A stretch of 64,000 nt of DNA, from assembly GCF_000226095.1 (NCBI RefSeq), contig NC_016472.1, positions 868,001-932,000 of the forward strand. The letters are read 5' to 3'. A program made the position numbers and the translations under genes. Origin of the DNA: Thermothelomyces thermophilus ATCC 42464. Its lineage: Eukaryota; Ascomycota; Sordariomycetes; Sordariales; Chaetomiaceae. Below, piece after piece: positions 1 through 64,000 of the stretch (its first letter is position 1; each line of letters opens with the position of its first letter). The notes beneath the pieces were generated by a model that saw nothing but the letters and a program-made list of their open reading frames with translations, made no database searches and was not told the DNA's origin.

Positions 1-3000
1 GCAGCCTGGAACGAGGTCTGAGATGAACTTGACCGAGGTAGTATGCCGCGTGCTTCGCGTGGTGAGGTTGACTGCTTGTTCTGCGCTCCAACAGCCACCC
101 ACGGCCCGGATACCAGTTCGTCATGGCACCGTCTACCAAACCCGGACCAACGGACCTGAAAGCAAGCGAATCAGCGCCCCACGCATTCCTGAATTGCTCG
201 AGGAAAGCTGAAGATGAGACCGACAGAGTCACCAGTCTGCAGCAGGGCCTCCGACTTCACCAGAAAGATATCAACACCACGAAGATATCAACAAGCACAA
301 GACCGTCAACCCTCCCATTTACCCCGTACCATCGTAAAACCCGGCAGTGACAAGCACATAGTGCGGAGGGCCAACCGGATGGCTTTCCTTCCAATGGCTT
401 CGTGAGTGTACAGTAGTACCCTTTATGACGAAAGAGCTAGCTCGAACTCAGTTAGTTCCACGCACTTGCCGCCTGAGCAAGCACACTGCGCTGCCCACGG
501 CGCAAATTCAGAATCACATCCTAAAAGCAGCTAATCAACCTGCCAATCATGGAACCCCCCCCCCTCTCCGACCATCAGCGGGCCGAAATCCATGTGGGTA
601 GTGTAGAGATAGTGGGTGAGGTTATGCTTGGTAATAAGCGAACTTGAAGGTGGCCGTTGAAATGTTGTTCCCCTGCGCGATCCCCTGCGCGAACCAACCC
701 CCCCTTTCTTTTGCCCCTCGTCGCCTGCGCAGCTGCCCTCTGTCGGCGATCTGCAAGGGGGAAAACGGCGACTATTTTGTTTGTTTGTCCGCTCGTTCCT
801 GGGCTTCCCTAACACAATGTCTCAAAAAAAAAAAAAAAAAAGCCGGGGAGGGTGGTAGGGAGGAGAACGGGGGCCCCTAGTCGAGAGAACTAAACGAGAC
901 ATGGTACTGTACATACACTTCGGTACGGTGTAATGGAAAGGCGGCGTCAAGACGGACAGTCAATTACTATCCGTACCCCTTGATGAATTGCTCGCTCTTT
1001 TTGGCGCCTTCCGCTGCGCTTGCGCTCTTGGCCCCCTTGTCGAGAGTGCACCCCTCCCCCCAAGTCACAGCCCGGGCGGGATTGGTTGGTTTCTTTTCGA
1101 TTGCCGGGCCGATCCCGAGGAGACGGCACACGGCCGCATGTCCCACTCGGTCACTTGACTAGGCACGTGGTATGCTGGGGAACACCATGAGCAAACTTCG
1201 TCGTGTGCTTGTACCAATGTCCTCCGTAAGGGTACACGATCCTTCGGCGCTTACAAGCCACACTTTCTTCTCCTGAAGTTATTTTATTCCGTGTTTCATT
1301 AACCTCAGATTTCAAGTGACAATCTGCCTGTATGTATCCATATGTTGAAGGACTGGGTCAAGTCCTTGTTTGTCGGTTTTCGCAATGTCTCAATTCAATT
1401 GAGGCAGTTAGTTCCCACCCGTTGCTCTACTAATCCATGCCTGGTTCCGCTTCTTTCTATATTTGTTCCAGGATTGGAGTTTCCAAGCACCTGTGGAACG
1501 TCGTAAAGCATCACCTAGTGTAATCCGTACGCCGGAGAGAACCCGCCGTTGTGGATAAGGTTCGAGGTAAGTTACCTAGCACATAGCGTAGATCGTAAAG
1601 CTAACTGTGTACCGGTAATGCACGTGTAACAGGATACGAACTAACGCAGTTTGATGAACGGGGTGGATTGGAATCCGGTCTGCTGCCTGCCCGCCGGGGT
1701 AGCTTCTTCCATTCGCCGAACGGCGGATTGCAGATCTCAGGCATCAGGCACCAGACTTACTAAAGTACCTTGGAGTATACATCGTACTTACTCGTACCGG
1801 AAACGCGTGCTGGTAATACGGAACTCACCTCTCACAATTTTAGAGAGCACATGGTTCGGGACACAGTCAGAACTTAGACAGCCTCCCCGAAACAAGCAGC
1901 GCCAAGTCGCAGATCCTCTTCGATTACGGAGTACTCAAGAAGGTAAAGAAAACGAAGGATTCCGTCTTCCTTCCGGCTAGTGTATACCGCATCCTCCCAT
2001 TCGGGATTATTTCTATTTCCCCGGTCATGATGTAGGCGGAGCTTCTGTGACACAATCTGACCCTGCTCTAAATTCCGTACATACATTCACAGACATACAG
2101 GTCAATTTTTTTTAATTGCGAAGGCTCTTGTGCGGCGCTGTCACGCGGTTGCTGGATGCGGGGACCCGAGAAATCTCTGGTATCTCGGAGGATTCAGGCA
2201 CCCGCGGCCCGCCGGTTCCTAGGATGCCAAGCTACCCACCTTCCAGTAATTCGGTACCTAATTGGATTTTCTAGTGTATTGCATTGAGCGCCTTCACATG
2301 CAATTCCGTACAGTACAATATCTGCATCATCAGTCGTTTTTGCCCCTGATGGACGGAATTGAAAAAAAAAATGAAAAGGAAAATTGATGGGCTAGATAGA
2401 TAGACCTCTTCATTCGTGGAAGACGGTTTGCCGGCCAAGAAGCCCTTGACGTTCTTCCTTCATCTTGCTTCCGATCGGTAAGAAAGCAATGAACGGAACT
2501 AATATTTGCACTACTAATCCTCGGCCCCGCGGCGCAGGAGTGGAAGAAGGCGGGGCCCAAAGAGGAAGACAGGCATTCTACGACATGAATTGACGAGCAT
2601 CCCCGTTTGTTTGTGGAACCTGGAAGGAGCTCGGTTCGAATTCGAAACAGAACCCACTTCGATGTTGCGGCGCTGCTGCCGCCGCCGCCGCCGCCGCCGA
2701 AACCTTACGCCGTTCTTGGTACTTGGTGTATGCAGGAACAGAGCAGCCTCATTGCTTAGGTGGCCCACTGCCGATGAAGATCATTGTGGCGGGGGGGGGG
2801 GGGGGGGTTGAGAACAAGATTGCCACTAAAGGGTAGACAAGTACGTGGGAGCGGCACGCAAAAGAAAAAAAATGAGAGTAATGAAGAAAGCGAGGTGTGG
2901 AATGCGAGCCTGCGTGAGCAAGTGTCTCTTTATTCTGCCAGAGATGGAAACAGCAAAAAAGGAGGGAGAAAGAAGGGAAATCGAGAGAAATGACTATGTG

Positions 3001-3321
3001 ACCCGGGCGGACGAAAAGGGGGTGGGGGCCGACCAAGTAAGAAGAAAAAAGAACGCGATGATGGATGGATGAACCCATGCAAAATAGAAGACAGGAATAC
3101 ACTAGTCACCCAAATTCTTCCCGGCCCAAAACCGAAACTCCGGAACCCGCAAAAGACCCAGAAAGAATTCGCCCGGGTTGCCCACTCCGATTACGCCCCG
3201 TTCATTCATTCCCCGTGATACTTGTTCCCCCTAGCCCCTTGTTCCACGTTGCACTTCGTGTGTGTCTTGATGTTTAAGGCGGTTCCCGTGTCATGGTATT
3301 GGTTTGTCTTTGGCCCCCCAA
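1..3321. other. Intergenic region, no gene recognised
   Basis: I see no reading frame with a recognisable domain on either strand; the open frames are short and of mixed composition. The stretch contains an A18 tract near 824-841, a G17 tract at 2791-2807, a GCC-type run near 2679-2699 and one copy of the TACGGAGTAC motif at 1925-1936. The part next to 3322 is downstream of the minus-strand regulator gene and may hold its 3' UTR. A small or heavily spliced gene cannot be excluded. Confidence 0.55.
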
Positions 3322-5639
3322 TCATTGCGGGGCGTACGGATTCTCGGTCATCTGCGAAGGAGGAGCAGGATGAGGAGCAGGGTGCTGGAGCAGCTGCTGA
3401 TCGCATGTCTGCCGCGCCACGCGGGTGCTGCCCTGGTGGTGGTGGTGGTGATGGTGATGGTGGTGGTTGTGGTTGTGGTTGAGCTCGCTCTGCGGTGCCC
3501 CGGCCCCGGCCCCTGCTGTCCCCGCTGCTGCTGCTGCTGTCGAAGGACGACGGTCCGCGCCGGCGTCGCCGTTGTTGGGGCCGTACGAGAGTCCCTCCAT
3601 GCCGTCGTCGGAGCTGAGGTCGCGCTCGGGCCTGACGTCCCGGAACACTTCGTTGATGAGGTCCTCCTCCTGCTTCGGGCTCAGCTGCGGCGGGCCGCCA
3701 AAGTCCTCCGTAACCATGGCCGCCGCGCCGGCGGCCACGTGGTGCGCGTGGCTGTGGTACATCGGGTGGTGCAGGCCGAGCCCGGCGGACCAGTCGCCCA
3801 TGGCCGGGTGAGCACCTCCAGCGGCGGCGGCGGCGGCGGCAGCAGCGGCGGCGACGCCGACCTGGGGGCTGCCCTGCCGCCTCGCCGCCGCCTTTTGCCT
3901 GCGCCGGCGGGTGCCCGTCTTTTCGTTGACCGTCGGCTCCTCGAGGCCGAGCTTGACGAGCATGGCTATAATGTGCGGTTTCTTCCAGTCCCAGACGCGG
4001 CAGCCGCCGTTCTCCTTCATCCGTGCGAGGATGAACTGGTACCGCATCTCCTCGAAGTACTCGAAGGCTTCTTTTAGCCGCTCAATCTGTGTGTGGGGCC
4101 AATCCATTGTCAGCTTTTTTTTGTCTCTTCCCTTTACGGGCAGGAGTGGGGAGACGGAAAGGTTGAAGTAACGGATATCAAAGGGGAAAAAAAGAAAAGG
4201 AAACGGAGGAAACACATACCTCTTTCGCTGGCCAGACTCCGTAGCGAGCCACCGCGCGCGAGACCTTCATCTGCAGGGCGGCCTTCTCCCAGTTGCCTTG
4301 GTGTTTCTCTGAGTACTTGGCCTTCATCTCCTCCCACATGCCCTTGCCCTTCTCCGAGATGAACTCCTTGCGGAGCTGGAACAGGTACTTGTCGTCCTCG
4401 GGCGCGTCGTCCCTTAGCGTGAGCTCCTCCTCCTCGTCCTCGGACGGCTGGAGCTGGCTATTGGCGCCGGCCGATCCTACGAGGGTCGTTGTCGTCGTTG
4501 TTGCCGTCGCCGCCGCCGTCTTCGGCGGCGTGCGGGACGGCTTGCGCCCTGGCGCCGGCTTCCTGCGCGTCTGTGCCCTCCGGCCGGGGCTGAGCGCTCC
4601 GGCGGGAGGGTAGGGCGGCCCGAGAAGCAGTCCGGGGTCGCGCAGGTCCTCGACGGCGCCGACCTGGTGGGGGCGGAACTGCGCCGGGTGAGGCTGTGAC
4701 AGGTCCGGCGTCGCGCCGCCGTCCGAAGGCATGCGTTGGTGCACGGGCGGCGAGCCGGCCGAGACGTGGTGCTGCTGGTGCTGCTGCTGTTGCTGCCGCT
4801 GCTGGGCGAGGTATGCTTCCGGCGCAACCTCGACGCCGTACGGGTGGTAGTCCTGCAGCGAGTGCGGCGTCACCTCGGCCTCGTTTGGCCCCGAGACGGT
4901 GTAATGGCCGAGGTAGGGGTTGATTGGGGGGGGAATCTCCGTCCTGGGCGAGGAAGGATGGTGGCTGATGGGAGGCGAGTGGGCCATGTAAGGCGGCATG
5001 AATCCCCCGCTCTCAGTGACGGCCGGATTCACCGTCAGGGGGGACGGACTCTGGCTGCTGGAAGCCATGTCGTAGCCGTTGTAGCCGTACATCCTGGACG
5101 AGTCGGGAGGAGTGGGTGCTTGTGATGGCAGGGTCGATTGGTGGTAGTTCCGCATCGGCTTGACCGACTGCTTGTGCGGCAGAGGGGGGCTCCCCGAGCT
5201 GGACGCGGGAGTCAGAAGACTCGGATCAGCAGCCGCGGGGTAATTGAATGACGAGACGCCAGAGACCTGCAACGGCACGAAGCGGTGGTGAGTGGCGGAG
5301 CAGAACTTATTCCCCCCCTTCCCAAAAACAAAGGGGGCGACTCCGGGCGGGCAAACCTACTGCGCTATAGGGGTCTAGCTCGCCCGAGTGGTAGGCACCT
5401 GTTTGGGGACCGCTGGTGCAGATTGGCAAGCCGTCCATCTGAGACCGCTCCGGGTGGTGGGCGCCGGACGTCATGTACTGGGTGCTTGACATGTCAACCG
5501 GGATGTGAAGGCGTCCAGGCGTCTTCTTGGGCGGGGGACTGCCAGAGCTGTCGCCGTCCGAGTCTGAGAAGAGTTGGTCGCAGTCGAGGAAGTCCTCGAT
5601 CACGGGCGATTCGATTTCGTCCTGCCTGTCGAGATCCAT
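3322..5639 (-). CDS. Putative DNA-binding regulator with two Myb/SANT-like helical segments, about 696 aa
   Basis: Three exons read in frame: 5639-5361, 5266-4220 and 4086-3322. The introns (5267-5360 and 4087-4219) have donors GTAGGT and GTATGT and CAG acceptors, and all junctions are phase 0. The start has a good context (AAAACATGG). Residues about 1-370 are Pro/Ser/Gln-rich and look disordered, with a short Gln/His run. Around residues 380-440 lies a helical segment (KYLFQLRKEF ... WEEMKAKYSEKH ... NWEKAAL). A second one follows directly across the last intron (LKEAFEYFEEMRYQF ... WDWKKPHIIAMLVKLGL), then a basic patch RRRRQKAAARRQ. The spaced Trp/Lys residues suggest two SANT-like folds, which is inference. 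The C-terminus has Ala and His runs encoded by triplet repeats. I do not recognise a named orthologue. The compact conserved core inside long low-complexity arms, plus the 13-kb gene-free region upstream, fits a developmental or transcriptional regulator. Confidence 0.8.
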
Positions 5640-8600
5640 GTTTTAGCCACTGGTTCTTGGGTTCCCGCTTTGTATGCGCTTCTTCAAGCTGCTTCTCTTT
5701 GGTCTTGTTTTATTCTTCCAAATACCAAAGAACGGGGCGAACCAGGGATGATGAGATCTGAAAGAGCACCGGATCCAGGAGGGGAGAATGCGCTGATCTA
5801 TTGTAGATATGTGTCTCGCCTCCTCGCCCCGGTGTGTGCACAGATCCCATGGGAGCCCTGGGAGCCCAGGAAGCTAAGGAAGAGGCTGACCTTAAGTGAT
5901 CTTGGTCGGCAGTCTGAGTGCGGCCCGGCTGTGGGGCAGGGTGCGGCGTTGAAGGAACTGGGGAACGTTTGAGACAGAAGTGAGGCTGACCTGACAGGCA
6001 AAGTCAAGAAAGCCAGCTAATATCCGTGAGGAGGAGGAGGAGGAGTCTTCCGAGGAACGGCGTGGGACGGAAACAGAGGTAGAAGTAGGCAGAGGGCGAT
6101 TGGGAGGTCGCAGTAGATGTAGCAAAAAAGCGAGCGTGCATCGCTCTTCCGCTCCCGCGTTCCAGAAACACGGGTGGCCAGCAAAAAAATTACCCATGTT
6201 GAATGAGCGCCCTCCCAAGGTTCAAATCTAGACAAAAAGGCAGCCGACCCCTGCGCAACAGATGCGGGCGAGTCTGTACACAGTAGTGTACATACACACC
6301 CGAGGGGGAAGGGGAAGGGTGAAGCTCGAAGCCCATGCACACCCCCTTCACCCACCCCACACCCCCCCCCCCCCCTACCTACCCTTCTCCCCCACCCCTG
6401 CCACTCTATTCGTACCCTGATACGCAGTACTTTGCCGTCACCATAAGTCTGACTGGTGTGTTAGGCGCCGACCGTTTAGAAACTGTGTACGGCACGCAAG
6501 TAACAAGACGGTGCTGATTTCGCGCGACCATGGCAGGGTATTAGTTGGAACCTGCCATTCTAGGACAGCTCAATCCCCGGCAGCGCTGGTGCTGTAGTGT
6601 ATGTATGCGTATATCCTGCGCAGTGTGATCCGTATTGTCCATGTATGTATGTACTTACTCATTAAAGTATGGATGCACGTACGTCCGTCCACGAGAGCTA
6701 GCTTCTCTGTGCTGGTTGAGGCTTGTACCAGCTGCGACCTCTTGACGCGCCCTAGTGTAGGCTTTTTTTTCCCTCTTCCCTTCTCAACGACCCCAAGGGC
6801 CATCGCCGAGGCGTTCCGCTGCCCGGGGCCGTCGGCTTAGTTGAAGATCATGCCAACGGTCGGCAGAGCCGCGCTATCCTCTTAGGTACGCAGGTGTCCG
6901 AAGCTGTTCCCACACACCATCTGTTGATGCCTGGGAAAGCATGCCCTACATACACAATATGTATGACTCCTCCAGGCGGGATCGGGCCAGGCTGCCAGAT
7001 GTTCGCCAGCGCGACTGGATAAATTGAGGAAAATAGCTTGCTCGCTCGGCATTCAGCGCTGAACCCTCGCTGGCCGAAGGGAGACGGACAAGGTCAGTCC
7101 CGTCTTGCTTCCTCTCGGGGAAGTGGAGCATTCGAGTGAATGGATGCACTGCGCACTCCGAATACATACCGCAAGTATCGACGGCGGTGGCATGTGGGCA
7201 GTTCTGCCGTCCATTGTAACCATGTAGTGTACAGTACCATGCAGTGGGCGACGAAACCTACCCCACGGCCCAGGCCAGCCGGCATGGGAAGAAGGCGAGG
7301 GGGTGGGCAGATGGCGGAGAAGAAGGCGTCATTCTCGCTCTATGCGGGAACTCCCCCTGCGAGAATAGCCGCCGCGCGGTTCCGTATTCTTTGTTGGTTG
7401 AGATGAAGCCAAATTGGCTCGACTCGGAGCCTGGTAAAGACGCCTTTAACGCGGCTTTCGAGGTACCTCTTCCGAGCTCGACAACTCTTCAATCGCTGCC
7501 AGCGCACTGCTGCTTACTGTAGCGCCGGGCGAGCGAGTTTGGGGGCGAAGCCCAACCAATTGCCGGGGTCAGCATCGGCCATTGCTAATTTGGCACTGAT
7601 GTGGGCTGCGAAATCTGGGGCCCGGGGTGGCTCAGGATTCAGGTATCAGGGTAACGATATTCGCCGATTCCTGAGGGGAAAAAAACCCGGGGGGTACGCG
7701 GGTTTTGCCCTAAAATGTAATTGGAAGGAAGTATCTTGCTCGGGTTACTTTTCTTGAAATGCGGGTACTGTACATACGGATACAAACCCACCATCATTCC
7801 TTGTAGGAGCATAGGCCAAGGAGCCAAAGCACGGAGCAGCAATAGCGGGGGGGTTCGTGGTTCAGATCTACAACGCACCAAGGGTGCAGCGGCCCGAAAA
7901 ACAGACCAGGCGGACGCTTGGGCTGAGAAGGGCTGCAGCCAGCCCGAAAACTGCCCAGCATGTGTTGTACCTCGCAGGGCAGCTCGGATAGCTATGGCAA
8001 TGAAACAACTGTGCCCGCGCGTATGAATTTTAGTGGGGACTAAGTCGAGGCTGTGCTACCCAAACGAACCAAGGAGGGAAGAACTACTATGTGTATGTAG
8101 GAGAGCTCAGAACGGGTAAGTGGCATGCGGCAGGGGCGGCACCTGCCGGGGTTCCTTAACATTACATGGTACACTGTGCGTGCGATGTACAAATCGGTAG
8201 CCGGCATTGACGCTTTGGCTAATGTTGCCAAGCAAGTGAGTATCTGAGAACTTCTTCACCTCTCTCTATGATCGTGTCCGTTGCGTATTTTCAATTTTTT
8301 TTCTGCTCGGACATCAAGCACTAGCGAAATAAGAAACGGCCGTCATAGTGTACTCGCGGGCACAGCAGCCGTTTTATGATACGGTTTACGGATAACTAGT
8401 GTATTGTAACCTCAGTTCCATATCCCTGACTCACGGTTGCGACAGTAATCCTGGTACTCGAAGCATGAGGCACTGTACGATTCGTGCACATTTACTATGG
8501 AACCACTACCAAACGAGGGCCATCATGGACTCGAATGTTTCTGCGAACATTCTACAAATGGTGCTGTGCTGCATGCTGCAGCGGATACCCTGGCACCTTC

Positions 8601-11587
8601 CCAGCATCGTGGATTTCAGGCTTCAGCACGGGAAATTTCGGCCGGACACGCCTGCTCGAAAAAAAAATAAGCCAACTTGTGCCTTGAAATGAAGTCACTT
8701 TCATCACCGCAGGTGCAACAGCGACTGCGTAGTTGTCCTGTCGGCAGGAAATACAAGGACATAAAACACTCGGTTGCATGCGCTGTCGTCGATCGAGCCA
8801 GGAGGTTCCCATACTAGGTAGGGTGCTATAACGTGTACCCTACAACTGTACTAGTATATGTGCTTGTAGTGTACATACATACTACTACAATATCCACATG
8901 CAGGGCTTTTTGGAGCGGGGGGGTGGTGCGCGCTTCAACATTGTGCTTGGATTGTCGATCTGTAATTGGCGGTGCCCAGCACAAAATTCGTCCAGTGAGC
9001 CAATCGCATGTCTTACCATTCCGTCGGGTCCGCGCTAGACCTTATTAGGCGAATTGCCTTTGGCCGAAAGCAGAGGTGACGAGCGTTCAGAGGGAAGGTG
9101 CAGTGTGCCCTGAGGGAAAGGGCGGATTAGCTGGGCTGGAGGTGCAGATCGAACGGATAGCCCCTCCTTCCCTTGTCAATCACCGACCGGCACAGCACAC
9201 CAACAAGATCTGGAGCCACCACCAGCGCGCTTATTGCGTATGGGGATTGGGCGCGAAGACGGCAACCACGCAGCTCGAGCACCAACACCCTTCAACCTCG
9301 GCAAGATTCACAATCAACAGTTCCCTCCAGCCGCGCCGATTGCACTTTACGAAAGCGTGGTCGAACAAGCACGGGGCATACCTTGACTACTCACGACACC
9401 ATCGGATCCTTGTCGCCCGCTTTGACAAACAGGAAAAATAAGGGAGAGAAGTAAAAGGAAACCGGAAACCGGGGCAAACGTCAACTACGCTGAGATGCAG
9501 GCTAGCGTAGCGGTAGATGGAAAGAAACTCTCTTTCGCTACTCCGTCAATCAAGACCGCCAGACGCTGAAAAGGTCTCTTCCCTATTTTGACTCGAGACT
9601 CCGATCAAATCGGGCCATCCAGTTCCGGGGTGGCACGGCAGCTCGCCATGACGCGCGAGCAGCAGATGGGGGAGGAATACTACTATCTCCTACTACCAAG
9701 CATGTGCTGTGATACACCACAACTTCACACTCCATTTGATGATGGGCCGATTCTCTACTCGGTGGGTCAGGGAGCAACATGCTACTTGGTGCAGACGCTG
9801 CGCCAGGGAAGTACTGATTCTGTGACGGTGGCGACGACCAATTCTTGCGACCAGATGCTTCGCGGCTAAGCCCTGTGGCAGAGTTTGGGGGGGGGGGGGC
9901 CACAGGCAAGATCAAGCTGTCGCAAAAGACTTTGACATGTGAGCCAACATCGCCTCGAATATCCAGGAACCCTTCCCAGCGACTCTGCGCCCGCCGCATC
10001 TGGAGTGCTTCGGGATGGCGAACGACAACGGGAGTGCGCATATCCGCAACCAAGCTTGGCCTTATTGCCGGCCTCCCCATCCGAATTTCCGACCATTGTC
10101 TTGTCCGTCCTCAAGGTGCGCAAGAACTGAATGTCTCGCATGTATGTAACGTTCTTCGGTTCGGCGTCCTTCCTCTTCCAATCGCCAATTTACCTCGGAG
10201 AGACAGACATGCTACGCTAGCTTGGACTTGGAGGGCCAGTGCTCAAACGACACGGATATACCACACATTGGCATGTGCATAAAATCACCGCGCAGCCGCC
10301 GACCGATCCCAGCAGAACGGAACCGCTGGCCACCCTTTTGCCTGATGTGGTTTAGACACGTCAGTCAGTCAGGCGACTCCGGCTGATTGCAACGCGACAT
10401 GAGATGACGAGGCGTCCCCTACTTTTCCCGCGCCCTCCTGGCCCCGCATCGCGTTCGTTTCGCCGTCAAGGTCTCCTCCGGCTTGCTCGCTCTCAATGTT
10501 GGTCGCCAACTTGATACACGCAAAGGGAGGATGGCATTTTGACTCTTTGACACTCTGCCAGGGAGTGGTCCGAGGGCGGGCCAGACCCGGGCCGTCTTCT
10601 AGTCTGGTTTGGGGCTCCGATCGGTAAAAGAGCGTAGTAGTGTGCACTAAGTTACTGCAAGTACTAGTAGACAGCACAACGGCGGACAGCAATGCCCACT
10701 ACACCAGCCGCGGAAGACATCCCCCGGTTTCCGTGGTGTCTTTTCATGTGGGTCTGGTCCATGACCTGTTCCCTGCTCTCCACCACGGCAACCTTTCCGT
10801 AGCCACTGCGGTCATGTGTTGTCTCCACTGAACGGCTGTTCTTGGCGAGTTGGGCGCATCCTGGCGTTCGTGCCAAATACCCGGCGCAGTGTTGTGTTGT
10901 AGTTATACGTATGCGACGTACCTTACAGCGCCCGAAAGTCTTCGGCCGGGCAAAAATTGTACATAGGTATGTACAACCTGACGCGGGGGTGGGGTCGTGG
11001 AACTAAAGAACAGCAGGCACAAGACCCCTTCCGACCACCGACCTCCACCACCACCTCAGGGACATTGCATCTTTGCACTCCCGCGGCGGCTGTGCAACTG
11101 TGGCGACGAGCTGCCGGCTTCTGCAGCGCGCGCCCATCATCACATGGGCCGCTCCCGTCCCCGACCAGATTCTGCACACTGAGTTGTGCAGCTGCTGCCG
11201 CACGTACATATAGTAGCTACATTATATAGCGTTGTATATAGCTCTTCGGCCCGTACATACGGGATGCCTCTTGCCGAAGAAGAAGAAACAGGCGGGCCGA
11301 AGTTGATGGATGCTCGTTGATGACTCGCGCAAATACGGCCGCTGAGCAGAGCCGCCACGGACCGGGATGGTTGCGGGAGGCGGGCACATTGTAATTTCGC
11401 CGGTTAAAAGTGACCGTTTGGCAAGCTTGTCTTTCGCGCTGCCCGTAGGGAGTACAATTATGGTGTACTAGTCTGGGACATACATACATAAGTAGACTTT
11501 GTAAGGTACCTACCTGGTTTGCGCAGAATACATACTTGTAGACTACCCTCGCTTGGCACTGCCGCGTACTTCACATACTATGTACAT

Positions 11588-11604
11588 GTATGTACTGTAC
11601 ATAC
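11588..11604. repeat. GTATGTAC palindrome, dispersed family
   Basis: GTATGTACTGTACATAC is a perfect 8-bp inverted repeat around a single T. Close relatives occur at 13967-13988 (same arms, 6-nt spacer) and 16041-16066 (imperfect), and looser ones near 22799 and 30281-30298. All are in non-coding DNA. Confidence 0.7.
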
Positions 11605-11849
11605 ATACATACCAAGTATGCACTCGGTACGAATCGTCAACACGGACCTAACTACTCCTACAACTCCCTAACGCAGTGCTTTGTGTACAATGCTTGCGTA
11701 CAAACACGACTTCATCCGTTAAGCATGCGCTGCATCGCTCTTACGTTGGGCTCCCAGGCAGCATCCGAAGCAGAAGGATGCACGGCGCCAAGCATTGGTC
11801 AGTTACCATTTCTTATTATCCCTTCCTCCCCTTCCCGGAATGTGGGCGT

Positions 11850-11876
11850 GATGATGATGATGATGATGATGATGAT
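11850..11876. repeat. (GAT)9 microsatellite
   Basis: Nine uninterrupted GAT triplets in non-coding sequence. Confidence 0.9.
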
Positions 11877-11980
11877 GCTCCGGGTGGCCATGCTCGTGTT
11901 CGTGCGTGGGTGCGTGCGTAGAACGGGGCTGGTCCACCGTATGTACAAAGGCCAAGCATCTCCCGCAGATCTTTGGCGCT

Positions 11981-11992
<12 letters not shown>

Positions 11993-12019
<27 letters not shown>
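11993..12019. repeat. T27 homopolymer inside a short inverted repeat
   Basis: A run of 27 T. GCCAAGCATC at 11951-11960 faces GATGCTTGGG at 12020-12029, so the tract sits in the loop of a possible 9-bp stem. This may be coincidence. Confidence 0.7.
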
Positions 12020-12020
<1 letters not shown>

Positions 12021-12879
12021 ATGCTTGGGCCGAAGGCGGCTGATTCCTATCCGCGCGGAAGTAACGAAGCGCAACGGTGGAGTGCATCACAATACACTCT
12101 GTTACCGTCCTGTGTTTTCCGTACACTAGTTGTAGTGGACCGCGTTATTAGCGTACCCTGCAGTTTCGGATTACTACGCTACTGCGGAACAGTTACTATT
12201 ACAGTCTTATCCAGCCCAAGGTGGAGACTCTGCTCGCGAGATCCCGGTCGCCTGATGAATCGTGGTTCCGCACTGCCGCTTGGTAAGCCAGATCCGCGGG
12301 GCGGACCCCTGGCGCGCATCTCATTGGGCCAGCTCGAACAACCGCCCACTTTCCCATCAGAGAACCGATGTAATGATTGGACAATCCCCTCGAGCACTCA
12401 AAAGTCTGCTCCAGGTCGACAAAACTTTAGTTTTCGCATCTCCTGCTGCAGGTTCTCAGGTTACTTGTACCTTGCGAGCACACATCTCCCGCCCCTTCCC
12501 CTAACCCTTGCTAAAACCGGACCCCCGGTTCGCTCCAGCAGAGCCCGTTCGGGGTTTCAGGGAGTCCCCTGTGTCGAAAGAGCCTGTTCTCTCTTCTGGC
12601 ACGTGTGAGTGCCACAGCGGGACCCTAGTGTACTGTGATGGTCCTCAGCCAACCCGAACCCCGGACACCGGAGCCCGCTTCCCCCTTCTTGCTTCTTCAA
12701 CCGCAGTGTATATAGCAGGGAAGCTCAGTGACAAGCGTCCTCCTCACTCCGCGCGTTGTTTGTCCACGGCTCTGCCGATCGATTTTGATGCCGCCATTTG
12801 GATGGAAGAGAGGCCAGAGTCCGTGTTGTTTTGCTCTCCCTGAGTCGACTCCAGTCCGCTTGCTGTTGCTTGCTCTTTT

Positions 12880-12933
12880 TTCCCCTTTCCCCTTTCCCCT
12901 TTCCCCTTTCTTTCTTTCTTTCTTTCTTTCTTT
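12880..12933. repeat. Compound pyrimidine microsatellite
   Basis: About four TCCCCTT units run directly into about six TTTC units. Confidence 0.85.
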
Positions 12934-15900
12934 GCGACGATATGCTATCTTCTTTCCCAAGGCTCTCCTCTTTCGCCCGCTCCCGTTCAATCTCCTGCCT
13001 CCCGGCTCGTCTTGCGGCTTTGCCAAAATCGCAGAGCAGGGAGTGGGGAACCACTTTCACGAGCGGAATGCCATCCTCGTCTCCCAGAACCAAGGGTTTG
13101 GGTACACTACGCTCCACGGATCAACGTTAGAGGAGGGGGAGGAGGGGGTTGGGGGGGGGGAGGGAGTGTAGCCGAGTCTATGCTCGAGCCGTTAGCATGT
13201 AGTGAACTGCTCACGGTGGGCCGGCGGTAACGTGGTTGCCCTTGTCGAGCACACATTTCTTGCGCAGCTGCTGGCAGGGCGGGGGGAAGGGAAAAGGAAA
13301 CGGGCCAGGGGTTGAAGGAAGAACGTGTCCGTCGGCACCGGTGTATATGCGCGTCCTGCGTAGGGCCAGAACTGACCGCTCTTCGCCCGCCCGCCTCTCC
13401 TCCAACCAAGTTTGCGGACGGTTGCGGAAGAGTTCGGTGCTTCCTTTGAACAGAGGGCCCTAGCATGTCTCGCCATTGAAGACGTGTGCTTACTCGTAGA
13501 TAGTTACATTGTAGGGTCTACTAGTAGATCCAAGGAAGCCTAATTTGCCATGCAGTCGATGATTTGGAATGACATGCTGGCATGAGGACCTTCACGGGCC
13601 ATCATCACCCTGCACGTGTTAGCACCCGCAAAGTGTAAACAAACGAGGGCCTTCCCGTCGCGTTTTGCGGCCCACTGGATAGGCCAAGGCAGGGAACACT
13701 ACTGTGTAAGAGTAGTGTCGTATCTGACGGATCACCTACCCATGGGCTGGCGTCGTCCGATCACGAATCCCATCTCCTCCTTCTGCGCCTCGTCTCCCGG
13801 GCCATTGATCTTCCTTCCAATCGTCCCCTCCCCTCCGGTCACTCGGATCAGCACGGATGATGGATCCCCCAGCCCTACGCTACACTACACACAGGGATCA
13901 AGGCATCCTAGTTGAAGCCCAAACTCTCCCCCCTTCCACCCCTGAACCTGGAACTGGCACATGTATGTATGTACTGTACTGTACATACGTATATACACAC
14001 TCTACACGCTAGTGTCTCTCCGCGCCCCTTTCCCCCCTTCTCCCCTGCTCGCCGTTGCGGCATCATTCCCGTCATCCCGCGCTTGTACAGTACTTCGGGT
14101 GAAGTGCACTGGAGTAGTGGAAATCGCCACCGGCCAAGAGGAAGAGAGAAGAGACGTTTCATTGTCCACTCCACTCCACCAGTAGCATACCTTGGTTTGG
14201 GGTTGGGGGGAGGGGGGAGGGGATAGCTTGAAACCATCGTCACCTCCTTCGAACCTGTTGTGTTGGACAGTTGTCACTACCGCGCACGAGGATACCGCGG
14301 ATGGAGGGGGCTCCTTCTGTGTCGTGTATGGACATGCATACATCATAGACGAGGCATTGTTAAGTCCGCGCTTGGATCCTACTTGGATCCTACAAGACAT
14401 GCAGGAGTGGGGTTCTTCTTCACCCGGTAGGGCAGAGCCGGGGGATGTGCCTCGAAGGGGAGAAAAGGGGGGTTGGTTTTGAGGAGGCCAGCCCCCCTGT
14501 CCGCTTCCCATCCCCCATTTCCCCCAATCCCCCTCTCCCCAGAAGTGGATGCCGGGCGCTTGTGCTCTGCGCCGGTGCCGGTGCCGGTTCAGTTGATTGG
14601 CTCTCTCTGGCTCTTCTTTACCGGGAGTTCGGCGGGTTTGTTGGACATACTTTGTTCACCACCAGTTCGGTAACCAGTGTAGACGCAGGTACAAGCGCGC
14701 TGAGGGGAGATCAGCACACACCCAAGGTCGTTGGGCCTGCCGCACTTTTCCGAGGGGCAGACGTTTTGCTTGGTTTTCCTCAGTCATGACTCGTTACCAG
14801 GGAACAGGCGGGGCGAGCAAGGAAAGAAAAGGGCGACCCGAAAAAGGGTGGATGGGGGATTTATACGGGGGTCGAGGGAGAACGTGGCCCCCGCCATTCG
14901 CGGCCCTGTCCTTGATACAATGCAGTCCACCGCCACTGGCCGGTCAACTACGGTGAAAAAAGATAGCTAGGGATCGCAAAATCGACAAAACGGGGAGAGC
15001 GGCTGATGTGGGTGTCATGGGCTTGCGCCGCCCACCATCTAACCTGCTACTTGAGTAAACGGTGAAGGAGTCTAGTGCCATGTTTCCCTTTTGGGAGGCG
15101 CAGATACCGTCATCCTTCTGTGGGAAAGATATCGTTCGTAGAGAGTCAATGGATGCTTCCCCAGCGTGGCGATTCAAGGGCATAACTGGACCTAGGGAAG
15201 GAAAGGGGAGGGGGAGGGGAGGCTGGATATTGCGGACGTAGACCATCCAAGCCTCACATATGCACGCCATATACCCTATTCACTGACTTGAGTATCCCTT
15301 AGACGGTATATCCGGGCCCAAGACTCGGGCCATCCCGGTAGACTGTGTCGGCCGCGGCCGACGTGGGGCAGTCAGGCCGCGATGCTATGCAACAACGCCT
15401 GTGGCCTCTGAGAAGTATAGTGTTCAGGGCGTGTGAGTAAGGAAGCAGAGGAGGGGGGAAGCTATCGTTGGGAGTAGAAGCCGGAGAGCGAGCCGTCTGA
15501 GCGGATCTGTCATGGCTCAAGTGGCCGTTGGAAGAGGCCTGAACAGCCACAGCGAGGGAAAAAAAAGGGGAAAAAAAAAAAAAAAACTAACGGAAAAAAG
15601 GGTACTTGGATGGCGGTGCTACAGGACCGTCCAGTCCCGGTTGCCCGGGTTCGTTCAGTCGGCGGCGTCGTCTCGCATCGCGACCTCGAGGAGCCGGAGG
15701 CCCGGTTGGTCCGAGAGTGGGCTCGAGTCCCGGCCGCGTTTCGGTGCGGCCAGGTCGGCACAGCCTCGCAAGGGGGCTCCGCCGCCGACGGGAGCTGCTT
15801 TTGTGATCCCCTTTCCCCTTTCTCCGGAGCACGCCAAAGACATGGATGGGTTGAGACAAGGCGAGAGAACACAGGCTTCGCAGCCCTTCCAATGAGAAGT

Positions 15901-16692
15901 TTGTCGCGCTGCTGCCGTGCTGCAAGTTTAACCAGAAACCGAGGCGAGCGGCAAGGCGCGCGGCGAGGCAACGGCCGCGGAGCAAGGCCAAGAAACAAAT
16001 GGAATAAAAAACAACAGAGGGGAGTGTACGGAGTACAGACGTATGTATGTATGTACTGTACATTACATAGTTACGATACACTCCTGTACTTCGTGGCACA
16101 CAGCAACTGAACACGAGCCACGGATCGGGGAAATAGCAGAGCAATACGGAGACTTTCCCCCCTCCTTACCGTCGCTTGCAACATCCGCGCAATTGGCCAG
16201 AGCCTTGTTCGTCCGATCTCCCCGAGCGCCCCCCTCCCCTCGCTCGAAACCATCATTACCAGATGCAGCAAATCAAATCATTTGTACCGAGAAGAATAGT
16301 ATAGAGCTCGCCCCTTTTTATCGTGAGATTGTTGCGTAACTACGGCGTATATGCAGTAGTGTATAGATGGATATAGAGACTCAAGTGTATCTCTACTACG
16401 TAATCCGTACTATGTAAGTTATACCCCATCAGCATGGTCCGGGTGACCTACACTAGGCAGACCCCCAGTATGGAGTGTAGACTGGCGGACAGGAGAACAG
16501 GGGGACAGGGGGACAGGGAGGACGAGCTGGCCGTGGGTGGAGAAGGCGGTCTGAATCCTTCGAGCAATCTGCCAAGTAGTGTAATCCTGTACCGGCCGGC
16601 CGGATATCCGCATCCTGACGAATTACAGAGCAGTCCTCACACGTACGGATCTACAGTACTAGGGCTGAAAGACGGCGAACCAGTGTTTTCGG

Positions 16693-16732
16693 CCCCCCCT
16701 CCCCCCCCCCCCCCCCAAAAAAAAAAAAAAAA
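16693..16732. repeat. C-tract joined to A16
   Basis: Seven C, one T, sixteen C, then sixteen A. It is low complexity and prone to assembly error, so the exact lengths should be treated with caution. Confidence 0.8.
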
Positions 16733-18924
16733 GGCGGGATTCGGGGTTGCAGAAAGAGCCGGATGTACATCAAAGAAGTTCCAAAAGGAAACGGACGGTG
16801 ACGTGGAAGCTGCACGTCTTGTCTTGCATGAAAAAAAGAGGCGGAGTATGAAGAGGATGAGCATGATGAGAAGCGGTCAATCGTTCAATGCTGAGTGTGA
16901 GAAGAACCTCGAAGCGGAAGATGGCTTGGGTCACAATGGTGACGAGACGAGAGAAGTCCGGGCGAGCCGCCGGGCAAACTTTCGGCTCCACAGCTATTCC
17001 CCAACATAATGCCGTCTTAATGAGGTAAAGTTTAGTAGATTCACCCTACTCAATACGGGACCTAACTTGCGTACACTAGATGAATGAAGAGTGTAGTGTA
17101 CAAAGTAGGTTAGGGAGAAAGGGTACCACTTACATCTGCATCCAGTTTTGCGGCGCGGCAGGAGCACGCCCGGGCCGAGTGTGACGAGACCCGACGTGAA
17201 ACGAAACGTCTAGACATGATCAAATATAGAAAGACTAAACAACTGAATTAGGCACAGGGGAAAGGTGACGACGGCGTGTAACCCGTATCTCGGGCGCGCG
17301 GGCATCGTCGCCGTGCCGAACGCGGGGCAGTCGATCGGCCAAGCAAAGACGCCTCCCACCAAAGATGTTGCCGTGCCGCAAAGGCCTTAAGTTAACCAAA
17401 TTGTCCATCCGAAGAAGCTAACAAGCCCAGCTCTTGTTTCAGATCACCAACCGGGAAGGTCAGGTACAGCGGAACACACGAACGCAAACTGCCAGTGCTT
17501 TGCCTTTGCAATTCTGTAGTCGTACCTTCCATAGCTCGCCTATGGCACCTTCCCAACGTACCTTCTTTACTAGAGCAACTGCTCGAGGCTGTTCCGCGAC
17601 TGCCATCTTTCATCCAACGTTCCAAGACAATGCTTGACCGACGCTATGCCGAGTGAACTTAGCTTACGTACCAAGCTTCATTATAGCTGATCAACATAGG
17701 TAGGTACCTGATCTATCCAGAAAACTATGTAGACGGGAGCTATCTGGATGGGTAAGGTATGTATGCGTGTTCTGTACAACCAACCCAACCCATGAGTAGC
17801 TCTCACATGTGCATCCCGTCATCGCATGCCGCAGGGCTGAAGCTTCGTGCCACAGTCGACTCTTTCTTCCCTTCCCGAGACCGCTCCAGAACTCAAGAAC
17901 TTCAAAATCTGGGACCAACAGCTTCGGGAAAGGGGGGGGCAACCCACCCATCCGCTCCCACTCTCTCACTCGATCCTGTCCCTCCCCCAACGCCCCTCCC
18001 CTGTCCACCGGGGGGGAAACGACGGTGAGGGAAACTGAGGACGAGACGGAAAAGCCACTGGCAGAGTATACACCCCGCCTCTATCCCCCCCCCCTTCCCG
18101 TTTCAAGATAGACACACACACACAGACACACGCACACACACCTCTCTCGGCTCTTGCACGACAAGAATAGCAGCACTCTATCTGTCCGTCCATCTGTCCG
18201 TTCACCAACTCCCAGGGCGAAAGGTCCCTTCCGCCCTTGCATGCATGTGTCCGCCCGCCGAGTTGAGGCGCGGGATGTGCAAATGATGTTAGTTCTCTCC
18301 CCCCCCCCCCCCCCGCCGGGGCAAAACCAACTGTTTTGGTTGGCGACTTGAGAGAGAAGGGGGTGGGAAGGGAGGTAATGACGGCCCTGATGACGTACGA
18401 CCCCAAGGCGCAACAGCCGGAGCGAAAAGCGAGCCCGTGGTTATCTGTTCGAGACTTGTGCGAGAGGTGCCGCTGGGAAATTGCACGTTCAGTTCCCAAA
18501 GAAATAACACGGAATACATTTGTCTAGACATACCTACCTCCCGGACCGTGGTGGAGAGTTGGGCCATAGAAAAGCTAGCTACGGAGAATATATTCGGGTC
18601 GCCGCTATCTAAAACTAGCCTATGATGAGATAGGCAACATTGCAACATTCCACGTCCTAGTAGATACCAACCTCAGTCCGTTTTTTTGTGCCTTCCATGT
18701 CCGACCCTTACCGATTACCAAGTGCCCAGAACCGGATCCCCATGAAACCCGTGACAAGATGCGCCAGAAACGAAAAAATATGGGTATTTGACCAGAAGAT
18801 AGAGGAAACAAAACTACTCAAGACTTCATGCTGCCGCTTCGAGTTCCGTGGGGAGGCGCGGTCCTGGAACGAGCTCTTCCTGTTCTCGTTGGTTTCTAGC
18901 CCCGGTTAGCATCGAGCGCGTGTC

Positions 18925-21514
18925 CTAAGTACTCTCGATGGGGACAAATGTGTTGTAGTTAAAGTCGATCAGTCCATCCAGCATCCAGTGCTGGGGGTCC
19001 CAGAAATCGTAGTTGCTTTCGTAGTTGTTCAAGCCCATGAGCGAGCCGCCTTGCGTGCCTCCTCCCATGGCCGAGTTTCCACCGGGCGTCATGGGACCGT
19101 TGGACGCTGCCAGGCCGAGATTGGCAGGGAGACTCTGGGATGGCGGGGCCAGGGTGCTGTCTAAATGAGTGGAGGCTGAAGACTCATTAGCCGAATCGGG
19201 ATTCGTGGGTTGCTTCAGAGCTAGCAAGTTTTTTAGCCCGCACGAGTTCACCTCAAATGAATGGTAAAGACGAGAGGTCTAAAAAGCGTGCTGGGAACTG
19301 TTGGTTTGGAGGCCAGGGGGGGGAGGGGTTGCCGGCGAGAAAGGGGCCGGCCCGGTGCAGGGAGCAGAGGGGAGGAGTAATGGGCTTACCATCAAGCGTG
19401 CCCCGACCTCGGGCTTGGTATTCCTCCCTCCAGTGCCAGATCGAGTCGAACACGAGACTCATGCTGTGTCTGCACCGCACCTTGAGCTGCAAACTGTCGT
19501 CAATCTCTGGGTCGTCACCTTGAAAGGACGACGCGTCCTTGTTCCGAGCGCCGTTCCAGATCTGAACCATCAATTCGGCAAGCCTCCAGTTCAAGTCGTT
19601 CTGCACCACGCTGGTAGTCCGAATGGCTTGGATCGTCCTGTGGAAGAGAGTCCGGCCACGCTCGGGTTCGATCTGTTTCACAAAAAATGACCGCATGAGC
19701 TTGAGCAAGGCAAACCCGGCGGCAACGAGCATCTGCTGTATATAGTTGGTGGCGTATTTTAGAAGGAACTGGTCTTGCAACTGGTACCGATACGCCTCGT
19801 CGCAGGTCTCCGGGCCGTCGAGGATGAAGTCAAGGTAGCCGGTGGTGGCACGCCACAACGCCATCAAATCGTCGAGGTATCCTGGCGTGCGGCTCGAGTC
19901 GAAGAAGCCGGCGAGGCGGAGATGGAGACAGGCTGCTTTAAGGTGGAGGTAGACAATTGGCGATAAGTTCTGTGCCAGGATCGAAGCTTGGAGCTCGTTG
20001 AACTCGCGCCGGTACACGCGCATCAACATGGCCCGGTGCTCGTCGCCGGCAACGCCACGGGGGTCGCTAGCGTTGCTGTACATTTCTTTAGACACCTTGT
20101 CGCAGAAGCGCTCGATCTGTAACCTGGCCTCGAGCTCCGGCCCGAGAGAAAACGGGCCATCGATTCCGGGACGAACGGCCAGCGTCCAGTCGTATAGGGT
20201 TGAGGCCGGCTGGCCATAGCCCGTGCCTATCGTCTGCGCGACGATGTTGCACACGGCCCAAGTCTTGATGCGGTCGTGCAGCCCTTCCTTGTTCAGCTCC
20301 ACCGCAACTCGGGAGAAGTCGTTGATGTGATTCGGCCGGTGCAAGCCGATGCCGGTCGCTGTCTTCATCAGGACTCCGCAGAGAATATGAGTGGGGTCGG
20401 ACGACGTCGTGCTCGTCGGAAGGGGCCAGGTGCAGAGCAAACAGAGCGCCTTGACAACGAAATAGCTCTGAGGCACGTCCCCCACGGTGTTCCAGAGCAG
20501 TCTCGTCAGGGGCCCCGAGAGCTTGGTGAGGATGTTGTGGTCGGACCCGTAGCGCCTGCTGGCGACCGCGATGATGGACCAGTAGAGCAGGGGATGCTGC
20601 TGGTAATACTGATCTGGCGTCTGGGCCGGGTTAAGGAACGGGAGGAAGGGGTGATAGTAGTTGAAGAATTGGCTGAACAGCTGGCTCTCCTCTTCCTCGG
20701 TGATCTGAAAAGTGTCAAGTTCTCGGGCAATGCGAGGGAGGGCATATGAGCCACCCCGCTTGAGGTGCAGCAGCGATGAGACGGCTTCGTCGGATCCCAT
20801 CAAGGAGGGGTTTCGCGTATGTGAGTACTGGCTCGTGACGACGGGTGAGTGGAGTTGCGACTGCATGGCGGAATGAACTGTCGAGTGGAGGGTCTCGTCG
20901 TCCTCATCCAGAACAAAGCCTCGGCTCTTGGCGAGCTCGACTGCGCGGCGCAGCCTCTCGATCTCCTTCTCCATCTCGGCATGCTTGGAACGCTTGCCGA
21001 TGCGCTTGAAGTTGGACTCGATCTTGCACTCGAGTTTAAGCCGGTTGCAGCGCGAGCAACTTTGGAAGGGCTCTTGGACGACATCGCAGCGCAGCTTCGG
21101 GGGGACGAGATGTTAGCCGCCTCCAGTGAGACAGAAAACGCTACGGCCAAACAATAAACAGCGACAATCGGTGAGAGAGAGAGATAGAGCGGGCCCGCAC
21201 AGGTGCGACACGGGGAGGTGGAAGCGGAGGGGAGGAAACGGGGGCAATGGCCGGTGACTCAACATGTGACTCGGTACCTTTTGCTGGCGGCACTCGTTGC
21301 ATGCACGCTTCACGCCGGGCAGGCGACGGCTCTTGGTCTCTGGCGAGGCATCTGTCCTCTCGTCGTGGTCTTGCTCTTGTTCTTGATCATGTTCGTGGTC
21401 GCCAAGGCTGGCAGGACTGCTATCGACGGTACTCCGTTTGCGCTTGGAAGTGGACGAAGCGGTGCCGTTAGAACCCTGTCCCCGCATGCCAGCAGCAAAC
21501 TCGGGGCTCTCCAT
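18925..21514 (-). CDS. Zn2Cys6 zinc-cluster transcription factor, Leu3/War1-like, about 745 aa
   Basis: Proposed exons are 21514-21278, 21094-19390 and 19220-18925. The first junction falls inside the zinc cluster (phase 0; donor GTACCG, acceptor AAG). After splicing the cluster reads C-X2-C-X6-C-X9-C-X2-C-X6-C at residues 72-102 (RACNECRQQK then LRCD ... CSRCNRLKLEC). A basic linker (NFKRIGKRSKHAEMEKEIERL) leads into a coiled coil, resembling Leu3/War1-type factors. A long middle homology region follows, with conserved-looking LLYWSIIAVASRRYG and ALCLLCTWPL. The C-terminus contains DFWDPQHWMLDGLIDF, plausibly an activation segment. I chose the second intron (19221-19389, GTAAGC to CTAG) because it restores frame; the simpler acceptor at 19252 does not. 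The start at 21514 is the first ATG in this frame next to the cluster; upstream codons are open but lack ATG. It acts in the nucleus; its targets cannot be read from the sequence. Confidence 0.85.
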
Positions 21515-23367
21515 GGCCAAACCGGCACCCCCGGTGGGTGGGGAGAGGAGGCAATCGGTGTGAGACGGCAGGCCCGAGTGGGTTCCCGGTTCCCGAGAGG
21601 GCACGGGACGGTATCAGATAGGCTGTTGGCCGAAGCAGTTCGCTCGGTGGAAAGGTCCGGTCTCGCGGTTGCGATGTGAGAGAACAAGAGATTTGAAGGT
21701 GAGAAAAGCCGATTTCCGGAAGGGCGCGCTGTCGTGCAAGCCCAACTCTTGTTCTTCCGCCCAGAGCGGGGCTGGGTGAGTCAAGCGGGGGCCCTCCCAC
21801 CCTTTGCGCAGAACAGATTTTGACTGCGGGGGCGCGCGGGGAATAGGGCTTGTATTTTCATTGGTTGAGGACGTGTACACTAAAATCCACCTCAACACGT
21901 GTTGCAACGGGCTGCGTCTACTATAACTCTCGGCTTTCCTCTTTCCCTTTGGCTTCCGCCCTATCTTGGTGTATCCTCTCTGGCGAAACTTGAGTTGGGG
22001 TTGATATCAGTAGAGATGGAGGTTCGGAAATATACTCAACAATACAGTCCATTATTCTCTGGTTTGCCAGTGTGCATGCACACTAGATGCCTAGTGGTCA
22101 CGAAAGGGCTTTGAGATACCCTCTGTTCATCATGGAGTGGCAAACGTAGGAGTCCCAGACCTGACGACAAGATATGTTGAGCTGTGGAGCCGTTGATGAC
22201 GGTGAAGATCAAACTTCTGGTGCATCCTCTGATTCGTTGATTCTTGCTCTGGAACCTTTTACACTTGGTAGTCGAGAACAACGGTTTCCCCACTCTCAGC
22301 AACGCCCGGTTGTACTCCGTAGTGCAGTGTACGATGCCGTTCTTGTCACCTCGGTGACCTTATCTCCGGGAGTTGGCTTCTGGGGAACTCTTTAATTCTT
22401 GTGCTAACCCGACGAGGTAAAGAGGCATCATGCACCTGTTCGGGTCGTAGGACAACAACGGTGGCCACAACAACAATTGATGCGGCTGGTTTTTTTTTTT
22501 TCTAGTTCGCCGGCCATTGGGCGACGATGCTCTTCATGGCCTTCTATGGCTAATCCCAGCTGCCAATGGAGTGCAACGATCCTCCTGTCCTCACCCAGGC
22601 GGCAAATCGGAAGCTTGCTTTCAGAACGCCCGCACTAGCTGCGGTGAGGTCGGGCGGGAGCCTACTGCAGTAAGCCAATGCGATGAAGAATATTGGGTGA
22701 TGCACACCGCAGGTCTTAGACAAGAAATCTCGGGCCGGCTGAGACATTAAGCGAAGCACAAAGCCACCCCGGGGACGCTTTTACGGTGATACGAAGGTAG
22801 TGTATGTATGCACGTCCGTACATATATATACCTTAAGCTCCCTTGGGGAAACCTCGCAATTCAATCGGGCAATTGGCTAGAGCGCGTGACCATATCGCTC
22901 TCGTAAACGAGGCTACGTAAATCCCTCGAGATATCTCCTATTCGATGTCAGAAGAGACCCGCTCACCGGTCTGCAGGTACTGCAGTCCGTACATCCAAGG
23001 ATCGATATCCGTATCTACCGCTACAGCTCCCTACCTACCTACCTTACCAACCCATCTGCCCCTATCATGATATTGAGGCAGTACGCAGCATGTAAAGGTA
23101 GGTGGCTGGTGAACATGTACCTTAGCCAAGACAGTCGGAGTTTGGGAGGTGACATCGTATGCACGTCCATATTATTTTATTTGCATGTACGGAGTATCTG
23201 TACCTGGTTGAGCGAATTGAAGTGGGCCCACTGGAGCTGGCTGCAGCGAAAATGACGACACGAGCTCCGATTCCAGATCCGTGCCAAATTCTCCGGGTCA
23301 GCTACACCATCATCACAATCGCTATGAATACACGACGCTAAATGACCGACGCGGTAACTCTTCTATA
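21515..23367. other. Intergenic region between divergent genes
   Basis: This is the probable shared upstream region of the minus-strand zinc-cluster factor and the plus-strand small gene at 23368. No protein-like frame is seen. It holds a T13 run near 22490, a TACTCCGTA motif at 22313-22321, a TACGGAGTA motif at 23188-23196 and GTAC-rich sequence near 22797-22830. A stretch near 22862-22915 has a faint tRNA-like look but lacks a good B box. Confidence 0.5.
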
Positions 23368-24082
23368 ATGGGAGCATCCGGGTCCAAAGCAGCGCAACGG
23401 ACGGTTCGCAAGTTCCCCTCACGCGCACCGGGGTCATCGCCAGCCGCGACCACGAACCCAATGACGAGGCCAGCGCGGCGACCACCACCAGCCCCCTCAG
23501 AAGATGTCCAACCGAGGTCTCAGCGGCAGGCTTTTTACACCAAAGATGACGGTTAGCTTTTTTCCCCTTATTTTTTTTGAGAGGAAGGGGGGGGGGGAGG
23601 AGGGAAGTGGCGCAGGGCGACCCCAATGGGCAACACTGACGAGAAAGCCAGCAATCCGTGCCGACTCGACGGACCCCGATGGTACCGAACTCAGCCCCGA
23701 CTTCGCCGCCCGGCTCCAGAAAATGGGCATTGTGCAACCCAACCCGACGTATTCGCCGTCGTCCATAGCATCCCCATTTCCCGATGTGTCCGGAATTCGC
23801 CAGTCGGTGTCGACGCCGCAGTATCCGGCTTCATCGAACAACGCAACTCTGGGAGTCCTCGAGGTACGGCGGCAGCTTGAGGCCCGGGCAAGGGAAGAGC
23901 TCGAGAACACGGGCAAATCAACCGACAAAGGGAGAGAGTTCTTGGATATTGGCACGATCCGGCAGATACTGGTGCTCCGACAAGGCGGCGCGTCACCAGC
24001 CGACATCGAGGCGCGCCTGAGGCTGAAGCCTGGCGTTGTGGAAAGGTTCGGGCCGCAGGGTGTGGTTGCACCCGCATCTTAA
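23368..24082 (+). CDS. Small hypothetical protein with predicted N-myristoylation signal, 204 aa
   Basis: Two exons, 23368-23551 and 23652-24082. The intron has donor GTTAGC, a good branch site (ACTGAC) and a CAG acceptor. The junction is phase 1 and joins KDD to AIRADS in frame. The protein starts MGASGSK, which matches the N-myristoylation pattern (Gly2, Ser at position 6), followed by RTVRKFPSR and a Pro-rich stretch to about residue 55. Residues about 62-110 contain DGTELSPDFAARLQKMGIV. A Ser/Pro linker follows, then an alpha-helical C-terminal part (VRRQLEARAREELENTG, then IGTIRQILVLRQGGASPADIE ... RLRLKPGVVERFG) that looks like a helix-turn-helix. I do not recognise a named family, so function is unknown. 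If the lipid signal is used, it would sit at a membrane. It is convergent with the dehydrogenase gene, 239 bp between stops. Confidence 0.78.
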
Positions 24083-24321
24083 GCGCCGACGCGAGTTGGG
24101 GGGCGTGATGGAGTAACAGGGTTTGCATTAAGTACTACCTGAAAGCTGATCGCCAGGCGGGCGGCTTCGCCATTTAATGTCTTCAGGGACCAATATCCCA
24201 CCACCACTACTGGTTCATGTACATTATTATTACCCCTCCACGGATACCCCGAGCCATGTGAGAGAATATCCGGCTAAATTTCACGCATCCGGCGGCGGTC
24301 GATCAACGCACACTCCTCGTC

Positions 24322-25493
24322 TTACCACGCACAGTGGCCTCCGTCGATCCTCAGGTCCGCGCCGGTCATGAAGCTGCTGGCATCGCTGAGCAGGAAGACG
24401 GCGGCGCCGCGGTACTCCTCCGGGTAACTCAGCCGCTTGAGCATGTTGGCATCGGGCCATGCCGTCCGCCTCTCGGGAACGTCCTCGAACAGGCCCGCGG
24501 TCATGGCGGTGACGATGTATCCGGGGGAGATGGTGTTGACGCGGATGCCGTGCTCGCCCCATTCGGCGGCGAGGTTGCGGGCGAGTTGCAGGACTGCCGC
24601 CTTAGATGCGTTGTACGCCCTTTTGGTCCCCTTCTCGTCAGCCAGAGATGCCTCCCCTCGGCCGCTGCCGCCAAGCACGAATAGGGGTACCAGGAGGGAG
24701 AAATTAGGGGATCACAAAACGAAACATGGAAACAAAAAAAAAAAAAAAAAGCTTAGAAAGGGAAAATAAAAGGTAGAAAGAAGACGAAAAAAAAAAGAAA
24801 AATAACTTACGGGCAGATCAACCCCCTATTCGCCACCGTCCCGCTCATGCTCGCGATAAAGACCAGGCTCCCCTTCTGCTTCCGCTTGATCATCTCCCTC
24901 GCGACGGCCTGCGCCGTCATGAAGACGCCGGTGACGTTGACGCCGAACATGCGGTCCGCATCCTCGGCCGTGTACTCGAGCGCGGGCGTCTCCTGCTGGA
25001 TGCCGGCGGCGGCGATGAGGCCGTCGATGCGGCCCTCGGCCTCGGCGATGCCGCCGACGATCTCGCCCAGCGCCGCCTGGTCGCGCACGTCGACGCGGTG
25101 GTAGCTGAGCCGAGGACTCCTACCGTCGTCTCTGCCGCCCAGCTCCGACGCCGCCCGGTCCGCCACCCGCGCAAAGTCGCTCCCCGCCCCGGGCTCCGGC
25201 AGCCGGTCCAGCGCGTGCACCACCGCGCCCGCCTCGAGCAGCGCCTCGGCCTGCGTCAGCCCGACGCCGCGCGCCCCGCCGGAGACCACGATCACGCGGT
25301 CCTTGAGGCTGAACTCCGGGAGGAGGTAAGGGTTCTTGCCGTTGCCGCTGACGCTACTCCCGTTCTGGCGGGTTGGGGTCCCGTGGAAGCTGCGGCGGCT
25401 GAGGCCGATCGGGAGGAGGAGGGATCGGCGGGCGAGTAGGGCGGGCCCCCGCGGGCCCGCTGTCAGGGCTGTCTTGCGGATGAAGGATGACAT
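24322..25493 (-). CDS. Short-chain dehydrogenase/reductase with mitochondrial presequence, 326 aa
   Basis: Exons are 25493-24811 and 24619-24322. The intron (24620-24810) has a GTAAGT donor and a CTGAC branch site; the join gives GLICP-AYNASKAAV. Residues 1-36 are basic, Arg/Ser/Leu-rich and acid-free, ending in RRSFHGT, a classic processing-peptidase context, so mitochondrial import is inferred. The Rossmann motif is SGGARGVGL near residue 75. NAG is replaced by AAAG, the catalytic Ser is in IASMSG, and the catalytic Tyr and Lys are in YNASK. ISPGYIVTAM and a C-terminal LRIDGG are standard for classical SDRs. The overall pattern resembles polyol dehydrogenases (mannitol, arabinitol, sorbose or xylulose type), so a sugar-alcohol substrate is likely but unproven. 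The more upstream in-frame start codon is TTG and was rejected. The intron carries long A/T homopolymers, unlike the GC-rich exons. Confidence 0.88.
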
Positions 25494-28400
25494 GGTGTGG
25501 GGAAAATAACGGGGCAATGGGCAGGATCGCTGTGTGTTGGTCCTTAAATATCTTGCCGCAGCTTAATTGAATCGAACGAGCTGCTGGGACCTGTTTATTT
25601 AATTTTTTTTTTAAAAAAAAGAATGTTTCTCGCTCTCGCTCTCTTTTAGAGAAGACGGGTTTGAAGGTTCGCGGACGTGCTTCCTGGGTCACGAGAAATC
25701 TGCGAGTGGATGAGATCAGATGGTCGGACAGAAAGGGCCCAGCACGGCCGACCGTTTGTCCCTTTTATACGAACAATCAAAGGACCTCGAAGCGCACACA
25801 GCCCGTCATGGGAATTCCCTGCCCTAGCCAAGTCGAGAAAGGTATGATGGGACACAGACGTCCCGGATTTCCTCATCCAGACCCTCCTGACAGGCATTGA
25901 GGCTCCGGAGCCATCTGGCCTCGAAGACCGGAGACCGAGAGGTATCACCACGCCAATCTCGATGACCAGGAGCGCCCTCCCCCCCCTCCCCAGGTTCGAG
26001 CGCTCAGTGATTCCGAAAATTCCAATTGGTTCGTGAAATGCTGGATAGAACCCCCTAGGACACCTCCTCACCTCAATCTCAATATTTCGTTGTGCGGACG
26101 CGGCAATAGCGATGCTGTACTGCAGCACCTCGAAAGGTCTAGGCACTTGTCAGTTGCGGGGTGCGCAGCTCCAGTTGGAGAGTGTGGAGAGGGAGCCGGC
26201 TTTCCTGTTTGGGTATTTCCGCGAGCCGGAAGAGGGGGAGAACGCGACGATCATTGCCGCTTCCACAAGCAGCCATTTTGGGCCATTCGACACGAAGGAT
26301 GATGAGGGATGAGAAGGGGAGGGAAGAGGAAGGGAAGGAAGAAGAAAAAAGGACGGGGAAAAAGAGGGGGCGGGTTGGGTGGGTTGCAGGGCCTGTGGTG
26401 TCATCATGGCTTGGTGTAGCAGTGCTCACTCAATTGAACTGCGTTACCGCTCAGATTAGTGCAATCGCCGGCGAGCTGTGACGACCACCGCGGGAATGGC
26501 CGTGCTGTCGGGTCCGGGTTCCGAACCCGGGTGGGGCCGAGAGGACGGGCCGGAAATTGCCCTCCCGGCGTTGAGCTGAACAACAAGGCAAGAGCTTAAT
26601 GATGGTGAAATCGCTGATGGTGGTATATCTCTTGCACAGGGTAGTGACCAATGCCTCCTGAAGGTAGGTATGTCGGTACTATACATATACACAATACCCA
26701 CTACGTGATGAATTGCTTCTCGTTTTAAGCTCGTGGCACCGGGGAACAAGGCGCGGAGCTGTCATGCATGCAGAGATTCCGCAGCCTGTGCATAGAATCA
26801 TGCTGTACACGTTCCGGGCTCCATGGCGGCGACGTCTGATCTATGGCCAAGTCATGTTGCCCGAGTTTCCGCCGTATGCAGCGCCACATCGTCGAGGTCG
26901 GAGGCGCGCCTTCGCGTAGAGAGATCGAGTTCGGGAAGCTCAAATGTGCCTGCGAATTCTTCAGACGGCCATGGTAGGTTTCTAGGTGCAGTGATGCCGG
27001 CGGTCCGGAGCAATCGGGGCAATACGGAAGAGTCCGCTCGGGAAGTTGACATTCATTACACCAAATGGCACCATTCATCAACCACTGTCAGCTATCACCT
27101 TGCTGCCCAGTCAATGAGCTGCTAGTTCAAGGCTCTCGAGCTCCGAACTATGACGCTCCGAGTCTTGCGGCTCATTAAGGGACGTCGGACCGTCTTCAAA
27201 CTACGTTCGGCTTGTCATTCCGAGCGCTTCTCCCTACAGAGCAACTGCAAGGGCCAGAGAGTGCAGCCGCGCATCGGTCTCGAACGATCTGGCGCACGGG
27301 GCAGAAGCATAGCGGTCTGGCCCGTCGCCACGCCGTGGGCGGGCGATTGCGGCTCTCGGCCGTGGCGCGATCCTTGCGGGTCTCCGACCAGATGCGAGAG
27401 CTTACTGCGCGTTTTGGGTTTGCATGGATCTCGCTCTGCCGCGAAAATGGATCGAGAGTCGTACGATGTCAAGGACACTGCCGAAGCGAAGCGCTGCGGA
27501 CTCGCGTGTTGTTTGGGGTGGATTCTGGCAGGGACAGTCTACCCCATCGGGGCCCCAATAACTCGCCTGCGGAATAAACTTTTCGGTTATCGAAAATTTT
27601 CCCAAAATCACTAGTGTACGGAGTACTCCGTAATTCTTATTAAGTACCGCCCCACTCGACTGAGGCTCATGCGCCTGCTTTGAGCGCGCAAGATCGAGAT
27701 GCAACGGCTGCCCCACGTCGCTACAAGAGACAGCGCTTAATAGTCTAGCCGCTGGTGATATTGCACAGGGCCTATGTAATAATGACCGGGGAAGAATAGT
27801 GTATGCCTAGGCTGGCGGTGATGCCGGCATTGATGAGGGTAACTTCCGGAGATGGGGTCTGGAAGCCCGCTCTTTCCCGAAAGAGATTTTTGAGCACCCT
27901 GGGAAGGCCAGCAAGCAGTCTCCCACACCATCTGTTGGGATGACAAGCACGTGCGCAAAAATGAGCGTTTTGGCGAACTATTTTCAAGGTTGCCAGATCG
28001 GTGTGGAGCTGGCGCTAACTACGGATTACACTGCCCTTTCCACAATTCGTTCACAGGCCATGAGATCAGGGGGTTTTCGACCGACTGGACCCTTGTTCGC
28101 AGGCCATGCCTTCCACGAGCAGCGTAGAGTTGTATCAAGAAAATTCCGTGAGAACAACGCGTGGGGGGGAACCAATGACGGGCAACGGCTCGTGCTCCGC
28201 ACGTGGGCATCCGAAGGGTAGGTATTTTTTTTTTCCCTTAAGTTGCCGATCCGACATTTTTTTTCTTAGGACAATGTGGGGCAAGCCGCGCTTCAGGATC
28301 CCTGCTGCTCACCCCATCATACGAGCCAGGCTTCCTGGGCTGGACTTCGACTCGCCGCAGTCTCTAATCCGTACACGGCAGTCTATGGAGGAGGAGGGAG

Positions 28401-28614
28401 ATTCGCCCTAATAACAAGGAAGCCGAGATGACCCACCCTCGTTTCACATCGGCCACGTACCATAGTATAAACACAAGGACGACCCGGTCGGTTTCGGGGG
28501 CGGTCTCATGAGTCCTCATCCCTCTTGAACCACATACAACAAGTGGACGACGTACAAGTCCGTTCCGGATCGGCTCCGCCAGAGATCTACGCACACGACC
28601 AGAAGAACAACACC
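25494..28614. other. 3.1-kb intergenic region between divergent genes
   Basis: It lies upstream of both the minus-strand dehydrogenase and the plus-strand flavohemoglobin, so it holds both promoters. Open frames such as the one at 27150-27614 show no family motif and have composition unlike the neighbouring genes. There is a short palindrome at 26515-26531 (CCGGGTTC, one base, GAACCCGG) and a 16-nt one at 27617-27632. No RNA gene was recognised. Confidence 0.5.
27617..27632. repeat. TACGGAGTACTCCGTA perfect palindrome
   Basis: The 16-nt sequence is its own reverse complement. Half-sites or near-copies occur at 1925-1936, 16027-16036, 22313-22321 and 23188-23196, all outside genes. Confidence 0.8.
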
Positions 28615-29868
28615 ATGGCGCTCACATATCAACAGTCCAAGTTGGTCAAGGACACCATACCGGTCCTGCGGGAGCGCGGAGAGCAGATCACGACCACGTT
28701 CTACAGGAACATGCTGCGGGACCACCCGGAACTCCGCAACTACTTCAACAGCGTCAACCAGAAGAACGGGCGCCAGCCGCGGGCGCTGACTGCGGTCATC
28801 CTCAGTTTTGCCTCCAACATCAACCACATCAGCGAACTGATCCCCAAGTTCGAGCGCATGTGCAACAAGCACTGCTCGCTCGGCATCCAGCCGGAGCACT
28901 ACGACATTGTCGGAAAATATCTCCTCCAGGCCTTTGGCGAGGTGCTCGGTCCGGACATGACGCCGGCCGTCTTCGCCGCCTGGGAGAAGGCATACTGGCT
29001 GCTGGCCAAGATGCTCATCGGGCGCGAGGCGCATCTGTACAGGGACTTCGAGCCGTGGACGTCGTGGCGCAAGTTCAAGGTCGACCGGGTGGTACCCGAG
29101 ACGGACGACATCTTCTCGTTCTACTTGGTGCCGGAGGACGGCAAGAAGCTGCCCAAGTTCCTGCCCGGCCAGTACGTCTCGCTGCGGGTCCAGGGCCCGG
29201 ACGGCTACATGCAGGCGCGCCAGTACTCGCTCAGCGACGCCTGGAGGCCGGACTACTACCGCATCAGCGTCAGGCGGGACGAGGGCGCCCCCTACGCCAA
29301 CTCGGTCTCCCGCTCCTTCTTCCACCCGGGCCTCGTCTCCAACCTGCTCATCGACAAGATGGGGCCCGGGTCCCTGGTCGAGCTGTCGCACCCGGCCGGC
29401 GACTTCTTCCTCGACGTCCACAACACCAGCACCATGCCGCTCGTCCTCATCTCGGCCGGCGTCGGCGTCACCCCGATGGTGGCCATCGCCAACACCGTCG
29501 TCCACCTGCAGCCGGGCCGCCCCATCTCGTGGATCCACGGCTCGCGCCGGTCCGTCCCCTTCGAGGACCACGTCGCCCAGCTGCGGCGCGAGCACGGTCC
29601 CAGCTTCCGCACAAAGATCTTCAAGTCCCGCCCGGCCTCGGGCGACACCCCCGGCGTCACCTACGACTACGCCTCCCGCGTCGACCTCGCCCGCCTCGAC
29701 CCGGAGCAGGACCTGCACCTGCACCGCGGCGGCGCCGAGTACTACATCTGCGGGCCCGAGCAGTTCATGCTTGACGTGGTCGACTATCTCACGGCTAAGG
29801 GGGTCGGGCCCGAACGCATCAAGATTGAGCAGTTCTCGACCGGCGATCTGGCGATGAAGCGTCCGTGA
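28615..29868 (+). CDS. fhbA: Flavohemoglobin (nitric oxide dioxygenase), 417 aa
   Basis: This is an intronless gene encoding a full-length flavohemoprotein that oxidises nitric oxide with O2 and NAD(P)H to nitrate. The N-terminal globin domain (about residues 1-140) has the B10 Tyr in TTFYRNML, an E7-type Gln in NGRQPRAL and the proximal haem His in NKHCSLGIQPEHY. The FAD-binding domain (about 150-260) has RQYSLSD and the SHPAGDFFLD segment. The NAD-binding domain has SAGVGVTPM and YYICGPEQFM near the C-terminus. I chose ATG 28615 because the family aligns from MALTYQQSK; the frame is open further upstream but that part is not conserved-looking. Length is normal. The gene has very strong G/C third-position bias, which produces a 464-codon shadow frame on the other strand. 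Probable role: cytosolic defence against nitrosative stress. Another fungal paralogue could be mitochondrial, but no presequence is seen here. Confidence 0.97.
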   Translation: MALTYQQSKLVKDTIPVLRERGEQITTTFYRNMLRDHPELRNYFNSVNQKNGRQPRALTAVILSFASNINHISELIPKFERMCNKHCSLGIQPEHYDIVGKYLLQAFGEVLGPDMTPAVFAAWEKAYWLLAKMLIGREAHLYRDFEPWTSWRKFKVDRVVPETDDIFSFYLVPEDGKKLPKFLPGQYVSLRVQGPDGYMQARQYSLSDAWRPDYYRISVRRDEGAPYANSVSRSFFHPGLVSNLLIDKMGPGSLVELSHPAGDFFLDVHNTSTMPLVLISAGVGVTPMVAIANTVVHLQPGRPISWIHGSRRSVPFEDHVAQLRREHGPSFRTKIFKSRPASGDTPGVTYDYASRVDLARLDPEQDLHLHRGGAEYYICGPEQFMLDVVDYLTAKGVGPERIKIEQFSTGDLAMKRP

Positions 29869-31515
29869 AGCGGTCGGTCTGCGGTTGGTTGGAAGAAAAG
29901 GGTGAAGCAAGAAGGTCGGCCACCCCTTTTCTTTGTCTGTGTTTTTCGTTTATCGGTTCTGTTCCAGTCTATATTCGAGTAGATGGCATCACAAGTAGAG
30001 GCGCGGAGACACACTATCAAAGCGAGATACCCCGGGATTAGATCTACTCTCTCCTCTTTTCACTTTCATTTTCTGGCGTAGGTCTGTTTGGTGCCTTACT
30101 ACAGAAACGGGGAAAAAGCCGCTCTGGGGTTTTGTTGTCGGGGAAGAAAGATAAAATTAAGGTCGACGGGGGCGTTGCGCGTATGCGGGGTTTGGGGTTC
30201 AAAAAGGTTACGTTAGAGATGATCCAGATAGAAGATAACTGACACTAGTTTATCGTTTGGCCATGATTAAGTGTACGCGTGTGTATGTACAGTACTGTAT
30301 AGTCATACGAAGGACTTCTCAGCTATCCAAGGTTGTGCAATGTGCAACGCTCGCCATGATCAATTCATGCTATGAAAGCCCACGAAAAGGTGCATGTGTG
30401 TCTTGGGTAATGAGAGGCAGTCAATTGTACGAAGTAGTGTTCATACATACACAGAATATAGTATGGGACTGCCGGGTGTTTCCTCGGGCCGTCCCGCTTC
30501 GCCCGCTCCGCGATCCCATCCAATCCGCACGCCAACCAGCACCACGAGCCCCACTTTTCTTGATCAAGTCACAACCGACTTCCTTAGGAGTCGAAGGATA
30601 CCTAACCCCGCCGATTTCCTTAGGCCCTTCTTTGGCACGTACATTAAACCTCGTTCTCAAGGAAGATCGAGTAGACCCTTTTAGAGTTAAGAGGGAATGC
30701 TGGTTACGGAGCCTCATACGCTCGTATTACTTATCGAACAGAACGCCTTGGTCGTCTTGCACAATTTTACAGAATCAATAAATCGCTGGATTGAAAGGTT
30801 CGTTGATAACTCGTGCATAAATGCTCCTCGACGTAAAACATATCCTGTTTGCAGTAAAGCTCTTGGGCTCTGTGGTGAGTGCTCAGTCTGTCGGGGCTCA
30901 CTACCTAGTTAGGAAGGTAGTGAAGTTGGGCTCGCATCCAGAATGTGAGCTTAGATCCATGAGGATTATGGGACAAGGACATCATTCCGAAAAACTTCCC
31001 AGAGGGCATCACTAGACTGGGTTCAGACGTTGGCTCGGAACTGAAGTCAAAGAAAGCAGTAGAAGGTCCGAAATGGGACAGTGAACTGATTCGAGAAGGA
31101 GCCCTTTGGCCAGTTCCAGCCAAAAAAGACTTCGTTCAGTGAGAGCATACCCTGCCCCAGTCCTTAACACCCATGACTAACATGTAGATCTACCGATGAA
31201 ACTCAGGAACCTTAAACTACACGGCCAAATCCGATTTCTTAGATGATATTCGTAAGTCTCGTCCATTAATGCTAGTTTTTCGTTTTCGTTCTTCGGGCTT
31301 CTGTGCTCGGACAGCCGCAGAAGGTCAGCCGCAGCGGGTCTCTCATCACCCATGGAAGCTAATAAACCTCGGAACTCAGAATTGGTTATTGTGTGTTAGA
31401 AGTATCTAGACCCGAGGGCTCTTTCCTCTTCTACTACTGTGCTACAAGCACCGTGGTTTTATCAACTCTTGAATTAGTGCTAGCTCCACTTCCGAAGACC
31501 ACTCAGAACCAACAG

Positions 31516-31572
<57 letters not shown>

Positions 31573-31650
31573 AAATGCCGGTGGCCGCCCAGATTATTGT
31601 GCACACGTTATGACTCGCCCGCCCGCCCGATCAAGCGAGTCACCACTCAA
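29869..31650. other. Intergenic region between convergent genes
   Basis: It holds the 3' flank of the flavohemoglobin gene and that of the SET-domain gene. No protein-like frame is seen. GC content falls after about 30.2 kb. A TACAGTACTGTA palindrome is at 30287-30298 and a 48-base A tract at 31522-31569. Confidence 0.5.
31522..31569 (+). repeat. A48 homopolymer
   Basis: Forty-eight uninterrupted A, the longest homopolymer in the window. It lies 82 bp beyond the stop of the minus-strand SET gene. It could be a microsatellite or the tail of a retroposed sequence; see findings. Confidence 0.9.
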
Positions 31651-32752
31651 TCACCATTCCGAGGCATCATACTCGTCGCTACAGTCTCCGGCGCCAAACT
31701 GGCGGCACCTCAGGGTTCTGATGTCGTCGTCAGTCAGCGGCGTGCAGCCGCCGCATCTGCAGCGGAAGCCGTAGGTCGAGTACAGCTCGGCCGGCGAGCC
31801 CCCGTAGCTGATGAGCAGCTCGGCCCCGGCCGGGGCCACGTCGTGGCAGACGGTGAGCGAGAGCACCCCGCTCTCGTCGTCGAACGCGTACCGGACGTTC
31901 CGGGCCGGCGGGCAGGCGTGGTTGAAGCGCGATGCGATCTCGAAGATTGCGACGCCGCCGGGCACCTGGAACCTGTCTAGGTCAGACCAGACCGCGACTC
32001 TCTTTTGACGGCGCGCGCTGCAATATGTGTATGTATGGATGTACATAATATATGCAGACAAGCCTGTCAACCTGAAACTGCATCGCACGTTGTACTTACG
32101 AGTTTAGTACCTTGACCCGCTCGACCCGGCCGAAGCGGTCACCGTCCTCACCGCCGTGGAGGCTCAGGTAAGTCTTCTTGGCCGCGTCAGAGAGGTTGTA
32201 GTAGTCCAGCATGAGGCGGAAGTGTGTCGTCCGCAGCAGCGGGCGCTCCGTCAGAATGGTCTCGCCTCTCCGGAGATCGTGCGTCGCGAACGCTCCCAGC
32301 CCGCCCAGCTTCGATGGCCGGATCGTAAAGAACTCCTCGAAGCCGGCCTTGTTTCCTCCCGCGCAAGCTGCTGCACCCGAGGGCGGCGGAGAGGTATGTT
32401 CGGGGGCCCGCCTGACTTGTTGCTCTCGGCTATTGTTCAGCGGTGTGGTCTCCGTTCGATTGTTGCTGGGAACGAACTCCGAGAAACCCACAACCTCACC
32501 CCCCTCGATACGACAGGTTACGTCCGAACGTGGTGTTTCCGGAGCTTCTTGCTTGCACAACACCACGGGCCATAAGGGTTTTGGTACTGTTGCTGGGTGT
32601 AATTGGTGAGTACTATGACGCGCCGTTGTCAGCAGAATATCCTCGCATTTGCGCCAGTAAATGAGTGAGCCAAAAGCGAACAATATACCTGGATGTCGAT
32701 TCGGACATGCAGTGGCTTTTGTCAAGGCTCTCCAAGCTGGCTCTATCATCAT
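31651..32752 (-). CDS. SET-domain protein, putative lysine methyltransferase, about 324 aa
   Basis: Exons are 32752-32100 and 31972-31651. The intron (31973-32099) has a GTAAGT donor, a CTGAC branch site and an ACAG acceptor, and joins VKVLNS to FQVPGG in frame. The SET domain starts near residue 140 with a GLGAFA turn and continues with RFNHACPPARNVRY (the NHxC motif), ELLISYGG (the ELxxxYG motif) and a post-SET-like FRCRCGGC (CxCxxC). These motifs give S-adenosylmethionine-dependent protein lysine methylation as the likely activity; the substrate is unknown. The N-terminal 80 or so residues are not conserved-looking and include DNA that could be an intron (GTATAT near 32686), so the start is uncertain. 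No other ATG precedes the SET domain in this exon. It is the last well-supported host gene before the retrotransposon block. Confidence 0.8.
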
Positions 32753-32930
32753 CGGTGTTGACTATGTCTAGGCAAGGGAGCGTGCATAGAGGTTGGTTCG
32801 AGGGTTTCTCCTGACTATCGCTATTGCTCTTGACCCGAAGCGGTGCAAGAGAAGGGGATAGTGTTTCCGTCTGTGTGTACAGGTTGAATATTTCCTGGAG
32901 ATGGTGCTCATCCGCGTCCCGGGGCGGTCC

Positions 32931-33661
32931 CTAGATAGGTGCTTGTGAGTGGCAAGCCGCGGCAGTAGCATCCAAAGCAAGGCAGCTGACCGTTGGGTTC
33001 TCGACAGCGTTAGCCTCAATCAATGAAGCTGCAACACCATGTGCGTGGGCAGCAGACCCAGTGGGGATTTGATCATTGGGATTTTTAGGGTTCTCGTCGC
33101 AGGATCCACAAGCGACGGGCGCATCTCTCCTGGTGTGCTCCGAAGGTGACATTATGGGAAGAGGACGTTCGTTGTGATTAAGCCCTGTCGTGTGGTCTCG
33201 AGGCCGTACGCTAGCGGACCGGTACGGTGTCTGAGCGTTTGCGACCGGGGGCGCTATCATGTGCGGAGGCGGTGGTGGGAACACACCGTGTGTTATGTAC
33301 TCTGTTCTTTGTGTGTCAAGTGGACGAGAGACCGGAGCAATACTCTATTGAAAGTCGGTTAGTATGGAGAGGATCGATGGGAGGATAGTGATGGGCGTAC
33401 TTGAGTGGAGCGTGAGAAGGGCGTGAGCAAGAGAGCAGGTTTAGCGATGTGTTTGTTATGGGTGAGGAGCGCGCTGAGATCCTCTCGCTCGAAGGTCGGC
33501 AGGCGTTGTCTGGCTCGGGGAAGAAGGGGTTGGTTCTGAAGATGGGAAGGACTGTTTTGGAGCAATGAAAGGAAAAAATCGGTATTGTTTCGATGGTGAC
33601 TTAAGGTTGTAGAGGTCGGTGTTGAAGAAGGATTGGCGCGATAGTTCTCACGATTAGTCAA
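32931..33661 (-). CDS. Weak spliced hypothetical reading frame
   Basis: Two open segments, 33661-33401 and about 33350-32931, join in frame (phase 0) if a GTACGC donor at 33400 is spliced to an AATAG acceptor just left of 33351. The product is Ser/Pro/His-rich with no known domain; fragments include DFFLSLLQNSP, LLTHNKHIAKPALLLTP and VACGSCDENPKNPND. The first segment has no ATG, only a TTG; the nearby ATG is out of frame and followed by a stop, so a further 5' exon would be needed. It may be a young or decaying gene at the edge of the repeat block, or chance. Confidence 0.25.
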
Positions 33662-34768
33662 GAGACGGGAGCCATGGTCGTGGCACCCAAGAAAGAAGGA
33701 GAGGGAAGCATTATTGGCATCAAAGCTTGCAATTCTTACCGTAAGCGAGTTCCTCTAGGTTCTTGATTCTTCCTTAGTGGCCAAGTCTTTGTCTGCCTTT
33801 AATATTTGTTTACGGAGAGGGTGCAGGTTGTAAGTAAGTTGTTGTTGAGCGCATCAATTGACTTCTTTTAAATGAGCAAGGTTCGATAGCTCGGTCCATG
33901 TAAGATTGTTGATGATCAGAGATACATTAAAGGGATACAACAGGGCATTAAACTGATAAAGCTGTGACGATAGTATCGTTCATCTAAGAAGTCATACTAT
34001 TAAAATAGGCATCTGGTTTTAACGGGAATACGTGTGACACGTTGGGAGGAGAGCTTTCTAGCTAAAGCAATAATTACCAAACGGCATGCGCACGGGTAGC
34101 GCACGGGTAGCGCACGAGTTCACTCACGCAATTAGCCTAACAGGTCAGCAAAACGGTTAGCAATATTCAAGTGTTATCCAAAGTTCATAGGAAAGCTAGT
34201 GAAATAGGCACAATTAGATTCTTTATCTTACTATGAATTTCTCATTAGTGTGGACTTTGTAGATGCAGCTACTGCTCACAGTCTTTGAAAGAGAGAGGTT
34301 ATGTGTGCATGTAGTAAAGACTTACCACAGTTGAAGAATCTACTAAATGAAACAAAAACGGGGTAATGTCCTAGCAACTCTGATATTGTTATGCTTTGTC
34401 AATGTCAGCAGAATCGACTGTTTCATTGTTCGAGATGCTTGTTCTTATCAACTCCTTGAGCATAATAAATTAGAGCTTACCTAATGCTTTGATAGCCAGA
34501 TACCTCAGTACTGATCATCCTATACTAATTAGTCTATAAGTAATCCGTATAAGTATTGCTCGCGCCCTGGAACACAGCATGACCTTTACTTCTCATAATT
34601 ATATATTATCACTTTCGTATCTGGTTCTACAGTCGGTCTCCAACTTGGAAGTCCATGATCACACCACTTTCGTCAATCTATAAGTTAGTATAGCGGTCTA
34701 GACAGACGGGAGGCGGCTGGTATACTTTTCATTTTTTTTTCGTGGTCTCTAAGGTGGCCCGTCATGGC
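33662..34768. other. Transition into the AT-rich repeat block
   Basis: Base composition drops from gene-like GC to AT-rich over this kilobase. No gene, tRNA or repeat end was recognised. A short tandem duplication (GCACGGGTA twice) is near 34090-34110. Confidence 0.5.
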
Positions 34769-35122
34769 TGTCACGGACTCGCCTCTTTTAGAAAGGGAAG
34801 TTGTTATATTGTATGTAGGCAAGTAAAGTACCAATGTTATGGTCGTCTTATCAGGAGGTTACAAAAGAAGTGTTGCAAACGTTTCTAATGCAGTACGTTG
34901 TCTACGGACGCGTCCATTATGTAAGGCTAGATAAGATAAGACCTATAGATCTGGCAAACGGGCTAGCAAACGGAGGGTTCTTTGTTCCTATCCTCTACTT
35001 ATACAGAGCCACAGGGCCAGCAAACGTAGGAAGAAGATATCGCACTTTTGAATTATTTACAACTTACCAACTTTTCCATTAATTAGAACTATCTTCCATC
35101 TATTGGAAACTATCTTCTATCA
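34769..35122 (+). repeat. Probable 5' LTR of element 0
   Basis: The segment begins TGTCACGGACTC, ends CTTCTATCA, and is followed after two bases by TGGTAGCGGAAAC at 35125, which looks like a tRNA primer-binding site. The TG...CA ends plus this site support a 5' LTR. No second copy is in the window to confirm it. Confidence 0.5.
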
Positions 35123-38100
35123 AATGGTAGCGGAAACTCTGCTCTAACCATCCAAAAACCACTAGTACTAGAATTGAATCGTGTCGACGATTAGTTTAGT
35201 ACCACTTTCGCGATAGTTACGCTCTGTTTTAGCGACTTGGTAACCGAACTAGGCAATTCTATTATAACTACTATGAAATCTCTGTTCCTAGCGACTTAGC
35301 GAATCTTATATTAACCCTAGGATCTTTTCCTATAGAAGATCTTCCTTGATCTTTCTATCCTTTAAATACTCTTACTAAAAAACTAAATATTAAGGAACTA
35401 TCTAACTACGCTATAAGCGTTCTAAGGAGGCATGATAAGATGCTCTATATACCGTAGGTATAGGCGTCAGATTATAACCTTAAAGGCTAACTATAAGAAG
35501 AAGCTCCTCTATAGGAGCCGGAATCGCTACTTGAATTTGCTAACGAATATAAGCTATAGTAAGCTAAACCTAACAAGTTTAGCGCTAATAAGGAGATATT
35601 AGCTTAGTTAAACGGTAAGATAGATCTTTAGTTTGATTAGCTAAAGGAACGAACCAACTATATTTCTAATAAGATTAAAGGAGCTATCTATAAGCTATTA
35701 TAGATACTTAAAAAGAATCTTATTAGAATGGATCGTAACTTTGCTTATTACCTATAAGAAGCTAAAGATCGAATTTCCTAGCGCCTAGAAAAATATATAG
35801 AAGAAACGATAGCACTATTGGCTAATTGTATTAAAGGGCTAGAAATCTATATAAATTGGTATAGCGATATACTTGGCTAAGTAATAACTTAAATAAAAGA
35901 ATTAGTTAATATAATATATAGTATAAAAAGCGAGATTGATAATTAACTACCTAGTCGTTAGTAATCTTCTTTTGACCTTATTAGACTTAATATTATTATA
36001 GAAGAAGTATAATAAGTTAGCGATCTTATAGAAGATATATAACGTAATAGTAATGCTTTCCCTATACCCCTTAAGGGCGTTAGTATTAGCTATCGTTATA
36101 ATCTTAGCCACCCTAAATGCGTATAGCCTTCGTGTAAGATCTTATACTTTATAGCTAGCGGAGGCAGAGAACCTGGTTCCTTAAGCTCTAATGATAGCAA
36201 TAACAAGCTATCTAACCGTCGTTAACCTTTAGGTAACTAGAATCTAGGATACCGTTATAGCGCTCTCTACCCTAGTAACGGTAGTAGTAGTAACGGTAGT
36301 AGTAATAATGGTAACAATAGCAATAGATGTTATAGACGTAAGTCTATATATAATACTACTATAAGTATATAGAGCCGCTTAGACTTTAAGATTAAGAGGG
36401 ATAATATTAGCTAGTTCGATCCTTCTTTCCCTAACCTATATTTCTTGGGTATTATTAATAATAATAAGAATCTAGTATTTACCAATATCTATTACTTTAC
36501 TAATTATATTAAAACCTTCCTAGAAAGTAACCCTAATAGTAGCATTAAAATATAGATTCTATCCTTCTTCTAAACCTTCCTTAGCGGCCTAGCTATTATT
36601 TAGTGGACTAATAAGTTAAACGGCTCTATATATAGATAATTATACAAACTAGGTCTTTAAGCTATTATAGATTAACTATAGGAACGCTTTATACCTAACG
36701 CTATAACTGCTACTTATAAGTTTAACAAAGCCTACCTACGTTTAAAGGATATTATAAAGGACAAGTAAACGCTTAGTTTCTTCGTTTGGAAGATGCTTTA
36801 TTAGGCGCGCTTAATACATATATTTAACAAATGTAATAACAACTAGTAAGGAGTAATAGTTTAAGTCTAGTTAGCTATAGACCTCTATATTAAGTAGTAT
36901 TTAGATCCTCCCTAGTAATACTCCTCTCTTAGTATATATATATAGTATATTAAGTAATCTCGATCTATCGTTCTAGCAGCCGCTTTTAACCGCTACCTAT
37001 ATCTAGAAAAGAAGATATCTAAAGACAGTAAGGTTAAAGACCGCCCTTATAAGCCTACATACTATAACGCTAATTAACTATGCCAATTCGGCTATAGATA
37101 CGACAAGTCTCCTAAATATAACTAGTATAACCGCGAATTTAAATATAACCACGGATTTAACTATAATCGCCGGTTTGATCGTAATCGTAGATTTGACCGT
37201 AACCACGACCAGGATCGCTATAATCAGGATCGCCGTAAGCAGGGTAATCGTAGCCAAAAGCAAGTTAGATTTGGCAAGAATGATCGCTAGCGAAAGGAAT
37301 ATTACGACCGTGCCTACTTTGCTAAAGAAGCTAGCGATAGCTCTAAGCCAGATTAATCCGACGTATAATTAGCTAAAAGCGCCCCTAAATCTAAATCTAG
37401 ATCCGAATCTTTAGGTAACGACACTAGCATTGTATATATTGTTTTAGACTTATAGCTTACTTGCTATAAGTACCATAAATTCTTTAACTCGCAAGTCAAA
37501 CTATATACCTATATAAAGCGATGCTATAGAACTAGTCCTCTTTCTTCTGTCTATAACTATAAAGCTAATCTTACGGACTTGGCTCGCTATATCTATAGTT
37601 TCCATAATACTACTCTAGAATTGCGAAACGCCCTCTTCTGGCACTTGAAATCTTATAAGGACGTAGAATCTAGTAGTATTCGCCGCCTAGTGGATCCTTT
37701 TACTTTAAACTACTAGTTAGATCTGCCTACTTCGCCACCGAAAAACGTGTACTAAGCTATAGACATACTACCTATTACGTCGTTAATAGATACTACGATA
37801 AACGTATACTAAGTTAGAGACGCTCTACCTAGGCATATACCTAACCTCTACGGTTTGCCATTAGAATATACCTACCTATATATTAAGGTATACTATAAAC
37901 CTATAGATTACGAAGCTATAGAAGTATACTTAGATCCTAGCGCTAGCTACTCCCTTATTAACTATATATTCTTATGACGGTTAAACTACTAAATTGAATG
38001 ATGTAAGGGCAGAGTCAAAGGCATAGGAAACATTATATTAAGCCTTAACGAATAGGCATCTTTTGATATCTACTTACTAGGTATAGAAAACGGTACTCCT

Positions 38101-38404
38101 ACTCTAGCTAAGTTTACCTATATAGTATAGGTTATTAACTCTCTAGTACCAAATCTTTTGATAGGAAACGAATTCCTAGATTCGTATAACGTAAATATTA
38201 ACTACTAATATAAAGAAGTCAAATTATAGCTATTTAACTTCCGTTTTCCTTTTTCTATATATATATACTCTATACCCTATATAAGGAAGGTCAAAACTAC
38301 TTGCGAAATCACTCTCCTACCTAATTAATAGGTAATAGTACCTATCAAATATAAGCCTCTCCTAATAGGTCACGCCTTTATATTTAACTTAGCTTATATT
38401 AAGC
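34769..38404 (+). mobile_element. Element 0, left arm: Ty3/gypsy retrotransposon, RIP-degraded
   Basis: This is the oldest layer of the nest. A probable 5' LTR at 34769-35122 is followed by a gag-like region (about 35.4-37.4 kb) rich in Asn/Arg/Asp near 37.08-37.35 kb, then a protease-like segment near 37.92-37.97 kb (LDPSASYSLIN, where Asp-Ser/Thr-Gly is expected). The frame is full of TAG and TAA, mostly where Gln or Trp would be expected, which is typical of RIP. The pol reading resumes at 57476 after the interrupting element 1. The 3' LTR is not in the window. Confidence 0.75.
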
Positions 38405-38849
38405 TAGTACCAACCCTCTAGGGCACCACTTAGCACCTCCAGAACCAAACCTCCGTCTGGTCAGATAGGGAGGAGCTTCGGCTCAAAAAGTCCAGGGCGT
38501 CCGAGTATTCGCGGTCACAGTAGGCAAGTCCGACCATCTAGGCGGCAACGACGGTAGGGACAAAGGCAGCAGCAGTAATGTCCCTCTAGACAGACGTAGA
38601 AGAGTCCTCTTATATAGAAAAAGATATCCCTAACTTATAAAAGAAGGAAGAACTATATCCTGCTACTCTAATCTATCAGAGTAAACGAGTGTTAAAAGCT
38701 ATCTATTGTCCTTATCTATCTCTCTAGCGCCTCTAGATAGGTAACCCCTATTTATGCCTATCGTATATAGTAAAGCTCTATAGAACTGGAAAAACAAAAC
38801 TACACCCTATGTCCCTCTAGTTATATTAAGAACTTCTAGCCCTAGTCTA
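38405..38849 (-). repeat. Element 1 LTR, left (3') copy
   Basis: It matches 57031-57475 over its whole length with scattered transitions. Both copies contain CCGTCTGGTCAGATAGG. It starts TAGTACC where the other copy has TGGTGCC, a RIP-like change. Confidence 0.85.
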
Positions 38850-38860
38850 TACTTCCCCTT

Positions 38861-38894
38861 CGAATTCGCCCCGAGGCTCTTACCGGCGAATTCG
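38861..38894. repeat. Stem-loop just inside the element 1 3' LTR
   Basis: CGAATTCGCC and GGCGAATTCG form a 10-bp stem with a 14-nt loop, 12 bp inside the LTR. A similar structure is at 49370-49402. Confidence 0.7.
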
Positions 38895-40096
38895 GACCTA
38901 AAACCTCACTTACGTTCCTTACGACGCTTAGCCTATTTAGCTTTACTATTACCTTTAGGCAAGGGCTATTTCTTAGACACCTGACGCCTTTTCTAGGCTT
39001 CTACTTCGGTATCTAGTGTATCCTAGCCTATAAACTATAGTAGGTACTTAGGAACTAGCTCTAGATCTTTAGGCCCTAAACGTTTAAATAGTAGGGGCCG
39101 AGTCTATTCAGCAGGATCATCATCAGGATGACGCTAACGAGCCTATCCTTTCTTAGCGGCTCGGGTCGAGCGTATCTCCTGTGTCTATACCGGCTCACTC
39201 GGCTTCGTCTTGGTCTAACTAGGCGGCTAACGTGTCGCTAAAGGCGCCTACTTGGCTAGTTGCTACTACTATGACCTTAAAGGCTTTCCTTATTCTTCTA
39301 TAGCTATGAGTTACTCCTCTACCTGTTCTACTACACGCTAGTAAATAGCTATCCTTAGTTTATAGGGATACTCGAGTGCCTATTAGAGTAGCTAAGGCGG
39401 CCTAAGTCCCTTAGGCGCCTTGCTGAGGAACCGCTGGACGGTATCGTCTAGGGGAACCCGACGATCCTTCTTTATAACTAATTACTCCTTTGTCAGTGGC
39501 AGGTTATCTTTTCCTTCCTCTATCTGGACGGAGATGACCGATTTGGCCCGTCCTAGCTAAGGCTATAGCTATAGAACCGGCGGCTTATGAAGTGGCTTAT
39601 CTACGGGCTACCTAGGTGGTTAATAGGGACGGACATCCCCCTAAGGGTTCTTTGGCTTCTCTAGCTAGAAAGAGCTATTGGATAGATAGCCTAAAGCCAT
39701 CTAGATTATTCTAAGCTAGAGCATTAACATCTTGTTCTTAGCCTCTATTACTTTTAGCCCTATATATAGATGGCCCTTCTGCCAGGGGAGCTTAAGCCGT
39801 ACTTTGTCTCCCTATTAGATCTCTTAGAAGTAGAAACGATAGAACTTAGTGACCTAGATACCGCATTCCTACTAGCCTTTCTGCTTTGACATCGCCTATA
39901 CTATTGGCTAGTATATATAGCCTATAGGCGGTAGAAAAAGAAAGCTTAGGAAAATGACCTTATCCTATAGAGTCTTAAATAGATCTTTTCGGCTCTGCTT
40001 ATCGGAGGGATAGGAGTCTATATAATAGAGATAGGACTCTGTCTAGTCATATATAGCTACAGCCTAGTATAACTGTCATAAGTAGCAAAGAATTAC

Positions 40097-40547
40097 TGTC
40101 ACGAGCCAACCATATACCGCGACCCGGTGGGGTGCAGCAGGCTAAATGAGCCACCAATCAAGAAGGGCACGAAGCAAGGCTGACACGGATCGCTAGGGAG
40201 CGCAGGCTACTACGGGCGAACAATTGCCAAAAGGGGAAAGATAGCAGAGGATAGCTAGCTACCAAAGGCGATCCAAGGACAGGATCGAAGAAGGCCATAA
40301 GCGATCAGGAGGAGTATATATACATGTAAATAGTCACTCGTTATAGTGGACTCTGGGAGTTCACCAGTGGTAACAATCACAATCACAGTACTCATACCGA
40401 GCATTGCTAATTACTATAAGAGACAACTCTAGTGTTGTTGTAAACCCTTTAGCTTCACCGAATCCCTCAGACGACCTGCCTGCTCGTCCCGCTCAATCTA
40501 CCTCCGTCTGGACCCTTTCAGAAGAAGTCTAAGTTAGGTTCGTCATA
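40097..40547 (+). repeat. Element 2 5' LTR
   Basis: It begins TGTCACGAGCC and ends TTCGTCATA where the 3' copy has TTCGTCACA, so its terminal CA has become TA. Confidence 0.92.
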
Positions 40548-40613
40548 CGTTGTTACCACTCCCTTTGTTCTATTATGGTTTAGAATAGAGGTGACTTCGA
40601 CCTCGATATCGAC

Positions 40614-42950
40614 ATGGCTACTAACGTCACGGCCGAACAGCTGCTCACTTAGCTTAGTTAACTCTAGCAGCGGATCTAGGAGTTGGACCAGAGAGATAAG
40701 GCTGCTTAAGCTCAAATCAAGGAACTCGAGAACCGCGAAAAGTACTTGCAGAAGTTGGTCAACGAGGCCTATGCCAAAATCGAGGCGCTCGAGACCGCTA
40801 AAGCGAGCTATATCAAGATCGAACTACCTGGCAAATACAGAGGAACTAAGGAGGATCTCGTAGGATTCTTAACAAACCTCCGATCCTACTTCCGGCTTAA
40901 TAACGACAAGTTTCCGGACGACAAAGCCAAAGTCCTCTACGTAGCTATAAGACTAGAGGGCAAGGCACTTAGATGGTTTAAGCCTATGTAGAACGACTAT
41001 CTCACTAAGGAAGACGAAGACAAATGAGACGCGTTTATGTAGGCAGTCTTCCGATCTTACGACCGTTTCGAAGAAGAGCTTTAGAAAGTTTTTAACGACA
41101 AAGACGAGAAGATTTATATACAAGAAAGACTTGCTAATCTCCGATAGACCAAGTTAGTAGCCTCTTATACTATATAGTTTAGATAGGACATGCTTAAGTC
41201 TTAGCTTAATAACGAGGCGTTAATATAATTATTCTATAACGGCTTAAAGGAAAAAGTCAAGGACAAGCTATATAAGTATAATCGGCCTAAGACTCTAGAC
41301 AAATATATCACGTAGGCCATTAAAATTAATGATTAGCTCTATACACGAGAGTAGCAGAAATGAGGTCGAACGAATGGAACTATAGTCAAGGCTAACGACA
41401 AGAAAAAGCGAACGTACGTCAGTACTTCGTATGGGACGTACCCTAGAGCTATAGATATAAATATAGCGTAGAAGCAGGACTAGAAGAAGACAACCAAAGA
41501 CAAGTCTAATATTACCTACTATAACTACAGAAAGAAAGGGCATTATAAGTAAGAATGCCAAAGCCTAAAGAAAGAGTAAAAGCCAGTCCCTAGAAAAGAA
41601 ATTACAGATATTAACGAAACTACTAAGAACGTCACCAAAGTAGCGGCTACGAGCTACAAAGACAAGGGCAGTAACATAGATAGTCTTAGATACGACGGCA
41701 ACGGTAAAGACAAACAAGCACCATACTCTAAACTAGTCACTATGAACCTAGAGACAGGTCTTGCCGAATAGGATATGGTAGGAGAATATGCACTGCCAGT
41801 TTCGATTCTCCTAGCCTTGAGGCAATGGGGTTTCATAGTTACATAGAGGCGAGATGGATCGTGGACGACCGACACCTAAGGAATCGAAAGACCCGGACCT
41901 AATGTTCTATTCCTTTAGGAACGAATCGAATGGTACTATAACGAAGTTTTCTAGCTTAATATAGAACTATGCGAACGGGATAAACGCTTGATTTGACTTA
42001 CCTAGTAGAGCGATAGAATGAGGGACAAAATGAGGGAACTCCGACATATCGTAGAAACTATTAAAGGAAAATAGCCTATGACATATAATAGGCCTAATAG
42101 CTATACTAAGTATCTTGATGGCTAGCAACTTAGTAACAACGTACAAAACCTAGAATACTAGTTTATACAAGCGAACCGCGGGAAAGACAAGCGTATATAG
42201 GAAAGCTACTAAAAGAAACACTCTTATCTTAGCATTAGAGTACCTACGGCCTATATATAGTGGGAAGGATTCGGGAAAGAATTCTAATACCTCCTAGGCG
42301 ACGCCACGTGACTGTACCCTCGACACGAGGCACATACGCAAGTGCCCTAGTTCCAGTGTATAGCATACGAATGCCGATACCACTTCTGCGACAAATTCGA
42401 AAACAATCACTAGCCGACCCGACAAGGAAATAAGGACAGAAGCTTACACCCTATGGAATGGGTCTACGATGCAGGAAACAGAGCGGCCGAATTGCTCTGG
42501 AAGATTAAAGCCTACGATCTAGAAAGCATTACGATAGTTCTAAAACGAGCCTAGCCTAGGTACTACGGGACCGGACGAGACATATAGGACTCGTGCTAGA
42601 GTAACGATTGCCTCTATTATATAGATAAAAAGAAATTACGAATTCGGGAGCTTTAGATGAAGCTATGGCACGTACGACGGAAAGTAGAATAGACCTAATA
42701 GTAGGAAGCCGTAAGCACCTAATGGTTTACGGAAATAAGCATGATTGATAAAGCCACTATTAGCCAAATAACCAAAGAGGTTAGCACTAACCTAGGAAAC
42801 AGGTTAGGGCCCTTCGAAGGGCCCGGAAACCATTAACGCCCGTGTAGTAGCAAGTGGTAGCGTAGTACAGGAGGAACTGGCGTAAGAGACCACTATACCG
42901 AGACCTCCTAGCAGAAATATAGGAAATCGCCGTAATCTTTAGACGACAGC
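40614..42950 (+). pseudogene. gag: Element 2 gag region and gag-pol junction
   Basis: ATG at 40614 opens a frame with several TAG codons. Readable blocks include a coiled-coil-like AQIKELENREKYLQKLV, then LPGKYRGTKEDLVGFLTNL and AIRLEGKALRWFKPM, typical of the gypsy capsid. A zinc knuckle of the CCHC type is at about 41515-41559, with first Cys residues changed to Tyr and an Arg-to-stop change. The capsid part ends near 41.6 kb; the following 1.3 kb reads with many stops. It is inactive as it stands. Confidence 0.8.
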
Positions 42951-45900
42951 GGCAAGACAAGCGGCTATAGATAATAGCATAATAGAAACAGCATAGAATG
43001 CTTGTACTAGTGGATAGTAGAGTAGAGATAAACCTGATCTCGCCGACGCTTGTAAATCAGCTACGGATACCCTAGAGAATGAAGCAGAAGTATAGCATAG
43101 TCAAAGGGCCATTTCTAACGTAATGGGTACATAGAGAGACCAAACTAATCGATATCACTATGGCAAGGAAGACTATAGCAGTTATATTTAGCATCGTAGA
43201 CATAGGCAATAATAAAGATATAATATTAGGGTTATTATAGTATAAAGATTATGACCCGGATATTAGCTAGAAGAATGGTAGCCACCTATGACCCTGAACG
43301 GAGTCGTATTTGACTAGCAAGATAGGGAGCGTATAAGGATCGCGAGCAGACGATGCTTAAAGAAAGGCATATCCTACGGATCTACCGTAAGAGACGGACA
43401 GTGGCAGGCAGACCACTACAGACTCTAGAAGAGGCGGTATAACGACATCGATATCGTGACAGGAGGAACGAGCTAAACCGCCGATAGCTGTTCTCTCCGT
43501 TGACAAATGCAGAGCACTGCAATTAGAGTAATAGGTTGAGATAGGAGAAATTGCTAGCATCGCTATAGACAGAACCAAGTTCGTATACTATTAGAAAACT
43601 AAGAAACGAGACAAGACTAGGGAAGTACCGAAGGAATACGAAGGATACCTAGCATTTAAATCGAAACATCTAGAAGGATTACTAGAGTATGGCCTATAGG
43701 ATTACAAGATCAAGCTTAAGGAAGGAGCACGACTAAAGTTCTTCAAGATTTACTATACAAGCTAAATATAAAATGAAGAACTTAAGCGATATTTAGAGGA
43801 GAACCTTTAAAGAGGATATATCTGCCTATCGACATCGCTAGTAGGCTACCTAATCCTATTTATACCTAAGAAAGACGGAAAGCTACGGTTATATGTCGAC
43901 TATTAGCAACTTAACGAACAGACTGTAAAAAACCGATACCTATTACCACTGATCTCACGGCTCTAAGATCAGTTAGCAGGAGCCTAATATTTCACGCGTC
44001 TTGACTTGCTATCAGCCTATAACTATATACAGATCAAAGAAGGCGACAAGTGGAAAACGGCCTTTAGGACACCCTATAGCCACTATAAGTACCTCGTCAT
44101 GCCATTCGGACTTACGAACGCGCTGGCAACGTTCTAAGCCCTGATTGATCAAGCTATCTAACCCTTTCTTGACAAATTTACGGTATATTATCTTGACGAT
44201 ATACTCATCTTCTCTAAGACGATAGACGAACACCGGAAGTACATAAAAGCAGTATTAGACGTGCTATATATATATAAACTATCAGTTAACAAAGAAAAGA
44301 GCGAATTCTACGTTAGGAAAACGGTATTTCTAGGATACGAAATATCCCTAGGACAAATCCGGATAGAACCTTCAAAGGTTAAAGCCATTAAGAATTGGCC
44401 ACGACTAACGATAATCACAGAAGTATAAAGTTTCATCGGATTTACAAACTTCTACCGAATGTTCATTAGGAACTTTGGAGTAATCGCACGACCTTTGCAC
44501 GAACTCACTAGGAAGAACGCTAAATTCCAATAGGAAGAGCAATACGAGCAAGCATTTACGAAGATTCGTAACGCCATTACTAAAGATCTAGTACTAGTAC
44601 TACCGGACCCTAAGAGGCCATTCGAGGTAGAAACGGACGCTTTAGACTACGCCATTAGAGGATAATTAGGATAACGAGACGAACAAGGGAAGCTACATCC
44701 TATAGCCTTCTTTTCAAAGAAGCTCGATAGACCACGTCTTAATTATCTGATCTACGACAAGGAACTACTTGCGATTGTTAAAGCTTTCAAGGAATGGTAA
44801 CTATACCTCAGTGGTACGATTGAACCGGTACAAGTATATACGGATCATAAGAACCTACAATACTTTATGACGATAAAGGAACTTAACGGACGACAAATAC
44901 AATGGGCAGAATTCCTCGCGGAATTTAACTTTGAGATCTGCTATAAGAAGGGCAAAGAGAACGTACAAGCGGACATCTTAAGCCGACGAACGGATCATAT
45001 AGAAGGACGAACGGAAACAATACTACCATTGTTCAAAGAACAAACAGACGGAACGCTACATTACGAAACGCAGACACCTATAGAAGATAATCTACTTGAC
45101 TCGTTCCTAGAATGCTATATAATCTTTTGAGAAGAAAGGATCAACGAGGCATAGTATTAAGTAGCACCCGGACTAGTGGTACCTAATAGAGTGGAAGAAA
45201 GAGATAGGAAACTCTAGTACCAAGGCAAAGTATATATCTACGACGGGGATCAATAGCTGCAAATGATTCGAGAACTCTACGAGTCGAAACTCGGAGGATA
45301 TAAAGGAGTTACGAAGACTGTCGCACAAGTCAAGAAACACTACGACTTTCTACAGTTAACGGCACGAGTTAAGGAAGTTATACGGAACTATGACATCTAT
45401 AATCGAAGCAAAACGGCACGACATAAGCTATATAGGCTACTTTAGCTACTACTAATAGCTAACAAACTATAGAGCTTGGTTACGATAGACTTCATTACAA
45501 AGCTGCTAGAATCTAAGGATATAGCTATAGGAGTGACCTACGACGGTATTCTCACTATAGTAGATCGCCTAACTAAATAGGCATACTTCTTTCCCTATAA
45601 GGAGTCCTAGATAGCTAAACAGCTAGCAGACGTAATCTATCGGCAAGTTATATTAGTACACGCTTGGCCGCGAGAATGGATCACCGACAGAGATACCAAG
45701 TTCGCATCGAAGTTCTGGCAAGCGTTAATATGACGATTAGGCGTCAATAGCAAGCTGTTAACGGCATACCACCTGTAGACCGACAGACAAACAGAACGAC
45801 TAAACCAAGTTATTAAGCAGTACCTCCGCTCTTACGTTAACTACCAGCAAGACGACTAGGTCATACTGTTGCCAACAATATAACTCGCCTATAATATAAC

Positions 45901-46550
45901 GCCAACAGAAACGACCAAAGTTACACCGTTCTTCGCGAACTACAGATATGAAGCAGACCTTAGGCAAGGACCAGAGGTCACAGTGCCGAGAGCAGTAGTC
46001 AAAGTAGAACAAATGTACGCACTATATAAAAAGCTTAAAAAGGAACTCGAGTTTGTCAAGACTAGAATGAAGAACTACTACGATAAACATAGGCTTGAGG
46101 GACCTTGCCTAGAGAGGGGAGACAAAGTCTACTTAATTATACGGAACTTACAAACCAAACGACCAAGTACAAAGCTAGACTTCAAGAAGGTCGGACCCTT
46201 CGTTATCAAAGAACGAATTTCGACATCTAACTACCGACTATTGTTACCGTCATCTATATACCTACGGACGGATGTTTTTCATATTTCACTTCTCGAACTA
46301 GCACCGAAAAATGCCAAGGTTGCTATACACATCGAAGTAGAAGACGAGGAAGAAGAATAGGACGTCAAAGAAATTCTGGATTTATATATTATTAACGGAG
46401 AACTATAGTACCTGGTTAAATAGCTTGATTTTAGACTAGAAGATAACTTATAGGAACTAGTCAAGAACCTAAATTGCCCTGAGAAGCTAGAGCAGTTCTA
46501 CTAGCGGAATCCTAACCGGCTATAAGAACCGGCTCCAAAGCCTATTCCCC
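42951..46550 (+). pseudogene. pol: Element 2 pol: protease, reverse transcriptase, RNase H, integrase, chromodomain
   Basis: The protease active site is near 43003-43050 (LVDSRVEINLI, with Gly replaced by Arg). Reverse transcriptase spans about 43.7-44.4 kb with [12 protein letters not shown] and an intact YYLDDILIFSK at about 44185-44220. RNase H lies at about 44.6-45.05 kb with YTDHKNLQYF and ENVQADILSRR. The integrase zinc-binding and core regions are at about 45.25-45.9 kb, and the C-terminal part at 45983-46360 contains the GPFVIKE (GPY/F) motif. A chromodomain follows at about 46365-46500 (EILDLYIINGEL ... YLVK). Numerous TAG/TAA codons break the frame, so no full polyprotein can be made. 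Its 3' end abuts, tail to tail, the reverse-strand gene at 46548-47138. Confidence 0.9.
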
Positions 46551-47138
46551 GATAGAAAAAGAAGGGAACCCGCCAGAATTAGGACCGGGATCCAACCCGA
46601 TCGACTCCTAATCAAGCACGTCAAAAGTACCTAACGCCTGAGCCTGACCCGTGAGGGTCTGCGTCTCTGATATCGGCAGAGGAGTATCTAGTTCTTCCTC
46701 TTCCTCTAGACAAGCTATACCACGACGAAAAACTTTGGTACCACGATCGCGCAGGGATTGCTGTAAACGACGTAATTGACTCAAATGGCTTAGTGTCTAA
46801 GCAAGTAGCGCCTTAGTCTTAGTAATCTCTTTCGAAACCTTCTCCTGCTCTGACAAATTTGAAAGGACTAAGACAGTTAGCAACCTAAGATTATAAAGGA
46901 AAACCACAAGGAACCTACAGGCATCCGTAACGTTCGGACCACTGCACTTCTTGCCTATGCAAATACAATTTTGACACTTGTTCAAACCCTCCATCATCAT
47001 ACAACGCTTCCACGGCTTCACATTCTAATAACGCTCGCAAGGCATGGCGACTTCGTAACCCTCTCGCTCAATCTTGATCGCAATAGCGTGTCGTTCGCGC
47101 TTAAGATCGCGACGATTCCTAAGAATACGATCAGCCAT
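46548..47138 (-). pseudogene. Element 2 antisense gene: Cys-rich plus coiled-coil protein
   Basis: ATG at 47138 has a strong context (CGCCATGGC). It opens a frame on the strand opposite to gag-pol that stays open except for TAG codons at places where Trp or Gln is expected. Exon 1 (47138-46919) gives a basic N-terminus (MADRILRNRRDLKRERH) and a Cys-rich stretch (MPCERY ... KRCMMMEGLNKCQNC ... KKCSG) resembling a compact zinc-binding cluster. An intron (46868-46918) has a GTAGGT donor, a CTAAC branch site and a TTAG acceptor. Exon 2 gives a heptad-like helical region (LSEQEKVSKEITKTKALL ... SHLSQLRRLQQSLRDRG), then FRRGIACLEEEEELD and a C-terminal DVLD-stop-ESIGLD. The frame closes near 46548. 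The same layout recurs in elements 3 and 4. Function is unknown; nucleic-acid binding or regulation of the element is speculation. Confidence 0.75.
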
Positions 47139-47219
47139 GGCGAAAGGAAGTTAGCAGAAGAAGGACGTTACCTATTGAGAAAAGGGGATGTTGGTGGTAT
47201 TTGAAACAAGTCATAAGAA

Positions 47220-47236
47220 GCTTTCGGGTCGAAAGC
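47220..47236. repeat. Stem-loop beside the element 2 polypurine tract
   Basis: GCTTTCG, GGT, CGAAAGC forms a 7-bp stem. It lies 18 bp before the 3' LTR and upstream of the antisense gene start. The same stem-loop is present in elements 3 and 4. Confidence 0.8.
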
Positions 47237-47254
47237 CCTAAAGAGGGGGCATCG

Positions 47255-47705
47255 TGTCACGAGCCAACCATATACTGCAACCCGGTAGGGTGCAGCAGGC
47301 TGAATGAGCTACCAATCAAGAAGGGCACGAAGCAAGGCTAACACGGATCGCTAGGGAGCGCAGGCTACCACAGGCGAACAATTGCCAAAAGGGGAAAGAT
47401 AGCAGAGGATAGCTAGCTACCAAAGGCGATCCAAGGACAGGATCGAAGAAGGCTATAAGCGATCAGGAGGAGTATATATATATATAAATAGTCACTCGTT
47501 ATGGTGGACTCTAGGAGTTCACTAGTGGTAACAATCACAATCACAGTACTCATACCGAGCATTGCTGATTACTGTGAGAGACAACTCTAGTGTTGTTGTG
47601 AACCCTTTGGCTTCACCAAATCCCTCAGACGACCTGCCTGCTCGTCCCGCTCAATCTACCTCCGTCTGGACCCTTTTAGAAGAAGTCTGAGTTGGGTTCG
47701 TCACA
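47255..47705 (+). repeat. Element 2 3' LTR
   Basis: TGTCACGAGCC to TTCGTCACA, 451 bp, preceded by the purine tract AAAGAGGGGG and followed by ATTAC. Confidence 0.93.
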
Positions 47706-48249
47706 ATTACCTAGAATCGTTTTCTAGCCGCGTCCTTCTATTTTTATAGAGGCAATACTAACTACTTAGGCTTCAAGTCGCTAATAGCCTCTAGAAAGAT
47801 ATAGACGTATAGCTTGTAAGACACTAACGTATACCAAAGCAGGTTTAGGAGGTCGTAGCCGTTTAGGTACTCCTTTCTTAATATAAGCCCTTTAATATTA
47901 TATAGGCTTATGGCAATATTATACTAACGCTAGCCAAAGTATATCTTCCCTTAGCCACGCGGCCTAGTATATAAGAGAAATAGGTAGCTAACGATTCGCT
48001 CGTTAGTCTCGAGACTAGGACTTATAAGCCACTCTAGCCTTCTAGTTAACACTTCCCTAGGATAGGGAGTAGGCCTTATATACGGCTCGTTAAAGAGCTT
48101 CTAGGTGTTGCTACTCCCTAGGTAGTTGGCGATTTCTTCCCCTAGAACCTAAGTCGCAAGGAGGTACCAAAGAAAGAGCCTTAGGGTTTCGGGATCTTCT
48201 CCCGGAAGGAGTAAAGGTAGTCCTATACTCGGTTAGCTTGGCCCTCTAG

Positions 48250-48682
48250 TGTCACGGAAATATGTATGCAGATGCCGCCTGAGCCACTGGCACAAACGGG
48301 CCAATCAAGCTGAAGGAATGATAGACCAATCAGGACAGGATCACACTTGGCAAGGAATGATCCCAGCAGAGGATCACTGGCTCACGACATGAGCCAGGTA
48401 AGCCAGTATAGAGGATCACCACGACTGCTAGTGATCCTAGGATTATATATATATGTAGATAGTCACTCGTTACGGTGGACTCTGAGAGTTCACCAGTGAT
48501 AGCAACCCTCACAATCACAGTACTTATACTAAGCACCGTTGTTGACTACTGTGAGAGATAACCCTAGTGTTGTTGTGAACCCTTTGGCTTCACCGAATCC
48601 CTCAGACGACCTGCCTGCTTGTCCCGCTCAATCCACCTTCGTCTGAACCCTTTCAGAAGAAGTCTGAGTTGGGTTCGTCACA
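48250..48682 (+). mobile_element. Solo LTR, 433 bp
   Basis: TGTCACGGAAAT to TTCGTCACA with a 5-bp target duplication TCTAG (48245-48249 and 48683-48687). It is the same LTR family as elements 3 and 4 in the opposite orientation, and is the product of recombination between two LTRs. It is inserted in element 1 sequence. Confidence 0.92.
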
Positions 48683-49332
48683 TCTAGTCAGAGGGAGAAA
48701 AACCGATCCTTCTCTTCTTCTTTAATCTAACTCTCTAATGTTATCCCTGTACGTGTTTGCCGTCGGGAGACTTATGTAGAGTCACTTAAAACCTAGACTA
48801 CTAACATTTGGAAAGGAATCGCTCGGGGGGATACTTGCCTAATGGCGCCTAGCCATCTAACTAGGCGGAGAAGACATTTTATTTGGCGTTTTTATAAGTC
48901 GGCGATTTATAGTTTATAGTTATTGGTTATAGAAAAAAGAGGGGAGAAGAGGGTTAAGTTAGGGGTATTTGTAGACCTTCTAGTTCCTTCTAAACGCCTT
49001 CCTTATCTAACTATTCTAGGCTATATTTACCAGTTCTGGTACCATCCGATAGGTAACTACATTAGCCTCTATATAACTAGGTTATTCTTTGTTATAACCC
49101 TAAGGAATGACCTTAACTTACATTTTATCTAGTGGCAATAAAGGAGTATAACCTGTTATGTAATAGGTTATTCTAGCCTAGGTATACCTTCTTTAAATAG
49201 AAGTCTAGTAGTTCTAGTGCCCTAACTATTAAATCATTTAAAGGATAAGTATCCCCTATTTCTCCTTAAACTTCTTCCTACTTTTCTACCCTTCTAACCA
49301 ACTCTCACTTATAATCGTCTTCCTCTACTTAG

Positions 49333-49870
49333 ATGGCTAGCACTACTTCTTCCTATATTACTTCCCCTTCGAACTTGCTATAAGCTCCTATAAGCAAGTT
49401 CGACTACTATATCTACCAAAAGAGTTAAGCGCTAGAGATACAAATCCTCTGTCTAGGAAGACGTATAAATTGACAAGGATACTAAGCCTATACTTCCCTT
49501 AATAACTAACCGACTAGTAGATTTAATGACTACCTAGGATAACCGGTTCCTTATACCTCCTAAGTTCATATAGGTGGTAAGAGTAGCTTACCTAGAAGAT
49601 CCCCTAATGCCTTTAGATTATCTAGAGGTAGCCTCGATGTAGTACTAGTACAAATTATTCCTTTCGTACTACCGATTCTTTTTCATCAAGCACCCTAAGA
49701 TACAGGTAGTCCTGTATATTCACTAGGAGCTAAACCCTAATCCTAATGCCTTAGAGCGGATGTTTAGAATCCTAAGACTTGCTCCTACCTATATGGAATT
49801 CTTCCACGCCTACAAGGGAGCTCTGGCGAAGCGGTTACACCCAGTTTTCGCGGAAATCAATAACGGTAGT
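49333..49870 (+). pseudogene. Reverse-strand open frame in element 1
   Basis: Element 1 is transcribed from the minus strand, but this plus-strand stretch reads as protein with only RIP-type stops. From an ATG at 49333 there is a Ser/Thr-rich start. After a change of frame (intron or indel), blocks such as NRFLIPPKFI, VRVAYLEDPLMPLDYLEVAS, YKLFLSYYRFFFIKHPKIQ and ERMFRILRLAPTYMEFFHAYKG follow. It is helical, aromatic-rich and unrelated in sequence to the Cys-rich antisense gene of elements 2-4. Similar segments recur, as far as I recall, in hypothetical proteins of repeat-rich fungal genomes. Ends and exon structure are uncertain. Confidence 0.5.
49370..49402. repeat. Inverted repeat at the start of the element 1 reverse-strand frame
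   Basis: CGAACTTGCT and AGCAAGTTCG face each other across 13 nt. The preceding bases (ACTTCCCCTTCGAA) match those before the stem at 38861. Confidence 0.7.
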
Positions 49871-51627
49871 CCATTTGGTCGGTAGATTTACACCATGGTT
49901 ACCTGCTAGGCCCGAGTTCTCGGTTTGTTTATCTAGGTGTTCGGGGACATGTAAGAACAACTTCCTCCCTCTAGTCAGAGGAAGAGCTAATTAGGGACAT
50001 AGGAATCCGGTACTATGCTAGGCCTGCGAATAGTCCTACCGAAGGTCGATAACTAAGGTCATCCCTCTAAGGAACAAGAAGCCTATCACTATCTACACTA
50101 TATAGCTATTCTATAGCTATATTTTAATAGGTCCCGTCCTAGACGGACGGTACGGAAACTGCTACTAGAGTGATAAGAAGTACTTATAGGAAGATGTAGT
50201 TAAAGATAGTTCCTAAGATCTTAACCCTTAGCTTATAGGTTAGGCCAAATTTAACCTTAATAGCTAGCCAAAGAATATCTAGCTAGTAATATAGAAAAAG
50301 AGCTCTCTAATTTCAACGGATTTGGACGGTATAATTAGAGATTAACAGGCAGCTTATAAATAGGGTAGACAGCATTTATAGGTAGGAAACTAGGGATTTA
50401 GGGAAAAGGGGTAAAGGCGATATAGAAAAGGGGTAATCAGGGGTTTAGGTAGTAAAGAGTAAATAGAAGTAAAATTAAATAGGGTTAACTTATACTTCTA
50501 TTGATAGCTCGAAGGTCAAAATCTAGGTAGTTTCCCTCTAGTCAGTTTAATTATAAGCTCCTACCGTTACTATCGTTACTCTTAGGCTTTAGATCTAGTA
50601 AGTCGGTCGCTTGGTTATAGTTACCTAGTTTATCTAGGAGCTTCCTCTTCTACTACTACTTCTTTAAGCGCTTCCGGTAGCAAAGAACCTACTTCCTAGT
50701 TCTAGGGGTTCTACTTGCCTAGAAAACTATTAGATCTATTAGCTTTAAGCCAAACTCTATCCCGCTTAAAAAACTTCTTAATGCGGTTCGCGGAATATAG
50801 TATCTATATAGTCATACCGTCAAGAGTCTCTAGGTAGTAGGTATTTCTATTCCTAACTTCCTAGACCCGGTACAGGCCATGCCACTAATACTAGAGTTTT
50901 CGAAACAAGCTTATATCGATCTGCCGAATGTTATCGTAAACTAGAACAAGATCGCCTGCCTTGACTTAGGCATTCTCGGCTCTAAATTTACGGTAATAGG
51001 CTTTGTTTCGCCGTTTAGCTATTTTTCGTCTAGCCTTGGCAACTTTTTCAGCGGCCACTTCTAGATCGAATTCTGTATCAAGTAATACCTTAGTATGGAG
51101 TTCTAACAATCGTAGACAGGCTTCTACTTAATTCTCCCTATCTAGTTAGACGGCTATAGAGTCCTAGTAAAGAATTCGCTAGGTAGGGATATTATTTTCG
51201 ATTAGGCTAATAGGATCGTAGTTATAGATAAGGTTAAAGGGTAAGTGGCTATAGCTATTTCGAACGGTGGTACGGTCAGTATATAGGATGTAAGGAAGAA
51301 GCTATCGCTAGTTCTTTCTAGTCCCTATAGTTATCTTTGCCAAGGTAGCTACAATAGGTATATACCTAGCCTTACTAACACCATTAGCCCTAGAGTTATA
51401 GGGAGAAATGATAATACGTTTTATCCCTAGTTCCTCTAGGATAGCTTTTACTTCCCCTTTAAATTTAGATCCCCTATTAATGACTACAACTATTAGGAGT
51501 CCCTAACGAAGGAGAATGTTACGGTTAATGAAGTTCTTTACCGCTCTAGCTGACTTGTTAGGTAGGACTTCGGCTTTTACGAATCCTAAGAGATCGTTAC
51601 ACGCCTCGAGGAGGAAACAAGGCTTCC

Positions 51628-51643
51628 CCCTCTGGTCAGAGGG
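51628..51643. repeat. CTGGTCAG micro-hairpin, type copy
   Basis: CCCTCTGGTCAGAGGG pairs arm to arm around the central GT. Related copies in element 1 are at 49968-49981, 50534-50548, 52176-52193, about 53637-53655, 54561-54577, 55273-55291 and in both LTRs. Confidence 0.75.
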
Positions 51644-54600
51644 CATAAACTAGATATCTAAGTGCCATTTCGCAAATAGGATTAGAGAAGGTTCCGAATA
51701 TAAATGTACCTCCTTAAATCTTTTGGCATCCTATGCCTAGCACTCTAGGCAGGTACAAATCTACTTTACTATGTCACTATATATTCCCTTCTAGTAATAG
51801 TAGTTAGTAACCCTCTAGTAAATAGCTTCTCTACCCTTATAGCCTATCTTATTGTGGCAAGCCTAGAAAATTCGTTGCCTTTCTTTTAGGGTATCTACTA
51901 TATGGTAAGGATTCTAGGTATCGTTCGCTAGCCGAAGGAATAGATGGCCCTTGTCTACCAAATATTTGGGCGCTTCCTTCTTAAATAGACGTTGCCGCCA
52001 GTATGGTCGGATGGCTATAGGTTCTTCTAGAGTGGCCAAGTACCGTACGATAGCTCTAGAGTGTTCGGAATATCCTTCCTTAAGGTTCGGGTCTACGGGT
52101 TCGGGAGTATTGCTAACGCGGTTAGTATAGATTTACGCGTCAACCTAATCGTCAATATCCTCTTCGTTTGCTTTCTCTATCTGGTCAGACGGACCAAAAG
52201 GCTTCTACGAAAGCCTATTAGTAATAGCGTTTTTAGAACCCGGAATATATTTAACTTTAAAGTTAAATAGCCAAATCTATACGATCTACTATATTATTAA
52301 GGCTCCTAGTATATCACTAGCCACACCGTTTAACTAGTAAACTAGGACCAGAGCGTCCGTTTCCATAATAAAGTAAACGCTAAAGAGGTACCGTTAGAAA
52401 CGTTTCAACAGGAAAAGTAGTCTATAGAGCTCCTATTTAGTAGGGTCGTACCGTTTCTCTACCTCAGACTATATCCCACTCTCAAACCAGCATAGGTACC
52501 TCTTCTTATTAGGGCCGACTTATTTAATAACTCTTCCCTAACCGAAAAGACTTATATCGGTCATCAGGTATATCTAACTATACCTAGGGTCATCGAAAAC
52601 AAGCGGTACAAGGACTAGGGCAGTGGTTATCCGAGTTTAGAGTTCCTTTATAGCCTGCTATTAAGTAGGGCCTTATTCCTAATAGGTATTCTTCTTTATC
52701 AGGTCATATAGCAGCCGAGCAATCGTAGCAAAGTGCTCTATCTAGATCCGGTAATAGCTAACGATCCCTAGGAAGGTATAAACATCCTTCAAATCCGAAT
52801 AGGAAGTCCACTTAAGGATTTTTACAACTTTGGCATTATTAGGCAGTCGCCCTTCGAGTATATAGAGGTAGCTAAGCAACACTACTTGCAGGCGGTACCA
52901 TTGGGATTTCCTAGCTACGATGGTAGCTCTGGCGAGCTCGGCGTTCAGGAGAACTACGTCAACGTTTTAGAGGTATTCGACTACGAACTTCCGTAACCTA
53001 GGGGCAACTTCTTCCCCATTATGGTTAGACCGCGGCCCCTTTATACAAATATTATCTAGGTAAATATAACAGATATCCGGGATTAGGTTCTAGAAGATCT
53101 AGGTCATTGCTCGTTAAAACTAGGCAATAGAGTTCGTTCCGCCTATAGGGAGGGTATATATCTAGAAGAGGCCGATAGGCATTTAAAAGGTAGTAAGATC
53201 CTGGCTCTGTTCGTTAAGGCTGACTTAGTTATACCTAGAAAATAGGTCTAAGAGAGAGATAACTTTATAACTACTAAAGTCCTTACTAAATTCCTCTATA
53301 GCCGGCAGCATAAATGCGTCCCGTATAGTTATAGCGTTAGCTTTCTAGGCGTTATTGATTAGCTAGAGACCGCTGTCCTTTTTAAGGACTAGGAACTAGT
53401 TATTACGGTAGCTCCTATAGCTAGGCTCAATGATCCTACGCTAGATCCGCTACTTTAGGAGGTTAATAACCTTTGGCATTAATGGCTTTAGGATAGGGAT
53501 GCTCTTTAATTACCATGCCGTATAAGGAATAGTCCGGATAACCTAAGGAGGGACAATGTTAGGGTAAATCTACCTACATTTAGTAAAATCCTACGCTAGG
53601 GCGGCCTCCCTATTCTATAAGACCTATACGAAGAGTTCCTTCTCCTAGTCAGATAGAAAGCTTCCTATAGACGCAAGCAATACATTAAGCCATTTAGCTG
53701 TAAGCCGTGTCCTAGGCTCTAGGTCCGAAAACCGTAGCGTAATAAGGCTATCCTACTCTGACCTAAACTTTATCTTTTTAGTAGCTTCCCCTAGGCGCCG
53801 CTCCCGCTAGTTAGGGTCACCGTCAGGTACCAAACTATCACTAATGGCCGTATCTATAGGATAAACTTTTCTGGCTATAGACTTTCGTATAGTAAACGTC
53901 TATACCTCCTATAATCCTTTTCTAATCTCTGATGCAAGTTTCCTAAGCGTTTTCTGTCTATCTAGACGGCTAAGGTATGTTTTAACCTCTTATAGCGCTC
54001 TCCCTCTTGCTTATAAAGCCGGCTTATTAGGGAAGGGAATAGCTAAGCCCTTATACTTGATTACCTCCTAAGGACTTTCGTAATCTTGCTTAAGGAAAGT
54101 AATTAGTACGTTCTTAAACGCTAGGGAGATCCCTAAGACCTCGTTAATAGTAAGTGTCTTTGCTTAAAGAGCCTTACTAACCAGAGAGAGTATATTATAG
54201 GCTATATTCTCCTTGGTCAATTTCTCTAATTCCCTGAAGCAAACGGTTCGTTTCTATCTAGCTAGGGGGAGAGCTCCCTTGCTAGCTAGATTGGTAGCCC
54301 TCTTGGCAGTAGCTATAACCCCTTAGCTTATAGCTAGAGGGTAAGCTCCTCTTACTTCCATATTTCTTTTTAGTAATCGAATAGTCTTTGCTTTATTAGT
54401 CCCCTCTTACCTAATAGGATCTTATATTAGCTCATCTTCTGTTTCTATAAAACGGCGCTTTATAGGGGTAGTACTCTATGCTATAGTCACTATATCGCCT
54501 TCCCTATCGGAAACATCTTTACTATCAACCTCTGACTTGATAGTATTAAAAGCTTGTGTCGCCGTCTAGTCAGACTGTGACGCGTCCGTCAGTAAGCCCT

Positions 54601-57030
54601 CACAGTCGGTGGCGAAAACGGGGTCGTCTGTCCGAGACGCCGTCCGTTTCACCCATTGGACGAGGGTATGTCTACCTTACTTGTGATCTATCTAGAAATT
54701 GATCTCCCTAGCCTTAGTATAGTTATAGATCAACTCTAGGGAAACTCTTTTAGTATTAGTAAGGTAATTAAAAGAGGTTATAATTACTTCTAATAGGTAT
54801 AAACCTTTAATATACTAAAGGAAGGCTTTATTAGTAATAAGGTTTAGGTCTAGACAGTACTTCTGACCGTACTCCTTTTGGTAGCTCTCTATAAACCGTT
54901 AGTATAGCTCCTAACTAGGAAGATTTAGCTAAAGAGAGGCGTAAGCGTAAATAATATATTACTAGGTCCCTTAATTAGCTATAGTAGTTATATCCTTGCT
55001 AAGGATCTTAACTTGCTAGCTTTCCGGAAGACTAGGATCTCTCTTACCTAAGATCTACTTAAAACCGAGCCGATAGACGAGACTATTATAGATATCCTCT
55101 GCTAGGACTAGACACCTATAGGCAAAGTACGTCCGGTTACTATAGTAGTAATAGCTATAAGGCGTAGTTAAGGTTAAACTCGGCCGGAACCTGCCGCTCT
55201 TCTTCTTCTACTAAGACTCTTAAGTAGTCGATAGGTAGATCCGGATTTCCTTAATCTTATCATCACTTAGGTCGCCTGTCTGGTTACAGGAATACCTACC
55301 TCTATTCAAGGATTTATGGCTAACTTTGCCCTTGTTAATCTAAAGCTTATATAAGGTATCTATAAGCCCGTCGACGATCTCATCGAAGGTAATATCTTTC
55401 TAGGCAGATAAACCTAAAGGACTCTCCTATGCCTAGGGAGCTAAAGGACTCTTCTTAATAGTCTGGCTTACCTATAGTTTAACTTTTCCTCCTTTCGGAT
55501 CTAACTTATAGTATACTAACCTAGCGTTAACTCCCTTATATAGACACTCCTATATAAAGTTATAGAAGTCCTCTTACTCTATATTATTAACCTGCGAGTT
55601 ACCTTTCTTATAAACCTAAAGACTAGTCTGGAGAGTAGGGGGAAATCTATCCTATACCTTCTAGATAGCTAACGACTAATAGACCGCTTTCTTCTTCTTC
55701 GGCACTTAGGTAAGCAAGACGTTAACGTGCTCTAGGTAGTTATAGATAGACTTAGCCAAATCTATATACTAGGAATCTAGAAGACGCTCTAGCTCTCGAG
55801 TAGAGGTCTCCTAGCGAGAGTCGTTCTACTTCTAGCATTCCTTAATAATAGCTTCGAAAGTAGCCTAATCCTTCTTCCTTGACTCTAGCCACTAGTCTAG
55901 GAATTCCTAAAGGTCATCTGTATACTACTACTCGAAGTAAGAGATCTTATTACTATCATCTCTACCAAAGATCTTATAAGCCTTTTCGAAACGCTCGAGG
56001 TATTTAGTAGCGTCATGACTAAAGAAGAGACTAGGTAATCCCTTATCTATCGGCAAAGGGAATATAACCTAAATAACTTTAGTAAGCTTATCTACTATGA
56101 TGTCCGCTTGAGTACGACGCTTGACCTCCGAGTCCGAAGTGAGGTTTCTAAACTCTGGCGATTAAGGCAATTCTAATAGCGTCCTTTCTAACAAGGTTTC
56201 GGTATATCTAGACGTAAGAGGCGTTAAAAGTAGCGATTCTAATTAAGGTGTTTATTAAACCGACAAGAAGAGTAGTGCCTAAGGTTACTATCCTTAATTA
56301 CGCCTTCCTATTTAGGTAACTTCCTTAAGGATAATTCTTCTATCCGAGCAGTTAATCTAGGAAGCCTTCCTTCTTTCCTTTAAGTCTTCCTATAACTAGT
56401 AAGATTGAACGTAAATTTAGTCTATTGCTTTTACTCCTTTAAAGTATACTTAGTAAAGCTATTCCTAAACCTTCTAATAAGGGATACCCTATAATAATAG
56501 CGCCCTAACCCCTAAAGTCAAAACTCCTAAAATAATAAGATAAATCCATACTAGACCGTTAAAGAGTAATAGTATATAAATAGATATGCCCTTGCTAGTA
56601 AGCGCTAGTACCGAGGTAACTAGGGCTAGGATAGCTATAAAGCTCTCCTTTAGCGCCTATATAACTCCAAAATCTCGTTTCCAAATCCTAAACAGTTCTA
56701 GCGTCACTAATCCGTATTTTAGAGTTTCTATCCCTCTAGATAGACGTCAAACTCCTTTAAACTTATTATTCCGCGATTCCCGCCGTCTCTACTAGCGGTG
56801 TCGTTATATTAGGGCAAGAGTAGTTCCCTAGCCTACCGCTAGATATACCGATCTCTTGGCACCTATATTCGCTCTTCTCACTTTTCTAACAATTTTGCTA
56901 TACGCGCCTCCGCGTATATGTCCTCGCTCCTCTATTACAAACATTACTATCCTACTACACTCGAAGTCCAGTAGTCTAGTTTAGACTTAGAGCTAAGCTC
57001 TTCCCTAATTAAGCCCCTAAAAATATAAGC

Positions 57031-57475
57031 TGGTGCCAACCCTCTAGGGCACTACTTAGCACCTCTAAAACCAAACCTCCGTCTGGTCAGATAGGGAGGA
57101 GCTTCGGCTCAAAAAGTCTAGGGCGTCCGAGTATTTGCGGTCACAGCAGGCAAGTCTAACCATCTAGGTGGTAACGACAATAGGGACGAAGGCGGCAGTA
57201 GTGATGTCCCTCTGGACAGACGTAGAAGAGTCCTCTTACGTGGAAAAAGATATCCCTAACTTACAAAAGAAGGAAGAACTACATCCTGCTACTCTAATCT
57301 ATTAGAGTAAACGAGTGTTAAAAGCCATCTGTTGTCCTTGTCTATCTCTTTGGCGCCCCTGGATAGGTAACCCCTATTTATGCCTATCGTATATAGCAAA
57401 GCTCTACAGAACCGGAAAAACGAAACTGTACCCTATGTCCCTCTGGTCATATTAAGAACTTCTAGCCCTAGTCTA
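57031..57475 (-). repeat. Element 1 LTR, right (5') copy
   Basis: 445 bp, begins TGGTGCCAACC. It is less mutated than the left copy and pairs with 38405-38849. Confidence 0.85.
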
Positions 57476-58600
57476 ATATAGCCGTCTATAACTTCGTTAT
57501 GGATATAAAGACCCTAAAGGTAGTACCTGTCGAAAATACTACGTAGGGAACGCTATATATCCTAAAGAGGCACTATATTGGAAGGATCGAAGAAATGGAA
57601 GATAGTAGCTACTTTACCTATTTGTAGAATACTACTTTCTATACGGCGGCGATTGCTATTACTATCTTAATATCGGCTATGCTTACCGAAGCAACAGACG
57701 TTAACCCTATAAAACTCGCTAACCATTATAACATTATACTAGTAAACGCTTCCTTTGATTTAAACCGCTATTCGGGCGTAATCCTCAAAGGTAGTTATGT
57801 CCCTACAAAGCTACCTATAACTATAGCCTTATTTATAGCCTCTAACGATATAAATTCGGACACTCTTATTAGTAACTTTGTCTTCTAACTTGCCTAGCAA
57901 TCTTAACCTTTTCTACTATAGGATATTTTGCTAGAAGCGATCCCGGGAGCTAATAACACGGAACGTAAGCTACACGTGCCTAAAAAGCATTCTATACTTA
58001 GGTTAAAGATGCCTAGCTCCCTACCTAAGATCGTTACTAATAATAGCGTCTATATCTACGTAGGCGACCTAGTACTAGTGTAGAAGTTCGCTAACTTGGT
58101 TAATAAATTTCTATAACTCCAGAACGACGCTAGTCTAATCGATATACTATAGAACGAATGGATAAAAGTGCTACTTGTGGAAAGGTAGTAATACTAGAAA
58201 GTACGCTCCTACGCGTACCTGTTAAGCCAGAGAGATAGGGAAGTCCTAGATAAAACCTTCGATACCCTCTATTAATAGGGCAAACTACGGTTCGCAAAGG
58301 ACGCTACTCCTTTTGCCTATTCTGTTTTCATAGTCTAGTATATTATAAAAGGCATTATAAAGGGTTACGTCATCAATCTACGTAGTCTAAACAAGGTTAC
58401 CATTCCTAATAACTACCTACTACTACTATAGTTAGAGATTATTACGGCTCTACAAGGAAAGAAATTCATTATAGTGATCGACGCTATATCGTTTTTCTAT
58501 TAGTTTAGTATATATTCTCTATATCGCGATAGATTTACATTATTTAGTCCTCATAGTCTAGAACAGCCGACTATAGCACTTATAGGTTACTATAATTTGC
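57476..58600 (+). mobile_element. pol: Element 0, right arm: pol with reverse transcriptase
   Basis: It continues the plus-strand reading broken at 38404. Readable blocks include SYVPTKLPITIALFIASND near 57.8 kb, then a reverse transcriptase start at about 58.2-58.55 kb: DREVLDKTFDTLY, KLRFAKDATPFAYSVF, INLRSLNKVTIPNNY and FIIVIDAISFFY (the first catalytic Asp region). It is cut at 58601 by element 3, so the rest of pol and the 3' LTR lie beyond the window. Confidence 0.8.
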
Positions 58601-59018
58601 TATAACAAACCTAACTTAGACTTCTTCTAAAAGGGTTCGGACGAAGGTAGATTAAGTAGGACAAGCAGACAGGTCGTCTAAGGGATTCGGTAAAGCCAAA
58701 GGGTTTATAACAACACTAGAGTTATCTCTTATAGTAATTAGCAATGCTTGGTATAAGTACTATGATTATAGGTTACTATCACTGGTAAACTCTTAGAGTC
58801 TACCTAACGAGTGACTATCTATATATATATATAATCCTAATGATTACTCCTAATTACGGTGATCGTAAGTGATCGTATAGTGGTGATCACCCTAATCGCT
58901 AGTGAGCGTAGTGATCACTATGCTTTCCATGTTGTAATTGGTCCTTTCGTTCCTTCGGCTTGATTGGCCCGTTTATACTGGTAGTCTAGGTGGTATCCAT
59001 ATATATATTTCTATAATA
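58601..59018 (-). repeat. Element 3 3' LTR
   Basis: It matches 62926-63344 and, in reverse orientation, the solo LTR. It starts TATAACAAACC for an expected TGTGACGAACC, so it is heavily RIP-altered. Confidence 0.88.
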
Positions 59019-59148
59019 TAATACCCTCTCTTCAAGGCTTTTGACCCGAAAGCCCTCTTTTAAGCTGTTTTAAATAGCACTAATGTCCCTTACGTTCTTT
59101 ATATATGTTTTTCTCCTTAGCCCCTTATTACCCTTTGTACTATCAATT

Positions 59149-59741
59149 ATACCATCTAACGTATATAGATCCTTAGTATCTATTCGCTATAAGCGTTTAG
59201 CTTAGTTTATTTCCGATTATAGGTTCGTAGTAATGGTATATTCCTATTATATGGAGTATAACCGAGTGTATAAAATGATTAAAAAATCTCGTCGCTACAA
59301 GGCTTATATATGTTAGGGTTATACTTACGATAGTTCCGGCATTCTAGTTTCTTCTTATAAGTTCCTATTTCCTTATAAGGGTATGTCTCTAATCGTAATG
59401 TAGTAGATCGTATTATACGTAAGTAATATCGTTTAAAGGCTAAAGAGAAAGAGGCTAAAGCCTTGTTACAAGAATATTAATATAAAGCTTTTAAGGCATT
59501 AGCCTGTCTAACTCAGGTTCGTAAATAACGAGAGTTCCTAGTAGAGAAGGGGGCAGATATAATTATACGGGGTTTGTCAAATCTAGACGAATTAAAGGCG
59601 GTAGAATAGTAGGAATTAGGGGCTGTCGTGTAACTTAACGGTAGCATCGACGTTATTAACTAAGGCGCTATTTTCGGTTCTGTCCTAGGTTTGCCTTTAG
59701 CCGATCTAGGTTCTGCTAATAGAACTGTTCTAGTTTCTTAG
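59149..59741 (+). pseudogene. Element 3 antisense gene copy
   Basis: The frame runs against pol, as in element 2. The start ATG is now ATA at 59149. The product aligns with the element 4 copy (KSRRYKAYIC, YDSSGILVSS), followed by an intron whose GTAAGT donor has become ATAAGT. The second exon contains a Lys/Glu-rich helix, LSNLDELKAVE and a C-terminal block VDVIN-stop-GAIFGSVLGLPL. The frame ends at TAG 59739-59741. Cys codons in the first exon are changed to Tyr or Arg, all RIP-type changes. Confidence 0.7.
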
Positions 59742-62700
59742 AGTAATTTAAGTTCTTAACTAGTTTCTATAAGCTATTCTCTAGTCCGAAATTAAGCTAT
59801 TTGACTAAATATTATAGTTCCCTATTAATAATATATAAATCTAGAATTTCTTCGACGTCTTATTCTTCTTCCTTATCTTCTACTTCAATATATATAGCAA
59901 CCTTAGCGTTTTTTGGTACTAGTTCGAGAAGTAAAATATGAAAAATATCTATCTATAGTCGTATAGATGACGGTAACGATAGTCAGTAGTTAGATGTCGA
60001 AATTCATTCTTTAATAACAAAGGGTCCGACCTTTTTAAAGTCTAGCTTCGTGCTTAGTTGTTTAGTTCGTAGGTTTCGTGCAATTAAGTAGACTTTATCT
60101 CCTCTCTTTAGGCGAGGTCCCTCGAGCCTATGTTTATTATAATAGTTCTTTATTCTGGTCTTGACAAACTCGAGTTCCTTTTTGAGCTTCTTATATAGTG
60201 CGTATATTTGTTCTGCTTTGACTGCTGCTCTCGGCATTATAACCTCTAGTCCTTGCCTAAGGTTTGCTTTATATCTATAGTTCGCGAAGAACAATATAAC
60301 TTTAGTCGTTTCTATTAGCATTATATTATAAGCGAGTTATACTATTAGTAATAGTATGACTTAGTCGTCTTACTAGTAGTTAATATAAGAGTAGAGGTAC
60401 TGCTTAATAACTTGGTTTAGTCGCTCTATTTGTCTGTTAGTCTGTAGATAATATACTATTAATAGCTTGCTATTAACGCCTAATCGTTATATTAACGCTT
60501 GCTAGAACTTCGATATAAACTTGGTATCTCTATTGGTAATCTATTCTTGCGGCTAAGCATGTACTAATGTAACTTGCCGATAAATTATATCTACTAGCTA
60601 TTTAGCTATCTAGGACTCCTTATAAAGAAAGAAGTATATCTATTTAGTTAGGTGATCTACTATAGTAAGAATATTATTATAAATTACTCCTGTAGCCGTG
60701 TCCTTGGATTCTGGCAGCTTCGTAATAAAGTCTATCGTAACCGAGCTCTATAGTTTATTAGCTATTAATAGTAGCTAGAGTAGCCTATACAGCTTGTATC
60801 GTACCGTTTTGCTTTGATTGTAAATGTTATAGTTCTATACGACTTCTTTAACTAGTGCCGTTAACTATGGAAAGTCGTAGTGTTTCTTGACTTGTGTAAT
60901 AGTCTTTGTAACTCCTTTATATCCTCCAAGTTTCGACTTATAGAGTTCTCAAATCATCTATAGCTATTGATCCCTGTCGTAGATATATACTTTGCCTTGG
61001 TACTAGAGTTTCCTATCTCTTTCTTCTACTCTATTAGGTATTAGTAGTCTAGGTACTACTTAATACTATACCTTGTTAATCCTTTTTTCTCGAAAGATTA
61101 TATAATATTCTAGGAACGAGTTAAGTAGATTATCTTCTATAGGTGTCTACGTTTCGTAATATAGCGTTCCGTCTATTCGTTCCTTAAATAACGGTAGTAT
61201 TATTTCTGTTTGTCCTTTCGTATAATCCGTTTATTGGCTTAAGATATCTGCTTATATGTTCTCTTTACCCTTCTTATAGCAGATCTTGAAGTTAAATTCC
61301 GTAAGGAATTCTACCTATCGTATTTATCGTCTATTAAGCTCCTTCGTCGTTATAAAGTATCATAGGTTCTTATAATCCGTATATACTTATACTAGTTCAA
61401 TTATACTATTAAGATATAGTTACTATTCCTTGAAAGCTTCGATAATTGTAAGTAGTTCCTTATTATAGATCGGATAATTAAGATATAGTCTATCGAGCTT
61501 CTTTAAAAAGAAGGCTATAGGATATAGCTTTCCTTGTTTATCTCGTTGTCCTAATTGTCCTCCGATAGTATAGTCTAAAGCGTCCGTTTCTACCTTAAAT
61601 GGCTTCTTAGGGTCTGGTAGTACTAGTACTAGATCTTTAGTAATAGTGTTATAGATCTATATAAATGCTTACTCGTGCTATTCTTCCTATTAGAATTTAG
61701 CGTTCTTCTTAGTAAGTTTGTACAAAGGTCGTACGATCGCTCTAAAGTTCCTAATAAACATTCGGTAGAAGTTTATAAATCCGATAAAGCTTCGTATTTC
61801 TATAACTAACGTTAGTTATAGCTACTCCTTAATAACTTTAACCTTTAAAGGTTCTATCCGGATTTATCCTAAGAATATTTTATATCTTAGAAATACCGTT
61901 TTCCTAATATAGAATTTGCTCTTTTCCTTATTAACTAATAGTTTATATATATATAGCGTGTCTAGTATTGCTTTTATATACTTCTGGTGTTTGTCTATTG
62001 TCTTAGAGAAGATAAATATATTATCAAGATAATATACCGTAAATTTGTCGAGAAAGGGTCGGATAGCTTGATTAATTAGGGCTTAGAACGTTACTAACGT
62101 ATTTATAAGTCCGAATAGCATGACAAAGTACTTATAATAGCTATAAGGTATCCTAAAGGCCGTTTTCTACTTATCGCCTTCTTTGATCTATATATAGTTA
62201 TAGGCCGATAGTAAGTCAAGACGTATAAAATATTAGGCTCCTACTAACTAATCTTAGAGCTATAAGATTAGTAGTAATAGGTATTAGTCTTTTATAGTCT
62301 ATTTGTTAAGTTACTAATAGTCGATATATAACTATAGCTTTCTATCTTTCTTGGATATAAATAGGATTAGGTAGCCTACTAGCAATATCAATAGGCAGAT
62401 ATATTCTCTTCGAAGGTTCTTCTCTAAATATCGCTTAAGTTCTTTATTCTATATCTAGCTCGTATAGTAAATCTTAAAGAACTTTAGTCATGCTCCTTCC
62501 TTAAGCTTAATCTTGTAATCCTATAGGCCGTGTTCTAGTAATCCTTCTAGATGCTTTGGTTTAAATGCTAGGTATCCTTTGTATTCCTTCGGTACTTCCC
62601 TAGTCTTGTCTCGTCTCTCGGTTTTCTGATAGTATGCGAACTTAGTTCCGTTTATAGCGATGCTAGCGATTTCTCCTATCTTAGCTTACTACTCTAATTG

Positions 62701-62925
62701 TAGTGTTTTACATTTGTTAACAGAGAGAATAGCTATTAGCGGTTCGGCTCGTTCCTTCTATTACGATATCGATATCGTTATACCGCCTCTTCTAGAGTCT
62801 ATAGTAGTCTATCTGCCACTATCTATCTCTTATAGTAGATCTATAGGACATGCCTTCCCTTAAGTATCATCTGCTTACGATCCTTGTATACTCCCCATCT
62901 TGCTAGTCAAATACGACTCTATTTA

Positions 62926-63344
62926 TATAACAAACCTAACTTAGACTTCTTCTAAAAGGGTCCAGACGGAGGTAGGTAAAGCGGGACAAGCGTGCAGGTC
63001 GTCTGAGGGATTCGGTAAAGCCAAAGGGTTCATAACAACACTTAGAGTTGTCTCTCACAGTAGTTAGCAATGCTTGGTATAAGTACTGTGATTGTGATTG
63101 TTACCACTGGTGAACTCCTAGAGTCTACCATAACAAGTGACTATCTACATGTATATATAATCCTAGTGATCATTCCTGATTACGGTGATCGTGAGTGATC
63201 GCATGGCGGTGATCACCCTGATCACTGGTGAGCGTAGTAATCACTATGCTTCCTATGCTATAATTGGTCCTTTCGTTCCTTCGACTTGATTAGCCCATTC
63301 GTGCTAGTGGCTTAGGCAGCATCTACATGTATATTTCCGTGATA
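62926..63344 (-). repeat. Element 4 3' LTR
   Basis: 419 bp, ending TTCCGTGATA, followed by CGATGCCCTCC, the reverse complement of the polypurine tract. Its U3 part (about 63166-63240) holds a cluster of TGATC/GATCA units. Confidence 0.9.
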
Positions 63345-63361
63345 CGATGCCCTCCCTCCGA

Positions 63362-63380
63362 GGCTTTCGACCCGAAAGCC
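63362..63380. repeat. Stem-loop beside the element 4 3' LTR
   Basis: GGCTTTCGACCCGAAAGCC: an 8-bp stem with a 3-nt loop, 17 bp from the LTR. The copy in element 3 is at 59036-59054 and the one in element 2 at 47220-47236. Confidence 0.85.
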
Positions 63381-63473
63381 CTCTTTAGGCCGTCTTAAAT
63401 AGCGCTAACATCCCTTGTGTTCCTTGTACGTGTTTTTCTCCTTAGCCTCTTGTTGCCCTTCGTACTGTCAGTC

Positions 63474-64000
63474 ATGCTATCTAACGCGCGTAGATCCCTA
63501 GTATCTATTCGTCGTGAGCGTTTAGCTTAGTTTATTTCCGATTACAGGTTTATAGTGATAGCGTGTTCTCATTGCGCAGAGCATAACCAAGTGTACAAGA
63601 TGATTGAAAAATCTCGTCGCTACAAGGCTTACGTATATCGGGGTCGTGCTTACGATAGTTCCGGCGTTCTAGTTTCTTCTTGTAAGTTCCTATTTCCTTG
63701 CGAGAGCACATCTCTGATTGTAATGTAGTAGATCGTATTATACGCGAGCAATATCGTTTGAAGGCTAAAGAGAAAGAGGCCGAAGCCTTGTTATAAGAAT
63801 ATTAACGTAAAGCTTCTAAGGCATTAGCCCGTCTGACTTGGGTCCGTAAATAACGAGAGTTCCTAGTAGAGAAGGGGGCAGACATGGTTATATAGGGTTT
63901 GTCGAATCTAGACGAATTAGAGGCAGTAGAACAGTAAGAATCGGGGGCCGTTATATAGCTTAACGGTGGCGTCGACGTTATTAACTAGGGCGCTATTTTC
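63474..64000 (+). pseudogene. Element 4 antisense gene copy, truncated by the window end
   Basis: ATG at 63474 opens MLSNARRSLVSIRRERLA, one TAG, then FISDYRF, a CSHCAEHN cysteine pair and KSRRYKAYVYRGRAYDSSG. An intron at 63682-63728 has a GTAAGT donor and a GTAG acceptor, at the position homologous to the element 2 intron (after the cysteine segment, phase 1). Exon 2 reads DRIIREQYRLKAKEKEAEALL, ALARLTWVRK, VEKGADMVI, LSNLDELEAVEQ and VDVIN-stop-GAIF at the window edge. Stops are again at Gln or Trp positions. It is the best preserved of the two minus-element copies. Confidence 0.75.

What the first reader, a model, noticed from the sequence alone, without database searches (positions are those of the whole stretch)
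46548..47138. A spliced gene on the opposite strand to gag-pol inside a chromovirus
Between pol and the 3' LTR of element 2 the minus strand holds an ATG in a strong context. About 190 codons follow, broken only by TAGs where Trp or Gln is expected. There is an intron with a proper donor, CTAAC branch site and acceptor, a Cys-rich segment and a coiled-coil-like region. Ty3/gypsy elements normally encode only gag and pol on the sense strand, so an antisense gene pointing inward from the 3' LTR is unusual and could regulate the element or its chromatin.
Basis: partly seen in the sequence, partly recalled or inferred. Interest (0 to 1): 0.85.

Follow-up and report, generated by a model that had tools for sequence, protein, structure and literature searches.

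The report
Swappable antisense regulator gene in retrotransposon
A fungal jumping gene carries, on its opposite strand, an extra gene that looks like a DNA-binding switch, and this gene and the element's own promoter differ together between copies that are otherwise nearly identical.

Summary
Element 2 (Thermothelomyces thermophilus ATCC 42464) carries a minus-strand, two-exon gene between pol and the 3' LTR: 47138-46461 (not ending at 46548), intron 46918-46868. Five TAG stops break this copy; all 30 copies of its type examined, this one included, are broken, by RIP-like transitions. Other families in the genome show stop-free versions (15 and 18 places), related genera have homologues, and between two types selection outside the pol overlap is purifying. 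The kind is not new: Boty 'brtn' and plant Grande/RIRE2/Retand have antisense genes there. What I found nowhere described in my searches: (1) the product joins a six-cysteine cluster (DUF3716/Zn2Cys6-like) to a long coiled coil; the 14 weak Foldseek matches of two models are Zn2Cys6 regulators; (2) between five types pol is nearly identical (0.002-0.007 transversions/site), but antisense gene (0.14-0.34) and U3 promoter (0.15-0.37) are highly diverged, and their types agree in 73 of 73 elements of multi-copy types; (3) U3s hold repeated, mostly GATC-cored sites with type-specific flanks (weakest in the window's own type). I read it as a regulator-plus-operator module exchanged on a common backbone. 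DNA binding is inferred, not shown.

The parts
46919..47138 (-). antisense gene, exon 1: basic N-terminus and six-Cys region (C-X2-C-X8-C-X8-C-X2-C-X6-C in this type)
   Evidence: translation and homologues; Cys at codons 34, 37, 46, 55, 58, 65 kept in 12-27 of 30 copies, Tyr in the rest
46868..46918 (-). intron, 51 nt, phase 1, GT-AG with GCTAAC branch-like motif
   Evidence: residues absent from five named gene models; introns at the same place in types T3 (66 nt) and T4 (47 nt), splice sites there chosen by eye
46461..46867 (-). antisense gene, exon 2: long coiled coil, acidic stretch, C-terminal tail; the last ~41 codons overlap the end of pol
   Evidence: helix in the models of two homologues; terminal stop; overlap
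40600..46501 (+). gag-pol of element 2, decayed; ends in a chromodomain (46316-46501); start approximate
   Evidence: SH3_Tf2-1 in the window's own ORF and Chromo in the intact relative L044
47220..47254 (+). hairpin (GCTTTCG..CGAAAGC) and polypurine tract before the 3' LTR
   Evidence: read; the segment aligns between types
40097..40330 (+). 5' LTR, U3 part, type T1
40331..40547 (+). 5' LTR, R-U5 part, shared by all types
47255..47488 (+). 3' LTR, U3 part, type T1: lies directly upstream of the antisense gene
47427..47445 (.). CGATCC-N7-GGATCG inverted repeat in U3; further GATC sites at 47346 and 47461
   Evidence: read; GATC 4 in this U3 type against 0.97 expected, 4 of 1000 shuffles as high; word repeats as a whole not significant in this type
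47489..47705 (+). 3' LTR, R-U5 part
   Evidence: target-site duplication ATTAC at 40092-40096 and 47706-47710 read
48250..48682 (+). LTR of another type (T5), apparently solo, with GGATCAC/GTGATCC sites
   Evidence: 93% to U3 of type T5 over 207 nt

Best explanation
The antisense gene encodes a small dimeric DNA-binding regulator: a six-cysteine metal cluster, a coiled coil, and an acidic/aromatic tail. It most likely binds the repeated, mostly GATC-cored half-sites in the U3 of its own element and so controls the LTR promoter. The gene starts just outside U3 of the 3' LTR, so one region can control the antisense gene on one side and, in the 5' LTR, gag-pol. Regulator gene and U3 form a module that is exchanged on a common R-U5-gag-pol backbone, giving co-resident families with different specificities, comparable to the repressor/operator regions of heteroimmune phages. 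SHOWN here: gene, intron position, homologues, selection between types, the co-divergence of gene and U3, the repeats in U3. INFERRED: metal binding, dimerisation, DNA binding, that U3 is the target, and whether it activates or represses. Rough step probabilities (my judgement): real protein-coding gene 0.97; nuclear DNA-binding regulator 0.7; acts on its own U3 0.5; net effect repression or self-limitation rather than activation 0.5.
For: Gene real: homologues in other genera; in the same genome stop-free matched frames at 15 (T2) and 18 (T3, exon 2 part) places (14 of the 15 and 7 of the 18 were fetched and typed); T3-T4 pS 0.736 against pN 0.375, differences by codon position 60/51/99, with the last 45 codons left out (pol overlap there is 41 codons; leaving out 70 or 85 codons gives the same picture). 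Fold: two short helices in the Cys region and one long helix in both models (pLDDT 78 and 84); Foldseek against PDB gives 6 matches (Ppr1, AlcR, Leu3 x3, Put3) and 8 matches (Pho7 x2, Gal4, Put3, Hap1, Leu3 x2, a CBF3 chain), all of the Zn2Cys6 class (class membership mostly recalled; for CBF3 I recall Cep3), E 0.57-9.4; profile A2 against PDB sequences puts Put3 first, E 0.0055, over cluster and coil. Module: between five types pol differs by 0.002-0.007 transversions per site, the cassette by 0.14-0.34, U3 by 0.15-0.37. U3 type and cassette type agree in 66 of 66 records (58 distinct elements) and in the 15 of 16 further elements that belong to multi-copy types. Operators: U3 word-pair repeats exceed all 500 shuffles in T2, T2b, T3, T4 and T5; GATC is the most over-represented U3 tetramer, 36 against 10.1 expected, maximum of 1000 shuffles 21, and 0 in R of 7 types. 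T4 half-sites alternate every 18 and 16 nt.
Confidence: 0.5

Rival explanations
1. Linkage only: the 3' end of the element (cassette plus U3) is exchanged as one block by template switching between diverged lineages. U3 diverges because promoters evolve fast or must escape silencing, and the antisense protein does something else, for example a nuclear or nucleic-acid chaperone role in the retrotransposition cycle.
For: The two parts are adjacent; mixed ancestry of the U3 in T6; U3 repeats not significant as words in T1; no direct evidence of binding.
Against: Most U3 types hold repeated, partly dyad-symmetric sites with type-specific flanks, as expected of a cognate binder; the predicted fold is that of transcription factors.
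Confidence: 0.3
2. Captured host gene acting on the host: the Cys region derives from the fungal DUF3716 family and the protein serves as an anti-silencing or host-gene-directed factor.
For: Profile-profile match to five host DUF3716 stretches (probability 77%, score 29.3 against at most 14.6 in 30 column shuffles); five DUF3716 places over the cut-off in the genome.
Against: The DUF3716 Pfam cut-off is not reached (15.1 of 22 bits); all 30 T1 copies looked at are broken by RIP-like changes, so no general protection is seen; a gene of this family is in all 74 elements looked at (52 of them chosen for it, 22 not), so it is no occasional cargo.
Confidence: 0.12
3. The antisense frame is a by-product of pol coding on the other strand, not a gene.
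For: The last 41 codons (65 in T2) overlap the end of pol; LTR elements often show mirror frames; one sense frame is stop-free across the T3 gene.
Against: Most of the gene lies outside pol; intron position is conserved; the protein is conserved between genera and under purifying selection with the overlap left out; no sense frame is stop-free in all types.
Confidence: 0.03

Closest known systems
brtn of Boty-like retrotransposons (Botrytis cinerea; Zhao et al. 2011)
   Same: Fungal chromodomain-bearing LTR element with an additional antisense gene (PMC4227169 passages); PMC7264820 counts it among the antisense ORFs between pol and 3' LTR.
aORF-3R genes of plant Ty3/gypsy elements (Grande gene23, RIRE2, Retand ORF4, PvRetro13)
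   Same: Position, orientation, presence in most copies, function unknown; GENE23 is nuclear (PMC7264820).
   Different: Plant elements; no similarity of product was tested; here the gene and U3 diverge together.
HBZ, antisense gene of HTLV-1
   Same: Spliced antisense gene started from the 3' LTR end, encoding a coiled-coil nuclear regulator (recalled; PMC7264820 mentions only the HTLV antisense promoter).
   Different: bZIP, not a Cys cluster; retrovirus; not exchanged together with U3 as far as I know.
Zn2Cys6 (Gal4/Put3-type) regulators of fungi
   Same: Six-Cys cluster followed by a coiled coil; the Foldseek matches of both models.
   Different: Below the Pfam cut-off; small protein without a large C-terminal domain; U3 motif is mostly GATC-cored, not CGG.
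DUF3716 (PF12511)
   Same: Best profile match of the Cys region including the preceding G....PC..C pattern.
   Different: Below the Pfam cut-off; host genes; whether they have a coiled coil was not examined; function unknown.
Immunity regions of lambdoid phages
   Same: Regulator gene and its target region vary together on a shared genome (works like; recalled).
   Different: Only an analogy; no kinship and no repression shown.

Membership tests
Antisense additional ORF of LTR retrotransposons (aORF-3R) | lies between pol and 3' LTR, opposite strand to gag-pol | tested here: met
Antisense additional ORF of LTR retrotransposons (aORF-3R) | present in most copies of the family | tested here: met
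   a cassette of this kind in 74 of 74 3' ends looked at; of the 28 records taken by chromodomain alone 28 of 28 (22 of them not fetched otherwise)
Antisense additional ORF of LTR retrotransposons (aORF-3R) | conserved as protein | tested here: met
Antisense additional ORF of LTR retrotransposons (aORF-3R) | transcribed antisense | not testable with these tools
   no RNA data
BRTN homologue | sequence similarity to BRTN | not tested
   no hit bears that name; the paper is not held
Zn_clus PF00172 (Zn2Cys6) | Pfam score over cut-off | tested here: not met
   12.8 bits at best, cut-off 21
Zn_clus PF00172 (Zn2Cys6) | C-X2-C-X6-C-X5-12-C-X2-C-X6-8-C spacing (recalled) | tested here: inconclusive
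   T3 fits (C-X2-C-X6-C-X8-C-X2-C-X6-C); T1 has X8 and T2 X7 in the first half
Zn_clus PF00172 (Zn2Cys6) | two helix-loop halves, fold match | tested here: inconclusive
DUF3716 PF12511 | Pfam score over cut-off | tested here: not met
   15.1 bits, cut-off 22
DUF3716 PF12511 | profile-profile similarity | tested here: inconclusive
   probability 77% on one pair, 30 shuffles all lower
Chromovirus (Ty3/gypsy with chromodomain) | chromodomain at the end of pol, LTRs, target-site duplication | tested here: met
   Chromo PF00385 56 bits in the intact relative and a 77% match in the window copy; LTRs; TSD ATTAC (read)
Phage-type immunity module (analogy) | resident regulator represses incoming element of same type only | not testable with these tools
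   needs experiment

The most novel reading that the evidence does not exclude
Retrotransposon heteroimmunity: each element type encodes, antisense, its own DNA-binding regulator that recognises only the operator array in its own U3. Exchange of the regulator-plus-U3 module on a common gag-pol backbone creates new 'immunity groups', letting a new type spread in a genome where older types are shut off. This would explain why two young, intact families (T2, T3) with 96.5% identical backbones coexist here.
Probability: 0.3. Interest if true: 0.9.

Novelty: new variant of a known kind. Interest (0 to 1): 0.72.

Why it matters
The role of antisense genes between pol and the 3' LTR is open in plants and fungi (PMC7264820 says it is not known). 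Here sequence gives a concrete, testable proposal: a Cys-cluster/coiled-coil protein with a candidate target, the repeated sites in the element's own U3, and a natural series of seven gene/U3 types on nearly one backbone to test specificity. If true, retrotransposons would have regulator/operator modules and mutual exclusion groups like temperate phages.

Tried and rejected
Rejected: mirror frame of pol (most of the gene lies outside pol; purifying selection with the overlap left out). Selection within T1 copies could not be tested: variation there is RIP-like. Pfam gave no family over cut-off; coiled-coil hits below cut-off were ignored. Literature: 'DUF3716' 0 papers; Zn2Cys6 + LTR retrotransposon + antisense + gypsy 0; additional open reading frame + Ty3 + fungal + antisense + zinc + LTR 0; one hit for U3 region + modular evolution (PMC3601003, listing only); M. 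thermophila + gypsy + LTR 5 papers, listing only. Fungal genomes other than the window's own could not be searched; the unnamed P0025-P0038 proteins may or may not be BRTN relatives. A second PDB profile search weakened the Put3 match. T1 and T6 word repeats in U3 are not or only marginally significant, and T5's top repeated word is not GATC-cored. Among the control stretches, R of T3 (7-mers, p 0.042) and the second cassette stretch of T1 (p 0.028-0.036 in two of four tests) fell below 0.05. T2-T2b selection is weak (pS 0.54, pN 0.31 with 70 codons left out) and T2b is RIP-damaged.

Full report
1. What is there. The window is G000:C1:868001-932000 of a 38.7-Mb, 7-contig genome. Named proteins on contigs of the same lengths identify it as Thermothelomyces thermophilus ATCC 42464 (Chaetomiaceae). 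Element 2 has LTRs at 40097-40547 and 47255-47705 with the target-site duplication ATTAC. It is heavily transition-mutated in a RIP-like way. Between the chromodomain end (46501) and the 3' LTR the minus strand holds the gene of the finding, 47138-46461, with an intron at 46918-46868; its last 41 nt overlap the chromodomain. The copy is broken by five TAGs; intact relatives exist.

2. Is it a gene? A search with the protein of a sister copy found 10 proteins, a profile search 25, among them named proteins of Thermothelomyces, Canariomyces, Parathielavia, Corynascus and Parachaetomium (all Chaetomiaceae). In one search only the 7997 candidates sharing most words were scored, so the list may be short. 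One more search from a distant hit found 14 including itself, none with an organism name. In the same genome, P0025 as query lists matches without stops at 15 places in one frame size (T2) and 18 in another (T3, exon 2 part); I fetched and typed 14 of the 15 and 7 of the 18. The T2 and T3 elements L043 and L044 have identical LTR pairs (415 of 415 and 449 of 449 nt) with gag and pol open on the other strand. T3 against T4, last 45 codons left out (pol overlap 41 codons): pS 0.736, pN 0.375, differences at codon positions 60/51/99; with 70 or 85 codons left out 0.711/0.409 and 0.731/0.406. dS is near saturation, so a ratio (about 0.17) is rough. T2 against T2b, 70 codons left out because the T2 overlap is 65: pS 0.54, pN 0.31, T2b being RIP-damaged. 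No sense frame is stop-free in all types, though one is in T3. The T1 copies cannot show selection: 275 variable columns are transition-only, 2 hold a transversion.

3. The module. L043 (T2) and L044 (T3) are 96.5% identical over 6208 nt from R-U5 through pol, but most of U3 (the first ~200 nt of the LTR) and the antisense cassette do not align. I parsed 66 3' ends; 8 are repeats of the same element (my comparison of coordinates), leaving 58. Sixteen more give 74 distinct elements: T1 30, T2 17, T2b 4, T3 15, T4 3, T5 4, T6 1. How they were chosen: 30 by T1 cassette DNA, 22 by antisense-protein hits, 22 new ones by the chromodomain alone. U3 type and cassette type, assigned separately, agree in 66 of 66 records. 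In one search seven of eight agree and one (L071) fits no reference; four of the eight new ones agree and four fit no reference. Of these five, L071, L074, L076 and L077 form T5 in both parts and L075 is a single-copy type, T6. So 73 of 73 elements of multi-copy types agree. With transversions only, which RIP does not make, T1, T2, T2b, T3 and T4 differ by 0.002-0.007 per site in 1.2 kb of pol (within T1: 0.005), 0.008-0.040 in R, 0-0.13 in the short PPT segment, but 0.14-0.34 in the cassette and 0.15-0.37 in U3, where the alignment itself is near its limit. A protein tree, rooted at its midpoint, puts T1 with proteins of other genera and T2 and T3/T4 outside: the types look older than these genera, or moved between them, while the backbone is shared. 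Against a neat picture: T6 has a T1-like protein while the first ~85 nt of its U3 resemble T4 and T5.

4. The U3 sites. T2 repeats GATCGCA, T2b GGATCATTA/AATGATCC, T3 TTATCACC/GGTGATAA, T4 GGATCAC/GTGATCC with half-sites at 92, 110, 126, 144, 160 and 178 of U3, T1 CGATCC-N7-GGATCG. Word-pair repeats exceed all of 500 dinucleotide shuffles in T2, T2b, T3, T4 and T5, not in T1 (p 0.14-0.22) and hardly in T6 (0.03, 0.35); in T5 the commonest repeated word is TGAGCCA. Of the R, pol and cassette controls only R of T3 and one cassette stretch of T1 fell below 0.05. GATC, chosen after looking, occurs 36 times in the seven U3s against 10.1 expected (maximum 21 in 1000 shuffles) and ranks first of all tetramers; 4 against 0.97 in T1, 0 in T3; it never occurs in R of the seven. 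CCAAT- and TATA-like words also recur and look like ordinary promoter parts.

6. How it likely works. A dimer binding dyad sites in U3 fits cluster, coil and sites. U3 lies directly upstream of the antisense gene (3' LTR) and should drive gag-pol (5' LTR), so the protein could control both. Activation or repression cannot be told. Linkage alone could explain the co-divergence; the type-specific repeats argue for a functional pair.

7. Known or new. [quoted passage not shown] Grande, RIRE2, Retand, PvRetro13; PMC7264820 parts 1-2 of 3 read; PMC8365987, PMC4227169 and PMC5987419 passages only; Zhao 2011 not seen). In some searches (listings) I found no description of a Zn2Cys6/DUF3716-like product or of joint exchange with U3; these searches cover open-licence papers only.

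Noticed in passing
G000, e.g. L043, L044 (T2, T3 families): Two LTR-element families with identical LTR pairs (in the one copy of each checked) and no visible RIP damage sit in a genome with many heavily RIP-mutated copies: recently active, or moved while RIP was idle.
   Followed up: partly
window 47220-47236: A hairpin (CTTTCG..CGAAAG stem) just before the polypurine tract, read in all types looked at, with an extra base pair in T2/T2b; not tested statistically.
   Followed up: no
window 58605-59011 and 62930-63342, minus strand: Two more LTRs of the same family whose U3s match T5/T6 only in part (77-84% over 75-97 nt): probably further U3 types.
   Followed up: no
L043:5964-8267 and L044:2149-4452: The gag frame (767 codons stop to stop) runs some 400 residues past its CCHC knuckle and overlaps pol in another frame, so there is an extra region of unknown role and probably a frameshift.
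   Followed up: no
G000:C6:2254089, C3:3555664, C1:10601245, C7:1433275, C3:154676: Five host places with DUF3716, a family with no paper in the library searched, resembling the element protein's Cys region.
   Followed up: partly
window, about 33000-35000: Base composition falls from about 56% to 32-45% GC: the right half looks like a RIP-mutated repeat island.
   Followed up: no
L044 intron of the antisense gene: The intron of the T3 antisense gene carries a long T run; L044 and L062 differ there, and T3 cassettes differ in length (671-686 nt).
   Followed up: no
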